In this document: positions 1 to 64,000 of the stretch, in pieces
How positions within the stretch are numbered: position 1 is the stretch's first letter
Layout: each line of letters begins with the position of its first letter
Assembly (NCBI RefSeq): GCF_001642735.1
Contig: NZ_LWHM01000026.1
Location: forward strand, 1-64,000
Reading direction: 5' to 3'
DNA length: 64,000 nucleotides
Source of the DNA: Pseudohongiella nitratireducens
Lineage (GTDB): Bacteria; Pseudomonadota; Gammaproteobacteria; Pseudomonadales; Pseudohongiellaceae
Program-made: the position numbers and the translations under genes
The notes under the pieces: model-generated
What the model was told of the DNA's origin: nothing
Databases searched by the model: none
Seen by the model: only the letters and a program-made list of their open reading frames with translations

Positions 1-40
1 TGTAAACCTCCCCTAAAATTGGGCCAGTGATTTTTAGAGG
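1..40 (+). repeat. Left terminal inverted repeat of the IS3 element
   Basis: The outer bases TGTAAAC and the inner block TTTTTAGAGG both recur in inverted form at 1169-1207. Mismatches are concentrated in the middle of the repeat. Confidence 0.85.
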
Positions 41-79
41 TTCTTGTGGATAATAGTAGTTAACCACGGAGAACCGAAA

Positions 80-346
80 ATGCGAAAAACGAAATTCAGC
101 GAGCACCAGATTATCAAGATCCTCAAGGAGGTCGAAGGCGGTAGGATGGTCAAGGATGTCTGCCGCGAGCATGGCATCTCCGATGCCACGTACTACAACT
201 GGAAATCGAAGTATGGTGGTATGGAAGCCTCCGACATCCGACGGCTGAAAGCCCTGGAGGAGGAAAACGCCAAGCTCAAGCGAATGTATGCCGATATGGC
301 GCTTGAGAACACTGCCCTGAAGGACGTCATTGAAAAAAAGCTCTAG
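80..346 (+). CDS. IS3-family transposase OrfA
   Basis: An 88-residue protein beginning MRKTKFSEHQIIKILKE, the usual start of IS407-type OrfA proteins. The N-terminal half is a helix-turn-helix (VCREHGISDATYYNWKSKYGG) that recognises the terminal repeats. The C-terminal half (LKALEEENAKLKRMYADMAL) is a heptad-rich helix for multimerisation. ATG at 80 was chosen over the upstream TTG at 44 because it is preceded by GGAG at 68-71 and gives the conserved N-terminus. The frame ends at TAG 344-346, immediately after the A7G slippery run where ribosomes shift to make OrfAB. Confidence 0.92.
   Translation: MRKTKFSEHQIIKILKEVEGGRMVKDVCREHGISDATYYNWKSKYGGMEASDIRRLKALEEENAKLKRMYADMALENTALKDVIEKKL
333..340 (+). 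promoter_or_regulatory. Programmed -1 frameshift site (A7G) of the IS3 element
   Basis: Seven A residues followed by G lie two codons before the orfA stop. A -1 shift here enters the frame that is open from about 340 to the orfB stop at 1191. This is the standard way IS3 elements make the OrfAB transposase. Confidence 0.8.
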
Positions 347-1191
347 CGCCGGCAGAGAAACGCAGTATTGTCGATTATCTGGTAAGTGAGCATGGGCTCA
401 GCGTTCGGCGCAGCTGCAAAGCACTGCGACTGAGCCGCTCGACGTACGATTACCAGCCAGATACCCACAGGGACGACGAGGTGATCGAAACATTGCTGTC
501 GGCGGTTGAACGCTATCCACGCTACGGATTCAGAAAGCTGTATCACGTACTGAGGCGAGAGGGCCATCAATGGAACCACAAGCGATTACACCGAGTGTAC
601 TGCGCTTTGAAGCTTAACATGCGACGACGCGGCAAACGACGACTACCCAGTCGCAACCCGAAACAGCTGTCAGTACCGCAGTCGTTGAACCAGAGTTGGT
701 CGGTTGATTTTATGAGCGATGCACTGTACTGCGGGCGGCGATTTCGCACCTTCAATGTGGTCGATGACTTCAACCGTGAGGCTCTGGCCATCGAGATCGA
801 TCTGAATCTGCCAGCCGCACGAGTGATCCGCACGCTGGATCGACTGGCTGCTTGGCGCGGATATCCGGAGCAGGTCAGACTGGATAATGGCCCTGAGTTC
901 ATCTCGGTCGCACTGGCCGAATGGGCAGAGGAAAACAATGTGCACCTGGAATTTATTTCGCCAGGAAAACCAACGCAAAACTCATATGTTGAACGGTTCA
1001 ATCGAACCTATCGGAACGAGGTATTAGATTTTTACGTCTTCCGGAATCTGACGGAAGTTCGGAATATCACAGAACAATGGCTGACAGAATACAATGAAGA
1101 ACGGCCGCATGAGTCACTGAATGACATTCCGCCAGCAGAATATGCTCGGCTGAAAAATGAACCCTTGGCCTCTAAAAACTGTTGGCACTAA
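340..1191 (+). CDS. IS3-family transposase OrfB (expressed as OrfAB by frameshift)
   Basis: This is the integrase subunit with the DDE RNase-H fold. Read in the -1 frame after the slippery run it begins [20 protein letters not shown] and stays open to 1191. An HTH_21-like region ([17 protein letters not shown]) precedes the catalytic core: first Asp in SVDFM, second Asp in RLDNGPEF, and Glu in [10 protein letters not shown]. The end, [17 protein letters not shown], is characteristic of the family. GTG at 481 could only give a truncated product, so the fusion is the likely active form. All catalytic residues are present. Confidence 0.92.
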
Positions 1192-1207
1192 TTAAGGGAT
1201 GTTTACA
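1169..1207 (-). repeat. Right terminal inverted repeat of the IS3 element
   Basis: Read on the minus strand it begins TGTAAACATCCC and ends TTTTTAGAGG, matching the left end with internal mismatches. The stop codon of OrfB (1189-1191) lies inside it, as is common in compact IS3 elements. Confidence 0.85.
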
Positions 1208-1820
1208 GATTAACCCCTTTGATCACGGATCTTCATTACATACGGATATGTGGAAGACGCAAGGCCTTAAACAGGCGCTTGATCATTATGGCTTCGATGC
1301 GGCTTTTGGTGGTGCACGGCGGGATGAAGAAAAGAGTCGGGCTAAAGAGCGTATTTTCAGTTTTCGTTCGGCAAATCACCGCTGGGACCCCAAAAATCAG
1401 CGACCGGAGGTGTGGTCACGCTATAACGGCCTGAAAATGCCGGGTGAATCTATCCGGGTATTCCCTTTGTCTAACTGGACTGAGCTGGATATTTGGCAAT
1501 ATATACTGACGGAAGGAATCTCTATCGTCCCGTTGTATCTGGCAGCCAACCGTCCCGTTGTTCAGCGCAATGGCACCTGGATTATGATCGATGATGAGCG
1601 GATGCCGTTAAATCCGGGCGAGCAACCGCAGATGAAATCTGTGCGATTTCGTACGTTAGGCTGCTATCCGCTCTCTGGTGCGATTGAGTCGAATGCATCC
1701 ACATTGACAGATATTATCCAGGAAATGCTGCTTTCCACCACCTCTGAGCGTCAGGGGCGTCTGATCGATTTTGACCAGGCTGCATCGATGGAGAAAAAGA
1801 AGCAGGAGGGCTATTTCTGA
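1208..1820 (+). pseudogene. cysD: cysD 3' portion, sulfate adenylyltransferase subunit 2, split by IS3
   Basis: Codons from 1209 read [20 protein letters not shown] and continue to a normal C-terminus ([19 protein letters not shown], ending KKKQEGYF). Compared with the known E. coli CysD of about 302 residues, this is roughly residue 101 onward. The missing N-terminal part, with the PP-loop SIGKDSS that binds ATP, must lie left of the element, outside the window. CysD with CysN makes adenosine phosphosulfate from ATP and sulfate. The interruption should abolish that unless another copy exists. The gene ends in a TGATG overlap with cysN, so the operon structure remains. Confidence 0.9.
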
Positions 1821-3721
1821 TGAGCCAGCAGTCAGACTTGATTGAGAACGACATCACCTCCTACCTGAACCAGCATCAGCACAAGACTATGCTGCGCTTT
1901 ATCACTTGCGGTTCCGTTGATGACGGCAAATCCACCCTGATTGGCCGTTTGCTCTACGAATCCAACCTGCTGTTTGATGACCAGTTAGCTGCATTTGAGA
2001 GCGATTCCAAAAAATATGGCACGCAGGGCGGTGATCTAGACTTTGCCCTGCTGGTGGATGGTCTGGCAGCAGAGCGAGAGCAGGGCATTACCATCGATGT
2101 GGCCTATCGTTTTTTTGCCACGGATAAGCGTAAGTATATTGTTGCAGACACGCCGGGTCATGAACAGTACACCCGAAACATGGTGACTGGCGCGTCGACA
2201 GCAGATGCCGCCGTTATCCTGATAGACGCACGACGTGGTGTGTTGACACAGACACGACGGCACAGCTACCTGGCGCACCTGATTGGTATTCGCAAAGTGG
2301 TTGTGGCCATCAACAAAATGGACCTGGTTGATTACAGCCAAGAGCGCTTTAAGGCCATCGAACAAGAATATCGTCAGTTTGCAGAGCAGTTGGGCCTGGA
2401 AGCTATTACGCTGATACCGTTATCTGCATTGAAAGGCGATAACATCATCGCATCCAGCACCCGGATGCCCTGGTATCAGGGGCCGTCTTTACTTTCCTGG
2501 CTCGATAACTGCGAGGTGAATACCGACGCCATGCAGGGGCAGCCATTTCGATTTATGGTTCAGGGAGTCAATCGCCCCAATCTGGACTTTCGAGGTTACA
2601 GCGGCATGATTGTCGCTGGCCAGGTGCAACCTGGTGATCGGGTTCGCATACAACCATCTGGTAAGGAGAGTACCGTTGAACGCATCGTCACGTTTGATGG
2701 CGATCTGGATCAAGCGGTGGCTGGCCAGGCGTTAACGTTAACCTTGAAAGATGAATTGGATATCTCTCGTGGCGATGTCATTTCAGTCGCCAGTGCTCCT
2801 TGTGAGGTCTCCGACCAGTTTGAATCCACGATTGTCTGGATGTCTGACGGGGCCATGTATCCGGGGCGTCCGTATCGCATCCTCATCGGCACTCAATGGG
2901 TGAATGCGACGATTACTGCCTTAAAACACCGCGTGGATGTCAATACACTAGCGCAGGAGGCCGCCACCAAGCTGGAGCTGAACCAGATAGGTATCTGTAA
3001 TATCAGTTTTGATCGACATGTCCCCTTTGAAGCTTATGCGAAAAACAGAGAGCTTGGTGGCTTCATTATCATAGACCGGATGAGCAATCAGACGGTGGGG
3101 GCGGGCATGGTGCATTTTGCCTTGCGCCGATCCCATAATATTCACCAGCAGCACTTTGATATCAACATGCAGGCCAGGGCACAGCAGAAGGGGCAGCAGC
3201 CCGTTGTGCTCTGGTTCACTGGACTCTCTGGTGCCGGTAAGTCCACTATCGCGAACGAGGTAGAACGGCAGTTATTTGCGCTTGGTCGACATTCCTATCT
3301 GCTTGATGGTGATAACGTTCGACATGGTCTCAACCGTGATTTGGGCTTTACCGATGCTGACCGGGTAGAAAATATCCGCCGAGTGTCGGAGGTAGCAAAG
3401 CTGATGATTGACTCGGGTCTTATCGTGCTGACTGCCTTTATTTCACCTTTCAGAGCGGAAAGGATCGGTGCCAGGCAAACGATTGGTGACAAGCAGTTTT
3501 ATGAGATATATGTGGATACACCACTGCGTGTAGCGGAAAAAAGAGATGTGAAAGGGCTCTATAAAAAAGCACGTAAAGGTGAACTCAGGAACTTCACCGG
3601 CATTGATTCACCTTATGAAGTGCCCAAATCACCAAAGCTGACAGTAACGACAGAAAATGAAACACCCGAGCAGTCAGCTGCCCAGGTCATCGAGTTCCTG
3701 AAAAAAGAAGGTATTATTTAG
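1820..3721 (+). CDS. cysNC: Bifunctional sulfate adenylyltransferase subunit 1 / adenylylsulfate kinase
   Basis: A 633-residue fusion. The N-terminal part (about 1-440) is CysN, an EF-Tu-like GTPase that drives APS formation by CysD: P-loop GSVDDGKST, switch [18 protein letters not shown], then translation-factor-like beta barrels. The C-terminal part (about 455-633) is CysC, APS kinase, with P-loop GLSGAGKST and [10 protein letters not shown], which phosphorylates APS to PAPS. The start overlaps the cysD stop (TGATG), so the two are translationally coupled. CysNC alone cannot make APS, so the IS in cysD leaves this protein without its catalytic partner. Both P-loops are intact, which fits a recent disruption. 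Confidence 0.95.
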
Positions 3722-3886
3722 TAAATACATAGAGTTTATGATCCGTGTCACATTTTCTTTTATACATGTGATTTCCGGATAAAGATCTGCAGAAAATGGT
3801 CGTTAGCCAAGTATATGGTAATAGGGTGTGTGTAAGCCTCCTATAACATGACTTTTCTTTTCGTTGTGAAACGGCAGGAGAATACG

Positions 3887-4015
3887 ATGAATAATAAGAT
3901 AAAAAACCAGCCTGCAGCCGTCGCCGAGGCCCGAGAACATTTTGTCTATGTCATAGTTGCCATGATGCTGATAGCCGGAACCACCGAATGGTTTGGCGCA
4001 GTTTTTTCCGGCTGA
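3887..4015 (+). CDS. Small single-pass membrane protein, hypothetical
   Basis: A 42-codon frame starting ATG at 3887 after a good ribosome site (GGCAGGAG at 3873-3880) and ending at TGA 4013-4015. The product begins MNNKIKNQPAAVAEAREHF and continues into one hydrophobic stretch (VYVIVAMMLIAGTTEWFG) that could span the membrane. The stop is followed at once by a strong hairpin (4018-4037). It lies convergent to manC in a gap of about 300 bp that holds nothing else I can identify. The family was not recognised. The ribosome site, length and terminator position support coding, but only conservation would prove it. Confidence 0.4.
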   Translation: MNNKIKNQPAAVAEAREHFVYVIVAMMLIAGTTEWFGAVFSG

Positions 4016-4017
4016 GA

Positions 4018-4037
4018 GGCGGAGCATTAACTCCGCC
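4018..4037. terminator. Hairpin between the small ORF and manC
   Basis: GGCGGAG, a 6-base loop, then CTCCGCC forms a perfect 7-bp stem. The manC stop codon (4027-4029) lies in its loop. No clear T-run follows on either strand, so it is a probable rather than certain bidirectional terminator. Confidence 0.5.
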
Positions 4038-5457
4038 CAAAATTATCCTGCAACCGGACAATATCGTCCTCGCCCAGATAACTGCCGCTCTGTACCTCAA
4101 TCAGCTCTAGCGGTACCTTGCCCGGATTCGTCAGCCGATGAATCTCTCCCAGCGGAATATACACAGACTGATTTTCCGAGAGTATGCTCACTTTCTCACC
4201 CACCTGAACTTCTGCCGTGCCAGTTACCACAATCCAGTGTTCTGCCCGGTGGTGATGCTTTTGCAAAGACAGCGACGCGCCGGGTTTCACCGTAATCCGC
4301 TTCACCTGGTAGCGATTACCAAAATCGATCGAGTCATAACTGCCCCAGGGGCGGTGCACTTCCCGGTGATACAGATGTTCCTGACGGTCATCTTCTGCGA
4401 TCTGGCTGACTGCCTCTTTAACATCCTGAACCCGGTCTTTATGGGAAACCAGCAGGGCATTTGGGGTATCAACAATGACAATATCTTCCAGTCCGATAGT
4501 ACAAACCAGCTTGTCTTTGCTGTTGCTGTGTACCAGCGTGTTTTTCGAATCGATATTGAGAACATCGCCGACCGCTGCTGTACCTTGTTCGTTCTTGTCT
4601 AGAATGTCCCAAATAGCGCGCCATCCGCCAATGTCACTCCAGCCAGCATCCAGGCCGACAACATTCACCTTGTTGCTTTTCTCCATGACTGCGTAGTCAA
4701 TGGAATCGGAAGGGCAGGCTGCGAACGCTGCCTTGTCGATACGAACAAAATCCAGGTCTTCCTTTGCAGTCTCATAAGCCGCTTTGCAGTGGCGAGCGAT
4801 GGCTTCATTATGTGCGCTGAGTTCTTCAATAAAGGTTGCGGCCTTGAAGACAAACATGCCGCTGTTCCAGTAGTAGTTCCCGCTTGCAAGGTATGATTCA
4901 GCGGTTGCCAGATCCGGCTTTTCAACGAACTGTTTTACCGGCTTTACCTCATGACTGTCATTTTTGCTGCTTCCTGACTCACATTCGATATAGCCGTAGC
5001 CCGTTTCAGCATGGGTTGGCACGATACCGAAGGTCAGTAATGCGTTATCCGATTGTGCTGCCGAGACGGCAGTTGCCAGGGCCCGCTCAAACACGGCTTG
5101 ATTGGCAATGACGTGGTCCGCAGGGAACACCGCAATGACTGCGTCTGAATCAATTTCCAGCGCTTTCAGTGCTGCGAGGGCGATGGCAGGTGCCGTATTC
5201 TTTGCTTCTGGTTCGAGCAGAATGGCAGCAGGGCTGATGCCAACCTGCTGAAGTTGGTCGGCCAGCATAAATCGGTGGTCTTCATTACAGACCAGAATAG
5301 GGGCAGCCAGGTGCTTCACCCGCAACGCCGTGTCCTGAAGCAGCGTTTGTCCGCTGCCGCTGAGCCTGTGAAACTGTTTGGGGTAATGTTTTCTGGACAG
5401 TGGCCAAAGGCGCGTGCCCGAACCACCAGAGAGAATGACAGGAATCACTGTGCTCAT
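4027..5457 (-). CDS. manC: Mannose-1-phosphate guanylyltransferase / mannose-6-phosphate isomerase
   Basis: A 476-residue type II phosphomannose isomerase/GDP-mannose pyrophosphorylase. The N-terminal nucleotidyltransferase domain opens with LSGGSGTRLWPLSRKHYPKQ, the GTP-binding pyrophosphorylase signature, and has FVEKPD near residue 180. The C-terminal cupin domain carries RPWGSYDSID and LQKHHHRAEHWIVVTGTAEV, the metal-binding isomerase site. It makes GDP-mannose from mannose-1-phosphate for exopolysaccharide or O-antigen. Length matches the family. It stands alone here with no other sugar genes beside it. A degraded piece of a second manC C-terminus lies about 100 bp upstream of its start. 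Confidence 0.95.
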   Translation of the reverse strand: MSTVIPVILSGGSGTRLWPLSRKHYPKQFHRLSGSGQTLLQDTALRVKHLAAPILVCNEDHRFMLADQLQQVGISPAAILLEPEAKNTAPAIALAALKALEIDSDAVIAVFPADHVIANQAVFERALATAVSAAQSDNALLTFGIVPTHAETGYGYIECESGSSKNDSHEVKPVKQFVEKPDLATAESYLASGNYYWNSGMFVFKAATFIEELSAHNEAIARHCKAAYETAKEDLDFVRIDKAAFAACPSDSIDYAVMEKSNKVNVVGLDAGWSDIGGWRAIWDILDKNEQGTAAVGDVLNIDSKNTLVHSNSKDKLVCTIGLEDIVIVDTPNALLVSHKDRVQDVKEAVSQIAEDDRQEHLYHREVHRPWGSYDSIDFGNRYQVKRITVKPGASLSLQKHHHRAEHWIVVTGTAEVQVGEKVSILSENQSVYIPLGEIHRLTNPGKVPLELIEVQSGSYLGEDDIVRLQDNFGRS

Positions 5458-5583
5458 TTAATTACTCACTTTTCCATATGGGTAAAAAGACATAGCGTTA
5501 TTGTACATGGAATGAGAATGTACGGGTATGACAGAACGGCAGGACTAAACTGCTACGACCAGGGACTTTGGTTTGGAAAAAAT

Positions 5584-5650
5584 TGCCACTTTGCAGCTCA
5601 ATCAGTTTTAGTGGCACTTTTCCCGGATTCGTCCATGAATCTTTTTTCCC
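5584..5650 (-). pseudogene. Decayed fragment of a manC-type C-terminus
   Basis: On the minus strand this short stretch encodes TNPGKVPLKLIELQSGNF. This closely matches TNPGKVPLELIEVQSGSY near the end of the intact ManC, and the DNA is alignable by eye (CCCGGATTCGTC at both loci). It has no start, no stop in register and no rest of the gene. It abuts the truncated mntA remnant. It is probably left from a second manC copy or a partial duplication. Confidence 0.7.
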
Positions 5651-5800
5651 AGATCACCTTGCCGATACGATCGATATGCTCGATCAGGGCCTGGTTTTGC
5701 AATTCATGGTAAGGCTGAGCACTGCTTTGTGAACAGTCAGATATTTGTTGAATACCCCGGACATCAAATCCAGGGTTTTGGTGTCCAGAGCGTCACACAT
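5643..5800 (-). pseudogene. MNT-domain nucleotidyltransferase (MntA-type antitoxin) with internal deletion
   Basis: The frame starts ATG at 5800, overlapping the hepT stop by 8 bases (ATGTGTGA), and reads MCDALDTKTLDLMSGVFNKY then LTVHKAVL. This is the N-terminus of a minimal nucleotidyltransferase. It stops after 38 codons. In another frame, from about 5710, the sequence YHELQNQALIEHIDRIGKVI resembles the usual C-terminus of the same family. The middle, which should carry the catalytic GSRAKG and DxD motifs, is missing. So the antitoxin enzyme is reduced to its two ends, fused out of frame. The family identification rests on motif memory and gene context. Confidence 0.7.
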
Positions 5801-6218
5801 TGAGTTCTTCCAGCAGCTTCAGATACCAGTCATCGAGCATAGGCAGATACTCTGCACGCAGGGTGATAATGATGGCTTCAAACTTGCTGAAATCATAGGT
5901 ATGGCTCATGAGGTTTCTGTCGCCGATCATGCGTAACCAGGTGTCTGCGTCATCCAGATATTTGGCGGCATATGCCTGCCTTACCACCGCTTTGGGTGAT
6001 ATCTGGTTGATCTCCAGGCCATCAAACTCCATTTTGTCTTTCAACACCTTCCACGCCAGTTCAAAGGTATACTCAAAGCGCTGAATAATACCCTCTTTTT
6101 CCAGTTGACTCAGGGTCTCCGGCTCTTTTTCCAGCGCCTCTCTTAACAGCAGGAAGGCTCGCTGAAAATTCTTGAATCGCTGTTGCCAGCGTATGTCTTG
6201 AGGGGGGTGTGTGCTCAT
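5793..6218 (-). CDS. hepT: HepT-like HEPN-domain toxin (HI0074 family)
   Basis: A 141-residue all-helical protein of the HI0074/HepT family, with FEYTFELAWKVLKDKMEFDG and the HEPN ribonuclease motif RNLMSHTYD (R101, H106, Y108; the RX4HXY form). In characterised HepT-MntA pairs the HEPN protein is an RNase toxin, and the partner nucleotidyltransferase neutralises it by adding AMP to the motif tyrosine. Here the motif is intact, but the overlapping downstream mntA has lost its catalytic core. Either this HepT is inactive for another reason, is silenced, or is neutralised by a partner elsewhere. ATG at 6218 gives the family N-terminus. Confidence 0.85.
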   Translation of the reverse strand: MSTHPPQDIRWQQRFKNFQRAFLLLREALEKEPETLSQLEKEGIIQRFEYTFELAWKVLKDKMEFDGLEINQISPKAVVRQAYAAKYLDDADTWLRMIGDRNLMSHTYDFSKFEAIIITLRAEYLPMLDDWYLKLLEELNV

Positions 6219-6343
6219 GACATTAGTATAGACGGGAAGGAGGGCGGTTTAGCAGGGGCAACTACAGGACTGACTGGCAACTTCAGATATCAGTTATCGA
6301 GCTTCAAATCGTATCGTCGTTGACGCTATAACGTTGTGGCGAT

Positions 6344-6361
6344 ATGATGTTTTGACATCAT
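6344..6361. promoter_or_regulatory. Palindromic operator of the RHH/RelE pair
   Basis: ATGATGT, a TTTG spacer and ACATCAT form a perfect 7-bp inverted repeat 17 bases before the antitoxin ATG. Ribbon-helix-helix antitoxins bind such palindromes to repress their own operon. The half-site ATGATG also occurs in the large palindrome at 7938-7980. Confidence 0.6.
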
Positions 6362-6378
6362 GGTAATTGGAGAGCCCA

Positions 6379-6612
6379 ATGAACGAAACATCAAAGCGTT
6401 CTACGATATATTTTGACCCTCAGTTACACGCAGCACTGAGGCTAAAGGCAGCCCATACGCACCGCTCCCTGTCAGACATTGTTAACGATGCTGTTCGTGC
6501 AGCATTGGCTGACGATCAGGAAGATTTGGCAGCGTTCGAGGAACGCGTTTCCGAGCCAACAATGAGTTATGAAGCCTTGCTGGACGACTTGAAGGCTCAT
6601 GGCAAAATATAA
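6379..6612 (+). CDS. Ribbon-helix-helix antitoxin of a RelE-type pair
   Basis: A 77-residue protein. The N-terminal KRSTIYFDPQLHAALRLKAA and the following HRSLSDIVNDAVRAALADD are typical of a ribbon-helix-helix DNA-binding domain (beta strand STIYF, then two helices). The acidic tail (EDLAAFEERVSEPTMSYEALLDDL) is the usual toxin-binding segment. ATG at 6379 follows GGAGAG at 6369-6374 and was preferred to TTG at 6367. Its end overlaps the toxin start by 14 bases, so the pair is coupled. Probably autoregulated through the palindrome just upstream. Confidence 0.85.
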   Translation: MNETSKRSTIYFDPQLHAALRLKAAHTHRSLSDIVNDAVRAALADDQEDLAAFEERVSEPTMSYEALLDDLKAHGKI

Positions 6613-6865
6613 GCTTGTCTTTAAGAAGTCGGTTGCAAAGGATCTTCGCTCAATTCCAAATAGAGATGTCGCCCGCATTCTTCAGCGCACAAGAAAGCTG
6701 CAGGAAAATCCTCTCCCGGTTGACAGCGAAAAACTGTCAGGGCAAGAACGTTACCGGATTCGGCAGGGCGGCCTGTACCGGATCATATATGAGATGGAAG
6801 ATGAACTGCTTGTCGTGACGGTTGTGAAGGTAGCCCACCGAAAGCATGTTTATAAGCGCAGCTAA
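6599..6865 (+). CDS. RelE/ParE-superfamily toxin
   Basis: An 88-residue protein with the compact RelE fold pattern: KYKLVFKKSVAKDLRSIP, then a helical pair (DVARILQRTRKLQENP), then LSGQERYRIRQGGLYRIIYE and VVKVAHRKHVYKR. The YRIRxGxYRIIYE stretch and the final HRxxVY are typical of chromosomal RelE toxins that cleave ribosome-bound mRNA. The charged residues of the usual active site (K, R and the terminal Y) are present. It overlaps its antitoxin gene. The stop lies 3 bases from the end of the convergent RES toxin gene, leaving no room for a terminator between them. Confidence 0.85.
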   Translation: MAKYKLVFKKSVAKDLRSIPNRDVARILQRTRKLQENPLPVDSEKLSGQERYRIRQGGLYRIIYEMEDELLVVTVVKVAHRKHVYKRS

Positions 6866-6868
6866 GTT

Positions 6869-7351
6869 TTATTGCTTGATACCATTAAATGCCCTTGAAT
6901 TGTAAATGTCAGCAATAGTGTCTATCAGTTTTATATCATCGATAGCATTGTGGGCAGGGTTAATCACCATGATTTCACCAAGACCAGCAGCCACAGCACA
7001 GCTCGGGACAATTAATCCGAATGCTTCGCTACTCTTGAACCACTGTTCACCAATTTCCTGTGTAGACTCAGGGAAAGGGTGGTGTGTCCAGTCATCTGGC
7101 AGATCATTCCCGTTGAGTCGGTCAACCTGTGTATCATCGGGTATTTCGTAAACGCCCAGACGGGTCGATGGTGGCAGCATGCGAGGGCTGCTCGTGTAAT
7201 TTGCCATCTCCAACTGAGCTACCGCGGCAGACATCGCAAAGTACAGCACCGGCGTGTGAGGTTTATTCCAGCGCGCACCGTTTGCGTAACTCCCGCCAAG
7301 CCCCCTCAGGTCTTCTAGATATTTTTGTTTGGCAATTCGGTACAGGAGCAC
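6869..7351 (-). CDS. RES-domain toxin
   Basis: A 160-residue RES-family protein. The conserved features are LYRIAK near the N-terminus, the GGSYANGARWNKPHTPVLYFA block, the serine in YFAMSAAVAQLE, and the C-terminal VINPAHNAI. Characterised RES toxins fold like ADP-ribosyltransferases and degrade NAD+ in the cytoplasm. The gene is second in an operon with the Xre/DUF2384 antitoxin: the antitoxin stop and this ATG meet at 7351 with a one-base overlap. The conserved R, E and S residues are all visible, so the toxin should be active if not neutralised. Confidence 0.9.
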   Translation of the reverse strand: MLLYRIAKQKYLEDLRGLGGSYANGARWNKPHTPVLYFAMSAAVAQLEMANYTSSPRMLPPSTRLGVYEIPDDTQVDRLNGNDLPDDWTHHPFPESTQEIGEQWFKSSEAFGLIVPSCAVAAGLGEIMVINPAHNAIDDIKLIDTIADIYNSRAFNGIKQ

Positions 7352-7929
7352 TAGGTAAATTCCCCGTGCTCAATGCTGTCGAGTAGCTGAGAGACCCACT
7401 GGCGCCCCTGAAAGGTATCGAACTGATCAATAGGGCGGGAATCGTTCAATGCACCCACAGGACTTCTCAACCACTGTAGTGCCAGTTCTTCAGACTCCCA
7501 AACCTCGTTAGCCTGTTGAATCACTCTAACCGCATGCAGCATTTCTTCTGATTGGCCACTGGGTAGTGATTGACGTCGATAAACCCGGCTCAGGTTGCTC
7601 GAAGACACTCCCAGGATAACAAGGAAGGTTTCGCGGAGCCCGGTGCCTTCAACAATGTTTTTCACCCACTTTCCCGGAATGCCTTTTCGCGATTGGCTGA
7701 TAAATTCGCGTTGATCGCGAAGGGTTTCAACGGGTATGGCGTTGTAAACCAACCCAGTGCTTTTGTAAGGCGGAATGTCTTTTGCCCGGAAAGTATGCGC
7801 GCGTGGGCGCGAATTCTCTAACGTCGTCATTTTGCTTCTTCTTGCTTTTTGTTGCGCTGCTTTTTTTTGTGCTCCCTTTGTTTTGGTTAAGGGCTTTTTC
7901 GTGCCTCGACCTTCTGGTAGCGTTGCCAT
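7351..7929 (-). CDS. Xre/MbcA/ParS-type (DUF2384) antitoxin of the RES pair
   Basis: A 192-residue protein. The C-terminal part has the DUF2384 antitoxin domain: EEMLHAVRVIQQANEVWESEELALQWLRSP, then FQGRQWVSQLLDSIEHGEF, which blocks the RES active site. The central part contains the Xre-like helix-turn-helix (LGVSSSNLSRVYRRQ). An extra basic N-terminal tail of about 40 residues (KKPLTKTKGAQKKAAQQKAR) is longer than in many relatives. ATG at 7929 was chosen because GAGGAAG lies just upstream; the TTG at 7947 is in the palindrome. It is likely autoregulated through the 43-bp palindrome at 7938-7980. Confidence 0.88.
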   Translation of the reverse strand: MATLPEGRGTKKPLTKTKGAQKKAAQQKARRSKMTTLENSRPRAHTFRAKDIPPYKSTGLVYNAIPVETLRDQREFISQSRKGIPGKWVKNIVEGTGLRETFLVILGVSSSNLSRVYRRQSLPSGQSEEMLHAVRVIQQANEVWESEELALQWLRSPVGALNDSRPIDQFDTFQGRQWVSQLLDSIEHGEFT

Positions 7930-7937
7930 TATACTTC

Positions 7938-7980
7938 CTCTCGTCAATATGATGTTAGTTTTGCATCATGTTGACGAGAG
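7938..7980. promoter_or_regulatory. 43-bp palindrome before the Xre-RES operon
   Basis: Left arm CTCTCGTCAATATGATG (7938-7954), a 9-base spacer, and right arm CATCATGTTGACGAGAG (7964-7980). The arms pair at 16 of 17 positions. The left arm overlaps the ribosome site of the antitoxin gene, so binding or RNA folding here could control both transcription and translation. Most likely the antitoxin operator. Confidence 0.65.
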
Positions 7981-8132
7981 GTCAAATGATGATTCATTTA
8001 ATCTGTTATAGCAGACTTATTAAGCCATCATATTTGTTTTATTTCTTATTAATTCTATTTAATATTCAATCTCAGGAAATAATAATTTAAAAATAATAGT
8101 TATTTTTAATTCTCTTAGTATGGGAGTGTATT

Positions 8133-8522
8133 TTGAGTAAATACGAAGAAATCCAGAATAAAATCGCAGAGCTGCAAAAACAGGCCGATGAGCTGTATAA
8201 CAGCGAGCGCAAAACTGCGATTCAGGAGTGCAAAGAAAAAATCAAGTTATATGATTTGACGGCATCGGATTTGGGACTTTCCGGTGGTGCAGGGCGGGGC
8301 AGAAAAGCTGCGACGAAAACAGTTGCAGGAAAATCTGCTGGGAGCACTAAATCAAAAGCAACGGCTAAAAAAGGGCGTAAAGCGGGACGTAAACCCGTCA
8401 AAAAAGCAGAGCCCAAGTTTATCGGCCCTAACGGTGAAACCTGGGCGGGTCGTGGCAAGCAACCGAACTGGCTGACTGACCTGATCAATAACGGGGCGTC
8501 TCTGGACGATTTCCGGGTCTGA
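8133..8522 (+). CDS. H-NS-family nucleoid protein
   Basis: A 129-residue H-NS-like protein. The N-terminal 45 residues (YEEIQNKIAELQKQADELYN) form a coiled-coil oligomerisation region. A lysine/alanine-rich linker (about 50-95, many KK, GRK and KAT repeats) follows. The C-terminal DNA-binding domain carries GETWAGRGKQPNWL, the AT-hook-like loop of the family, then the tail INNGASLDDFRV. The start is TTG at 8133, with GGGAG at 8122-8126; no ATG fits. It sits in the toxin-antitoxin island behind a very AT-rich upstream stretch (8000-8120). It may silence that region, as island-borne H-NS proteins often do. Confidence 0.88.
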   Translation: MSKYEEIQNKIAELQKQADELYNSERKTAIQECKEKIKLYDLTASDLGLSGGAGRGRKAATKTVAGKSAGSTKSKATAKKGRKAGRKPVKKAEPKFIGPNGETWAGRGKQPNWLTDLINNGASLDDFRV

Positions 8523-8552
8523 CTCATGTAAACCCGTTGTCAGTTTTATTGA

Positions 8553-8574
8553 ACTGGCAGCATGGCTGCCCAGT
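8553..8574. terminator. Hairpin between convergent H-NS and Fic genes
   Basis: ACTGGCAGC, an ATG loop, then GCTGCCCAGT pair with a single bulge. It fills the 53-bp gap between two gene ends. No T-run follows, so it is only a possible terminator. Confidence 0.35.
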
Positions 8575-8575
8575 G

Positions 8576-9763
8576 TCATTGTTCCGGGAACAAGCCGGGC
8601 ATCCATCGCCCGGCAAGCGAGGCAGGAAACGCAATCGTTAACGGTGCTCGCGAACTTTGTGAATGCAATGCGCCGGTTTTTATCAGCTCAGATGTGATGC
8701 GCCTGGCTGTGCGCTCACTGACTCCAACCAGATCAGCCACCTCGCCTCGGGCCACCTCACCTTGATGAAGAATGGCACGAAGGACTACATCTGATTTTGG
8801 TACCAGTGTGCCACCTCTGATTTTCTCTTGGGCCCAAATCATGATCCTGTTCTGAAGCTCATCCGGGCGCATCAATTGCTCCATAAAGGCAATTTGATCC
8901 AGGCAGGTGGAGAGAAAATAATGCGCGAAATCAATCAGCGCCTTCTCACTGAGAGCGCCACGACCATCGCGATCTCCCTGCCTTGGCTGATCGCATGCCT
9001 GCAGGTGTTTTTTGTAATCAGACTCACTCCTCGCCAGTCCTCGAGCAACGGACCATAGCCCCTGGGTGTCAAGCGTTTCACGCAGCATGGCGTAGCTCAT
9101 CAGCCTGGCAACGCGGCCATTGCCATCGAGAAAGGGGTGGACCCATAACATCCGATGGTGGGCGCATGAGGCGGACAAGATGGCGCTAATCTTGCCGGGG
9201 CGACTATAGGTTTCATGCATTTTGGATAGAAATCGAGGCACTCTAGCCGGACTGATTGCCAGGTGCTTGCCCACTTCGACATCACGTTCCCTGAACTGTC
9301 CGGGTACAACCTTGGCAGTTTCTCCCGTTTTAGGATTCTTAACTACGAGCAACTCTTCAGGCAGTTGCTCACAAAAGCGACGGTGTATTGCCCGAATCAT
9401 TTCCGGGTCAGTTGCCGGCGCTTCTAATCCACCATCATCAATCCATTGTTGCACCTTAATATGGGCTTTTGCCTCCAATTGCAGGTCCCTTTTCTCAGGA
9501 TCGGCACTGTAGTCATCCTCAAGAGCCCGCTCGATATCAACCGGGTGGGTGTTATGGCCTTCTATCAAGTTGCTGTAGTAACAGTTCATAGAGCGAACCA
9601 GACCAGCCAGGGCGCGAACGACAGGTGCCGGCAAGCTGTGACGGAAACCTGCGTTGCGTGTTGCCAGTTCTAATGCCAGGTCGTTTAGGTGCTCCCGGTG
9701 AGGGCCCTCACTAATAAGTAAGGGTTCAAACAAGAAGGTATCTTCCTCGGCATCTCTCATCAT
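8576..9763 (-). CDS. Fic-domain AMP transferase with N-terminal inhibitory helix and C-terminal winged helix
   Basis: A 395-residue Fic protein. The catalytic motif HPFLDGNGR (H209-R217) is complete, so transfer of AMP to a target hydroxyl is expected. The N-terminal inhibitory motif S-N-L-I-E-G (S64-G69) fits the (S/T)xxxE(G/N) pattern, making it a class II, self-inhibited Fic. The C-terminal part (VVLRAILHQGEVARGEVADL, then VSERTARRITSELIKTG) is a winged helix, so it may bind DNA. The start ATGATG at 9763 follows AAGGAG at a 6-base gap. It closes the toxin island and is convergent with the H-NS gene. The target is unknown. Confidence 0.9.
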   Translation of the reverse strand: MMRDAEEDTFLFEPLLISEGPHREHLNDLALELATRNAGFRHSLPAPVVRALAGLVRSMNCYYSNLIEGHNTHPVDIERALEDDYSADPEKRDLQLEAKAHIKVQQWIDDGGLEAPATDPEMIRAIHRRFCEQLPEELLVVKNPKTGETAKVVPGQFRERDVEVGKHLAISPARVPRFLSKMHETYSRPGKISAILSASCAHHRMLWVHPFLDGNGRVARLMSYAMLRETLDTQGLWSVARGLARSESDYKKHLQACDQPRQGDRDGRGALSEKALIDFAHYFLSTCLDQIAFMEQLMRPDELQNRIMIWAQEKIRGGTLVPKSDVVLRAILHQGEVARGEVADLVGVSERTARRITSELIKTGALHSQSSRAPLTIAFPASLAGRWMPGLFPEQ

Positions 9764-10153
9764 GGAGGGCTCCTTGGTGGCCGCTTTTTTGGCCGCTTTG
9801 AATTTATCAATAAAATCATGATATCAGGATGTTAGGAAGGAGGTAAGTGAATTTACTGCCTGATTATTGGCCGGTTAAATGGCTGGAATCAGACGGTGTT
9901 TTCAGGTCGAAGACCCAAATAGGCTATTTGGACTCCAAATTTATTGCTATAACCTTCTGAACAGGCCATACATTTATCTGTCGACTATCTATGTTTTCCG
10001 GATTAATACCCATACTTGATTTTCGAGTATTTAATGGACTGAGCATTATGACGATTAATTTGAATAGCCGTAGCCTGTTTACAAAAACTAATAATTAAGC
10101 ATTGCCACCGCGCCTGAAGCCCGTATACTCCCCAGAATAATAAGAGCGAATTT
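9764..10153. other. Gap before the SLC13 gene, with a possible 37-codon ORF at 9847-9960
   Basis: The gap holds a GTG-started frame of 37 codons (MNLLPDYWPVKWLESDGVF...) preceded by AGGAAGGAGG, but spacing to the GTG is only about 3 bases and no family is recognised. The right end holds a promoter for the transporter. The stretch 9781-9805 repeats GGCCGCTTT. Nothing else was seen. Confidence 0.2.
10102..10129 (+). promoter_or_regulatory. Probable sigma-70 promoter of the SLC13 transporter gene
   Basis: TTGCCA (10102-10107), a 16-base spacer and TATACT (10124-10129), ending 24 bases before the start codon. Confidence 0.45.
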
Positions 10154-11893
10154 ATGCCTATGGACCTGTCGCAACTTTTTATTCTGGCCACCTTGTTTTT
10201 TCTGGTTGGCATGCTCATCTGGGGACGTTACCCGGTTGGTGTGATTTTCTCTTCCGTGGCCTTTGTCTACTTTGTCGCCGGCTTTATTCCCCTTGAATCC
10301 CTGACCCGCCAGATCGTCAATCCCGGCCTGATCACCGTGGTGCTGCTGATGCTGATGGCGACGGTGCTGAACAAAGTCAGGTTGCTGGAGGTCTGGGCAA
10401 ACCGGTTGGTGCGCGGCGGTTACCGCAGCGCCCTGGCAAAGCTGCTGACAGTGGTGGGGCTGCAATCCGCCTTCCTGAATAACACCGCCGTGGTCGCTTC
10501 ACTGATCGGGCCGCTGCGCTCGGCCAGTAAAAAGGATGCGCCCAAGCTGCTGCTGCCGATGTCATACGCAGCGACGCTTGGTGGCATGCTGACCCTGATC
10601 GGCACTTCCACCAACTTGCTGTTAAGCGGTTTTATCAGTGAAGCCGGGTTACCCGAGTGGAATATCTTCACGCCGCTGCCCATGGGCATTTTGCTGTTCT
10701 GCATTTGCCTGGGCGTTATGCTGCTGCTTTTCCCTTATTTGCTGAAACCATCCGAGGTGGAAGAGACACCGCGTGAGGATTACCTGATTGATGCCCGGGT
10801 CTCTGAGGATTGCCCCCTGATCGGCAAAACGGTCAGCCAGGCGGGGCTGATTCGGCTGGATGAGTTGCGTCTGGTGGAAATAGTCCGCCACGGTCAAGTG
10901 ATTGCGCCGGTTCGCGCCTATCAAACCGTACGGCCCGGGGACATTCTGGTGTTTGCCGGTGATGTCTCCCGGCTGGATCTGCTTTCGCAGTTTCCCGGTC
11001 TGGTCACTCGAGGTCACGGCCAGGACATTCCTACCGACAATCTGCTGGAAGTGATGGTCAGTGGCGAGTCAGCCCTGGCAGGGCATCGACTGGGGCGGGT
11101 AGATTTTCGGTTGCGCTACGATGCGTCGATTGTCGCTGTGCGCCCGGTGACACCGCATTTCGACCTGATGAAAGGGCAGTTGCCGATGCGTTTGCAGGCC
11201 GGTGATACGCTGGTGCTGGCGACCGGTCCGGATTTTACTGCCCGCAACGGTGTGGAGCGTAACTTCATTCCCATTTCCCGGCCTATGGTCACCAAGTTTG
11301 TCCGGCCCTGGAAGTCTCATTTTGCCCTGAGCACGTTTTTGCTGACCATCCTCGGTGCCAGCCTGGGCATGTTTTCTCTGATCAAGGGACTGGCCTGTGT
11401 GCTGGTGCTGTCATTGGCCGTCAACCTGGTCAGGGCTCAGGAGCTGCGCCGCAATGTGCCCTGGCAATTGATTTTTACCATCGCCTCCGCACTGGTCATC
11501 AGCTACGTACTCAATGACTCCGGCCTGGCTGCCATCTTTGCCAACGGTGTGCTGGCCACCCTGGACAGCGACCCTCGGCTGTCCATGATAGCCATCCTGC
11601 TGCTCACCGCGCTGATGACCGAGATGATGACCAACAACGCCGCCGCTGCGTTGATGTTCCCCGTGGCGCTGAGCACTGCCACTGCACTGGGGCTCGACTA
11701 CATGCCCTTTGTCATGGCTGTGCTCTATGGTGCCAGTGCTTCCTTCCTGACCCCGCACGGCTACCAGACCAATCTCATGGTCATGTCTCCCGGCGGTTAC
11801 CGCCCCCGTGACTACCTCAGGGCAGGGCTGCCCATCTCCGTTGCCTACCTCGGCAGTGCCGCTTTTTTGCTGCCGGTATTTTTCCCCTACTAA
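10154..11893 (+). CDS. SLC13-family permease with two RCK_C domains
   Basis: A 579-residue inner-membrane transporter. The N-terminal membrane half (LFILATLFFLVGMLIWGRYP, NNTAVVASLIGP, LIGTSTNLLLSG) and C-terminal half (TEMMTNNAAAALMFPVALS, LTPHGYQTNLMV) carry the paired SNT/TNN-type substrate motifs of the divalent anion/sodium symporter superfamily. Between them, at about residues 205-380, lie two TrkA-C/RCK_C regulatory domains (ISEDCPLIGKTVSQAGL-like and GESALAGHRLGRVDFR). Such SLC13-RCK proteins are often sulfate permeases, and cysteine/sulfate genes occur elsewhere in the window, but the substrate is inference. ATG at 10154 or 10160 are both possible; the ribosome site is weak. Confidence 0.88.
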   Translation: MPMDLSQLFILATLFFLVGMLIWGRYPVGVIFSSVAFVYFVAGFIPLESLTRQIVNPGLITVVLLMLMATVLNKVRLLEVWANRLVRGGYRSALAKLLTVVGLQSAFLNNTAVVASLIGPLRSASKKDAPKLLLPMSYAATLGGMLTLIGTSTNLLLSGFISEAGLPEWNIFTPLPMGILLFCICLGVMLLLFPYLLKPSEVEETPREDYLIDARVSEDCPLIGKTVSQAGLIRLDELRLVEIVRHGQVIAPVRAYQTVRPGDILVFAGDVSRLDLLSQFPGLVTRGHGQDIPTDNLLEVMVSGESALAGHRLGRVDFRLRYDASIVAVRPVTPHFDLMKGQLPMRLQAGDTLVLATGPDFTARNGVERNFIPISRPMVTKFVRPWKSHFALSTFLLTILGASLGMFSLIKGLACVLVLSLAVNLVRAQELRRNVPWQLIFTIASALVISYVLNDSGLAAIFANGVLATLDSDPRLSMIAILLLTALMTEMMTNNAAAALMFPVALSTATALGLDYMPFVMAVLYGASASFLTPHGYQTNLMVMSPGGYRPRDYLRAGLPISVAYLGSAAFLLPVFFPY

Positions 11894-12027
11894 ATAGCCT
11901 GGTCAGCAAGCTGTTCTGTCCATTAATGAAGGCATTTTTTCCTGTGACAGGGTCGTAGAGGCGCTAAACTATTTATGTTGGTACATTTGTATCAATGAAA
12001 CTGTCTACATATACAAGGAGTGTAAAG

Positions 12028-12174
12028 ATGAGAGAGCTTACTCAAACTGAAGTAGAGCAGGTTAGTGGCGGACTGGGACCATTGGCCGTGATAGGTATTG
12101 ATCTGGCATTAAATGGTGTCTTGCTGGGGTATGCGACATTCATGTCGTCGCGCTATATGCAGCAAGAATCATAG
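12028..12174 (+). CDS. Double-glycine-leader peptide, class II bacteriocin/microcin-like precursor
   Basis: A 48-residue peptide beginning MRELTQTEVEQVSGG, a textbook double-glycine leader of the type cut and exported by C39-peptidase ABC transporters. The mature part (33 residues, LGPLAVIGIDLALNGVLLGY...) is hydrophobic and glycine-rich, as in two-peptide bacteriocins of the lactobin/cerein type. AAGGAG at 12015-12020 gives an ideal 7-base spacing. No transporter, maturation enzyme or second peptide lies next to it, so export would depend on genes elsewhere. The convergent small membrane gene could be immunity, but this is speculative. Too short for routine gene callers. Confidence 0.75.
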   Translation: MRELTQTEVEQVSGGLGPLAVIGIDLALNGVLLGYATFMSSRYMQQES

Positions 12175-12191
12175 CCTGTCACGACCGTAAC

Positions 12192-12217
12192 GGTGGAGTC
12201 TTTATCGAGGCTCCGCC
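12192..12217. terminator. Hairpin between the peptide gene and the small membrane gene
   Basis: GGTGGAGTC, an 8-base loop and GGCTCCGCC pair with two G-U pairs. It lies between convergent reading frames and overlaps the stop of the minus-strand one. No T-run follows, so function as a terminator is only probable. Confidence 0.4.
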
Positions 12218-12387
12218 TTCATTAAACAAAGCCCAGTAATAATCAATGAACATACCAGGCTCCATGAAACAATGTTGCCAGACAAAAGCATGCTCGGAAC
12301 CTGCAGCGCTAAAAGTAATGCTACAGTCAGTTGAATCAGGCCAAATACGAGCAATAAACCGCGCACACTGAATATTCTGGGTAACAT
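12202..12387 (-). CDS. Small two-helix membrane protein, hypothetical
   Basis: A 61-residue frame from ATG 12387 with AAGG at 12397-12400 upstream; ATG at 12396 is an alternative. Two hydrophobic segments (GLLLVFGLIQLTVALLLAL and VSWSLVCSLIITGLCLM) would span the inner membrane, with basic residues at both ends. The family was not recognised. It lies tail-to-tail with the double-glycine peptide. Small membrane immunity proteins are common beside bacteriocins but are usually in the same operon, so that role is a guess. Confidence 0.45.
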   Translation of the reverse strand: MLPRIFSVRGLLLVFGLIQLTVALLLALQVPSMLLSGNIVSWSLVCSLIITGLCLMKAEPR

Positions 12388-12565
12388 CTTTATCATCCTT
12401 AATGGGTCTTCACCATCTAAGTTTAGTTGCTGCAATGACCCTCTGCTGCCGCATTACCCGTTCGGGTGATTGGCATGATTTATAAATGTGAACTGATTCA
12501 CATTTCTCCTGCTTAGTCCTCGGTTCATCGCAAAATTCTATACCGAACGTTGCCTTTGCGACACA

Positions 12566-13918
12566 ATGCCGAACTTTATAATAATCGTAAATAATAATTG
12601 GCAGATCATGGAAAACAGAACTGCGCATATAACGGTAGCCAGTGATGCAGGTGTCACGGCAAACAATACCGCGGCTGGACATCGGCATTTGGTCCTGGGG
12701 CTTGATGGCACGTGGAATACACCGGATCAGCAGGACCGCGACCGTCAGTGTCCAAGCAATGTGGTGAAACTGCTGCGCGCTATTGATACCCGGCAGAGCG
12801 ATGTTGAGCAGCTTAAATACTACGATGCGGGCGTTGGTACCGATGGCTTTGTCGATAAACTCTGGGGCGGTATCGCTGGCCGGGGGTTGTTCGGCAATAT
12901 GCGCCAGGCGTATGTGTGGTTGCTGGAAAACTACCGTATCGGTGATCAGCTTTTTCTGTTCGGATTCAGTCGTGGCGCTTTCGCGGTACGTAGCCTGGTC
13001 GCGATGATTGACCTGTGTGGTATCCCCAAGCGTGTCGATTATTCCTACGATTTTATGGATGTCGCCTCTGAGGCGGCGCGGATTTACCGTGAGCCTATCA
13101 AGACAAAGCAAAAGCGCATGGCACGTGAGTTTCGTAACCGGTTTCATGCTGTGGATGCCACGGTTACCATGCTTGGCGTCTGGGATACGGTGGGTGCGAT
13201 GGGGCTGCCAACCCAGGGATTACTGGGCAAACTGACCCGGTCACAGCACCAGTTTCATAATACCCGATTAAGTAAGAACGTGCGCCATGCTTATCAGGCA
13301 CTGGCCATGAATGAGATGCGCCGCCCGTTTGAACCGGCGCTGTGGCGTGGCAAATGTCCCAAAGACGTCGAAACGGTAGAGCAGGTCTGGTTCCCCGGGG
13401 TGCATGGCAATATTGGCGGCGGCTATGCCGATGCCGGACTCTCTGATGTAGCGCTGGAGTGGATGCTGGAAAAAGCCGCAAACCACGGTCTGACACTGCG
13501 CCCCAATTATCTGATTAACCGGGTCGACCCGAACCCTTTTGCTGAAATGCGCGATCCGATTCGCCCCCTGTATCGCAGTCTGATGATTGGCCGCCCCCGC
13601 GTTCGTCGCATTGGCAGCGGTGCCATCGGCGAAGCCATCGATCTGTCTGCCGCCCGACGCTGGCTGGCCGTCAGTCGCCCGGAAGCGCCACCGGCCAATT
13701 TTCTGGTTGATAGCCAGCGTGGCAGGAATTTTCAGCGCCGGGCGGGCGAATACGCGCACGTCGAGCAGGCGATTACTGAGTCAGCGCTAGAGCCAGAGAT
13801 AGGGCCAGAGATAGGGCAACTGAATTCGCAGCAGCACGTATCTAACAGGTCCAGGTCTGCATCAAACAGAACAAACAGTCACTCGCTGGCTACCCGCACA
13901 ACTTCCTCGCATTTTTAA
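12566..13918 (+). CDS. DUF2235 alpha/beta hydrolase (Tle1-like phospholipase domain)
   Basis: About 450 residues. The DUF2235 domain begins HLVLGLDGTWNTPD and has the nucleophile elbow GFSRGAFAVRSL (GxSxG, serine near residue 134), LGVWDTVGAMG and the histidine region WFPGVHGNIGGGYAD. These are the hallmarks of T6SS lipase effectors of the Tle1 group and related stand-alone hydrolases. No T6SS gene or immunity partner is beside it, so the role is uncertain. ATG 12566 or 12608 may be the start; both precede the domain. The last 12 or so codons (from about 13882) come from the duplicated xre segment read in antisense, so the native C-terminus has been replaced or truncated. Confidence 0.82.
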   Translation: MPNFIIIVNNNWQIMENRTAHITVASDAGVTANNTAAGHRHLVLGLDGTWNTPDQQDRDRQCPSNVVKLLRAIDTRQSDVEQLKYYDAGVGTDGFVDKLWGGIAGRGLFGNMRQAYVWLLENYRIGDQLFLFGFSRGAFAVRSLVAMIDLCGIPKRVDYSYDFMDVASEAARIYREPIKTKQKRMAREFRNRFHAVDATVTMLGVWDTVGAMGLPTQGLLGKLTRSQHQFHNTRLSKNVRHAYQALAMNEMRRPFEPALWRGKCPKDVETVEQVWFPGVHGNIGGGYADAGLSDVALEWMLEKAANHGLTLRPNYLINRVDPNPFAEMRDPIRPLYRSLMIGRPRVRRIGSGAIGEAIDLSAARRWLAVSRPEAPPANFLVDSQRGRNFQRRAGEYAHVEQAITESALEPEIGPEIGQLNSQQHVSNRSRSASNRTNSHSLATRTTSSHF

Positions 13919-14242
13919 TATTTGCCGCCAACCTTTTGTAGTCATCATACGAGGCAATGGTGATGTGATCGATGAGCCCCTTACTAGCCACTCAGCCGCG
14001 TTCCTTGTGTAGTGGTTTAAAAAATGACGAAATAAAATTGTCACGGTATATCAAGTCAAGACCAATTTTTTACGTGTTATATCGTGTAATTTTAAAAGTG
14101 ACGCGGTATACCCAATAAGATAACGTGTTTAATAGTGTATAAACGGTCGAACGTATTTTTGCATGGTGTATTGGGCAAATAATTCAAACTGACTGGGTAT
14201 ATCCTGAATTGTTAAAAACCATCAAATTTGAGACACATGCCT
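13882..14242. repeat. Direct repeat copy 1: xre 5' end plus upstream region
   Basis: This stretch matches 21147-21530 in the same orientation nearly base for base, including TCGCTGGCT, ATTTTTAATATTTGCCGCCA and TTCAAACTGACTGGGTATAT. On the minus strand it still encodes most of the xre N-terminus (VASKGLIDHITIASYDDYK) but has an in-frame TGA just before that valine. Copy 2 has one extra unit of about 17 bp (GGTATATCCAATAAG plus flank). Copy 1 ends by jumping directly into a cysQ fragment. The stretch 13919-14527 otherwise holds no intact gene. Confidence 0.85.
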
Positions 14243-14380
14243 TTCACTGAGGCGGATGAGAAGGCGGAAGTGGTGATTATTGCTGCGTTTCGGAAACTGG
14301 CGCCTGAGATTCCGATTATTACAGAAAATGCCTTGGCAGATGCTAAACTATTCGCACCGCAAACATATAATGTGTTTTAA
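14237..14380 (+). pseudogene. cysQ fragment fused to repeat copy 1
   Basis: A 47-codon frame reads MPFTEADEKAEVVIIAAFRK then LAPEIPIITENALAD. It aligns with TEADEKAEAVIIEALRELAP and EIPIIAEEAVAAG of the intact CysQ at 21747. It lacks the N-terminus and everything after the first metal-binding glutamates, so it cannot be a working phosphatase. It is the product of the same duplication that made repeat copy 1, with the roughly 400 bp between xre and the cysQ core deleted. Confidence 0.8.
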
Positions 14381-14527
14381 ATAAATATTATTGAGTTCTT
14401 CTATGCGTTATAAGAGAATGTGAGCACCTTCACAATTTTGGGTTAAATTTCATATCCCAGTCAGGAAGTCCTGTAAACATAAAAATCATTTTTATCAGTT
14501 CCTAAGGTGTGTTAGTCGGGTGCATGT

Positions 14528-15961
14528 TTGAATCAGGAAGAACAGTCAGGCATCGAGCCTTTAGCCGACACCGCTGGTAATCAAGTCCAGCCATACCGAC
14601 TTCTCCTGTTTGGCGCGGTGATTTTGGCGTTAGCGCTGATTGGCATCTGGTCCAGGCCTTCCGGCGCTTTTGCCGCCCTGTGGCCTGCCAATGCGGTGAT
14701 GCTGGTCTGGCTGGCAAGGAGCGGCTCATCGGCGTCTTTGGCACACTACTTTTGTGCCGCTCTGGCCTTTTCTGCAGCCGATCTCATGACTGGCGCAAGC
14801 GTCGGAAATGCCCTGATACTGGCTTGTGGTAACTTGCTCAGTGTCGGAACCGGATTGCTGTTTTTGCACCTGTGCCGTTTGAAGACGATTGACCTGTCGG
14901 AGCGCGCCAGTGTCTTTCAGGTTCTGTTGCTGGCGTTGATCGGGGCGAACGCAGGCGGATTACTTGGTATGGTTGCCTGGCCGAAAATGTTCGGCGGCAC
15001 TTTCCATGAGGGGTATTTTTACTGGGCCGGCACCGACTTTGTGAACTATATTGCATTTCTGCCACTACTTTTTGCCATGCCGGCATCACGTATTGAATTG
15101 ATCAGGTCGCTGCGTCGGGATCTGAGTCAAACAAAGGTCTTGCCAGCGATAACTACGCTTCTGATGTGTGGTTTGCCAGTCTGGACGGATAACCCTAATG
15201 CACTGGCATTCCCGTTGCTGGGCCTGCTCTGGTGCGCTTTTACCTATAGTGTGTTTGTGACCGCACTGCTGACCCTGCTTTATTGTCTTTTTGCGCTGTT
15301 GCAGATATCACGTGTCTTTGATCAGGGGGCTGCTGATTTTTCGGGCTGGGCCGATCTGATGCTGATTCGTGTCAGTATCTCCTCCATTGCGCTGGCACCG
15401 ATCGTGGTCTCAGCCTATATTCATTCAACCCGCGTCCAGGTAGCCAAGCTGGCATACTCAGCCAATCATGATTCGCTCACAGGAGCGCTCTCACGTGCTG
15501 CCTTCATGGAGGCACTGCAGGACAGAATGCAATCGCTGTCGGACGGACAATGTGTGACACTGTTTTTGATGGACCTGGATCATTTCAAAAATATTAATGA
15601 CACTCATGGGCATTTGGCGGGTGACAGTGCGATTGTTCATTTTGTGCAAGTTGTTCAGCAGTGCCTCAGAGCGGGTGATGTTATTGGCCGGATTGGGGGG
15701 GAAGAATTTGCTGTAGTGTTTGCTGAGGAAAATAAAGAAGACTTTGACGCGCCCCTGATTGCAGATCGTATCCACAAAACCCTGAACGATTTGCCATTGG
15801 TGTTGCCCGATGGCAAGTCCTTGCCTTTCACAGTCAGCATTGGCATTGCAGAATGTTCAACACCTGGCGATTCGCTGGAGGCGCTGGTTCAGCAGGCCGA
15901 TGATGCGTTGTATAAAGCCAAGGCGGCTGGTCGGGACCAGACAGTACTGAATCGGGTATAA
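14528..15961 (+). CDS. Membrane diguanylate cyclase, MASE1-GGDEF
   Basis: A 477-residue protein. Residues 20-300 form a MASE1-like membrane sensor of about eight hydrophobic helices (RLLLFGAVILALALIGIW, AALWPANAVMLVWLARSG typical of MASE1). The C-terminal GGDEF domain starts NHDSLTGALSRAAFMEAL, has FLMDLDHFKNINDTHGH and the active motif IGRIGGEEF near residue 390, a functional GGEEF. It makes c-di-GMP at the inner membrane. The start is uncertain: TTG at 14528 gives the full frame, with only a weak ribosome site. It lies 7 bases upstream of the GGDEF-EAL gene, probably one operon. Confidence 0.88.
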   Translation: MNQEEQSGIEPLADTAGNQVQPYRLLLFGAVILALALIGIWSRPSGAFAALWPANAVMLVWLARSGSSASLAHYFCAALAFSAADLMTGASVGNALILACGNLLSVGTGLLFLHLCRLKTIDLSERASVFQVLLLALIGANAGGLLGMVAWPKMFGGTFHEGYFYWAGTDFVNYIAFLPLLFAMPASRIELIRSLRRDLSQTKVLPAITTLLMCGLPVWTDNPNALAFPLLGLLWCAFTYSVFVTALLTLLYCLFALLQISRVFDQGAADFSGWADLMLIRVSISSIALAPIVVSAYIHSTRVQVAKLAYSANHDSLTGALSRAAFMEALQDRMQSLSDGQCVTLFLMDLDHFKNINDTHGHLAGDSAIVHFVQVVQQCLRAGDVIGRIGGEEFAVVFAEENKEDFDAPLIADRIHKTLNDLPLVLPDGKSLPFTVSIGIAECSTPGDSLEALVQQADDALYKAKAAGRDQTVLNRV

Positions 15962-15968
15962 TGAATTC

Positions 15969-18900
15969 ATGATGACTACCCCCAAACATCTTCGCATTCA
16001 GGCAGGCCTTTATGTCCTGTTTGTTTTAAGTGCCCTGATCGGTTTGCTGAGCCTGGTCGGGAATACCTGGCCCCAGTTACCTGTGCCGGGCAGTTTGCTG
16101 GTGACCACACAAGGCGCACTGGCGCTCTTACTCGGTGGTATCATCATGGTCTCGCTGATGATGCATTGGCGACGGGTTCGACACTTGTCAGGGTACCTGC
16201 TGCTGATACTGGCCAGTTACAATATTCTTCACAATCTGCTGGCTGGCCCGGGTGATTCCGGTTTGTCGATATTCACTGGTCAGCCCCGCCTCCAGTATCT
16301 TCCTGCCATTTGTGCGATTTTAATGGGCATTGTGGCCCTGGTTGGGTTAAGGGGACAGCGCTGCCGGCAATTTGCCATGGCCATGGGGGGGATTGGCGTC
16401 CTGGTCGGAGGCTGCGTGCTTGTTATGCTTATACTCAGCGCTGGCAGTCAGGATTTTGTGCTGGGTTTCAATCAGGTTTCCGCGTTTTTTTGCCTGGGGC
16501 TGGCACTGTCACTGATTGTTCTTGCCTGGCCCGGTCAACCCGAAGGCGCCAGTGTCGACAGGAGCGCTGCCGGTATGGGCACGCTTGGCATCGTGGGCAC
16601 ATTTGTTTTGCTGGTACTGGCCAGTTGGGGGATTCACATTGAACAACATCATGCTGCCGGTGTGTTGGCGAATCATCAGGCAGCTATGCTCAGGCGCGAA
16701 CTGGAAACCTCGGCAGAACTTGCCAAACGACTCGCCAACCGCTGGGCAGCACTGGACTACAATATACCCGACTCACTCAGACAGGCAGAGCTGAACAGTT
16801 ACTTCGCGGATATTCCGGCGATGCAGTTGCTGATGACCATTGGCGGTGATGGGCAGTCTGTTCTGCACCAAAGCAGGACCCCAGGGCAAGAACGCTGGCT
16901 GGATAGCCAGATGACGACTGACCTTGTGCAGCGCTGGCTCAATCAACCGCCAACGGCGTCGCTTGTGGAATCCTGGATCGTTCCTGATCCTGCACACCCG
17001 CTAACGGCGATCCTTATGGTGGTACCGGCAGGTGCTGAAGAGGTCAAGTTCATCAGTGCTTTTGAGGTAGGCTCCCTCTTGCAGCCGATGATTGGCCTTG
17101 CAGATGATGAGTTTCAGGTGGTTCTTTATACAGAGCCAACGCATCTTACCCACGCTGAAGGGGTAGGCCATGGATTTGATCACGAAATTTACGAGTATGC
17201 GACTGTCTCGGCCCCAGGGGGCGCCATTTTTTATGTCTCGGCCATCGGCAACCCGGTCAGTCTGTTCAGCCTGCGAGGAGCGCTGATTCCCTGCATATTG
17301 CTGTTTGGCTTGTTGGCCAGTTACCTGCTGACAACGGGAAGAAGTGTCGCTGCACTTCAGCGACAGAAATCCCGTGAACTGAGTATTGAGGAGCAACGTT
17401 TTCGCTCGCTTTTTTATCAATCGCCCGATGCAGTTTTCGAGTTTTCAAAAGATGGGCGCTATGTCTCACTTAATCCTGTTGCAGAGGCCATTACAGGTAT
17501 TTCCCGGCAAGACCTGAGGGTGCTCAGGTACGATGAGTTCCTCTCTGGCGAAACCATGAGCAAAAAGGACTATCAGCTTTTCGATACGGCCTTTCGGGAA
17601 ACGGTTGCGGGACAGGCCCAGACTTTTCACGTCAAGTTCCTAAACGTTAATGGTGATTGGCGAGATTACGAGTGCTCCTTTATTCCGGTACTGGTCGATG
17701 AGATTGTCTCCGGGCTATATGCCGTGGTCAAAGATGTGACAACGCGGTTGCGAGCCCAGGAGAACCAGCGGTTGCTGACCAAGAGCCTGGAGTCCAGTGA
17801 CAGTGCCGTGCTGGTATTTGATGTCAGACAGCCAGCGATTCCTGCCGTTTTCGTCAATGCCGCATTCACAAAGATCACCGGGTACAGCAGAAACGAGATC
17901 CTCAACCATTCGCTGCTCCGTCTTGCCAGCTCGATAGAGGGAAAAGAAGATGTGCAACGGATCAAAGAGACGATTGACAGGGGAGAGGCCAGCAGTTTTA
18001 CCGTAAAAAGTTATCGTCGTGATGGAATGCTTTTCTGGAACCATCTCTCGCTGGCGCCGGTAAAAGATGATGATGGCCTGGTTACCCACTATGCGGCGAT
18101 CATGCAAGACGTATCGGAGAAGAAAGAGCATGAAAGCCAACTGGCTTATCAGGCAACCCATGATGTATTGACCGGACTTGCCAACCGCTCCCTGTTTGAA
18201 GACCGTTTGGCGCACGATATTGCGCTGGCACAGCGAAATGGCGAACTGCTCGCAGTATTGTTCATCGACCTGGATGCCTTCAAGCCCATCAATGACACGT
18301 TGGGACACCGTATAGGTGATGAGTTGCTTATCAGTGTTGCACAACGCATGCAGGGAGTCATTCGACCGGGGGATACGCTGGCTCGATTCGGGGGAGATGA
18401 GTTTGTTTTGTTGTTGCCAGACCTGGCTACAGCCGAAGAGGTGGAGTTACTGGCCGACCGGCTGCTAAATGAGATTGGACAGGCCCACCAGATAGGCAAA
18501 CATGAGCTCTACGTGACCGCCAGTATCGGTATCAGTCTGCTGTCCGATGGCCTGGCTATACCGTCACGGATGATCCAGCAGGCTGATATGGCAATGTATA
18601 AAGCCAAACAGCAGGGCAGGGATACATTTGTTGCCTATTCTGATGATCTTGACGAAAAGCTGCTGAAACGGGTGACACTGCGCAATGAGTTACAGGAAGC
18701 GATAAAGACGGGGCAGTTATTTTTGAATTATCAACCCCAGGTCGACCTGCGCGGACAAGTCTGCGGGCTGGAGGCACTGGTTCGCTGGAAGCACCCCGTC
18801 AAGGGCATGATTTCGCCGGCTGACTTTATTCCCCTTGCCGAGGAGACGGGTCAGATCATCCAGTTGGGACGCTGGGTCACCACCCAGGCGTGTCAGGATG

Positions 18901-19442
18901 CCAGGCTATTGCTGGATATGGGGTTACTGAAAGGTCGAATGGCCGTTAACCTGTCTCCACTTCAATTCCACCGTTCGGGGTTTCTGGCAACCTTGCGGGA
19001 GGTTGTCGCCAGTTCATCTCTACCGCCATCCAGCCTGGAACTTGAATTGACAGAAGGTATTTTGATGCACAACAGCGAGGCCGCAATTGATACTCTTCGT
19101 GAACTGGCAGCCATGGGAGTCGCCACCAGTATTGATGATTTTGGCACGGGGTATTCAAGTTTCAGTTACCTGAAAGACCTGCCTGTCAACAGTGTCAAGA
19201 TTGATAAAAGCTTTGTTGACGGGGTTCTCTCTGAGAGCAAGGATGCCGCTGTATGCAGAGGTATCATTACCATGGCCCGGGAGATGGACATCAAGGTGGT
19301 AGCCGAAGGCGTTGAGACCCGCGAACAGTTTGAACTGCTGGAAAGTTATGGCTGTGAAGCATTTCAGGGGTATTTCTTTGCCAGACCGATGGCTGTTGAG
19401 GATTTGCGGGTCTGGTTAAAACAGAACCTGAACGTTCAGTAA
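15969..19442 (+). CDS. Membrane-bound PAS-GGDEF-EAL c-di-GMP signalling protein
   Basis: A 1157-residue protein. The N-terminal half has about seven membrane helices, a periplasmic region (about 230-425) and a final helix (LIPCILLFGLLASYLL). Two PAS domains follow (QRFRSLFYQSPDAVFEFSKD and SLESSDSAVLVFDVR), the second with a PAC motif. GGDEF has DVLTGLANRSLFEDRL and LARFGGDEFV near residue 808. EAL has GLEALVRWKHP near residue 932, IDDFGTGYSSFSYLK, KIDKSFV and AEGVET. Both catalytic motifs are intact, so it could synthesise or degrade c-di-GMP. It probably shares a transcript with the MASE1 cyclase just upstream. ATG 15969 or 15972 starts it. Confidence 0.92.
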   Translation: MMTTPKHLRIQAGLYVLFVLSALIGLLSLVGNTWPQLPVPGSLLVTTQGALALLLGGIIMVSLMMHWRRVRHLSGYLLLILASYNILHNLLAGPGDSGLSIFTGQPRLQYLPAICAILMGIVALVGLRGQRCRQFAMAMGGIGVLVGGCVLVMLILSAGSQDFVLGFNQVSAFFCLGLALSLIVLAWPGQPEGASVDRSAAGMGTLGIVGTFVLLVLASWGIHIEQHHAAGVLANHQAAMLRRELETSAELAKRLANRWAALDYNIPDSLRQAELNSYFADIPAMQLLMTIGGDGQSVLHQSRTPGQERWLDSQMTTDLVQRWLNQPPTASLVESWIVPDPAHPLTAILMVVPAGAEEVKFISAFEVGSLLQPMIGLADDEFQVVLYTEPTHLTHAEGVGHGFDHEIYEYATVSAPGGAIFYVSAIGNPVSLFSLRGALIPCILLFGLLASYLLTTGRSVAALQRQKSRELSIEEQRFRSLFYQSPDAVFEFSKDGRYVSLNPVAEAITGISRQDLRVLRYDEFLSGETMSKKDYQLFDTAFRETVAGQAQTFHVKFLNVNGDWRDYECSFIPVLVDEIVSGLYAVVKDVTTRLRAQENQRLLTKSLESSDSAVLVFDVRQPAIPAVFVNAAFTKITGYSRNEILNHSLLRLASSIEGKEDVQRIKETIDRGEASSFTVKSYRRDGMLFWNHLSLAPVKDDDGLVTHYAAIMQDVSEKKEHESQLAYQATHDVLTGLANRSLFEDRLAHDIALAQRNGELLAVLFIDLDAFKPINDTLGHRIGDELLISVAQRMQGVIRPGDTLARFGGDEFVLLLPDLATAEEVELLADRLLNEIGQAHQIGKHELYVTASIGISLLSDGLAIPSRMIQQADMAMYKAKQQGRDTFVAYSDDLDEKLLKRVTLRNELQEAIKTGQLFLNYQPQVDLRGQVCGLEALVRWKHPVKGMISPADFIPLAEETGQIIQLGRWVTTQACQDARLLLDMGLLKGRMAVNLSPLQFHRSGFLATLREVVASSSLPPSSLELELTEGILMHNSEAAIDTLRELAAMGVATSIDDFGTGYSSFSYLKDLPVNSVKIDKSFVDGVLSESKDAAVCRGIITMAREMDIKVVAEGVETREQFELLESYGCEAFQGYFFARPMAVEDLRVWLKQNLNVQ

Positions 19443-19554
19443 TTGAGTTTCTAGCTGCTTTCTGGCATTAGCCATTTGAGATAGACTGCGGTAAGTCTGG
19501 CTTGCGTTACATAACAATAGTGACATAAAACACGACCGGAATAGATGATACTGC

Positions 19555-20665
19555 ATGAGTGCTGCCAAATCATACGTTGCTTCTGTCAATAAGCTGTTTA
19601 CGGAGTTTTATAAACTTTCGACCGAGCTGCAGATATTGGTCTGTATCGTGCTGTGGGTTTATATCGCGATCTTGATGCGCCTGATGTACCTGGGCGGTGG
19701 CGTGCCTTCCGATCATACTGTCATGATCTCCTTCCTGATTCTGCTGGTTGGGCTGATGGTGGGGCCCATCATCGGTAGTGTGACCGCGCTTGTCTGTGTG
19801 GCTCTGATCAATCCGGCAGGTATTATTCCCGCGTCGGTGGGTGCAGTTGACCCTAACGTCTGGATGCGTTCCATTGGGTTTATCCTGATGGCGCTTTTGG
19901 GTGGCATGTTGCAGCGTCTGGTGCATTGGCTCAACAAAGAGCTCTACGCAGCGCAACACCTTAACGTTGGTACAGACCTTCCCAACTTGAGGGCGACCGT
20001 CAGACACCTGGAGAAAATCCTTAAATCACGTAATCTGACCAATAAAGACCTGGACGTTCTGAATGTGCGCCTCAATAATCTGGACACGATTCGTGAGAGC
20101 GCTGGACAGGAAACTGTCAACCAACTGCTTAAAACGTTGGCCATCGAGCTTCAGAAGAAACTGGGCGATGATGCTTATGTCAGTCAATTGTCAGGCGACG
20201 AACTGCTGGGTGTTCATGCCGGTGAGGGGCGTGATGTGGAAGCCGTGCAAAACCTGATCAAGGAATTGTTGGCAAAACCCATCACATTGGATGGAGAGGA
20301 TTATCACCTGACAGCCTCAACAGGCTGACTCCATCCTTCACTTGGGTGAGAGCTATTCGAGTTTACAGATTCAATCAGCCATGGAAAACAATGAGATTAT
20401 GCTCTTTTTTGAGCCCAGGCTGAATACGCGGACTGGTTATTTCTCTGCACTTCATGCTGTTGTGCGCTGGCACAACCCGCGACGGGGTCAACTGATACTC
20501 GATGATTTCAAGACCATGCTGGAAGACGAGTCCGCGGTTCGCGGTTTCTCCGCATGGATGTTGAAACTTGCCTTTGCTGCTGCCGATGAGTGGTCTTCGC
20601 ACGGGTATAAATTCCGTTTGGCTGTGAATGTCACCCATGTCCTGGAATGTCAAATTTACCATTAG
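19555..20665 (+). pseudogene. Broken GGDEF-EAL protein
   Basis: The first frame (19555-20328) has three or four membrane helices (QILVCIVLWVYIAILMRL, ISFLILLVGLMVGPIIG) and a degenerate GGDEF (SQLSGDELLGVHAG instead of GGDEF). It stops early at DYHLTASTG. A second frame (20342-20665) continues with QSAMENNEIMLFFEPRLNTR, HAVVRWHNPRRGQLI and FRLAVNVTH, the start of an EAL domain whose ExL motif is HAV. That frame ends abruptly before the remaining EAL motifs. The family normally has both domains in one frame. A frameshift, a deletion and a 3' truncation make a functional product unlikely. It may be a former member of the upstream c-di-GMP cluster. Confidence 0.8.
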
Positions 20666-20710
20666 CGGTATTCTTGCCTAATCAAATAGGGTAGTCAATC
20701 AATCAGGTAA

Positions 20711-20851
20711 TGCCTCGAAGCCCCCGTGGGCATTGAAAATCTGTTCAATGAAGCTTACATGCCAGCGCGTGCCCAGGCCTTTACTTACAATGGCTACAAC
20801 ACCATGGCATTGGGTCGTACGCTGAAAGCCGGTTTTACTGTCGACTTCTAA
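20711..20851 (+). pseudogene. C-terminal fragment of a TonB-dependent receptor
   Basis: The open codons read PVGIENLFNEAYMPARAQ, then TMALGRTLKAGFTVDF and stop at 20849-20851. VENLFNEAYxP and a final phenylalanine after GRTxKAGF are typical of the last beta strands of outer-membrane TonB receptors. About 45 codons remain, with no start and no barrel. It lies directly after the broken EAL frame, marking another deletion junction. Confidence 0.75.
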
Positions 20852-20934
20852 TCATGTCAGAAGGGATGGTGTCAGATGGGATGATGTCAGAAGTGGTTAC
20901 TGCATTTCACTATGCAATGACCATTTCTGCGCTC

Positions 20935-21258
20935 TCAGCTGAAATCGTAATCATCCTCCAGCCCCAATTTGATGAGCATCCGTTGCCTTCCAACACGATC
21001 ATTTTCAATGGCTGCAACCTTTTGTAGCTCGGCAGATAATTCCAGAAAGCCAAGTGCTGCCAGAACCGCACCAAAGGAAACGGTCAAACTTGCCTTTTCA
21101 ATCGCCTGGTATGTAGTGAATGACATTCCACAGCAGCTTGCGATTTCTCGCTGGCTATACCCACGCAATTTTCTCGCATTTTTAATATTTGCCGCCAAAG
21201 CTTTGTAGTCATCATACGAGGCAACGGTGATGTGGTCGATGAATCCCTTACTAGCCAC
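20935..21258 (-). CDS. Xre-family regulator, HipB-like, without an adjacent toxin
   Basis: A 107-residue protein with the helix-turn-helix GYSQREIASCCGMSFTTYQAI, then EKASLTVSFGAVLAALGFL, the pattern of HipB-like regulators. The tail ENDRVGRQRMLIKLGL is also seen in that group. GTG at 21258 is the best start: AAGGA lies 10 bases upstream, and the homologous copy at 13.9 kb has an in-frame stop just before this valine, ruling out the longer GTG at 21279 as ancestral. No HipA-type kinase is beside it. Repeated GGTATA(C/T)CCAATAAG motifs upstream are probable operators. Confidence 0.75.
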   Translation of the reverse strand: MASKGFIDHITVASYDDYKALAANIKNARKLRGYSQREIASCCGMSFTTYQAIEKASLTVSFGAVLAALGFLELSAELQKVAAIENDRVGRQRMLIKLGLEDDYDFS

Positions 21259-21530
21259 TGAGTTGCTTTCCTTGTGCACTGGTTAAAAAAATGACGAAAT
21301 AAAATTGTCACGTTATATCAAGTCAAAACTAACTTTTTACAGGTTATATCGTGTAATTTTACGAGTGACTCGGTATACCCAATAAGATGCGGTATATCCA
21401 ATAAGGTTATGTATTTAACAGTGTATAAAAGGTCGAACGTATTTTTACATGGTATATTGGGAAAATAATTCAAACTGACTGGGTATATCCCGCATTTTTA
21501 AAAAACATCAAATTTTAGACAGATTTCTTG
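21147..21530. repeat. Direct repeat copy 2: xre 5' end plus upstream operator region
   Basis: The intact version of the segment duplicated at 13882-14242. The upstream part has GGTATACCCAATAAG (21372-21386) followed by GGTATATCCAATAAG (21391-21405), then GGTATATTGGG and GGGTATATCC further on. Copy 1 has only one of the two adjacent units. The regular spacing of these motifs before an Xre gene suggests a multi-site operator. Confidence 0.8.
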
Positions 21531-21592
21531 CCCATACACAGGTCCCCATGAACCCATCATTGATAATTAGCCATTGATTTAGTCTCTCTTAA

Positions 21593-21690
21593 ACACATTG
21601 CATTCCTTTTAGCACATCGTTTTCCTTTCAAGTACATCGCTTTCCTTTGAGCACATCGCTTTCCTTTCAAGTACGCCGTATTCCTTTTCT
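21593..21690 (+). repeat. Tandem repeat of about 19-20 bp, five units, before cysQ
   Basis: Five successive variants of (A)GCACATCGCTTTCCTTTCA, differing at two to five positions each, such as AGCACATCGTTTTCCTTTCA and AGTACATCGCTTTCCTTTG. They end about 55 bp before the cysQ start. The pyrimidine tracts give a phased TTTCCTTT pattern. This could be a slippage-prone regulatory tract or a simple minisatellite. Confidence 0.75.
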
Positions 21691-21746
21691 TATAGCACCT
21701 CTGATGTGTGCTAGATTAGGTATCTCGACATTTATTCAGCGTTGGA

Positions 21747-22589
21747 ATGGAAACCACAATGACAGAAGTGACTGATAAGACAGCGATTGAGACATCGATT
21801 GAAACAGCGATTGAGACAGCAATGACCCGTAATCCTGTTGAGATGCAGGCGGCGTTGATTGAGGTGGCGCGCGACGCCGGGCAGGTGATCATGGATATCT
21901 ACAACACTGATTTTGAAGTGCGAGGAAAATCGGATGATTCACCGGTCACTGAGGCGGATGAGAAAGCGGAAGCGGTGATCATTGAGGCTCTGCGCGAACT
22001 CGCCCCGGAAATTCCTATTATTGCCGAAGAGGCCGTTGCCGCCGGTAAAACTGAGCAGATCGCCGAACGCTTCTGGCTGGTTGATCCCCTGGATGGCACC
22101 CGTGAGTTCATTAACCGCAATGGTGAATTCACCGTCAATATCGCGCTGATCGAAAACGGCCAGCCGATACTTGGCGTTGTCTATGCGCCTGCCATCGATC
22201 GCCTCTTTGCCGGTTGCGTCGGACACGGCGCCCAGGTCATCGAAGCGGGTGAAGTCCGTGATATCCAGATTCGCGACATTCCTGCTGAGGGTCTCACTGT
22301 GGTCGCCAGCCGTTCACACGGTGATCCTGAGGCTCTCAAGCAATTTCTCGGTGACCAGAAAGTCGCCGAAGTCCGTAACGCCGGCTCCTCCCTGAAGATC
22401 TGCCTGGTGGCTGCTGGCGAAGCCGATCTCTATCCACGTCTGGGTCGTACCATGGAGTGGGACATTGCGGCAGGTCACGCAGTGTTGCGCGCGGCTGGTG
22501 GGCGGCTGACGAACCTTGAGCGGCAGGATCTGGGGTATGGGAAGGCGGGGTTTGAGAATCCGCATTTTCTGGCTTTTGGGGCGCTTTGA
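21747..22589 (+). CDS. cysQ: 3'(2'),5'-bisphosphate nucleotidase CysQ
   Basis: A 280-residue inositol-monophosphatase-fold enzyme that removes the 3' phosphate of PAP made when PAPS is used. The metal and substrate motifs are present: SDDSPVTEADEKAE, IIAEEA, WLVDPLDGTREFINRNGEFT and MEWDIAAGHAVL. It links to the cys genes at the left of the window. The N-terminus has an unusual extension of about 30 residues that includes TAIETSIETAIETAM, encoded by a 12-bp tandem repeat (21780-21827). ATG 21747 or 21759 may be the start; neither has a strong ribosome site. Downstream lies palindromic element A1, which could end transcription. Confidence 0.9.
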   Translation: METTMTEVTDKTAIETSIETAIETAMTRNPVEMQAALIEVARDAGQVIMDIYNTDFEVRGKSDDSPVTEADEKAEAVIIEALRELAPEIPIIAEEAVAAGKTEQIAERFWLVDPLDGTREFINRNGEFTVNIALIENGQPILGVVYAPAIDRLFAGCVGHGAQVIEAGEVRDIQIRDIPAEGLTVVASRSHGDPEALKQFLGDQKVAEVRNAGSSLKICLVAAGEADLYPRLGRTMEWDIAAGHAVLRAAGGRLTNLERQDLGYGKAGFENPHFLAFGAL

Positions 22590-22607
22590 GGTCATTGCTT
22601 ATGTTCC

Positions 22608-22726
22608 GGTCCTGCCAGTAGTCTGTCAAAACGCCAGACACGCCGTGAATACATCCCTGTAGGCTCTCTGTGGACATCCTTGTCCACAGAAGGTCTGGCT
22701 TACTTTGACAGACTACTGGCAGGACC
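22608..22726. repeat. Palindromic element A1
   Basis: Outer arms 22608-22630 and 22704-22726 are perfectly complementary over 23 bases (starting GGTCCTGCCAGTAGTC). Inside is a conserved core: GCCAGAC (22633-22639) pairing with GTCTGGC (22693-22699), the phrase GCCGTGAATACATCCCTGTA, and a perfect hairpin TCTGTGGACA-tcct-TGTCCACAGA (22667-22690). The same core occurs in A2, A3 and A4 with different arms. It begins 18 bases after the cysQ stop. Confidence 0.8.
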
Positions 22727-22880
22727 TACCTTCAATGCGCGTCTGACCTGTTTGGGTTTGACGCTACCCATGCCTCTAAATGCAGTTAGAGGAAGATTCA
22801 ACACGCCAAAACCTGCTCAAAAGCCAGAATCCCCCACGGGCTGAATGATAATTCCCGACCATGCCACTTGAGGGAGGTCT

Positions 22881-23104
22881 GCTCCGGGCTCTTTTCAAGC
22901 AAGCCGAGTCTTGTGCGGTGGATATAGCTACTAAGGTAGGTGCCTTGAGTCAGCAGGACAATATAAGCCGGACCGTCTGCGGACAGGGATGTCCGCAGCG
23001 AGCCTACATGGATGTATATACGGCGTGTCCGGCGTTATGTCCTGCTGACTCAAGGCGCCGGAACCACGAGGAGACAAACCCAGCGCTTGAAAAGAGCCCG
23101 GAGC
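22881..23104. repeat. Palindromic element A2, inverted core, with two nested outer stems
   Basis: Outermost stem: 22881-22900 and 23085-23104 pair perfectly over 20 bases (GCTCCGGGCTCTTTTCAAGC). Next stem: 22939-22960 and 23038-23059 pair at 21 of 22. Core 22961-23037 is the A core read on the other strand: GCCGGAC/GTCCGGC, TACATGGATGTA, and hairpin CTGCGGACA-ggga-TGTCCGCAG (22977-22998). The stretch 22590-23210 has no gene; a smaller hairpin CCTCTAA/TTAGAGG lies at 22773-22792. Confidence 0.8.
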
Positions 23105-23210
23105 AGGCCGGAACCGTGGCAGCGGGAACTGTAGAAATCCTGTAATATGGAATCAGGGATAATGAGAAACGTCATACTCACAAGGACTAAGCAGTAATGA
23201 GGGAGCAGCT

Positions 23211-24293
23211 ATGAAAATTCTCGTCACCGGTGCCGCCGGTTTTATCGGCTTCCACCTGGTTCAGCGCCTTCTTGAGCGCGGCGATGACGTGGTCGGCATC
23301 GACAGTCTCAATGATTACTATGATCCTGCCCTGAAACTGGGGCGTCTGCAGGAAGCCGGTATTGATACCACGGACTTGCCTGCACAGGTTTCGGATGATC
23401 AGCCGCTGGATACGTTGCCAACGCTGGAGTCGGGCACACAGCCCAGGTACCGCTTTGTGCAGATGAAGCTGGAAAACCAGCAGGCCATGGATGCGTTGTT
23501 TGAAGAGCATCGCTTTGATGCGGTCTGTAATCTGGCTGCGCAGGCCGGGGTACGATACTCGCTGGAAAATCCTCGCGCCTATATCAGTGCCAATGTGGTG
23601 GGGTTCATGAACGTGCTGGAGGCCTGCCGGCACTTCGATGTGAAAAACCTGTGCTTCGCATCATCGTCGTCGGTGTATGGCCTGAACTCCAAAATGCCGT
23701 TTTCCACCACGGATAATGTGGATCATCCTATCTCTCTTTATGCGGCCAGCAAAAAGTCCAACGAACTGATGGCGCATACCTATTCACACCTGTACGGCCT
23801 GCAAACCACCGGGTTGCGTTTCTTCACGGTGTACGGCCCCTGGGGGCGTCCTGACATGGCACCTTTCCTGTTCACCCGGGCTGCGTTTAATGGGGATACC
23901 ATCAAGGTGTTCAATCACGGCGATATGTTGCGCGACTTCACTTATATCGACGACATCGTGGAAGGGGTGATCCGTGTCATTGATCAGCCCGCTCAGTCCA
24001 ATGGTGACTGGCACTCTGATTCACCCAGTCCGGATTCCTCCATAGCGCCGTATCGCATCTATAACATCGGCAATAACCAGCCGGTACGCTTGATGGATTT
24101 TATTGAAGCGATTGAAACCGCGGTAGGAGAGCCGATTGAGAAGGACATGATGCCGATTCAGCCCGGTGATGTGAAAGCCACCTATGCGGATGTGGATGCG
24201 CTGGCCCGCGACATGAGCTATCGACCGGATACCAAGCTGCAAGATGGTATTGACCGCTTTGTGGCCTGGTATCGTGACTTTTATCAGGTGTGA
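23211..24293 (+). CDS. NAD-dependent sugar-nucleotide epimerase (UDP-glucuronate 4-epimerase type)
   Basis: A 360-residue short-chain dehydrogenase/reductase of the extended type. The Rossmann motif is TGAAGFIGFHLVQRLLERG, followed by GIDSLNDYYDPALK, which is typical of UDP-glucuronate 4-epimerases. The catalytic triad is in SSSSVYG and YAASKK, and the substrate loop has RFFTVYGPWGRPDMA. It converts UDP-glucuronate to UDP-galacturonate for surface polysaccharide. GAGGGAG precedes the ATG. An insertion of roughly 20 residues after LGRLQEAG (TTDLPAQVSDDQPLDTLPTL) is longer than in most relatives. The VanZ-like gene follows 36 bp downstream. Confidence 0.88.
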   Translation: MKILVTGAAGFIGFHLVQRLLERGDDVVGIDSLNDYYDPALKLGRLQEAGIDTTDLPAQVSDDQPLDTLPTLESGTQPRYRFVQMKLENQQAMDALFEEHRFDAVCNLAAQAGVRYSLENPRAYISANVVGFMNVLEACRHFDVKNLCFASSSSVYGLNSKMPFSTTDNVDHPISLYAASKKSNELMAHTYSHLYGLQTTGLRFFTVYGPWGRPDMAPFLFTRAAFNGDTIKVFNHGDMLRDFTYIDDIVEGVIRVIDQPAQSNGDWHSDSPSPDSSIAPYRIYNIGNNQPVRLMDFIEAIETAVGEPIEKDMMPIQPGDVKATYADVDALARDMSYRPDTKLQDGIDRFVAWYRDFYQV

Positions 24294-24329
24294 TTGCTAT
24301 TAGTTGACAGTAACGAGAGAGCGAACACC

Positions 24330-24845
24330 ATGCAGTTCAACAGGGACGACTTACTGGCGCTGTCTGCCATCATCCTGCTTTTTGCCATTCTGTCCCTGCC
24401 CGGCGACTGGGTGATTGTCCTGAGAGACTGGCTGAAATCACTGATCAACCTGCCACCCCGACCGCCATCGCCAAGCTGGTTTCCCACCGATAAAGTGGTG
24501 CATGTCATTCTGTTTCTGGCAACGGCCCTGCCTGTGACACTGGCTATCCATAACCGCGTCACTCAGCGTCTCAAGCAGACCGTCAACAGCCATGACTGCA
24601 GTCGAGACGCCGCAAACGTGTCTGGCAATTATCAACGTCCCGCCAGCAAACGGCGCCTGCGACTGACCCAGGTCGGATCAATCGCCTTCATTGTGATGTT
24701 GATACTGGGAATCTTGAGTGAATGGATCCAGAGTTTTATCCCGGGCCGCAGCGCCGATCCCCTGGATCTGGTTGCCGATCTGCTGGGTACCTTACTGGGT
24801 ATTGCGCTGGCGCAACTGTTTATCAAACGCTCGCGTTACGCTTAA
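24330..24845 (+). CDS. VanZ-like membrane protein
   Basis: A 171-residue protein with four membrane segments (LALSAIILLFAILSLPG, KVVHVILFLATALPVTLA, VGSIAFIVMLILGILSEW, LVADLLGTLLGIALAQL). The pattern D/EKVVHVxLF then SEWIQSFIPGRSADPLDLVAD is characteristic of the VanZ family, whose biochemical role in this setting is unknown. A polar insert of about 40 residues separates helices 2 and 3. ATG at 24330 was chosen over TTG 24294 because GAGAG lies just upstream. It is likely cotranscribed with the epimerase. Confidence 0.8.
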   Translation: MQFNRDDLLALSAIILLFAILSLPGDWVIVLRDWLKSLINLPPRPPSPSWFPTDKVVHVILFLATALPVTLAIHNRVTQRLKQTVNSHDCSRDAANVSGNYQRPASKRRLRLTQVGSIAFIVMLILGILSEWIQSFIPGRSADPLDLVADLLGTLLGIALAQLFIKRSRYA

Positions 24846-24886
24846 CACGACTGCTTTTCTCAGCCAAAAAATGCACGCATAAAAAA

Positions 24887-24911
24887 AAGCCCGGCGGATC
24901 AGGCCGAGCTT
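24887..24911. terminator. Hairpin after the VanZ-like gene, T-run on the minus strand
   Basis: AAGCCCGGC, a 7-base loop and GCCGAGCTT pair at 8 of 9. An A-run (24881-24888) on the left gives a T-run for minus-strand transcription, so it would end readthrough from the M16 protease/rapA operon. It could also end the epimerase transcript, though without a T-run. Confidence 0.5.
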
Positions 24912-24941
24912 AGAGTCATACTACTATCAAGGGAGAGATAA

Positions 24942-24986
24942 ATGAAACAAAACCCACAATTTTGTCTGCAATCTACCTACACTTAA
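24942..24986 (+). other. Possible 14-codon ORF in the gap before the M16 gene
   Basis: AAGGGAGAG, then ATG at 24942 opens a short frame (MKQNPQFCLQSTYT, stop 24984-24986). The ribosome site is excellent, but the product is tiny and unrecognised. It may be a leader peptide or the relic of a longer gene. The rest of the 24846-25561 gap is AT-rich (25010-25120) and holds palindrome B1. Confidence 0.2.
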
Positions 24987-25342
24987 TCAGACTATTGGCC
25001 TTGTTCAAAGTTCCCACGTTTGTGCAAAAAAATTTACGTTATCCCTCAAAACAATACTTAACTATCTGAAAAATAATAATTAAAAATTCAAAAAATTACT
25101 TAAAGTAATTTCACAGAAGATTGAACTTGATGGTGGTGCCAGCGGTTAAAGTTCGCCATGGTTGTTACATTACCGTGGCTGAGAAGATTCTATTCAGAGT
25201 GGGAGTCCCCGGTACGATTAAAGCAGACGCTGTGATTTTCAGGTGCGCCTCTGACATTTGAATGCCGCAGTGACAGGATTGAGCGAGCAAGGCGTGCGTT
25301 CGAGCAAAAGAACCACCACCAACAGAACCCAGCACAAGGGAA

Positions 25343-25501
25343 GGGTATCATGGCTCAGAGGGCAGACAGTAAGACCACGTTAAGCATATCGCCTGTCGCT
25401 CGAAAACGCGGGCGGACTGTTTGAAGCCGCCAGGCTGAGTTTCCGCCCGCCGAGCGACAGGCGATATGCTGTGGTCGTCTGCCCTCTGAGCCATGATGCC
25501 C
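25343..25501. repeat. Palindromic element B1
   Basis: Outer arms GGGTATCATGGCTCAGAGGG-type and its complement pair across 25343-25367 and 25477-25501. Inner arms AGCATATCGCCTGTCGCTCG (25383-25402) and its complement (25451-25470) pair perfectly. The central core has GCGGGCGG/CCGCCCGC and the conserved phrase GAAGCCGCCAGGCTGAGTTT. The left side has short insertions (AGTA, GTTA) that would bulge. Family mates are B2 and B3 at 35.0-35.4 kb, with compensating base changes in the stem. Confidence 0.8.
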
Positions 25502-25561
25502 TGACCGCCTCCCCAGATTCATCAACGGTGCCCGGCATAAATTACGCCGAGCACCTGAAAA

Positions 25562-28495
25562 TCACAGCGCCTGCACCGTCAACTGAAGCTTCTCAGCCAC
25601 CGCCGCCTGCCCACTGTTCGAAACCACCGCCACACTCCCAAGTTCCGGCCGGAGGTACTTCTCAGCCACCCGCCGCAGGTCATCCAGCGTCACACCCAGA
25701 ATTGCCTGGCGGAACGCCATGCGGCTTTCACGGGTGCGACCGAACAGACGGTTGTAATACTCCTGCTTCGCCGCCCCTGAAGGCGATACGGAGCGGTCCA
25801 TGCTGCTGATCACGCCCAGGATGGATTCTTCCACCAGGCGTTCATGCAGCTCTTCATTGAGCATCCAGTCTACTGAACCGTCGAAGTCCTGCAGGGTTTC
25901 TTCCAGGCGTGGGTCACGGTAGGAGAAGAAGCGGAAGGAAGCGGACATCGGATCCTGTTCGGCACCGGCACCGTAGGCGCCGCCTTGTTCGCGGATGGCG
26001 CGGTGCAGGTAGGCGTTTCTGAGCACGCCAGCCAGCACGCACAGTGCCGGATGGTCGTCATGGCCACCGGGTACGGTGGGGTAGGCTTTGGCACAGAACT
26101 GCACCTGGGTGTTGGTGGTCCATAGTTCACGAACCGGTTCCCGGGTGGTGGGCAATGTCAGCGCCGCCTGTGCAGCATCGGCTGCTGGCGCCTGTTGCCA
26201 GGTCTGCTGCAGCGTCTGCAACAATTCATCGCGCTGGGCAGCTTCACCAATCAGCAGGAAGCGGCGTGGCGCCTGAGTAATGAGCTTGTGAATACGCTGG
26301 AACTTGTCCATCAGGGCATCCAGCTGGCTGTCATCGTCCAGTGACTTGATGAACTGCTTCAGGCGACGGATACCGGCCAGGCCGGTAAACTGGTGACCCA
26401 GCTGGGCAGTCGGGCTCATGCCGCTGGAGGCGGCAGAAACCGCCAGGCTGTGGCCGCGACCGGTCACATTACTGAGCTGACGGGCGCTGAGCTGGTTGAG
26501 CAACTCGCGGATGCGCTGTTTCTCATCAAAGCGCACCTTGAAGAAACTGTCATAGTGCAGCTGGCTCATTTCGCTGTGACGCGCCACCAGTGATTTGGAG
26601 GACAGCACCAGCACGGCCTTCATGTTCTGCTCGTTCTCCAGTGCGCTGCGCATGCTGGCAAAACAGTTCATACCCCCGGTCACGGCAGCCTGACGGCTTT
26701 GGATCTCGGCATAAGTCTCATCACCGACACCGAGCTCCGGATACAGTGTGCTGAACCAGGGCAGGGCGCTGAGCAGATCTTCCTCAAGTTCTGGCAAATC
26801 GACGATCACCTGCTGGTAGACCAGACCGTTAGTGCCCTGGGCATACCAGCTGACCGAACCAATGTCCGTGTCCAGCTCTTCTGCGGGGATGTCCGGCAGT
26901 TCAGCGGGGACGTCATCCAATGTGACTTTGGGCAGCATGCCGGGATCGTCTTCCTGCATCTGGCGCTCGTCCAGGCGCTTGTTCAGATCAATAATGGCAG
27001 CTTTTTCTTCATCGCTCAGGCGAGCCTGGATTGACGCCAGTTTGCTGGTCTCGGCGAGGATTTCGCGGTTGGCCAGTTCAGTATCCGGGGTCAGTGTCAG
27101 TGTGACACGGTGCTGATTGGACAGCAGCCAGCGCTTGATCAGACCAGGTATGAACTGCGGGTCTTTGATGTCTTCACGCAGCTGTGCCAGTGCCGGTTCG
27201 ATGTCGAGCACCTCAAAGGGGTCGCCACGATGCACCACCGTGGGCAGGCCGGTCATCAGCAACTGCAGACCGTAAGGCGCGCCATCACCGGAGATTTCGC
27301 GCTGGTGCAGTTCCAGCTGATGCAACGCCGATTCGACGTGTGAGGCGTCGACGCCGTTTTCAGCCAGGTCATTGAGGGTGTCGAGCACCAGTTTCTCTGT
27401 TGCCGCGGCGGCATCCGGGTCGCAGCCTTCCAGGCCGCAAAGGAAGCTCATCTCGCGGTTGTTGTCTTCCAGGCCACACAATGGAGAAGGCGCCTGGCCA
27501 ATTGCGCTGGTTTCCAGTGCCTGCATCAGCGGGCTGGCGCTGTTATCCAGCAGCACGGAGCTGAGCAGTTGTGCGCGATACAGCTCTGTCAGGTCGGTGC
27601 TCTCTCCCAGCAACCAGCCCATCACCACATGCGTCTGCTTGTCGACGCCTTCTTCGGGGTCAACCGCGTAGGACTCCTGCACTCTGACCGGAGCGAGGTA
27701 ACGCTTCTCTTCCCCGGCGCTGAAATGCACTGGCAAGCGATTAAAACGGGCCAGCGCCAGTGCTTCAAAGTCGGCCTGAAGCTCATCAGCGGGGATGTCG
27801 CCATAGGTCATGAAAATGGCGTTGCTGGGATGGTAGTGCGTTTTGTAGAACTGTTTCAGTTCCGCGTAACTCAGGTCCGGAATATGGGCTGGCTCACCGC
27901 CACTGTTGTAGTGATAGGTGGTGCCCGGAAACAGGTAACTGCTCATGGTCTGCCAGAGTCGGGCAACCGGAGAACTCATGGCGCCCTTCATTTCGTTATA
28001 GACGACGCCTTTGTACTGCAGCTCACTGGCTGGATTGTCGTCTTCGCTAAATGCCAGGCGGTGGCCTTCCTGGGCAAAATCCAGCTCATGAAGATTGGAG
28101 AAAAATACTGCATCAAGATAGACATGCAGCAGGTTGTTAAAGTCTTTTCGATTTCTAGTGGCGAACGGGTAAGCCGTGCAGTCGCTGCTGGTAAAGGCGT
28201 TCATGAAGGTGTTCAGCGAGCGCCGGATCATGGTGAAGAAAGGGTCTCGAACCGGGTACTTTTCACTGCCACACAAAGCGGTGTGCTCCAGGATATGGGC
28301 GACGCCCTTGGAGTCCATGGGCAGGGTGCGCAGGGCAACCAGGAAGACATTTTCGGGATTGTCGGCGGCCAGGTGGAAATGCTTGGCACCGGTTTTGTTG
28401 TGCTCAAACTCCTGCATCTCAATTTGCAGCGAAGGAATGTTGTGGCTGCGCAGCCAGGTAAAGGCCGGATGTGCGTTGGTCGACGATTGCGTCAT
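25562..28495 (-). CDS. M16C-family zinc metalloprotease (PreP/insulinase-like)
   Basis: A 977-residue peptidase of the presequence-protease type. The inverted zinc site HILEH (H67, E70, H71) is followed by TALCGSEKYPVRDPFF, diagnostic of M16C, and NAFTSSDCTAYPFATRN. The middle M16C-associated domain and the second M16 half with REQGGAYGAGAEQ complete the clamshell. It degrades short peptides, probably in the cytoplasm as no signal peptide is seen. ATG at 28495 overlaps the rapA stop (ATGA), and the longer frame upstream is just rapA sequence. The overlap implies one operon with rapA. Confidence 0.9.
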   Translation of the reverse strand: MTQSSTNAHPAFTWLRSHNIPSLQIEMQEFEHNKTGAKHFHLAADNPENVFLVALRTLPMDSKGVAHILEHTALCGSEKYPVRDPFFTMIRRSLNTFMNAFTSSDCTAYPFATRNRKDFNNLLHVYLDAVFFSNLHELDFAQEGHRLAFSEDDNPASELQYKGVVYNEMKGAMSSPVARLWQTMSSYLFPGTTYHYNSGGEPAHIPDLSYAELKQFYKTHYHPSNAIFMTYGDIPADELQADFEALALARFNRLPVHFSAGEEKRYLAPVRVQESYAVDPEEGVDKQTHVVMGWLLGESTDLTELYRAQLLSSVLLDNSASPLMQALETSAIGQAPSPLCGLEDNNREMSFLCGLEGCDPDAAAATEKLVLDTLNDLAENGVDASHVESALHQLELHQREISGDGAPYGLQLLMTGLPTVVHRGDPFEVLDIEPALAQLREDIKDPQFIPGLIKRWLLSNQHRVTLTLTPDTELANREILAETSKLASIQARLSDEEKAAIIDLNKRLDERQMQEDDPGMLPKVTLDDVPAELPDIPAEELDTDIGSVSWYAQGTNGLVYQQVIVDLPELEEDLLSALPWFSTLYPELGVGDETYAEIQSRQAAVTGGMNCFASMRSALENEQNMKAVLVLSSKSLVARHSEMSQLHYDSFFKVRFDEKQRIRELLNQLSARQLSNVTGRGHSLAVSAASSGMSPTAQLGHQFTGLAGIRRLKQFIKSLDDDSQLDALMDKFQRIHKLITQAPRRFLLIGEAAQRDELLQTLQQTWQQAPAADAAQAALTLPTTREPVRELWTTNTQVQFCAKAYPTVPGGHDDHPALCVLAGVLRNAYLHRAIREQGGAYGAGAEQDPMSASFRFFSYRDPRLEETLQDFDGSVDWMLNEELHERLVEESILGVISSMDRSVSPSGAAKQEYYNRLFGRTRESRMAFRQAILGVTLDDLRRVAEKYLRPELGSVAVVSNSGQAAVAEKLQLTVQAL

Positions 28496-31400
28496 AAAGA
28501 TTCCTGTTCGTGATTTGCTGATGGTGGTGCCGGGTCCGGAAAAATCGTGTGCACGGCAACCAGTTGGGCTTTGGCCTGACTCAGACATTCATGCAGGGCA
28601 CGGGTCTGGTCTTTCAGATAATCGATTTCTTCTTCCCTTATATTGGGATTGCGCTGCTGTAATGCAAGCAGGCGTTTGATTTCGGCTGTCTGCCGCTCGA
28701 GCATGTGCTTGGAGGCCAGTGCAGCCAGCTTTTCGGTTTGCACCTGGGCGAGTTTACGCGTCTTCTTGGCCAGGCTGTTCAGTTTGCGCTGATATTCGGC
28801 CAGCACCTTGGTGATCGCCGGGCGGGCATCATCCACCGGACGCAGCCCACTATCCGTGTAAAGTTTCTCATTGCCGGGCAGGACGGAAAATTTACTGTCT
28901 TCATCCATCACCGCATGCAGAATAAACGCAGTCTCCGGCAGGTATTTGGCCAGCTGCAGATGTGACGGGGCGCTGACTTTGATGCGGAACAGACAGGTCA
29001 TGATCAGATCGGTACGGGCGGGTATGGACGGCTGCCACTCCAGCAGGCTGACCGACGCCTTGCCCTGGTGTGATGACATCACCAGATCCAGGGCACCATT
29101 GATCATGGGGTGCTGCCAGGACAAAAAAGCACGGTCTTCACGGCGCACGGCCAGGTCGCGTTCAAAGCAGGCATCGATGCCATCTTCGGGCAGGCCGGGG
29201 AAGACCGGCAGCAGCATGTCATCGCTGGGAATCACAGTGTAGCTGCCGTCGAGGTTTGCTTCGTTGTGGACGTTATAGCGATCCAGTACCTGGACCATCC
29301 AGTCTTTCAGGCTGCTGTCCTGCTCGGTTTTGCGGATTTTTTCGATGACCCTGGCGGCAGTATCTGCATTGAAGGAATTCATTTCCAGCAGGCGATCACG
29401 ACCTTGTTCCATGTCCTGTTGCAAGGCTTGCCGGCGAGTTGCTACGGCCTTGAGAAAATCCGGGAGCGATTGATCAGGGCCCTTTTCTGGATTCTCATCT
29501 GCACTCTCGTCTGCATTGGCAGGCTCGACAGCAGGTCCGGCGCCTTGAAGTTGTGCCTGCAGTGGTTCCCGAAACTCCTGCCACAGTCGCCAGCCGGTAC
29601 TGGCAATCTGGGTGAAGGCATTGAGGCCCTGATCGTACCAGTGGAACAGGATGGCCTCGGGGCTGGCATTGCCGTCGGCATTATCGCGACGGTAAGGCAC
29701 GTGCAGATTGACGTTTCCCTGTTGACCGATACGGTCCAGGCGTCCGATGCGCTGTTCCAGCAGGTCGGGGTTGTCGGGCAGGTCGAACAGCACCAGATGC
29801 TGGCAGAACTGGAAGTTGCGGCCTTCGCTGCCGATTTCCGAGCACACCAGGATACGTGCGGCTTCGTCAGACTCGTCGCCCGCAAAGTAGGCGGCTGCGC
29901 GGTCACGTTCCAGCAGACTCATTTTGCGGTTGAACACCGTACTGCGAATGCCGGCATGACGGCGCAGGTAATAGTCGATGGCAATGGCCAGGTCGTCACT
30001 GGCACAGATCAGCAAGGCCTTTCCGTCTACTGTGGGCAACCAATCGGCCAGCCAGGCCAGCTTTTGACTGTGTGGCGCCAGGCGCGCTGCTGATGCATTG
30101 TCTTCATCACTGGTCGATGGCAGCTTGGCGGCCGCAGCATCAGGGCTCAGCGGATGCGGGTGCAGCACCCGTTTGGGGAATCCTTGCAGGTTTTGACGGG
30201 TATTGCGAAACAGCACCCGTCCGGTGCCGTGCTGATCCAGCAGGTCGGCCAGTTGCTCCGGGTTGTCCGCAAATTTGTCCTGCAACTTGTCAATATCAGC
30301 GGCCACCTTCTGGTAGGCCTGTTGTTCTTTGAGAAAGGACGGGTAATCGTTGAAGCGGGCGGGGTCGAGTAGTTGCAACAGGGCGAAAAAGTTGGCGTTG
30401 CCCATTTGTTCCGGCGTCGCGGACAGTAGCAGCAGGCCTTTGCAGGCGGCGGCCAGGTGCTGAAGTGTCAGTAGCGTCTGGTCGCCGGTGCTGGCATTGT
30501 CCCGGGAAGCTGGCTGTGCCGTCTGTTTTGTCAGTTCTGTTTGGGCATCGGCAGGATCTGCGCCATTCAGTACGTGATCGGTTTCAAAATAGTCGGCTTC
30601 AATATGGGCGGCTTCAATATGATGGGCTTCATCAATGATGCAAAGATCCCAGCCTGCCTGACAGGCATCGGCTGTGTCGTTGCTGTTTGTGGCAAACAGG
30701 CTCAACGGGCAGAGCACCAGTTGTGCGCTTTGAAAAGGGTTGTCGCCGTCACTGTCGCGCAGGGCTTTGATCCGTGCCTTGTCGAGGATGGTGAACTTCA
30801 GGTTGAAGCGTCGCAACATCTCAACCAGCCATTGGTGAAGCAGGGCGTCCGGCACCACAATCAGGGCGCGTTTAGCCAGACCGCTGACCAGTTGCTGCTG
30901 AAGGATCATGCCGGCTTCGATGGTTTTACCCAGGCCGACTTCATCTGCCAGCATGACTCTTGGTGCATAGCGGCTGGCGACTTCATTGGCAATATAAACC
31001 TGGTGGGGAATCAGTTCGGCGCGGACGCTGCTTAGCCCCATCAGTCCGCTTCGCTCTGCCTGACCTTGCACGCGCAAGGCGTCGCGTTTGAGATTGAACC
31101 AGTAGTGTGATTCAAACTGACCGGCAAAAAGCCGATCCAGTGGGCGGTTCATGCTGACATCATCAGGTAGCAGCACTTCGGGCAGCGGGTGAGTCTCATC
31201 GCCCACGCGAACCTGGTAGACCAGCGTGTGCTGAGGGGTCAGATTGACATCAACAATTTCTGCCTGTTTGGCGTCTTCACGCTCCAGCATCTCGGCCAGG
31301 TCAATATGATGACCGGGTTTGAGGATCAGACGGGTCAGCGGGGCGCTGGCCTGGGCGTATTGACGCTGTTCTTCACTGGCGTTGAACTGCAGGGTCACGG

Positions 31401-31497
31401 TGCGACCCTGTATTTCACTGACGGTTCCGAGCCCTAAATCTGGCTCTGTGTCGCTGAGCCATCGCTGGCCCATTGCGAAAATTCGATTATTTGACAT
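28492..31497 (-). CDS. rapA: RNA polymerase-associated ATPase RapA (SWI2/SNF2)
   Basis: A 1001-residue Swi2/Snf2 ATPase that helps RNA polymerase recycle. The N-terminal Tudor-like domain starts FAMGQRWLSDTEPDLGLGTV. Walker A is ADEVGLGKTIEAGMI (about 184-198) and Walker B is CIIDEAHH (about 280). The C-terminal helicase half has CSEIGSEGRNFQFCQHLVLFDLP and QRIGRLDRIGQQ. It is slightly longer than the E. coli protein. An acidic insert directly after DEAHH (EADYFETDHVLNGADPADAQ and on) contains a short duplicated HIEA unit. First gene of the operon with the M16 protease. Confidence 0.95.
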   Translation of the reverse strand: MSNNRIFAMGQRWLSDTEPDLGLGTVSEIQGRTVTLQFNASEEQRQYAQASAPLTRLILKPGHHIDLAEMLEREDAKQAEIVDVNLTPQHTLVYQVRVGDETHPLPEVLLPDDVSMNRPLDRLFAGQFESHYWFNLKRDALRVQGQAERSGLMGLSSVRAELIPHQVYIANEVASRYAPRVMLADEVGLGKTIEAGMILQQQLVSGLAKRALIVVPDALLHQWLVEMLRRFNLKFTILDKARIKALRDSDGDNPFQSAQLVLCPLSLFATNSNDTADACQAGWDLCIIDEAHHIEAAHIEADYFETDHVLNGADPADAQTELTKQTAQPASRDNASTGDQTLLTLQHLAAACKGLLLLSATPEQMGNANFFALLQLLDPARFNDYPSFLKEQQAYQKVAADIDKLQDKFADNPEQLADLLDQHGTGRVLFRNTRQNLQGFPKRVLHPHPLSPDAAAAKLPSTSDEDNASAARLAPHSQKLAWLADWLPTVDGKALLICASDDLAIAIDYYLRRHAGIRSTVFNRKMSLLERDRAAAYFAGDESDEAARILVCSEIGSEGRNFQFCQHLVLFDLPDNPDLLEQRIGRLDRIGQQGNVNLHVPYRRDNADGNASPEAILFHWYDQGLNAFTQIASTGWRLWQEFREPLQAQLQGAGPAVEPANADESADENPEKGPDQSLPDFLKAVATRRQALQQDMEQGRDRLLEMNSFNADTAARVIEKIRKTEQDSSLKDWMVQVLDRYNVHNEANLDGSYTVIPSDDMLLPVFPGLPEDGIDACFERDLAVRREDRAFLSWQHPMINGALDLVMSSHQGKASVSLLEWQPSIPARTDLIMTCLFRIKVSAPSHLQLAKYLPETAFILHAVMDEDSKFSVLPGNEKLYTDSGLRPVDDARPAITKVLAEYQRKLNSLAKKTRKLAQVQTEKLAALASKHMLERQTAEIKRLLALQQRNPNIREEEIDYLKDQTRALHECLSQAKAQLVAVHTIFPDPAPPSANHEQESL

Positions 31498-31508
31498 GCA
31501 ATGACTCT

Positions 31509-32435
31509 TTACTGCGAGGCAGGAGACTGCTGTTCTGATGCTGCTGCCTTTGTTGCTGTTTTTTCACCCGAGTTATCAGTCTCATCAGGTGTTGTTGGCG
31601 GTTTTTCCAGCGTCAGCCGTCCCAGTTTTCCTTGCCTGTAATCATGCAGAAGGATTTCAGAAACACGGTGCCAGTCGACACCGTGACGGGTTTTACAAGA
31701 GCGGCGCATGGCCAGCTCGGTCATAAAGTCTTCTGCCTTTTCTGGCAGCTCTTTGAAGCCGTAATGCTTTTTCATGGCTTCAGGGAAATCGCGGATCAGG
31801 AATTCGGCGGTATCCATCGCGACATCTTCAAACACAATCGCCGTATTGCGAATGGCACCGGAAGCGGCCAGGCGCACGGCAGCGTCCTGGTCTTCCAGTT
31901 TTGGCCACAGCACGCCCGGAGTATCAAACAGGTACCACTGCTCGTTGAGCTTGATGCGCTGCTGTTTTTTGGTGACTGCCGGTTCGTTACCGGTGCGTGC
32001 CAGTTTTCGGCCCGCCATCAGGTTGAGCAGGGTGGATTTGCCAACATTGGGAATGCCGGCGATCACAGCGGTGTATTTACGCTTGGGTGGCAGGCCTTTG
32101 ACCAGTTGCTGACACTGGGTAACGATTTGTTGTGTGCTCAGCGCCTTGGCGTCACCTTTTTGCAACTTGCCATTGGCCAGCGCCGCACAGCCTGTCTGGC
32201 TGTTGAGGTATTTGATCCACTCACGGGTGCGATGCGGGTCGGCCAGGTCGGCTTTGTTGAGGATATGCAGACAGGGCTTGTGGTGCTGGCGGCGCATCTT
32301 GTGCATCAGCGGATTGGAGCTGGCACCGGGCAGCCGCGCATCCAGTACTTCGATGACAACGTCTATCTGTTGCATCAGTTTGGCCAGCTCTTTGTTGGCC
32401 TTGAACATGTGTCCGGGATACCAGGATATGGCCAT
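31509..32435 (-). CDS. rbgA: Ribosome biogenesis GTPase RbgA/YlqF
   Basis: A 308-residue circularly permuted GTPase. The order is G4 (LNKADL), G1 (GIPNVGKSTLLN) and G3 (DTPGVLWPK), as in the YlqF/YawG group, which acts in large ribosomal subunit assembly. ATG at 32435 gives the family N-terminus MAISWYPGHMFKANKELAKL. The longer frame to 32576 runs into the candidate RNA region and is not supported. The C-terminal tail (EKPPTTPDETDNSGEKTATK) is low-complexity. It follows rapA on the same strand by 11 bases of non-overlap but reads toward it, so it is upstream of rapA and probably cotranscribed. Confidence 0.9.
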   Translation of the reverse strand: MAISWYPGHMFKANKELAKLMQQIDVVIEVLDARLPGASSNPLMHKMRRQHHKPCLHILNKADLADPHRTREWIKYLNSQTGCAALANGKLQKGDAKALSTQQIVTQCQQLVKGLPPKRKYTAVIAGIPNVGKSTLLNLMAGRKLARTGNEPAVTKKQQRIKLNEQWYLFDTPGVLWPKLEDQDAAVRLAASGAIRNTAIVFEDVAMDTAEFLIRDFPEAMKKHYGFKELPEKAEDFMTELAMRRSCKTRHGVDWHRVSEILLHDYRQGKLGRLTLEKPPTTPDETDNSGEKTATKAAASEQQSPASQ

Positions 32436-32574
32436 GGGGCAGTGAGTCTCTGTCTGAATCAAAAAAAATTTGCTGCGAATGATAACACGTGGGAATAAAG
32501 ATTGAGGCAGTCCGTTATGAGGGGGGAAGGCGAGTGCTGAATGGTGAACTGTTCTCCAGGGATTTGGAGGCAGC

Positions 32575-32726
32575 ATGAAGTACCCGCTCTGGAAAGTGAC
32601 CAGAGACCTTTAGTCGGGTCTCACAAGGAACCCACAGTTCCGGAAGGAATCGGTGCTCTTGGTTCGGACAGCTTCATCGTCCCCCGCCAACGAAAGAGGT
32701 GGAGCTGTCTGAACCGATTTTTTTAT
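32575..32726 (+). ncRNA. Candidate structured small RNA with intrinsic terminator
   Basis: In the gap between rbgA and bolA the plus strand can fold into ACCCG (32582-32586) pairing with CGGGT (32615-32619), enclosing CTCTGG-aaagtga-CCAGAG. GGAAC-ccaca-GTTCC (32627-32641) follows. A long hairpin, GGTTCGGACAGCT (32661-32673) with AGCTGTCTGAACC (32703-32715), ends in T7 (32718-32724). Six or more GGA triplets, including CCGGAAGGAA, are exposed. I do not recognise the RNA family. The overlapping frame 32541-32777 has no protein-like features. No clear promoter was found. Confidence 0.45.
32661..32724 (+). terminator. Intrinsic terminator at the 3' end of the candidate RNA
   Basis: A 13-bp stem with one mismatch, a loop with its own inner CC-GCC/GGTGG pairing, then seven T residues at 32718-32724. 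It cannot serve rbgA, which points the other way, and bolA begins 190 bp later. It therefore implies a transcript that ends here. Confidence 0.75.
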
Positions 32727-32826
32727 TCACTTTTCCGTTGTTGTGCTGCCGGATTAAAGACAACGAATCCTCGGTAAGCAGGCATCGAATAGTCGGCACT
32801 CTTGTCGATGCCCCCGAAGGCTGTGC

Positions 32827-32832
32827 TATAAT
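32827..32832 (+). promoter_or_regulatory. Likely -10 element of the bolA promoter
   Basis: TATAAT preceded by TGTGC. A possible -35 TTGTCG lies 19 bases upstream, which is longer than ideal. It is 80 bp before the bolA start. Confidence 0.4.
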
Positions 32833-32911
32833 CTTGCCACATTTGGTCATAATGTTTGCTCGAAGTGCGAATATTGTGAAAGATTTCAATGTAATGAGGT
32901 AGTCGATAAGC

Positions 32912-33232
32912 ATGTCAGTAGAAGCAGGATCGATGGCGCAGAAGATTAATGACAAGGTCACCGCCGCTATTGAGCCCGAGCATATTGAACTGATTAATGA
33001 GAGTCATATGCATGCCGGTCCGGCAACAGAGTCTCATTTCAAGCTGACCGCTGTCTCAAACCAGTTTGAAGGCCTCAATCCAGTCAAGCGTCACCAACGT
33101 ATCTATGGTGTGCTGGCTGAAGAGTTGAAAGCGGGGGTACATGCCTTGGCCTTGCATTTGTATACCCCTGATGAGTGGCTGATCGCCATGCAAGAAGCAC
33201 CCGACTCCCCAACTTGCCGAGGAGGCAGTTAA
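32912..33232 (+). CDS. bolA: BolA-family protein
   Basis: A 106-residue BolA protein. IEPEHIELINESHMHAGPAT then ESHFKLTAVSNQFEGLNPVK carries the conserved ESHM and H residues. The C-terminus HALALHLYTPDEWL plus APDSPTCRGGS matches the true BolA subgroup rather than IbaG. BolA proteins pair with monothiol glutaredoxins around Fe-S clusters and affect cell shape and stress response. ATG at 32912 has GAGGT upstream; ATG at 32933 would also retain the whole domain. Confidence 0.92.
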   Translation: MSVEAGSMAQKINDKVTAAIEPEHIELINESHMHAGPATESHFKLTAVSNQFEGLNPVKRHQRIYGVLAEELKAGVHALALHLYTPDEWLIAMQEAPDSPTCRGGS

Positions 33233-33379
33233 GGTCGGATACACTCAGCCCCTGTGTTATGAACCATGTCATAAACCCTGACATGAATCGTGACGCTAGC
33301 CTGAAAGTGAATTGCTCCGGATCTCAAAAGGAACCGGATCGTACAGGAACAGTAAAACTGAACTAGAGGACTGTTAATA

Positions 33380-34366
33380 GTGCTTGATTTATTCAAACAT
33401 TCTCGACTGCCCATGTTGGCGCGTATTGGCGCCGTATCTGCGCTGGCGGCCTTCACCTTTACCGCCTTTGCCCAATACCGACAGTCAGAAACTTTTCTGG
33501 AAGACCTGACCATGCAGGATTTACTGCTGGAAGATCAGATGGTCCAGGAAGAACCGGAATTCATTGTCGAAGTCCCCGATTTTACGATTTATGAACAAGT
33601 TGATGAGCGCAAAGCTGCTTTTTTTGCCTTCATGACGGACTTCGTGGAAACAGAAAATGCCCGTCTGGCAGGTTTGCGTAAAGAGCTGCTGCCGATGTGG
33701 GGCGTGCTCAATCACGACCAGGAGCTGACCGATATCGAAGTCGCTCGCCTGTATGAAATTGCCAAAGGCTTCGGTTTCAGAAATGAAGTTGAAGCGATGA
33801 TTGCCGCCCGGAACATTGAAGACGGCGTCGCTGGCGAAGATGAGAATTCAGATCAGGCAGCTCTGTCAGAAGATGCCGAAAGAATTCTGGCTGCCGGTGA
33901 AGTGCTGAGCCACTATGAGCTGGTTAAAGAGCTGGTTCGCCGTGTTGATGTCATCCCGACGTCCCTGGTGCTGGCCCAGGCAGCCAACGAATCGGGTTGG
34001 GGCACATCGCGTTTTGCCCGTGAAGGTAATAACATTTTCGGACAGTGGTGTTTTGACGAAGGTTGTGGCCTGGTGCCAAACCGCCGTGGTGAAGATGCCA
34101 GTCACGAAGTCCGCGCCTTTGCCTCAGTGGATGCCGCTGTGCGTGCCTATTTCCGCAACCTCAATACCCATCCCAGCTATGAAGACCTGCGCACCCTGCG
34201 CGCTTCCATGCGCATGCAGGGCCTGAAACTTAACTCCATGGTACTGGCACGTGGCCTGACTCGCTATTCTGAGCGGGGTATGGATTATGTTGAGGAGTTG
34301 CAGGATATGATTCGGATTAATGAGTTGCGGGAGCGCGACCGTGTTTTCATCAACAACGCGACGTAA
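33380..34366 (+). CDS. Bax-like glucosaminidase-domain protein, exported
   Basis: A 328-residue protein. The N-terminus has a signal peptide (MLARIGAVSALAAFTFTAFA). The C-terminal domain (about 190-310) is a glucosaminidase (mannosyl-glycoprotein endo-N-acetylglucosaminidase-like): VLAQAANESGWGTSRFAREG, NNIFGQWCFDEGCG, and YSERGMDYVEELQDMI, as in the E. coli Bax protein. The glutamate of NESGWGTS is the catalytic acid. It should act on peptidoglycan in the periplasm. The start is GTG at 33380 with AGAGGA upstream. The middle region is acidic and poorly conserved. Palindromic element A3 starts about 25 bp after the stop. Confidence 0.87.
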   Translation: MLDLFKHSRLPMLARIGAVSALAAFTFTAFAQYRQSETFLEDLTMQDLLLEDQMVQEEPEFIVEVPDFTIYEQVDERKAAFFAFMTDFVETENARLAGLRKELLPMWGVLNHDQELTDIEVARLYEIAKGFGFRNEVEAMIAARNIEDGVAGEDENSDQAALSEDAERILAAGEVLSHYELVKELVRRVDVIPTSLVLAQAANESGWGTSRFAREGNNIFGQWCFDEGCGLVPNRRGEDASHEVRAFASVDAAVRAYFRNLNTHPSYEDLRTLRASMRMQGLKLNSMVLARGLTRYSERGMDYVEELQDMIRINELRERDRVFINNAT

Positions 34367-34390
34367 TTTCTGACAGGTCACTCGGTTCAC

Positions 34391-34510
34391 GGCGCAACTG
34401 GTGTGTAGGTTCAAACGCCAGACGCGCCGTGAATACTTCCATGTAGGCTCGCTTCGGGCATCCATGCCCTCAGACGGTCTGGCTTTTTGAACCTACACAC
34501 CAGCTGCGCC
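34391..34510. repeat. Palindromic element A3
   Basis: Outer arms 34391-34415 and 34486-34510 (start GGCGCAACTGGTGTGTAGG) pair at 24 of 25 positions. The core matches A1: CGCCAGACGCGCCGTGAATAC, then TCCATGTAGGCTCGCT, then hairpin GGGCA-tcca-TGCCC (34456-34469), then GGTCTGGCTT. It lies just after the glucosaminidase stop. The arms share no sequence with those of A1 or A2. Confidence 0.8.
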
Positions 34511-34542
34511 TCAAGTCAGTGCTACTCAGAATTTAAGAGTTT

Positions 34543-34692
34543 AGCGCTTGGTGACGGACGTCCTGTCCGCCGACATCCCTCCTGAATCACACGTATACCC
34601 GCCGGTCTTGTGCTCACTCACAGATTTTCAATATTGCTGAGTGTATTACGCCACAAATGACGCCGCGCTGTTTCAGGAGAGGTTTTCCATGC
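34543..34692. repeat. 150-bp direct repeat C1, a half element of the A4 type
   Basis: Matches 34826-34975 with only scattered changes (for example GTGACGGACG against GCGGCGGACG). It holds the hairpin GACGGAC-gtcct-GTCCGCC and the right arm TGAATCACACGTATACCC, but lacks the left arm of A4. Immediately after, 34689-34720 (CATGCCCGCAGAAGGTCTGG...) resembles the right half of A3, so it is a recombined mosaic. Confidence 0.75.
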
Positions 34693-34777
34693 CCGCAGAA
34701 GGTCTGGCTCTTCTAACCTTATCTGCCAGGAACGCCTCAAGCCAGTGCTACGCCGATAATTAAGGCTTAAGCGCCCA

Positions 34778-34885
34778 GCGGGTATACGGGTGTTCACTCG
34801 GGAGCGCGCGTAAATCCATCCCTGGAGCGCTTGGCGGCGGACGTCCTGTCCGCCGACATCTCTCCTGAATCACACGTATACCCGC
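34778..34885. repeat. Palindromic element A4
   Basis: Left arm 34778-34796 (GCGGGTATACGGGTGTTCA) pairs with right arm 34866-34885 (TGAATCACACGTATACCCGC) with two differences. The core has GCGCGTAAATCCATCCCTGG and the perfect hairpin CGGCGGAC-gtcct-GTCCGCCG (34835-34855), corresponding to GCCGTGAATACATCCCTGTA and the GGACA/TGTCC hairpin of A1. It overlaps direct repeat C2. Confidence 0.75.
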
Positions 34886-34975
34886 CGGTCTTGTGCTCAC
34901 TCATAGATTTTCAATATTACTGAGTGTATTACGCCACAAATGACGCCGCGCTGTTTCAGGAGAGGTTTTCCATGC
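34826..34975. repeat. 150-bp direct repeat C2
   Basis: Second copy of the segment at 34543-34692. It includes the right side of A4 and then about 90 bp (CTTGTGCTCACTCATAGATT onward, ending GTTTCAGGAGAGGTTTTCC). The distance between copies is 283 bp. Confidence 0.8.
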
Positions 34976-35000
34976 TCTGGCAGGAATCAACGGCACAAGG

Positions 35001-35165
35001 TCAGTGCATCATAGCTCAGATGGCAGACAATAAGACCACGTCCAGCATATCGCTGGTCGCTCGAGAAAGCGGGCGGACTGTCCGAAGCCGCCAGGCTGAG
35101 TTTCCGTCCGCCGAGCGACCAGCGATATGCTGTGGTCGTCTGCCATCTGAGCTATGATGCGCTGA
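35001..35165. repeat. Palindromic element B2
   Basis: Outer arms 35001-35028 and 35138-35165 pair at 27 of 28. Inner stem AGCATATCGCTGGTCGCTCG pairs with its complement. The core phrase GAAGCCGCCAGGCTGAGTTT is identical to B1. Relative to B1, the stem positions CCTGTC/GACAGG became CTGGTC/GACCAG on both sides, and GAGGG/CCCTC became GATGG/CCATC: compensating changes. Confidence 0.8.
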
Positions 35166-35249
35166 CCGCTCCACCCGAGTTTTCGGCTGCCGGGTGAGGG
35201 GCGCTAGGCAGTGGTCGGCTGAGATACGTAAAATGATGTCCTGACCGCC

Positions 35250-35358
35250 GCTCGAGAAAGCGGGCGGACTGTCCGAAGCCGCCAGGCTGAGTTTCCGCCC
35301 GCCGAGCGACCAGCGATATGCTGTGGTCGTCTGCCACCTGAGCTATGGTGCCCTGACC
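35250..35358. repeat. Palindromic element B3, left arm missing
   Basis: It starts at GCTCGAGAAAGCGGGCGGAC, repeats the B2 core and the whole right arm (GCGATATGCTGTGGTCGTC then GCCACCTGAGCTATGGTG), but the sequence left of it is unrelated to the expected outer left arm. It is a half copy 85 bp from B2. The entire 34367-35378 gap is filled by elements A3 to B3, with no gene. Confidence 0.75.
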
Positions 35359-35378
35359 GACTCGCACTGATCACAGCC

Positions 35379-36461
35379 TCAATCCGCATTCTCAGGCGTA
35401 GACCGCACCCAGAACTTATTAAACCAGAAATACCGCCCATCCCCCCGCCGCGCGGTACAGATGTACCCAAATCGCCGAGAATTAAAGGTCGTACCTTCGT
35501 TAGGCTCAATCCGAAAATGCACCGCCTCCCGATCAATCCACTCAAAATTCAGCGGCTCGCCACTGGCATAGCAGCCAAGCTGGTCCACTGTGAAATCACC
35601 TGCCAGTTGTAAAGTGACAGCGGGGCGGCGGCTGTCTGTAATTGGTGAGCGGGGTGTTTGCTCTTTGATCTCAAAAGCCAGTGAGTTGAGTTTGGTGCTG
35701 GCGGTGTCGAGGCTGGCATAGATGCTGGCCAGCGGAAAACGGGGAAGGGCTTTGAAATCGGAGTGGTAGCCAACGGCACCCGAGTTCTGGGCGACGCCGA
35801 TAAAATCAAGTTCGTCCAGCAAGTCGAGGATGGGTTGGTCAAATTCGCCGTAAGGGTAGGCCAGGATCTTGTGGTTCTGGCCGGTTTCTTCTTTGATGCG
35901 CGCTTCGGCGGTCAGAATTTCATCACGGACGCGCGCCATTCTGTCAGCTTCGCTTTCGCCGGGCTCGGCGTCAATCAGGTGCGGGTGATTGATAGTGTGG
36001 TTGGCGATCATGTGACCGGCATCAGACATTTCGCGAATCTGGTTCCAGGTCAGATAGCCGCTTTGCTGGTCGTCGACTGGCTGGGTGCTGACAAACAGTG
36101 TCATCGGGTAATCAAATTCGGCCAGCATGGGCATGGCAGTGGTGTAAATGGATTCGTAGGCATCGTCAAACGTCAGTACCGCCACTTTGTCTGGCATCCC
36201 GGCCTGGTTTTTCAGGGCGTCGAGCAGATGATCCAGTCGCCAGACCGCAAAATCATTGTCTTGCAGGTATTCCAGGTGAGCACGGAAATCGGCAGGTGAA
36301 ATGCTGGTGGAAGGCGGAGTGTCTTCTGAAACATGGTGGTAGACGGTGATGACGGCATGCTGCGCCAGGGCGGGCAGGGGCAGGAAAGTCATTGTGGCTA
36401 AAATGGCGATGATCAGTGCCGGGAACTTTATCGGTACGAGTCGGGTTTTTCTTGGTGTCAT
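35379..36461 (-). CDS. Exported polysaccharide deacetylase (NodB-like)
   Basis: A 360-residue protein. The N-terminus is a signal peptide (FPALIIAILATMTFLPLPALA). The NodB domain has VAVLTFDDAYESIYTTAMPM (the TFDD metal-binding aspartates) and MIANHTINHPHL (the HxxxxH pair), then ILAYPYGEFDQPI. This is the usual metal-dependent carbohydrate esterase family 4 set. A C-terminal domain of about 100 residues (VTLQLAGDFTVDQLGCYASG and on) has no family I recognise and may bind a ligand. The start at 36461 gives a basic first segment (TPRKTRLVPIK) suited to export. Confidence 0.88.
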   Translation of the reverse strand: MTPRKTRLVPIKFPALIIAILATMTFLPLPALAQHAVITVYHHVSEDTPPSTSISPADFRAHLEYLQDNDFAVWRLDHLLDALKNQAGMPDKVAVLTFDDAYESIYTTAMPMLAEFDYPMTLFVSTQPVDDQQSGYLTWNQIREMSDAGHMIANHTINHPHLIDAEPGESEADRMARVRDEILTAEARIKEETGQNHKILAYPYGEFDQPILDLLDELDFIGVAQNSGAVGYHSDFKALPRFPLASIYASLDTASTKLNSLAFEIKEQTPRSPITDSRRPAVTLQLAGDFTVDQLGCYASGEPLNFEWIDREAVHFRIEPNEGTTFNSRRFGYICTARRGDGRYFWFNKFWVRSTPENAD

Positions 36462-36592
36462 AACGTCTGCTATTCCTGTTGTGCTTGCATCATACTATTC
36501 TGTGTCAGTCAGGGGGCGGAAAGCCAGTCCCAATCAGGCCTGAAAGACAATTTAATTGACAGTAAATCCTTTATCCCCAAGGCGTTTTATGG

Positions 36593-36598
36593 TATAAA
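36593..36598 (+). promoter_or_regulatory. Extended -10 element of the rpsB-tsf promoter
   Basis: TATAAA preceded by ATGG, an extended -10 (TGGTATAAA). The TTGACA at 36556-36561 is too far away to be its -35. Transcription would start near 36605, giving a leader of about 185 bases before rpsB. Confidence 0.5.
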
Positions 36599-36604
36599 TC
36601 CGCC

Positions 36605-36788
36605 CGCTGCAAAAGTACCCTTGGCGCTGGTCGAGGAGTGCGCAGTAAATCAAACCATAATGTCACACACGTTCCGACACATTAGCCTGGGTGCCCGCAG
36701 GCTTCATTGCCACGACAGTGCACAATGAACAACGGGTTGGCTGATGGGGTGCGTGGAGGCTTAACCCGATAGAAATAGGTATTTACTT
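36605..36788 (+). promoter_or_regulatory. Probable rpsB leader RNA, S2-responsive
   Basis: The stretch from the promoter to the rpsB ATG has no ORF but several potential stems (GGGTGCCCGCAGGC and TTGGCTGATGGGG areas). In many gammaproteobacteria the rpsB leader is a conserved site where ribosomal protein S2 represses its own operon. The assignment comes from position; I have not confirmed the fold. Confidence 0.4.
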
Positions 36789-37586
36789 ATGACATCAGTA
36801 TCCATGAAGGACATGCTGAAGGCAGGCGTTCACTTCGGTCACCAGACACGTTACTGGAATCCGAAAATGAAGCAGTACATCTTCGGCGCTCGCAACAAGA
36901 TTCACATCATCAACCTCGAGCAGACAATCCCTGCGTTCAACGAAGCCCTGGCTGCCGTTGAAAGCCTGGCTGCCCGTAACAAAAAGATTCTGTTCGTCGG
37001 CACCAAGCGTTCAGCTGGCAAAATCATCAAAGAGCAGGCCGCTCGCGCTGGCATGCCTTACGTTGATCACCGCTGGCTGGGCGGCATGCTGACTAACTAC
37101 AAAACGATCCGCGGTTCCATCAAGCGTCTGCGTGACCTGGAAGCCCAGGAAGCGGACGGTACGATGGATCGCCTGACCAAGAAAGAAGCCCTGATGATGC
37201 GCCGCGCCAAAGAAAAGCTGGAGCGCAGTATTGGCGGTATCAAGGATATGGGCGGTCTGCCAGACGCACTGTTCGTGATTGACGTTGATCACGAGCGTAT
37301 TGCGGTAACAGAAGCCAACAGCCTCAAGATCCCTGTGATCGGTGTGGTTGATACAAACTCTGACCCGGTTGGCGTTGATTACGCTATTCCAGGTAACGAT
37401 GACGCCCTGCGAGCCATTCAGCTGTACGCATCGACGGTTGCTGATGCTTGCCTGTCAGGCCGTACGACTGGCAACAAGGTTGGTGACAGCGAGTTTGTCG
37501 AAATTGATGATAGCGAAGAAGTGGCTGCAGCACCTGCTGCAGAAGAAGCATCCAAAGAAGAAGCGCCTAAAAAGGCTGAGGCCTAA
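36789..37586 (+). CDS. rpsB: 30S ribosomal protein S2
   Basis: A 265-residue protein beginning [20 protein letters not shown], with [20 protein letters not shown] and [20 protein letters not shown] typical of S2. It sits on the solvent side of the small subunit and is needed for binding S1. An acidic alanine- and glutamate-rich tail ([20 protein letters not shown]) extends it beyond the E. coli length. First gene of the conserved rpsB-tsf pair, with a terminator hairpin between the two that may act as an attenuator. Confidence 0.98.
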
Positions 37587-37652
37587 GACGCTTATGGTGC
37601 CGACTCTGCTGAGTCGGCACAGTGGATTCCCACCACTTGCCGTTATAAAAGA

Positions 37653-37677
37653 AAAAGGGGCTTTGCCCCTTTTTTTT
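37653..37677 (+). terminator. Intrinsic terminator between rpsB and tsf
   Basis: AAAAGGGGC, a TTT loop and GCCCCTTTTTTTT form a perfect stem with a long T-run. It may be partial, lowering tsf relative to rpsB, as known for this operon. Confidence 0.8.
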
Positions 37678-37784
37678 GAGTGGCTTTCCCCCTTTGGGCG
37701 GAAAGGGCATCAATAACGGCGACGGGATACGAATTACTGGCTGCAATTTGAATTGATTATCTGATTAAACGAGGCAATAAGGTT

Positions 37785-38654
37785 ATGGCAAACATTACAG
37801 CAGGCATGGTCAAGGAACTGCGTGAGCGCACCGGTCTGGGCATGATGGACTGTAAAAAGGCGCTGGTTGAAGCTGGCGGTGACATGGAGACAGCAATTGA
37901 AGATCTGCGTAAAGCATCAGGTCTGAAAGCTGCCAAAAAAGCCGGTCGTACTGCCGCTGAAGGTGTGGTACTGACTAAAGTTGCAGAAGATGGCAGCTAC
38001 GCCGCCGTTCTGGAAGTGAACAGTGAGACTGACTTCGTTGCTCGCGATGACAACTTCATGGCTTTTGCCAACAAGACAATGGATAGCGTTTTCTCGCAAA
38101 AAGAGAGCGACATTGCCAAGCTGCTGGAAGCGGGTCTGGAAACAGAGCGTGAAGCACTGGTTCAGAAAATTGGTGAAAACATTAACCTGCGTCGTGCTGA
38201 AATTCTGGAAGGCGACGTCGTTGACGGTTATGTTCACAGCAACAACCGCATTGCGGTACTGGTCGCGCTGAAAGGCGGCAACGCTGATCTGGCGCGTGAT
38301 GTGGCTATGCACATTGCAGCGGTTAACCCGATGGTTATCCGTGGCGAAGATGTGCCTAAGGACGCACTGGACAAAGAGCGTGAAATTTTCACGGCTCAGG
38401 CCCAGGAAAGTGGCAAGCCAGCCGAAATCATTGAGAAAATGATTGAAGGCCGTATCCGTAAGTACGTTGCGGAAATCACGCTGGTTGAGCAGCCTTTTGT
38501 AAAAGACCCTGACACAAAAGTTGGCGCACTGCTGAAAAACGCCGGTGCAGAAGTGGTAAGCTTTGTCCGTTATGAAGTGGGCGAAGGTATCGAGAAAGAA
38601 GAAGTCGACTTTGCTGAAGAGGTTGCCGCTCAGGCAGCAGCCGCTAAAAAGTAA
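37785..38654 (+). CDS. tsf: Translation elongation factor Ts
   Basis: A 289-residue guanine nucleotide exchange factor for EF-Tu. The N-terminal UBA-like domain has [20 protein letters not shown]; the core has [19 protein letters not shown], and a final coiled-coil segment ends in [12 protein letters not shown]. Length and motifs match the family. It starts ATG 37785 after GAGGCAATAAGG. Downstream a hairpin (38747-38770) separates it from pyrH. Confidence 0.98.
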
Positions 38655-38746
38655 GCTTAAAGTTATCGACGATGCCTTAATCGTCGTTAAAAATAGCTAA
38701 GCTGTCTTGGTTATACGTTTAACGCATAATCAAGGGTAATAGAAGT

Positions 38747-38770
38747 CTGCCGGGCGGGATCGCCCGGCAG
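38747..38770 (+). terminator. Hairpin between tsf and pyrH
   Basis: CTGCCGGGCG, a 4-base loop and CGCCCGGCAG pair perfectly over 10 bp, followed by GTTT. The short T-run suggests partial termination. Confidence 0.5.
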
Positions 38771-38847
38771 GTTTGACTGCAATACAGGCCTGGGTTTTAT
38801 CGAGCAGGCCTGACCTCCAGTAAACAGTATCGACAAGGCTGACGATC

Positions 38848-39585
38848 ATGGCAAAAGCTGAGAAGAAGTATAAACGTATACTATTAAAGCTCAGCGGTGA
38901 GGCCCTGATGGGCGATGCGGAATTCGGCATCGACCCCAAAGTGCTTGACCGTATGGCAGTAGAGGTGGGGCAGCTGGTCGGACTAGGTATTGAGATCGGC
39001 ATGGTCATTGGCGGTGGCAATCTGTTCCGGGGTGCTGCGCTGCATTCAGCGGGCATGGAACGGGTCACTGGCGATCACATGGGTATGCTGGCCACTGTGA
39101 TGAATGCCCTGGCGATGCGCGACGCACTGGAGCGTGCCGGAATTTCAACGCGCGTGATGTCAGCCATTCCGATGAGCGGTGTGGTCGAACATTACGACAG
39201 ACGGGCAGCTATCCGTCACCTGCGTGGAGGTGATGTGGTGATATTCGCTGCCGGAACGGGCAATCCGTTCTTCACAACCGATTCTGCAGCCTGCCTGCGT
39301 GGCATTGAGATTGATGCCGGGCTGGTTCTCAAGGCGACCAAAGTGGATGGTGTTTTCTCGGCAGACCCGATGCGGGTGCCGGACGCCATCAAATACGACT
39401 ATTTGACTTACGATGAAGTGCTGGACAAGAAGCTGGGGGTTATGGACCTGACGGCGATTTGTCTGGTGCGGGATCATGATATTCCGGTTTGCGTGTTCAA
39501 CATGCAGAAACCCGGTGCCTTGCTGAACAGCGTGATGGGGTCAACAGATGGTACCCTGATCGGTTTGAACAGCACGGATCAATAA
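38848..39585 (+). CDS. pyrH: UMP kinase
   Basis: A 245-residue hexameric bacterial UMP kinase of the amino acid kinase fold. Motifs: [47 protein letters not shown] and [20 protein letters not shown]. It phosphorylates UMP to UDP and is normally activated by GTP. The stop is 17 bases before frr. Start ATG 38848. Confidence 0.98.
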
Positions 39586-39602
39586 CAGGGGATAAGACAA
39601 CG

Positions 39603-40160
39603 ATGATTGAAGACATTATCAAGGACGCCGGTCAGCGAATGGAGAAGTCCATTCAGTCACTTGAGACGGCTTTTAACAAGATCCGTACTGGTCGCGCACA
39701 TCCCAGTTTGCTGGATGGCATCCAGGTCCCGTATTACGGTGCGGATACGCCGTTAAACCAATTAGCCAATATCACAGTGGAAGAAAGTCGCGTCCTGGTC
39801 GTAGTACCATGGGAGCGACAACTTATCGGTGATGTTGAAAAAGCGATTATGAAATCTGACCTGGGTCTCAACCCTTCGAATAATGGCGAATCGATCCGTA
39901 TTCCCATGCCTGCTCTGACGGAAGAAACCCGTCGTGGGTACACCAAGCAGGCCAAGGCAGAAGCAGAGAATGCCCGGGTGGCGATTCGTAATATCCGCCG
40001 TGATGCCAATAACCAGGTTAAAGACCTGCTCAAGGAAAAAGAAATCAGCGAAGACGATCAGCGTCGCGCCGAGGAACGTATCCAGAAGCAGACTGACAAG
40101 CATATCGCCGATGTGGACGCAGTCTACGAAGAGAAAGAAAAAGATCTGATGTCAATATAA
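39603..40160 (+). CDS. frr: Ribosome recycling factor
   Basis: A 185-residue protein beginning [20 protein letters not shown], with [19 protein letters not shown] and the C-terminal [11 protein letters not shown]. It splits post-termination ribosomes with EF-G. ATG 39603 was chosen over an upstream frame because it matches the family N-terminus and the exact length of 185. It lies in the pyrH-frr-uppS cluster. Confidence 0.98.
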
Positions 40161-40171
40161 GAAGCGAGCGG

Positions 40172-40936
40172 ATGACAAACACGGACAGTCAAAGCGAAGT
40201 CACGCACAAACAACCCCGACATATCGCGATTATCATGGATGGTAATAATCGCTGGGCTCGTGGACGCGGATTATCAGGTGGAGCCGGACACCGGGCCGGT
40301 GCAGAAATTGCGCGCGACGTGGTGCACGGCTGTGCAGATCGCGGTATAGCGTACCTGACATTATTTGCTTTCAGCAGTGAAAACTGGTTTCGACCGGACA
40401 AAGAAGTGAAAGGTCTGATGGCGCTGTTTCTGAGTGTGCTCAAGCGCCATGAGATTAAGCAGATGCATGAGCGTAACATTCGCCTGCAGTTTATTGGTAA
40501 ACGTGATGATTTCTCGCCACGATTACAGAAAAACATGCGTGAAGTGGAAGAGCTGACGCGACACAATACTGGCCTGGTGGTTACAGTGGCAGCAGATTAT
40601 GGCGGTCGCTGGGATATTGCCCAGGCCTGCCAGGCTGTGTCCCGGCAAGTGCAATCCGGGCATATTAATGTTGAAGACATTACGCCGGAGCTGTTGCAGA
40701 ATTTTGTCAGCATGGGTGATGTGCCGGAACCGGATTTGTGTATTCGCACTGGTGGGGAGCGACGCATCAGTAACTTTTTGCTCTGGCAATTTGCTTATAC
40801 AGAACTGTACTTTACTGATTGTTACTGGCCGCAGTTTGATGAGACTGAACTTCAGCAGGCTATTGATGATTTCAGCCGCCGGAAGCGCCGATTTGGCCGC
40901 GAGTCCGGCAGTGATGAACAAGAAAAAATAACGTAA
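40172..40936 (+). CDS. uppS: Undecaprenyl diphosphate synthase
   Basis: A 254-residue cis-prenyltransferase. The N-terminal motif HIAIIMDGNNRWARGRGL holds the catalytic aspartate, followed by GHRAGAE, FAFSSENWFRP and the C-terminal RTGGERRISNFLLWQFAYTE. It makes the C55 carrier lipid for peptidoglycan and LPS. The stop is followed by a 12-bp tandem repeat that separates it from cdsA. Confidence 0.97.
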   Translation: MTNTDSQSEVTHKQPRHIAIIMDGNNRWARGRGLSGGAGHRAGAEIARDVVHGCADRGIAYLTLFAFSSENWFRPDKEVKGLMALFLSVLKRHEIKQMHERNIRLQFIGKRDDFSPRLQKNMREVEELTRHNTGLVVTVAADYGGRWDIAQACQAVSRQVQSGHINVEDITPELLQNFVSMGDVPEPDLCIRTGGERRISNFLLWQFAYTELYFTDCYWPQFDETELQQAIDDFSRRKRRFGRESGSDEQEKIT

Positions 40937-40940
40937 TTAG

Positions 40941-40988
40941 TAACGTTAGCAGTAACGTTAGAAGTGGCGTTAGCAGCAGCGTTAGCAA
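40941..40988 (+). repeat. Tandem repeat of 12 bp, four units, before cdsA
   Basis: TAACGTTAGCAG, TAACGTTAGAAG, TGGCGTTAGCAG and CAGCGTTAGCAA, immediately upstream of the cdsA ribosome site GGGAG. The 74-bp gap is occupied almost entirely by it. Confidence 0.75.
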
Positions 40989-41010
40989 AAAACGTATAAG
41001 GGAGCAGGTT

Positions 41011-41931
41011 TTGCTCAAACAACGTGTTATTACGGCAGTGATCATGCTTGCCGTCCTCTATGCCGGTACAGCCTGGCTGGCCTTGCCCTGGTTTGCCGGT
41101 TTCCTGACCCTGATTCTGTTACCCGCCCTGTACGAGTGGGGTAAGTTAATGGGGTTGCGACACTGGCAGCACCATGCCACCTGGTTTGCATTATTCGGCA
41201 GTTGCCTGCTGTTTACCCTGACCGCACTGCGCCTGCCGGTGATGGGGCTGGATGATGTGCAGATTGGCGGTGCCACCGCCGATTACGAGCCGCTTTCCGT
41301 GAATGGTATTGTCGCTATTTCTGCCCTGGCTGTGCTGTATTGGTTATGGGTGTTCTGGACTATTCGCAGCTACCCCGGTGGCAGTCGTCGCTGGCAGGCA
41401 CGCTGGAAAATCGGTTTGATGGGTATCGCCTGCCTGATCCCAAGCTGGGTCGGACTGGTGTACCTGAAAATGCTCAATGAAGAAGGCTGGCTGGTACTGA
41501 TTCTGGTGGCGATGGTGAGCGTCGTTGATATTGGCGCGTTTTTCGCTGGCTCCATCTGGGGCAAGAAAGAAGGCCGTCGACCACTGGCGCCGGCGCTCAG
41601 TCCCAAGAAGACCTGGGCCGGGCTCTGGGGTGGGTTGGTGAGTTGTACGCTGTTTACCTGGGGTGTACTGGCCTGGATACATTTGCAGTACCGCGAACTC
41701 TCCGCCAGTGTTTGGGCGCTGTTGATGATGATTTCCCTGTTGTTGGCGGTTTACTCGGTGGTGGGTGACCTGTTCGAAAGCATGCTCAAGCGTCACCGGG
41801 GCATCAAGGACAGTGGCCGAACATTACCCGGGCACGGTGGTGTGCTGGATCGCATTGATAGCCTGTTGGCGGCAACGCCGGTATTTGTGCTCGGCATTGC
41901 CTTGCTCAGTCGTGTGCTGGAGGTTATCTGA
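41011..41931 (+). CDS. cdsA: Phosphatidate cytidylyltransferase
   Basis: A 306-residue integral membrane enzyme with about eight helices. It converts phosphatidic acid and CTP to CDP-diacylglycerol. The signature [24 protein letters not shown] followed by VLDRIDSL near the C-terminus is diagnostic. TTG at 41011 is the start, with GGGAG upstream. The stop overlaps dxr in TGATG. Confidence 0.95.
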
Positions 41932-43148
41932 TGGCGGCTGAAAACGGCGTACCATTGCCGGTTCAGTCATTGACTGTGCTGGGTTCAACCGGTTCCATCG
42001 GTGTTAACACACTGGACGTGGTGGCCAGGCATCCTTCCTTGAAAATATATGCCCTGACGGCCGGTAGTAACGATGGTTTGATGCTTGAGCAGTGCCTGGC
42101 ATTTTCACCGCAGGTTGCAGTGATGGCCGATGCGGCCGCTGCAGAGCGATTGCAGGTGGCGCTGGCAGATGCCGGCTGTCAGACCCGGGTGGAGCAGGGC
42201 GAGGATGCGCTGGCGGCTGTCGCTGCCGCTGAATCGGTTGATACGGTGATGGCGGCCATTGTGGGTGCGGCCGGAACGCTGCCAGCACTCGCGGCTGCCA
42301 GGGCTGGCAAAAAAGTGCTGCTGGCCAACAAGGAAGCACTGGTCATGACCGGTGAGCTGTTTATGCGGGCAGCCCGCGAAAGTGGCGCCACGGTCCTGCC
42401 GATCGATAGTGAACATAACGCCATTTTTCAATGTTTACCGCCCAATGGTCAGACGGAACCGGGGTGCGATTTGCGCTCCCAGGGCGTGCGTCGGGTTGTC
42501 CTGACTGCCTCTGGCGGACCGTTTTTGCATGCAGACCCGCAAACTCTGGCCTCAGTGACACCGGCGCAGGCCTGTAATCACCCCAACTGGTCCATGGGAC
42601 GCAAGATTTCCGTGGATTCGGCCACCATGATGAACAAGGGGCTGGAATATATCGAGGCTTGCTATCTGTTTGATTTGCAGCCGTCCCAGGTGGATGTGGT
42701 GATTCACCCGCAAAGTATCGTACATTCCATGGTCGAATATCATGATGGTTCGGTGCTGGCCCAGATGGGTAGCCCGGATATGCGAGTACCTATTGCACAC
42801 GCGCTGGCCTGGCCACAACGGGTGGACTCCGGCGCCAGTTTTCTGGATCTGGCGACCAGCCCTGACCTGCAGTTTTATCAGCCGGATCTGGAGCGTTTCC
42901 CCTGTCTGGCACTGGGTATTGAGGCCGCACGCCAGGGAGGCTATATGCCAGCCACACTGAATGCCGCCAATGAAGTGGCCGTGGCCGCTTTTCTTGACGG
43001 GCGATTACGATTTACCGACATCGCCACGGTAGTCTCTGAAACGCTGGCCCGAATCACTTGTACAGAGCCACTGTCACTGGCTATGATTCAGCAGGTGGAT
43101 AAGGAAGCAAGAGCGGTTGCGACCGGTCTTGTCAGCAAACACGCGTAA
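41931..43148 (+). CDS. dxr: 1-deoxy-D-xylulose 5-phosphate reductoisomerase
   Basis: A 405-residue MEP-pathway enzyme. NADPH site [46 protein letters not shown]; and the catalytic region [21 protein letters not shown] are all present. It makes MEP from DXP for isoprenoids, which feed uppS upstream and ispD/ispF at the right end of the window. Length is normal. Confidence 0.97.
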
Positions 43149-43178
43149 CCCCTTGTATTACACGGGAACAGGAATTAT

Positions 43179-44600
43179 ATGCTGCAAACCTTGGTCGTAA
43201 ACGTCCTGGCTTTGATTGTGACCCTGGGAATTCTGGTCACGATCCATGAGTTCGGGCATTTCTGGGTGGCTCGCAAATGCGGTGTCAAAGTACTGCGCTT
43301 TTCCATTGGTTTTGGTAAAGCGGTCAAAACCTGGGTCGGAAAAGATGGCACTGAATATGTGATCGCACCGATCCCCCTGGGTGGCTATGTCAAAATGCTG
43401 GGGCAGGATGACACCAATGCCGAAGCCGGCTCCCAGGTGTCGGAAGACGAGAAACATATGGCCTTCAATTACAAACCGCTGTGGCAGCGGTTCGCGATTG
43501 TTGCCGCCGGGCCCATTGCCAACTTCCTGCTGGCAATTTTTGTTTTCTGGGTCATTAATGTGGCTTACGGGACGCGTGGCATTTCCCCGGTTATCTCGCA
43601 CGTTGAGCCGGATTCACCCGCCTGGGAAGCAGGACTGCGTGAAGGTGATGAAATTACCGCCGTCGATGGCAAGCCGGTGTCACTGTGGCAGCAGGTCAAC
43701 CTGAAGCTGCTCGACCGTCTGGGCGAAAGCGGCAATCTGATGATCACTGCTATTCCGGCGCAATCGCGCCAGGGCGCTGTTTCTGCCACCGATAACCAGT
43801 CCACAGAGACGTTTGCTGTTGCTATCCAGAACTGGATGGGCAATACCACGGAGCCCAATCCGCTGGGGTCACTGGGCATTGTTCAGTACGAGATTCCTCC
43901 GGTTATCGATACCATCGTGCCGGGTGGTCGGGCTGAGGCTGGCGGGCTGCAAAGCGGCGATACAGTGGTGTCAGCCAATGGCACTGATATCAGAAGCTGG
44001 TCACATTGGGTCAGCATGATTCAGCAGTCACCGGAACTGCCACTGGATGTTGTTGTCCAACGCGAGTCGGAGTTGGTGGCGCTGGAAATTGTGCCGCAGG
44101 CAACGGAAGCCGCCGACGGTACACAGATGGGACGCATTGGTGCGGGTGTGCAGATCTATGATCTGTATAACTCATTGCCAGCGGAGCGTCGCCGGGAAGT
44201 CTCGTTTAATCCATTGTCAGCCATCGGGCCGGCCATGGTGGAAACCTGGGACAAGTCGGTGTTCGTGCTCGATTCCATCAAGAAAATGGTGATCGGCCTG
44301 ATTTCAGTCAAGAATATCAACGGTCCGATTACCATTGCGCAGGTCGCTGGTGAAACTGCCAGCTATGGCCTTGAGGTGTATCTGGGCTTTCTTGCCATAC
44401 TCAGTATCAGTCTTGGTGTGCTGAACCTGTTGCCAATCCCGGTACTTGATGGTGGCCATTTGTTGTATTACATCATAGAGGCTATCATACGCCGTCCTGT
44501 GCCAGAGCGAGTTCAGGCAATGGGTCTGCAACTGGGATTGCTGATCGTAGGCAGCATTATGGTGTTGGCGTTGTATAACGACGTCAGTCGCTTGATGTAA
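43179..44600 (+). CDS. rseP: Site-2 zinc protease RseP
   Basis: A 473-residue inner-membrane metalloprotease. The HEFGHFWVARK zinc site is in the first helix, with PLGGYVKMLGQDD beside it. Two PDZ domains lie in the periplasmic part (VEPDSPAWEAGLREGDEITA and IVPGGRAEAGGLQSGDTVVS). The second catalytic motif NLLPIPVLDGGHLLYY is near the C-terminus. It cleaves RseA to release sigma-E after DegS. Located directly before bamA, as in most gammaproteobacteria. Confidence 0.97.
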   Translation: MLQTLVVNVLALIVTLGILVTIHEFGHFWVARKCGVKVLRFSIGFGKAVKTWVGKDGTEYVIAPIPLGGYVKMLGQDDTNAEAGSQVSEDEKHMAFNYKPLWQRFAIVAAGPIANFLLAIFVFWVINVAYGTRGISPVISHVEPDSPAWEAGLREGDEITAVDGKPVSLWQQVNLKLLDRLGESGNLMITAIPAQSRQGAVSATDNQSTETFAVAIQNWMGNTTEPNPLGSLGIVQYEIPPVIDTIVPGGRAEAGGLQSGDTVVSANGTDIRSWSHWVSMIQQSPELPLDVVVQRESELVALEIVPQATEAADGTQMGRIGAGVQIYDLYNSLPAERRREVSFNPLSAIGPAMVETWDKSVFVLDSIKKMVIGLISVKNINGPITIAQVAGETASYGLEVYLGFLAILSISLGVLNLLPIPVLDGGHLLYYIIEAIIRRPVPERVQAMGLQLGLLIVGSIMVLALYNDVSRLM

Positions 44601-44646
44601 TCAGAATTAAGCGAATATAGAAAGAGTCCGGATTTAAGCGAGTTTC

Positions 44647-47346
44647 ATGATTAATAAACGAGTCACTACCTTGCTGGGGAGCTCTCTGTTGTCCCTCAGC
44701 ATCTCGCTGGCGGCACAAGCCCAGAACAGCGATAGCTTCATCATCGATGATATCCGAATAGACGGATTACAACGTATCAGCCCCGGGGTCATGTTCGGGT
44801 TGCTGCCTATTTCCGTGGGGGATCAGATGCAGCCAGGTATGGCTGGTCAGATCATCCGTTCCGTGACCGAATCCCAGTATTTTGAGGAAATCGAGGTTGC
44901 CCGCGAGGGTGATGTGCTGTTGATTACGGTACTGGAGCGGCCTTCGGTCAGTGAAATCAATATTTCCGGTAACGATGTGCTTGAGACCGAAGATATTCTC
45001 AACAACATGCGTGAAGCGGAAATCTACGAAGGCGGTATCTTTACCCGCTCCACGCTGGAGGCCATCAGTCAGGGCATTCAGGAGGTTTACTCTTCCCGTG
45101 GCCGTTACGGTACCACAGTAGACATTGAGGTCACTGAACAGCCGCGAAACCGTGTTGCCATTGACATGACCGTGAATGAAGGCGAGGAAAGCCGCATTCA
45201 GGGTGTCAATATTGTCGGCAACCAGACCTATCAGTCGGATGAACTTAAAGATCTGATGGAGCTGGGTACCAAGCCCTGGTGGTTACCGCTGAGCCGTCGT
45301 GATCGTTATTCGCGCGAACAGCTGGAAGGGGATCTGGAAAACCTGACCTCCTATTATCTGGATAACGGTTACGCCCGTTTCAATATCGATTCCACCCCGG
45401 TGGCGATTACCCCGGACAATGAAGACATTTATATCACCATCAACGTCAGTGAAGGGCAGCAGTATCAGATCAGCAATGTTGATCTGGTCGGTGACCTGGT
45501 CAACGCTGAATCGTTGCTGCGTGCCTATACGCTGGTCGGGCCGGGACAATCGTTCTCCCAGGCTCTGATTACCGCCAGTGAAGAATACATGACCCAGATT
45601 CTGGGTAATCTCGGCTATGCTTTTGCCACGGTAGAAGGCGTGCCGGAGATTAATGACGAAGATCAGACCGTTGAAGTGATTTTCTATGTGGATCCGGGTG
45701 CGCGCACATATGTGAACCGTATTAACTACGCTGGTAACTTGAGCACCGCTGACGATGTCCTGCGCCGGGAAATGCGGCAGCTGGAAAGCGCTCCGGCCTC
45801 TAGCCAGCAGATCGAGTTGTCGAAAGTGCGCCTGGAGCGCCTGGGCTATTTCTCGACAGTGGAAGTGGATACGGTTGAAGTGCCTGGCACCACGGACCAG
45901 ATTGATGTGAACTTTGATGTGCAAGAGCAGAGCTTCGGCAGTGTTTCTTTCAGCGTCGGTTCCGGCGGTGGTGGTAACTGGTTTATTGCCACAGACCTGC
46001 AGGCGGAAAACTTCCTGGGTACCGGTAAAACCGTTTCTGTCGGTTTGAACCGCAGTTATTACTCCAGCAGTGCCAACTTCTCCTACGTGGACCCGTATTA
46101 CACGCCCGATGGCGTCAGCCGTGGTTTCAGTGTTTATGCCCAGAAGCAGGACGGTTTCCTGAACGTATCCAGCTTCTCGACCACGTCTTACGGTGCGGCA
46201 GTCAACTTTGCCTACCCGATCAGTGAAATTGAGCAGATCGGTTTCAACTTTGGTTTTGGACATACGGAATTGTCAGCCTATGGCTCTTCAGCCCAGGAAA
46301 TTCGACGATCACCGACTTTGTTCGATGGAGTGGACCGTTACATTATCAGTGAAGCCAATACCAACCCCTGGAATGGTCCGCTTTCTGATGCGGTGACTGC
46401 GCCGTTGAGTGATTTGCCCGAAGAGTACAAGTACCAGACCGGTGCCCCGGGTTTTATCGATAAATACGGTCGCGAGTTTGATAACTTTACCTTCTCCACG
46501 AACTGGATTCGTAACACACTTAACCGCGGCCAGTTGGCGACCCGGGGTACCTTCCAGCAGGCGCAATTTGAGTTCTCGGTACCGGGTTCAGATCTGGAGT
46601 ACTACCGCCTGACCTATAACGCTGATTACTACAAACCGTTATTTGGCGATGACTGGGTGTTCCACCTGCGTGGTAACCTGGGTTATGGCGATGGTTATGG
46701 CGATACCGATGAGCTGCCATTTTTCCAGAACTTCTTTGCCGGTGGCCTGACCTTCAACGGCGTGGTCCGCGGCTTCGAGGAAAACAGCCTTGGTCCGCAG
46801 AGTACTCCCCCTGTGGTTTTGGAAACGGGCTTTACAGAGCTGGCCACAGACGAAAACGGTAATGTGCTGGTGGGTGAGTCAGGTCATGCCAATAGCTTTG
46901 TTCGGGACAGTGGGGCCTATTTGACAGTGCCTGTCCCCGATGCCAATGGTGACCCCTTGCTGGATGAAAACGGTAATCCGGTATTGCAGCTGGCAACAAC
47001 CACTTATCAGTTTGACCGTGACCGGGATAATTTCGGGGGCAACTTCGTGACCGCCGGTTCGATGGAACTGCTGTTCCCGTTACCGTTTGTCACCGATCGC
47101 AGCCGGGTCCGTTCCAGTGTGTTCTTCGATGTCGGTAACGTGTTCTCCACTGACTGTACTACCCAGCAGTCGTTAGAAAGAAACTGCAGCGATTTCAGTA
47201 TTGATGAACTCCGTTACTCGGTCGGTGTGGGGGTGACCTATCTGTCGCCCTTCGGTCCATTGACTTTCTATCTGGCCAAGCCATTTACCCGCGGTGAAGA
47301 GGACGATACCAAGTCATTCGACTTCACTATTGGAGCAGGATTCTGA
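44647..47346 (+). CDS. bamA: Outer membrane protein assembly factor BamA
   Basis: An 899-residue Omp85 protein. The signal peptide is TTLLGSSLLSLSISLAAQAQ. Five POTRA domains (about 25-425) are followed by a 16-strand barrel. The L6 motif VRGFEENSLGPQS is present. It is about 90 residues longer than the E. coli protein, mainly from an insert after VRGF (46835-47030) and another around RRSPTLFDGVDRYIISEANT. The L6 insert contains two near-identical DENGN units (LATDENGNVLVG and LLDENGNPVLQL). It folds proteins into the outer membrane with Skp, encoded next. Confidence 0.97.
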   Translation: MINKRVTTLLGSSLLSLSISLAAQAQNSDSFIIDDIRIDGLQRISPGVMFGLLPISVGDQMQPGMAGQIIRSVTESQYFEEIEVAREGDVLLITVLERPSVSEINISGNDVLETEDILNNMREAEIYEGGIFTRSTLEAISQGIQEVYSSRGRYGTTVDIEVTEQPRNRVAIDMTVNEGEESRIQGVNIVGNQTYQSDELKDLMELGTKPWWLPLSRRDRYSREQLEGDLENLTSYYLDNGYARFNIDSTPVAITPDNEDIYITINVSEGQQYQISNVDLVGDLVNAESLLRAYTLVGPGQSFSQALITASEEYMTQILGNLGYAFATVEGVPEINDEDQTVEVIFYVDPGARTYVNRINYAGNLSTADDVLRREMRQLESAPASSQQIELSKVRLERLGYFSTVEVDTVEVPGTTDQIDVNFDVQEQSFGSVSFSVGSGGGGNWFIATDLQAENFLGTGKTVSVGLNRSYYSSSANFSYVDPYYTPDGVSRGFSVYAQKQDGFLNVSSFSTTSYGAAVNFAYPISEIEQIGFNFGFGHTELSAYGSSAQEIRRSPTLFDGVDRYIISEANTNPWNGPLSDAVTAPLSDLPEEYKYQTGAPGFIDKYGREFDNFTFSTNWIRNTLNRGQLATRGTFQQAQFEFSVPGSDLEYYRLTYNADYYKPLFGDDWVFHLRGNLGYGDGYGDTDELPFFQNFFAGGLTFNGVVRGFEENSLGPQSTPPVVLETGFTELATDENGNVLVGESGHANSFVRDSGAYLTVPVPDANGDPLLDENGNPVLQLATTTYQFDRDRDNFGGNFVTAGSMELLFPLPFVTDRSRVRSSVFFDVGNVFSTDCTTQQSLERNCSDFSIDELRYSVGVGVTYLSPFGPLTFYLAKPFTRGEEDDTKSFDFTIGAGF

Positions 47347-47421
47347 TAGCGGTGGTATAATCCGCCGCAATCCAGCCAGACAAATTCAACGCTAAACACA
47401 GATAACAATTAGGGTGAAAAC

Positions 47422-47931
47422 ATGAAGAAGTTAGTATTACTGCTTGCAGCCACATTATTTGTCAGCACTCAGGCAGTGGCCCAGGACAACCCCGTTGTGG
47501 GCGTGATTAACCTGGAGCAGGCGCTGTTTAATTCTGACGCCGCACAGTCACTGGAACAAAATACTCGAAGCGAGTTTCAGAGCGACGAGCAGCGTTTAGA
47601 GCGTCTGAACACAGAATTGCGTGAAATCATCGAGCGCGCCCAGCGTGACGAATCTATCCTGAGCGAGCAGGAGCTGCGTGAACTTAACGCTGATGCCGAA
47701 GAGAAACAGGTTCAGATGCAGTTAATTGCCGAGCGTCTGCAAAACGCCTGGAACCAGCGTCAGCAGCAGTTTGTTGAAGCTAATCGCCAGTTACTGGGCC
47801 AGGCCATTGAAGCCGTGGTCGAAGAAGGCGAGTACGATCTGGTACTCAATGCTGAGGCGGTGGCTTACTTCAATAACAGCTACAACATCACTGCGCTGGT
47901 AACGGCCAAGATCAACGAACTGGCGCCGTAA
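47422..47931 (+). CDS. skp: Periplasmic chaperone Skp/OmpH
   Basis: A 169-residue protein with signal peptide [20 protein letters not shown]. The rest is a typical Skp: a beta-strand segment [14 protein letters not shown], then long coiled-coil helices ([40 protein letters not shown]) and a final [20 protein letters not shown]. It carries unfolded outer membrane proteins to BamA, encoded upstream. Confidence 0.93.
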
Positions 47932-47960
47932 GCGGCCCGGTTCGATCGGAAATTGCCTCA

Positions 47961-49112
47961 GTGACGGTGACGGAGTCCGCTTACTATACGCTGGCAGAGC
48001 TTGCAACACGCCTGAGAGTGTCGTTAAACCCGGCCGCTGAGGCAGCGTCAGAGACGCGAATCTACGGGCTGGCCACCCTGGCCAGTGCCGGAGAAGGGCA
48101 GCTGAGCTTCGTCAGCAATCCGCGTTATGTCAGCCAGTTGTCTTCCTCAGCCGGAGCGGCCTTTATTGTGCCTGCCAGTCTGGGGCAATCAGAAAATAGA
48201 CCCTGCCTGCTTTCGGAAAATCCTTATGTTACCTATGCGCTGGCATCGCAGCTTTTTGCGGCGCTGCAGGAGCGCATGGCTGGGCGAGAGGGTGATACCA
48301 ACAGCGAAGCAGGTCATGATTCTGCTACAAATACAGGGATGGGTGAGAACAAGACCCTTGTTCATCCCTCTGCCTGTATTGCTGATGATGTCACACTGGC
48401 TGCCGGTGTTCGCATTGGTCCGAATGCAGTCATTGAGGCAGGGGTCAGTATTGCTGAGAACTCCATTATTGGTGCCGGCGTTGTCATCGGCAGAGACTGC
48501 CGGATTGGCAGGGAATGTCGTTTCCAGCCAAACGTTACGCTTTACCATGAAGTGCACACGGGTGATCGTGTTTTACTGCATGCTGGTGTCGTGCTGGGTG
48601 CAGATGGGTTTGGTTTTGCCTTCGATGGCACAAAATCCGTAAAAATTGCCCAACTTGGGCGCGTTATTCTCGGTGATGATGTAGAGGTTGGCGCTGGCTC
48701 CACCATTGATCGTGGTGCATTGGACGACACGACCATAGGTACTGGAGTGAAAATTGATAATCAGGTACAGATCGGCCATAACTGTGTGGTAGGCGATCAT
48801 ACTGTGATTTGTGGCTGTACAGCGCTGGCTGGCAGTACAAGAGTTGGACGTTACTGTGTGATAGGGGGGGCAGTTGGTATTACCGGCCATCTGTCGATAT
48901 GCGACAAGGTGTCGGTCAGCGCCATGTCGATGGTGACACAGTCTATTACCGAGCCCGGCGTGTATTCCTCGGGCACATTGCTACAGGAAAGCCGGCAGTG
49001 GAAAAAAAATGTGCTGACCCTGAACAAACTGTCGGGTTTGTCCAGAACGGTACGGAATCTGGAGAAGCGGTTGCCGCAAGAGCGGCCGCCTGAGTCGGGA
49101 AACGAGTTATGA
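47961..49112 (+). CDS. lpxD: UDP-3-O-(3-hydroxyacyl)glucosamine N-acyltransferase LpxD
   Basis: A 383-residue hexapeptide-repeat acyltransferase of lipid A synthesis. The N-terminal uridine-binding domain ([20 protein letters not shown]) precedes many left-handed beta-helix repeats ([20 protein letters not shown]) with the catalytic histidine in [14 protein letters not shown]. It is about 40 residues longer than E. coli LpxD because of an insert before the helix ([20 protein letters not shown]). The start is GTG at 47961 with a weak ribosome site. The end overlaps fabZ. Confidence 0.94.
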
Positions 49113-49555
49113 TGATGAATGTGGAAGAAATCAAAGAGTATTTGCCACAGCGCTATCCATTTTTGATGGTGGATCGGGTTGTCAGCATGGAGTTGGGCAA
49201 GTCGATTGTTGCCTATAAAAATGTGTCGGTTAATGAACCGTTTTTTAATGGTCATTTTCCGGATTATCCTATCATGCCCGGGGTGATGATTATTGAAGCG
49301 CTGGCCCAGGCCGCTGGCGTACTGGGCTTCAAAAGCCAGGAAAAAAAGCCCAAAGATGGCTATCTGTATTATTTTGTTGGTTCGGACAAGGTTCGTCTGA
49401 AGCGTCCGGTTGTGCCGGGTGATCAGCTTCAGCTTGAAGCGACGGTTATCACAAATAAACGTGGTATTTACAAGTTTGCATGCCGGGCCTCCGTCGGTGG
49501 TGTGACAGTGTGTGAGGCGGACATTATGTGCGCAGAGAGGAAGCGAGAGCAGTGA
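49109..49555 (+). CDS. fabZ: 3-hydroxyacyl-ACP dehydratase FabZ
   Basis: A 148-residue hot-dog-fold dehydratase. The active-site helix is [20 protein letters not shown], with the catalytic H and E. It dehydrates 3-hydroxyacyl-ACP and so competes with LpxA and LpxD for substrate, which explains its position between them. Three in-phase ATG codons begin it (49109-49117), overlapping the lpxD stop. Confidence 0.96.
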
Positions 49556-50322
49556 TAGATTCGCGAGCAATTATTGATCCATCTGCAAAGCTGGCTGATG
49601 ATGTGGAAGTGGGCCCCTGGAGTATCATCGGGCCGAACGTTGAAATAGGTAAAGGGTCGGTTATTCAGTCTCATGTGGTCATCAAGGCCAATACGATCAT
49701 GGGAGAAGGTAACCAGGTCTATCAGTTTGCTTCTGTTGGTGAAGACCCTGCTGACAAAAAATTCGAAGGCGAAGACACCTGGCTGAAAATCGGTGACAAC
49801 AACATCATCCGTGAAGGTGTGACCCTGCACCGTGGTACGGGCAGTGGCGGTAACTGGACACGCATTGGTGATAACAATCTGTTTATGGCTTATGTCCATG
49901 TGGCCCACGATTGTATCGTCGGTAATAACACCGTGTTTGCCAACAATGCTGGCATCTCCGGCCATGCAGAGATCGGCGATTGGGCCATTCTGGGTGGTTT
50001 TGCCGGGGTGAACCAGTTTAGAAAAATTGGCGAGCATGCCATGGTTGGCGGTATGACACATATCGCCCATGACGTCCCTGCCTGTGTGATTGTCAGCGGC
50101 AGCCCGGCATCTGTGCGCAGTGTCAATATGGTGGGGCTGGAGCGCCGGGGTTACAGTGCAGAACAGATTCGTGCGATTCGCCAGGCTTTCAAGATCGTTT
50201 ACAAAAAAGGTCTGCAATTACAGGAAGCCATTGTCGAACTAAAAGCGATGGTTGCCAAGCACCCGGAAATAGACCCTTTCCTGCAATCCATTCTGGCTGC
50301 GACCAAAGGCATTCATCGCTAA
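49552..50322 (+). CDS. lpxA: UDP-N-acetylglucosamine O-acyltransferase LpxA
   Basis: A 256-residue hexapeptide-repeat enzyme that performs the first step of lipid A synthesis. [20 protein letters not shown] are typical repeats, and the catalytic histidine is in [18 protein letters not shown]. The C-terminal helical part has [20 protein letters not shown]. The start is GTG at 49552, overlapping the fabZ stop (GTGATAG). This gives [14 protein letters not shown], the expected N-terminus; a longer frame to 49528 is not supported. Confidence 0.95.
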
Positions 50323-50344
50323 TGTCCTGCTGGAGAGTGTCTGT

Positions 50345-51523
50345 ATGGAGAGCATCATGCTGATAGGCATGGTGGCTGGTGAGGCGTCAGGAGACATTCT
50401 TGGCGCCGGCTTGATTCGCGCACTGCGCAAGCACTATCCCGAGGCTCGCTTTGCTGGCGTGGGTGGTCCGAGAATGCTGGCCGAAGGCTTCGAGTCTATT
50501 ACGCCCATGGAGCGTCTGTCCGTGATGGGCTTTGTTGAGCCCCTGGGGCGTCTTCCCGAATTGTTAAAACTCAAAAAAGATCTGGTATCGCTGTTTCAGC
50601 GAGAGTCAGCCGCCGTGTTTGTGGGGATTGACTCGCCTGGCTTTAACCTGCGCCTGGAGCAGAATCTGCATGATGTCGGTATTCTGACGACTCATTATGT
50701 CAGCCCCAGTGTCTGGGCCTGGGGGCAGAAGCGTATCTTCAAGGTCGCCAAGGCTGTTGATCTGATGCTGACGCTGTTCCCTTTTGAGCAGGAAATATAC
50801 GACAAACACAACATTCGTTCCGTTTGCGTTGGTCACCCTTTGGCCGATGATCATGACCCGGATGTTGATGTGCTGACACAGCGACTGGCTGCACAATCCG
50901 CGTTATCACTGGCTGCGCCGGGTAATGCTGCGGAGCAAACGCCATTGCTGCGCTACATTTGCCTGATGCCAGGCAGTCGCGGCGATGAGGTCAAGCGCCT
51001 GATGCCAGTCTTCCTGGCAGCGGCTCAACGCTGTCTGCAGGATGATGCTTCGCTGCGGTTTGTCATTCCGGCTGCCAATGAAGCACGCAAGTTGCAGATT
51101 GAAGCGCTGTTGGCAGGGCTGGACCTGAGGCACTGCTTTACCGTACTGGATGGCCAGTCACATGCGGCGATGCAGGCCTCAGAGCTGATTGTCATGGCCT
51201 CTGGTACTGCGACTCTGGAAGCTTTGCTGCTCCAGCGACCGATGATTGTGGCCTATAAAATGTCATGGGGAACCTGGCAGTTGGCCAGACGTCTGGTGAA
51301 AGTCCCTTATATTTCATTGCCTAACCTGCTCGCTGGGGAAGAGCTGGTACCAGAACTGTTGCAGGATGAAGCCAGTGAGGCGCGCATTGCACAGGAAATG
51401 AGTAAAGCGCTGGCATCCCCGGCACGGCAACAGGAGTTGCAGGCACGATTTCGTGATATTCATAAAACCCTGCGCCGTGACGCGGACACCAGTGCTGCCC
51501 AGGCTATTGCTGAGCTGCTATGA
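50345..51523 (+). CDS. lpxB: Lipid-A-disaccharide synthase LpxB
   Basis: A 392-residue GT19 glycosyltransferase. MVAGEASGDILGAGLIRAL, then FAGVGGPRMLAEGFESITPM and YVSPSVWAWGQKRI are diagnostic. It joins UDP-2,3-diacylglucosamine to lipid X at the membrane. A short insert (ALSLAAPGNAAEQTPLL) precedes RYICLMPGSRGDEVKRLMP. The end overlaps rnhB in ATGA. Confidence 0.96.
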   Translation: MESIMLIGMVAGEASGDILGAGLIRALRKHYPEARFAGVGGPRMLAEGFESITPMERLSVMGFVEPLGRLPELLKLKKDLVSLFQRESAAVFVGIDSPGFNLRLEQNLHDVGILTTHYVSPSVWAWGQKRIFKVAKAVDLMLTLFPFEQEIYDKHNIRSVCVGHPLADDHDPDVDVLTQRLAAQSALSLAAPGNAAEQTPLLRYICLMPGSRGDEVKRLMPVFLAAAQRCLQDDASLRFVIPAANEARKLQIEALLAGLDLRHCFTVLDGQSHAAMQASELIVMASGTATLEALLLQRPMIVAYKMSWGTWQLARRLVKVPYISLPNLLAGEELVPELLQDEASEARIAQEMSKALASPARQQELQARFRDIHKTLRRDADTSAAQAIAELL

Positions 51524-52158
51524 GCCTGACACAGAGCGTATTTGAGTTTGAGCAGGGGCATGCCGTTCAGCATCGGCCGGAACGCACCGCTGGTGTCGAT
51601 GAGGCCGGACGTGGTCCGCTGGCAGGTGCCGTTTATGCCGCGGCTGTGATCCTGCCGAAACACTATGATTTGCCTGGCCTGACTGACTCCAAGAAATTGA
51701 CCGAACGGCGCAGGGAACAGTTGTTTGATGCGATTCAACAGCAGTCTGTGGCTTATGCCATCCATGCAGTCAGTGCCGCTGATATCGATGCGATGAACAT
51801 TTTTCAGGCAACCATGCATGCCATGAAATCAGCTGCCGAAGCGCTGGAGACAGTCCCCGAATTTGTGTATGTTGATGGTAATCGTTGCCCGGAGTGGTCA
51901 TACCCGTCAGCGGCACTGGTTAAGGGTGACAGCCGTCTGGGCTGTATCGCTGCTGCCTCGGTACTGGCCAAGGTGGCACGGGACCGGGAGATGCTGGCAC
52001 TGGATGCACAATATCCCGCTTACGGCTTTGCCCGCCATAAAGGGTACCCGACTACAGTGCATCTGGCGGCCCTGATAGAGCACGGGCCTTGCCCGGCACA
52101 TCGCAGCAGTTATGCACCGGTCGCCCGGGCAATCGAACGTTTCCAGAACCAGAAATAA
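51520..52158 (+). CDS. rnhB: Ribonuclease HII
   Basis: A 212-residue RNase H2. The first catalytic residues are in AGVDEAGRGPLAGAVYAAAV (D and E), with LTDSKKLTERRRE, YVDGNRCPEW and ASVLAKVARDREM completing the metal site. It removes ribonucleotides from DNA. It starts ATG 51520, overlapping the lpxB stop. Confidence 0.95.
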   Translation: MSLTQSVFEFEQGHAVQHRPERTAGVDEAGRGPLAGAVYAAAVILPKHYDLPGLTDSKKLTERRREQLFDAIQQQSVAYAIHAVSAADIDAMNIFQATMHAMKSAAEALETVPEFVYVDGNRCPEWSYPSAALVKGDSRLGCIAAASVLAKVARDREMLALDAQYPAYGFARHKGYPTTVHLAALIEHGPCPAHRSSYAPVARAIERFQNQK

Positions 52159-52204
52159 CGACCAGACCAGAAACAATACCAAAATAAAAGGATCATTGAT
52201 CGCA

Positions 52205-55200
52205 ATGACTGTGGCGCCATTTGTTCACTTAAATGTACACACGGAATTCTCTATCGTGGACGGCCTGGTCAGGGTTAAGCCGCTGGTAGGCAGTGTCGCC
52301 GCGATGAACATGCCGGCGGTTGCCATGACCGACCAGGACAACCTCTTTGCCATGATCAAATTCTATACCGCGGCCATGGGCAGTGGTATCAAGCCAATTT
52401 GCGGTTGTGAAGTGCGGGTCGAGAACCCGGAGAATGCGGATCGCCCCTTTGTGACGCTGTTTCTGGTTCGTGATCTGACCGGTTATAAAAATCTCACCCG
52501 ACTGATTTCATTATCCTATACCGAAAAAGAAGGGCATGGTCTGCCAGTATTGCGCTGGTCCTGGGTCAAGCAATATGCCGAAGGGCTGATTGTGCTGTCA
52601 GGTGGTGCCCAAGGCGAGGTCGGGCGTCATCTGGTTGATGGTGATCTGGCAGCGGCCAAGAGAACACTGAAAAAATGGCAGTCGCTATTTCCTGACAGCT
52701 TTTATCTGGAAGTGCATCGCTGTGGCCGTGTCGGTGACGAAGTGCATGTGGCTGCCGCAGCCAGGCTGGCATCAGAGACGGGCTGTCCGCTGGTTGCGAC
52801 TAACGCGGTCCGCTTTCTGAAAGCAGAAGACTTTGAAGCTCACGAAGTCCGTGTCTGTATTCATGATCGCCGCACGCTGGATGATCCGCGCCGGTCGAAA
52901 AATTATACCGAGCAGCAATACCTTCGTTCCCCGGAAGAAATGCAGGAGCTGTTTGCTGATTTGCCGGAAGCGCTGGCGAACTCGGTCGAAATAGCTAAAC
53001 GCTGCAACCTTGACCTGGAACTGGGCAAACCTTTCCTGCCCAACTATCCCATACCAGATGGTATGACCATGGATGAGTACTTTTCCCAGATCAGTCGGGA
53101 AGGTCTGGACCTGCGTCTGGATTTTATATTCCGGGAAAACGGCGGTGATCCCGCTGACAAGGCGGCGCTGGCCGAGTTCAGCCAACCTTATTATGATCGC
53201 TTGCAGTTTGAACTGGATGTCATCATTCAGATGGGGTTCCCGGGTTACTTCCTGATCGTGATGGAATTTATTCAGTGGGCCAAGAATAATGACATCCCGG
53301 TGGGCCCCGGTCGTGGTTCCGGCGCCGGTTCCATTGTTGCCTATGCACTGAAAATTACTGACCTGGACCCGCTTAAATATGACCTGCTGTTCGAGCGGTT
53401 CCTGAATCCGGAGCGGGTATCGATGCCTGACTTCGATGTCGATTTCTGCATGGAAGGCCGTGACCGGGTTATTCAGCACGTGGCTGAACTCTATGGAAAG
53501 GAGGCGGTCTCCCAGATTATCACCTTTGGTACCATGGCGGCGAAGGCGGTGGTGCGTGATGTGGCGCGGGTACAGGGAAAATCCTATGGCCTGGCAGACA
53601 AGCTGTCCAAGCTGATTCCGTTTGAAGTGGGTATGACACTGAGCAAGGCCATGGAGCAGGAGCCGCAGCTCAAGGAATTCGTTGATAGCGACGAAGATGC
53701 CCAGGAAATCATGGAAATGGCCTTCAAGCTTGAAGGTGTCACCCGAAATGTCGGCAAGCACGCGGGGGGGGTGGTCATTGCGCCTACCGTGTTAACCGAC
53801 TTCTCGCCGCTGTATTGTGACGAAAACGGTGAGAGCCTGGTCACCCAGTTTGATAAGAATGATGTTGAAACAGCGGGCCTGGTCAAGTTTGACTTTTTAG
53901 GTCTGCGTACACTGACTATCATTGACTGGGCGCTGAAAATGATCAACGCCCAGGAAGCAAAACACAAAGATAATCCATTGGATATTGCCGCCATTCCGCT
54001 GGATGACTCGCAAGTTTATGACCTGTTGCAGAATGCCGAGACAACAGCCGTTTTCCAGCTGGAATCCCGTGGTATGAAAGAACTGATGCGCCGGCTGTTG
54101 CCCAGTTGCTTTGAAGATATTGTGGCACTGGTGGCACTGTTCAGACCGGGTCCGTTGCAGTCAGGCATGGTGGATGACTTCATTAACCGAAAACATGGTC
54201 GCGCTGATGTGGCCTACCCGCACCCAGACCTGGAGCCGGTGCTCAGTAACACCTACGGCGTCATTCTCTACCAGGAACAGGTGATGCAGATTGCACAGGT
54301 GCTGGCGAACTACAGCCTGGGTGGTGCGGACATGTTGCGTCGCGCCATGGGTAAAAAGAAACAGGAAGAGATGGACAAGCAGCGCGTCATCTTCCAGGAA
54401 GGCGCCGCGAAGAATGGCATTGATCCCGCGCTGGCCAGTTCCATCTTTGACTTGATGGAAAAATTTGCCGGTTACGGCTTTAACAAATCTCACTCGGCTG
54501 CCTATGCGCTGGTGTCCTATCAGACCGCCTGGTTGAAGTTTCATTATCCGGCCTATTTTATGGCGGCGGTACTGTCTGCGGATATGCAGAACACCGACAA
54601 GATCGTGACACTGATTGAAGAGTGCCGCAGCATGGGATTGCCACTGGTGGTGCCGGATGTCAATGTCGGGAGATACAATTTTACCGTCAACGATCAGGGT
54701 GAGATTGTCTATGGCCTGGGCGCGATCAAAGGTCTGGGTGAAGGGCCGATCAACGCCATTATTTCAGCTCGCGAAGCAGGCGGGCCGTTCACTTCTTTAC
54801 TGGATTTCTGTCAGCGTGTTGATCTGAAAACGGTAAACAAGCGTGCGCTGGAAGCGCTGGTCCGTGCCGGTGCGCTTGACCTGCTGCATCCCGGTGACAC
54901 TGACAGCATTCGTGCCCGGTTGATGGCCTCGATTGCCGAGACAGTGCAGGCTGCTGAACAAAGTTCGCGAAATGAAGAAGCGGGCGTGCTGGATCTTTTC
55001 GGTGATATTGCCCCGGTGGATACCGGCGATGATAGCGACAGTGATGATGGTCTGGTTGCCGCCAGACCCTGGTCGCAGCAACAGCGTCTACGGGAAGAAA
55101 AAGAGACCCTGGGGCTGTACCTCAGCGGTCACCCGATTGATGAATTTTTGCCGGAATTAAAGCAACTGACCCGGGATCGTTTGGCAGACTTGCGGGCTGA

Positions 55201-55912
55201 CCGCAGTTATCAGTTAATTGCCGGTCTGCTGGTTGGGGTCCGCACCATGCGCAACAAACGCGGTGACATGATTGCCTTTCTGACGCTGGATGACCGCAGT
55301 GGCCGCCTGGAAGTCTCACTGTTTGCCCGTGAATATGAACAGTTTCGTGACCTGCTGCAAAAAGATGCCATTCTGGTGATTGAATGTCAGGTCGCTACCG
55401 ATGACTTTAGTGGCGGTTTACGTGGCCGAGCCAGAGAAGTGCTGAGTCTGACCCAGGCCAGGCAGCGTTTTGCCAAGTCGCTTGACCTTTGTGTTCGGGC
55501 TGAACAATTGACGCCGTTGTTTCCGGAACAACTGGCTGATTGCCTCAAACCGTATGTTTGTGAGATTGAGTTGCCTGCTGAGACATCCGTTGGCATGCCT
55601 GGGCAGGAACAGATCGGCGCCGTGGTAACCGCAGCGCCTCAGGGTTATGGTCAAAATGGTCATGGCAGTCCACAAAGCGGCAACCATGGCAAAAACGGCA
55701 GCAATGCGGGAAATGGGCAGAGCAAGGACAGTAAAGAGTCTCTGGTGCCTGACGTACCGCAGCCTTGCCCGGTGCGGGTTTATTATCAGCGCCCGGATAT
55801 CAGCGGCTGGCTCAGGTTAGGGGAGGGCTGGCAAGTGCTGCCTGATCAGGATCTGATTCATAGCCTGTCGCAACTTTGTGGCAACGGCAGTGTCACGATT
55901 ACTTATCGTTAG
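52205..55912 (+). CDS. dnaE: DNA polymerase III alpha subunit DnaE
   Basis: A 1235-residue replicative polymerase. The PHP domain begins FVHLNVHTEFSIVDGLVRVK. The palm has PGRGSGAGSIVAYALKITDL and SMPDFDVDFCMEGRDRVIQH with the catalytic aspartates. The fingers have LRRAMGKKKQEEMDKQR. The C-terminal OB fold (IAFLTLDDRSGRLEVSLF) is present. It is longer than the E. coli protein mainly through a glycine/asparagine-rich linker near the end (QNGHGSPQSGNHGKNGSNAG). ATG 52205 was chosen for the family N-terminus; the upstream frame is rnhB sequence. Confidence 0.96.
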   Translation: MTVAPFVHLNVHTEFSIVDGLVRVKPLVGSVAAMNMPAVAMTDQDNLFAMIKFYTAAMGSGIKPICGCEVRVENPENADRPFVTLFLVRDLTGYKNLTRLISLSYTEKEGHGLPVLRWSWVKQYAEGLIVLSGGAQGEVGRHLVDGDLAAAKRTLKKWQSLFPDSFYLEVHRCGRVGDEVHVAAAARLASETGCPLVATNAVRFLKAEDFEAHEVRVCIHDRRTLDDPRRSKNYTEQQYLRSPEEMQELFADLPEALANSVEIAKRCNLDLELGKPFLPNYPIPDGMTMDEYFSQISREGLDLRLDFIFRENGGDPADKAALAEFSQPYYDRLQFELDVIIQMGFPGYFLIVMEFIQWAKNNDIPVGPGRGSGAGSIVAYALKITDLDPLKYDLLFERFLNPERVSMPDFDVDFCMEGRDRVIQHVAELYGKEAVSQIITFGTMAAKAVVRDVARVQGKSYGLADKLSKLIPFEVGMTLSKAMEQEPQLKEFVDSDEDAQEIMEMAFKLEGVTRNVGKHAGGVVIAPTVLTDFSPLYCDENGESLVTQFDKNDVETAGLVKFDFLGLRTLTIIDWALKMINAQEAKHKDNPLDIAAIPLDDSQVYDLLQNAETTAVFQLESRGMKELMRRLLPSCFEDIVALVALFRPGPLQSGMVDDFINRKHGRADVAYPHPDLEPVLSNTYGVILYQEQVMQIAQVLANYSLGGADMLRRAMGKKKQEEMDKQRVIFQEGAAKNGIDPALASSIFDLMEKFAGYGFNKSHSAAYALVSYQTAWLKFHYPAYFMAAVLSADMQNTDKIVTLIEECRSMGLPLVVPDVNVGRYNFTVNDQGEIVYGLGAIKGLGEGPINAIISAREAGGPFTSLLDFCQRVDLKTVNKRALEALVRAGALDLLHPGDTDSIRARLMASIAETVQAAEQSSRNEEAGVLDLFGDIAPVDTGDDSDSDDGLVAARPWSQQQRLREEKETLGLYLSGHPIDEFLPELKQLTRDRLADLRADRSYQLIAGLLVGVRTMRNKRGDMIAFLTLDDRSGRLEVSLFAREYEQFRDLLQKDAILVIECQVATDDFSGGLRGRAREVLSLTQARQRFAKSLDLCVRAEQLTPLFPEQLADCLKPYVCEIELPAETSVGMPGQEQIGAVVTAAPQGYGQNGHGSPQSGNHGKNGSNAGNGQSKDSKESLVPDVPQPCPVRVYYQRPDISGWLRLGEGWQVLPDQDLIHSLSQLCGNGSVTITYR

Positions 55913-55996
55913 TGTCATGATTGCATACCGCTAACCCATCTTATTTGCTATCATTGCCCGCAATAATTATGTACGGGGAGTCGAGTACAAAACATT

Positions 55997-56950
55997 ATGA
56001 ATCCCAATTATCTCGATTTTGAGCAACCAATTGCCGATCTTGAAGTGAAGATCAACGAATTGCGTCTGGTCAGTGACGACAATGAACTCAATATTGGTGA
56101 AGAAATTCAAAAGCTCCAGGAAAAGAGCACCAAGCTGACTGAGAAGATTTACAGCAACCTCAGCCCCTGGCAAATTTCCCAGGTGGCGCGTCACCCGTTA
56201 CGTCCGTATACGCTGGATTACATTCAGCATATTTTCACGGACTTTGATCAACTGCACGGGGATCGACTGTTTGCAGATGATCAGGCGCTGATTGGTGGTA
56301 TTGCCCGTCTGGACGACAAGCCGGTCATGGTCATCGGTCACCAGAAAGGTCGTGGTACCAAGGAAAAGGTTCGCCATAACTTTGGTATGCCGCGCCCTGA
56401 GGGCTATCGCAAGGCTCGTCGTCTGATCGAAATGGCTGAACGCTTCAAACTGCCGGTGCTGAGCTTTATCGATACGCCCGGCGCCTATCCGGGTATTGAT
56501 TCGGAAGAGCGCGGCATTAATGAAGCGATTGCTGAAAACATGGCGATGATGTCACGTGTTCAGACACCGCTGATTGCGACGGTGACCGGTGAAGCAAACT
56601 CGGGTGGCGCGATTGCCATTGGTATTGCTGATCATCTGAACATGTTGCAGTACTCAACCTATACGGTGATCACACCGGAAGGCTGTGCCACGATTTTGTG
56701 GAAGTCGGCTGAACATGCTGCCGATGCGGCAGAAGCGATGGGGGTGACATCCGGTCGACTGGAAGAGCTGGGTATTGTTGATACCACGATTCCTGAGCCG
56801 CTCGGTGGAGCGCATCGTGACGTGAAAAAAATGTCTGAAAGCATTAAAGAGTCACTGATTGACCAGGTTGAGCGATTGCAGACCATGGATGTTGATGATC
56901 TGATTCGTCGACGTTACAAGCGTCTGATGAGTTACGGTATTTCCAGCTAA
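55997..56950 (+). CDS. accA: Acetyl-CoA carboxylase carboxyltransferase subunit alpha
   Basis: A 317-residue carboxyltransferase subunit. [20 protein letters not shown] begins the family; the catalytic core has [40 protein letters not shown] and [13 protein letters not shown]. It makes malonyl-CoA with AccD, encoded elsewhere. ATG 55997 has GGGGAG upstream. Confidence 0.97.
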
Positions 56951-57027
56951 TAAACCGGGTGTCGAAACGCTATCTGCCTTAGAACGCTTTTTGGCACCCG
57001 ATTTTATCTCTATTTACGCCTTATGCG

Positions 57028-58518
57028 ATGAGCGACCAGGTGCCAGATCAGTTGCTGGATCGGTTGCAGGAAACCCTGGCTGGGTTGCTGCAAGCCATGC
57101 CGAATGTGCGAGGCGTAGTCATTGCCTTGAGTGGCGGCATGGACTCCATGGTGCTGCTGGACCTTTGCAGTCGTCTGCAGTCTGAATTTCCCTCCTTTTA
57201 CCCGCAATTGTCCTGGCGCGTCATTCACGTCAATCATGGCCTTCACGAGGATGCTGATCACTGGCAGCGCCACTGCCTAAATGCCTGCGAGCAGCGATCC
57301 ATGTCTTGCCAGTCGTTTTCACTGCATCTGCGCAACAAGCTGTCTTCTTCGTCTGGGGAAGGGCTGGAAGCCATGGCCCGCCAGGCCCGTTACCAGGTTA
57401 TTGCGGAGAATATGCAGGCGCATGAAGTCTTGCTGACCGCTCACCATGCCCAGGATCAGGGAGAGACCGTATTATTTCGCTTGTTACGCGGCGCAGGCCC
57501 GCGTGGCCTCAGTGGTATGCAGCAGGCTGCTACTGTGCCGGGCAGTCCTTCTTATCCTCTGTGGCGGCCATTACTGGGAGAATTGCCTGAGGATCTGCGA
57601 GCTTATGCCGCCTCCAGGGCCAGTTTCGGGGCTACATCCTGGACTGAAACCCGGGCTGGATCCGGACAAATGCGCTGGATAGAAGACAGTAGCAACCAGG
57701 ATATCGCTTTCAGTCGTAATTATTTGCGGCATCGGGTGATTCCTGACATTGCCAGGCGTTGGCCAGGCTGGCTGTCTTCAGTAGAGCGTAGCGCCGACAT
57801 CTGTCGCGACACTGAGCAACTGCTGCAGTCGCTGGCCAATCAGTGGCTTGCCGATTGTCAGGGGAAGCAGCCCGGCCATCTTAGCGTTCAGGGATTGCTG
57901 CAACACAGTCAGGCCGAACGTGATGTCATGCTGCGGCAGTGGCTATGGTTACATTGTGATCAGTGGGCAGGCCAGACCGTGCTGGAGCAGTTGACATCAT
58001 TGCTGGTTGCGGCTGAAGACCGCCAGCCACAGCTTAACTGGCAGAACAGAGTCATCAGGCGTTACCGCGATGAATTATTGGTCACTTATAAGCTGCCTGC
58101 ATTATCCGCTTTGCCAGAAGGAGGGTATGAGTGGGCACTTGCGCCCGCTTCTGAGCCTTCACGGTCTTCCCAGCCACCTCAGCCACAGCCACCCCAGCCT
58201 CTGGTGCTGCCTGGCAATGGCCGTTTGCTGCTTGAGCCTGTCGCCCAGAGCGGTATGCGCTGGCCCGTTGCAGGGGGTGTGGTTCAGGTAAGCTATCGCC
58301 AGGATGGCATCAAAGCACGTTTGCCTGGACGACCCGGCAAATCCCTGAAACAGCTCTGGCAGGAAGCTGGTGTGCCGCCGTGGTTGCGTGAGCGCTCGCC
58401 CTTGCTATATATCGGCGGTGAGCTGGCATGGATAGCGGGAATCGGTGTTTGTGACGGGTTCCAGGCTCCGGCTTTCGAGCCAGGCTGGCTGCCACGCTGG
58501 GAGATGCCGGAAGAGTGA
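57028..58518 (+). CDS. tilS: tRNA(Ile)-lysidine synthase TilS
   Basis: A 496-residue tRNA modification enzyme. The PP-loop is VIALSGGMDSMVLLDL, followed by VNHGLHEDADHWQRHC, ARYQVI and LTAHHAQDQGETVLFRLLRG, all typical of TilS. It converts the wobble C of tRNA-Ile(CAU) to lysidine. A proline/glutamine-rich stretch (SEPSRSSQPPQPQPPQP) is inserted before the C-terminal domain. Glutamine-rich elsewhere but without frame damage. Confidence 0.94.
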   Translation: MSDQVPDQLLDRLQETLAGLLQAMPNVRGVVIALSGGMDSMVLLDLCSRLQSEFPSFYPQLSWRVIHVNHGLHEDADHWQRHCLNACEQRSMSCQSFSLHLRNKLSSSSGEGLEAMARQARYQVIAENMQAHEVLLTAHHAQDQGETVLFRLLRGAGPRGLSGMQQAATVPGSPSYPLWRPLLGELPEDLRAYAASRASFGATSWTETRAGSGQMRWIEDSSNQDIAFSRNYLRHRVIPDIARRWPGWLSSVERSADICRDTEQLLQSLANQWLADCQGKQPGHLSVQGLLQHSQAERDVMLRQWLWLHCDQWAGQTVLEQLTSLLVAAEDRQPQLNWQNRVIRRYRDELLVTYKLPALSALPEGGYEWALAPASEPSRSSQPPQPQPPQPLVLPGNGRLLLEPVAQSGMRWPVAGGVVQVSYRQDGIKARLPGRPGKSLKQLWQEAGVPPWLRERSPLLYIGGELAWIAGIGVCDGFQAPAFEPGWLPRWEMPEE

Positions 58519-58715
58519 GCCAGCGGGCCATTCAAAATTGTCTGGCTGTTTAAAATTGTCTATCGGGAGCAGTCTGAACTTCCGTCGTTACATATTAAAT
58601 GCTAAGATATTCTCCCATCTGAACGAAGCCGATTTTCCTTGTTAACCGTACATTTTGTCCGCACTGATTTGTGTTTTACGCGAGTTATTGTGCGCTGTAT
58701 GTCTTGACAGGGTGA

Positions 58716-60404
<1,689 letters not shown>

Positions 60405-60411
60405 CGCTTAA

Positions 60412-61278
<867 letters not shown>

Positions 61279-61304
61279 CATCCATTAATCTATTACATTC
61301 TTAG

Positions 61305-62630
<1,326 letters not shown>

Positions 62631-62641
62631 TACTGAACATG

Positions 62642-62671
62642 CAGGGCAGTGACGTTCCTGTCATTGCCCTG
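62642..62671 (+). terminator. Terminator hairpin between eno and ftsB
   Basis: CAGGGCAGTGAC, a 6-base loop and GTCATTGCCCTG pair at 11 of 12, followed by TTTGCTT. Probable partial terminator. Confidence 0.55.
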
Positions 62672-62729
62672 TTTGCTTAAGGATCATTTTGATTCAGACA
62701 CGATCACTTTCCGCATCAGGAGATCGGCA

Positions 62730-62999
62730 ATGAAAGCAATGATGGGCATCTTGGTATTGATGTTGATTTTGCTGCAATGGCGGCTTTGGGTAGGTGATGG
62801 TGGCGTTCAGGAACTGACTCAACTGGAGCAGGAACTGGCGGCTCAGAAAGCCGAGAACGAATCCTTGCAACAGCGTAACCAGATGCTGGAAAGTGAGATT
62901 CTGGATTTGAAAAATGGCCTGGAAGCAGTAGAAGAGCGAGCCCGGTCCGATCTGGGCATGATTCGTGACGGTGAAACTTTCTATATGGTCATCGAATAA
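62730..62999 (+). CDS. ftsB: Cell division protein FtsB
   Basis: An 89-residue bitopic membrane protein. A transmembrane segment (MMGILVLMLILLQWRLWVG) is followed by a leucine-zipper coiled coil (LTQLEQELAAQKAENESLQQ, NQMLESEILDLKNGLEAVEE) and the C-terminal ARSDLGMIRDGETFY. It forms the FtsQBL complex at the septum. ATG 62730 has CAGGAGA upstream and gives the family length. Confidence 0.95.
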   Translation: MKAMMGILVLMLILLQWRLWVGDGGVQELTQLEQELAAQKAENESLQQRNQMLESEILDLKNGLEAVEERARSDLGMIRDGETFYMVIE

Positions 63000-63002
63000 T
63001 AG

Positions 63003-63719
63003 ATGATGACGAAGATTCATGTTGTGGTACCGGCAGCTGGTTCTGGCCGTCGCATGCAAAGTGCGGTGCCCAAGCAGTATCTGACATTATCAGGTGAGTC
63101 GGTACTGTCGCATACCCTGAAGCGATTGCTCGCGGCCTTACCTGCGTTATCCACCCTGACTGTTGCGCTTTCCCCGGGTGATGAACAAGGCAGGGCACTG
63201 CTTAGACAATTGGCATCAGATTATCCTGGCAAAGCCATTACGACCGCTCCGGGTGGCGCAGAAAGAAGCGATTCGGTTCTTAACGCCCTTGATGCCTTGC
63301 GGGATGTGGCCGGTGATCAGGACTGGGTGCTGGTTCATGATGCTGCTCGTCCCTGTGTACGGGGTGACGACATAGCCCGGATGATGGCGGTACTGTCAGA
63401 GACGCCTGATGTGGATGGCGGCTTGCTCGCTGCTCCGGTGGCTGCGACATTAAAGCGCAGCGATTCCGAAGACTGTATTATGGAAACAGTTGATCGCCAA
63501 CAGGTGTGGGCCGCAGCTACGCCGCAGACGTTCCGTTATCATGCGCTTCGGCAGGCGCTGCTTAAGGCTAATGAGCATGAAATCTCGGTAACTGATGAAG
63601 CCAGCGCCATGGAAGCTGTGGGAGCAAAAATAAAGTTGATTCCCTGTCAGCCGGACAATATTAAAATTACCTGGCAAGGTGATATCGCCATGGCTGAAGC
63701 CATATTAAAGAGCCAGTAG
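63003..63719 (+). CDS. ispD: 2-C-methyl-D-erythritol 4-phosphate cytidylyltransferase
   Basis: A 238-residue nucleotidyltransferase. HVVVPAAGSGRRMQSAVPKQ, then ARPCV and TDEASAMEAVGAKIKLI are typical. It makes CDP-ME in the MEP pathway started by dxr upstream. ATG 63003 or 63006. The stop runs into a tandem repeat before ispF. Confidence 0.96.
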   Translation: MMTKIHVVVPAAGSGRRMQSAVPKQYLTLSGESVLSHTLKRLLAALPALSTLTVALSPGDEQGRALLRQLASDYPGKAITTAPGGAERSDSVLNALDALRDVAGDQDWVLVHDAARPCVRGDDIARMMAVLSETPDVDGGLLAAPVAATLKRSDSEDCIMETVDRQQVWAAATPQTFRYHALRQALLKANEHEISVTDEASAMEAVGAKIKLIPCQPDNIKITWQGDIAMAEAILKSQ

Positions 63720-63782
63720 CCATGAGCAAAAAACAGCCATGAGCAGAGAAACAGCCATGAGCAAAAAACAGCCATGAGCAAG
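63719..63782 (+). repeat. Tandem repeat of 17-18 bp between ispD and ispF
   Basis: GCCATGAGCAAAAAACA, GCCATGAGCAGAGAAACA, GCCATGAGCAAAAAACA and a partial GCCATGAGCAAG. Each unit contains an ATG. In the first three the frame soon ends or leads into the next unit. It stops 8 bases before the ispF start. Confidence 0.8.
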
Positions 63783-63790
63783 TGGATACT

Positions 63791-64000
63791 ATGACCAAAC
63801 AATCGACCACAGCCATACCCGATATCCGCATTGGACATGGCTATGATGCGCACCGTTTTGCAGCGCCAGAAGACCAGCGGGCATTAATACTGGGTGGTGT
63901 CACAATACCGCATGATCGCGGACTGTTGGCGCATTCTGATGGTGATGCACTGATTCATGCTCTCTGTGATGCTATTCTGGGTGCCCTGGCGCTGGGTGAT
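63791..64000 (+). CDS. ispF: 2-C-methyl-D-erythritol 2,4-cyclodiphosphate synthase (5' part)
   Basis: The window ends after 70 codons. [20 protein letters not shown] then HRF gives the metal-binding D and [21 protein letters not shown] then [17 protein letters not shown] carries the second conserved histidine. The gene is cut by the window edge, not broken. ATG 63791 was chosen because the repeat ATGs upstream do not lead into this frame with a ribosome site; the start is therefore only probable. Confidence 0.92.

Follow-up and report, generated by a model that had tools for sequence, protein, structure and literature searches.

Two gaps between genes in the window, the whole 64,000-nucleotide stretch of Pseudohongiella nitratireducens DNA analysed here, are occupied by long palindromes. 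Copies A1 and A2 share one of 621 bases, flanked by an inositol-monophosphatase-family gene and an NAD-dependent epimerase gene; A3 and A4 share the other, which has a glucosaminidase-domain gene on one side and a polysaccharide deacetylase gene on the opposite side. A1 and A3 begin about 20 nt past a gene end. The features are listed below; bit scores refer to R1, a covariance model of the core built from six copies.

22608-22726: A1, whole palindrome, long and near-perfect, around a 67-nt core
22608-22630, minus strand: A1 outer arm, 23 nt, full complement of the right arm at 22704-22726
22704-22726, minus strand: A1 second arm
22633-22699, minus strand (the GGA strand, taken as functional): A1 core, 94.6 bits
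22652-22659, minus strand: A1 loop CAGGGATG, of the form CANGGANG, in the predicted fold
22675-22682, minus strand: A1 loop CAAGGATG, of the form CANGGANG, in the predicted fold
22939-23059: A2, whole palindrome, long and near-perfect, around a 67-nt core
22939-22960, plus strand: A2 arm, 22 nt, its single mismatch with the partner arm being T.G on the plus (GGA) strand
22967-23033, plus strand (GGA strand): A2 core, 91 bits
22984-22991, plus strand: A2 loop CAGGGATG, in the predicted fold
23007-23014, plus strand: A2 loop CATGGATG, in the predicted fold
23038-23059, plus strand: A2 second arm
34391-34510: A3, whole palindrome, long and near-perfect, around a 67-nt core
34391-34415, minus strand: A3 arm, 25 nt, with a single mismatch that is A.C on the plus strand and G.U on the GGA strand
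34417-34483, minus strand: A3 core, 82.3 bits
34459-34466, minus strand: A3 loop CATGGATG, in the predicted fold
34436-34443, minus strand: A3 loop CATGGAAG, in the predicted fold
34486-34510, minus strand: A3 second arm
34800-34864, minus strand: core of A4, a decayed copy with gapped arms (weak match, 29.4 bits, E 0.0024)

The conserved core and self-complementary arms described in the original prediction are real, with arms pairing over 23 nt at 100% in A1, 22 nt at 95% in A2 and 25 nt at 96% in A3. A core common to all four copies had also been claimed; a sequence pattern finds it in A1 and A3 on the plus strand (22633-22699 and 34417-34483) and in A2 on the minus strand (22967-23033), and A4 has a weak R1 match. 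Each of the three intact copies presents two loops of the form CANGGANG in its predicted fold, the five-base loop cores being AAGGA and AGGGA in A1, AGGGA and ATGGA in A2, and ATGGA twice in A3. The further claim that all copies sit in gene-free gaps holds in the window. Elsewhere 72 of 251 copies fall inside putative open reading frames of at least 150 amino acids, taken at face value from a crude six-frame caller: 11 of 75 in genomes G028, G021 and G026, 16 of 26 in two Stenotrophomonas genomes and 45 of 150 in named genomes.

The window contains 8 exact inverted repeats with arms of at least 12 nt starting within 150 nt, and in 7 of these the arms reach at least 18 nt, a count that takes in all palindromes, those of a second family (B) too; the chance expectation for arms of at least 12 nt is a mean of 0.4 in 30 first-order Markov sequences. 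The second palindrome family is found at 25342-25502 and 34999-35167, with a partial copy near 35241-35357. Here an outer pair of arms (26-30 nt) encloses an inner pair (20-21 nt), and the centre is common to the copies. By eye its arms are related, with changes matched on both sides. An exact 22-nt inverted repeat (22879-22900 and 23085-23106) surrounds A2 outside its arms. Such an outer repeat (at least 13 nt exact, at most 170 nt from the core) was found in none of 87 copies from three other genomes, and a second enclosing palindrome was rejected as a general feature. Fragments of the repeat lie between A3 and A4 at 34540-34600 and 34686-34708, the latter with a flank, CTTCTAACCTTATCTGCC, in common, with two differences, with copy L004 on contig C25. 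Short direct repeats occur at 21586-21663, 21780-21823, 40929-40976 and 63718-63797, with spacings of 39, 12, 12 and 35/17 bases. Other Rfam matches in the window are t44 at 36646-36765 (plus strand, upstream of rpsB) and isrN at 357-487 (minus strand), barely over its cut-off.

Searching the genome itself with R1 gave 8 matches at E<=1, A1-A4 among them, and two of the other copies (L012 and L014) have fully folding arms of 24 and 25 nt that by eye are unlike the others there. Relatives carry the repeat too: there were matches at E<=0.01 in 20 of 37 genomes, the window's own included, with the highest copy numbers in G021 (73), G028 (38) and G026 (29). In a search of 398 genomes drawn from the phylum, again with the window's own included and with stricter filters (E<=1e-5), 27 had matches and all belong to one class. 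The core pattern occurs in at least 120 stretches of named genomes, and its hosts among the matches listed include Stenotrophomonas, Xanthomonas, Rheinheimera, Marinobacter, Microbulbifer, Methylotuvimicrobium, Sodalis and Yersinia similis. Inverted pairs of copies are frequent, with about 90-290 nt separating the cores, and one locus (L252, G230:C1:94437-95639) has six direct tandem copies with a period of about 227 bases. A plasmid collection gave no match to window positions 22590-23110, and the viral contigs have the repeat in one stretch only.

Rfam already lists this repeat, with one family for each strand, which the original prediction overlooked. A2 matches RF01731 (TwoAYGGAY) with 52.1 bits against a cut-off of 43, on the GGA strand and over positions 1-168; the fast-filter gathering search of Rfam misses A2, and a more permissive search detects it. 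At E<=10 A2 was the sole match to RF01731 among 19 loci, A1 and A3 being without one, and at E<=1 the 20 loci searched in G028 and G026 gave none. Eight whole genomes gave 8 matches to RF01731, 2 of them over the cut-off and none in G000. Five of the 8 overlap RF02770 (Ysr224) on the other strand and 2 more overlap an R1 match; the last (G026:C22:58761) overlaps neither among the matches listed. RF02770 itself matches the TCC strand of one Yersinia similis locus, two Sodalis loci and one record of the viral collection. With a cut-off of 70, L240 (133.9), L188 (126.5) and L182 (82.9) score above it and L196 (61.7) below. In the 8 genomes no match to RF02770 exceeded the cut-off, the best in G000 scoring 31.4, and many copies match weakly. 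Judged from sequence, RF01731 and RF02770 are opposite strands of one repeat.

The literature search found no paper joining TwoAYGGAY with Ysr224; four papers give two or more of the names and accessions of these families, in every case for a single family. In the accessible parts of the papers no account was found of TwoAYGGAY as a repeat of high copy number whose arms vary freely. The authors of PMC4333381 are presumably Gardner and Eldai. Binding of CsrA by TwoAYGGAY has already been proposed in that paper, as far as its accessible text goes (PMC4333381). Weinberg et al. (2010), in the part available, consider TwoAYGGAY probably an RNA and probably not cis-regulatory. The available text of a paper from 2025 describes several Ysr224 copies with copy-specific expression in Yersinia ruckeri.

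The fold of the core is conserved. In an alignment of 124 distinct rows 89.4% of the cells are paired, and the covariation score, for an alignment fitted to the structure, is 0.647 compared with 0.196 after shuffling, a value reached in none of 500 shuffles, while structures slid along the alignment score at most 0.134. Changes on both sides are seen in 21 of 23 core pairs (shuffled mean 18.0); the number of further pair types does not rise (62, compared with 64.5 in shuffles). The loops are nearly constant in sequence. In 134 aligned copies the three bases of GGA are kept in 132/133, 132/133 and 131/132 in hairpin 1 and in 130/133, 126/130 and 132/132 in hairpin 2, and an A stands two bases 5' of GGA in 132/133 and 122/124 respectively. 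A regular expression applied to 87 copies finds CANGGANG in hairpin 1 of 81, ANGGA in hairpin 2 of 64 and both in 63; some of the remaining copies have AGGA, with the spacer base missing. The base preceding GGA is often no pyrimidine, in contrast to the AYGGAY of TwoAYGGAY. In its available text PMC4353343 uses A/U-CANGGANG-U/A as the Rsm site.

If pairing is needed on one strand only, the mismatches left in the arms are expected to be wobbles there. Counted on the TCC strand, the arm mismatches of 309 copies, many of them related, are A.C in 345 cases and G.T in 61. The bias persists in 149 copies with mutually unrelated arms (from 420 candidates, 62 dropped for low arm score and 209 as relatives), with 134 A.C to 26 G.T (p ~1e-18) and 42 T.C to 9 G.A, and within three single genomes, where A.C to G.T is 32:5, 11:1 and 23:5 (3 of 87 copies dropped). 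The single arm mismatches of A2 and A3 are both G.U on the GGA strand. Because A.C on the TCC strand reads as G.U on its complement, it is the GGA strand that folds, and the predicted folds are more stable on it in 22/30, 32/34 and 16/22 copies. The original prediction that the structure is kept and not the sequence is thus supported and sharpened, both by this one-strand bias and by the covariation of the core. Two of the outcomes named in advance as refuting it, a lack of further copies in the genome and a lack of covariation, did not occur. The bias fits RNA best. It is no proof of RNA since G.T is tolerated in single-stranded DNA and a strand-biased mutation process could also produce it.

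The best explanation of these observations, to which we give a probability of about 0.6, is that a repeat of the TwoAYGGAY/Ysr224 type is scattered in many copies and that its RNA presents two loops on which CsrA can dock, carried by a stalk selected for pairing alone; CsrA docking is the most likely function. In a transcript of the GGA strand, a stalk of 20-25 bp would lead through an inner 7-bp stem to a three-way junction. Each of the two hairpins there would present an ANGGA loop, and one CsrA/RsmA dimer would grip both loops. The copies may titrate CsrA or recruit it to the transcripts that host them. With selection on the stalk for pairing only, its sequence would drift through compensated changes and whole-element exchange between copies, while the loops, the junction and, often within a genome, the core stay constant. 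All 25 genomes searched for csrA, selected as carriers of the repeat, have the gene, which tests little because csrA is so common in this class. Against this reading stand the absence of a gene-orientation bias, the placement of Ysr224 on the TCC strand by Rfam and the few copies matched by RF01731.

Dispersal of this kind could also come from a mobile single-stranded DNA, in which the GGA strand folds as DNA and is moved by an enzyme, either transposase or recombinase, that recognises the loops and the junction, as at REP or IS200-type ends. This is the strongest of the alternatives, and unlikely. It would account for the many dispersed copies, the frequent inverted pairs and the lack of a clear trend in gene orientation, and the G.T mismatches would be tolerated in DNA too. 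It also agrees with a comparison of G037 with its congener G026, in which only 1 of 7 G037 copies (L343) lies in a gap common to a sampled G026 locus, with the orientation opposite to the G026 copy there; the comparison covers one genome pair and 21 sampled G026 loci (20 distinct), a part of the G026 copies. The neighbour gene of another G037 copy (L342) is 47% identical to the gene beside L098. That the positions of copies differ within a genus suggests turnover.

The mover itself was sought among Y1 transposases through the family PF01797. There is no match to it in G021, which has 73 copies, and none of 26 Y1 loci in 11 genomes has a copy of the repeat within flanks of about 1.5 kb, so a REP-like Y1 mover was rejected. 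Wide pairs were considered as ends of autonomous elements at four loci (L189, L199, L141 and L129), where by eye the inner open reading frames include no transposase. At L141, the stretch 401-2360 between two inverted copies holds an ATPase-like open reading frame of 425 amino acids and another of 152. The loops, moreover, match a known RNA-protein site. In integron attC sites the outer simple sites are conserved and an integrase is linked; the repeat here is the reverse, with a conserved centre and variable arms. REP/BIME and REPIN elements are likewise dispersed intergenic palindromes, often in inverted pairs (in part from the accessible text of PMC2817692), but the fold here is larger and branched, the arms are copy-specific and the Y1 transposase is not linked.

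The relation between arms and core was followed in 87 fetched copies from three genomes (30, 35 and 22, a part of the copies of each). The two arms of a copy are 87.8, 93.5 and 92.0% identical when compared as complements, and own arms exceed the 95th percentile of between-copy arms in 29/30, 27/35 and 22/22 copies. In G026, inner cores match at 96% identity or more in 33 copy pairs, whose arms give a mean local score of 4.8 compared with 4.7 after shuffling; ungapped, their mean arm identity of 0.33 lies slightly above the shuffled 0.25. The cores of L087 and L088 agree in all 66 nt, and their arms are unrelated. The hairpin-2 stem is also free to vary between copies. With 19 of the 22 G026 copies parsed, it is identical in 27 of 171 pairs, whose arm identity is 0.43 (shuffled 0.39), and in G028 in 3 of 378 pairs, with 0.38 (shuffled 0.41). 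In G021 it is identical in 35 of 595 pairs and the arms reach 0.76. These hairpin-2 and arm figures suggest that in G026 the core and the arms have had histories apart from each other. By eye, the outer ends of many G026 copies are alike, with CCGGC on the left and CCT then GTGCCA on the right, and there are exceptions.

Xanthomonas copies have arms in common and G021 copies do so in part; there the arms are apparently inherited largely or partly together with the core. The original prediction that arms share no sequence between copies, which sharing between loci would count against, therefore stands for A1-A3 and strikingly in G026 and fails in Xanthomonas and partly in G021.

Two sites were followed through 91 genomes of the genus of G339 (taken as Stenotrophomonas), where 50 and 48 loci were fetched and 4 and 5 had no usable stretch. 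At the first site, with 42 distinct stretches, two core types with unrelated arms lie between shared outer flanks. At the second, 23 distinct alleles fitting the pattern of the script fall by eye into four hairpin-2 classes, each with its own arm type; the exception (L372) combines the arm type of one class with another's hairpin 2. The alleles at both sites suggest that one element replaces another at a fixed position, mostly as a whole, and ordinary recombination between copies could account for such exchange of arms and core. In the largest class of the second site (11 alleles, 55 comparisons) 115 differences are one-sided and 20 two-sided. Since they are mainly one-sided, arm correction is not rapid, and rapid self-correction was left unsupported. 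The mismatches of all alleles at that site are 17 A.C and 5 G.T. Small palindromic or IS-like insertions within the loops of the repeat were seen in Stenotrophomonas (L295, L299, L300, L301, L304, L347, L374, L376, L384, L385, L387), by eye often in the same loop in different species.

A comparison of strains for empty sites had been proposed. The element-free Stenotrophomonas sites are by eye deletion-like or miss the region altogether, so neither of these two sites yielded a true empty site. Clean empty sites, along with terminal repeats and a target-site duplication, would mark a MITE. Congeners of the window's genome were set aside for this purpose as too distant, their best flanking genes being just 67-73% identical. 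The other proposal of the original prediction, in which new palindromic arms are built around a core that moves, stays conjectural: identical cores do occur on unrelated arms, and at the two Stenotrophomonas sites arms and core were mostly exchanged together. A related and rather doubtful possibility is that the core is an independent unit, spreading or converting from one set of self-complementary arms to the next; it would be a selfish element of RNA or DNA that mimics a docking site for CsrA and travels between hairpins. One genome would then hold identical RNA heads on unrelated, perfectly paired stalks. The parting of identical cores from unrelated paired arms is explained by no mechanism tested.

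It is improbable that the TCC strand is the functional sRNA, that is, Ysr224 as annotated, with the GGA strand its mere complement. The Rfam model does lie on that strand with high scores, up to those of L240 and L188, and the Yersinia ruckeri copies are expressed. The mismatches, however, are mostly A.C, C.T and C.C on the TCC strand and G.U, G.A and G.G on the GGA strand, and the predicted stabilities given above also favour the latter.

Still less credible is an origin of the complementarity in mutation alone, with template switching perfecting quasi-palindromes and no selection for folding. Perfect arms such as those of A1 (23/23) and, by eye, of L012 and L014 would be its natural product. 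Strand symmetry would be expected from it, and the mismatches are asymmetric; the excess of one-sided differences among the 11 alleles of one class at one site also speaks against it.

A simple role in ending transcription, or in stabilising the 3' ends of convergent genes, is very improbable: the starts of A1 and A3 close behind a gene fit it, but the neighbour arrangement of 109 single copies is near-even (29 convergent, 20 divergent, 60 same-strand), a T-run is absent after the arms of A1-A3, and conserved loops and a one-strand bias would be needless. The same 109 copies have a neighbour reading into the TCC strand in 63 cases and into the GGA strand in 55, and 92 paired copies in 52 and 37, so that no bias is seen with rough ORF calls and 50 of 251 copies dropped at locus edges. 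With orientation unbiased, a role of the copies as CsrA sites in the 3' ends of genes on the GGA strand was rejected.

The repeat resembles several known systems, with some differences. Like TwoAYGGAY it has two GGA-loop hairpins atop a long outer stem, but its loops are broader (ANGGA instead of AYGGAY) and most tested copies are below the cut-off or unmatched. The core is the same as that of Ysr224 read on the opposite strand, and both are multi-copy; Ysr224 is annotated on the TCC strand, and its model stops short of the right arm. CsrB/RsmZ-type sRNAs have many sites in one gene, whereas the repeat here has two sites per copy and many dispersed copies. What they share is paired GGA hairpin loops for a dimer, as described in the accessible text of PMC4333381.

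The repeat is real and widespread, and it places a known but unexplained RNA motif in a new light: two Rfam entries with unclear roles are the two strands of one widespread gammaproteobacterial repeat, with dozens of copies in some genomes. Identical cores on unrelated paired arms are a clear case of pairing alone being inherited, which calls for a mechanism. If the loops bind CsrA, the repeat would form a large, movable pool of CsrA sites beyond the known sRNAs, and strains could differ in the setting of their Csr system through the number of copies they carry.
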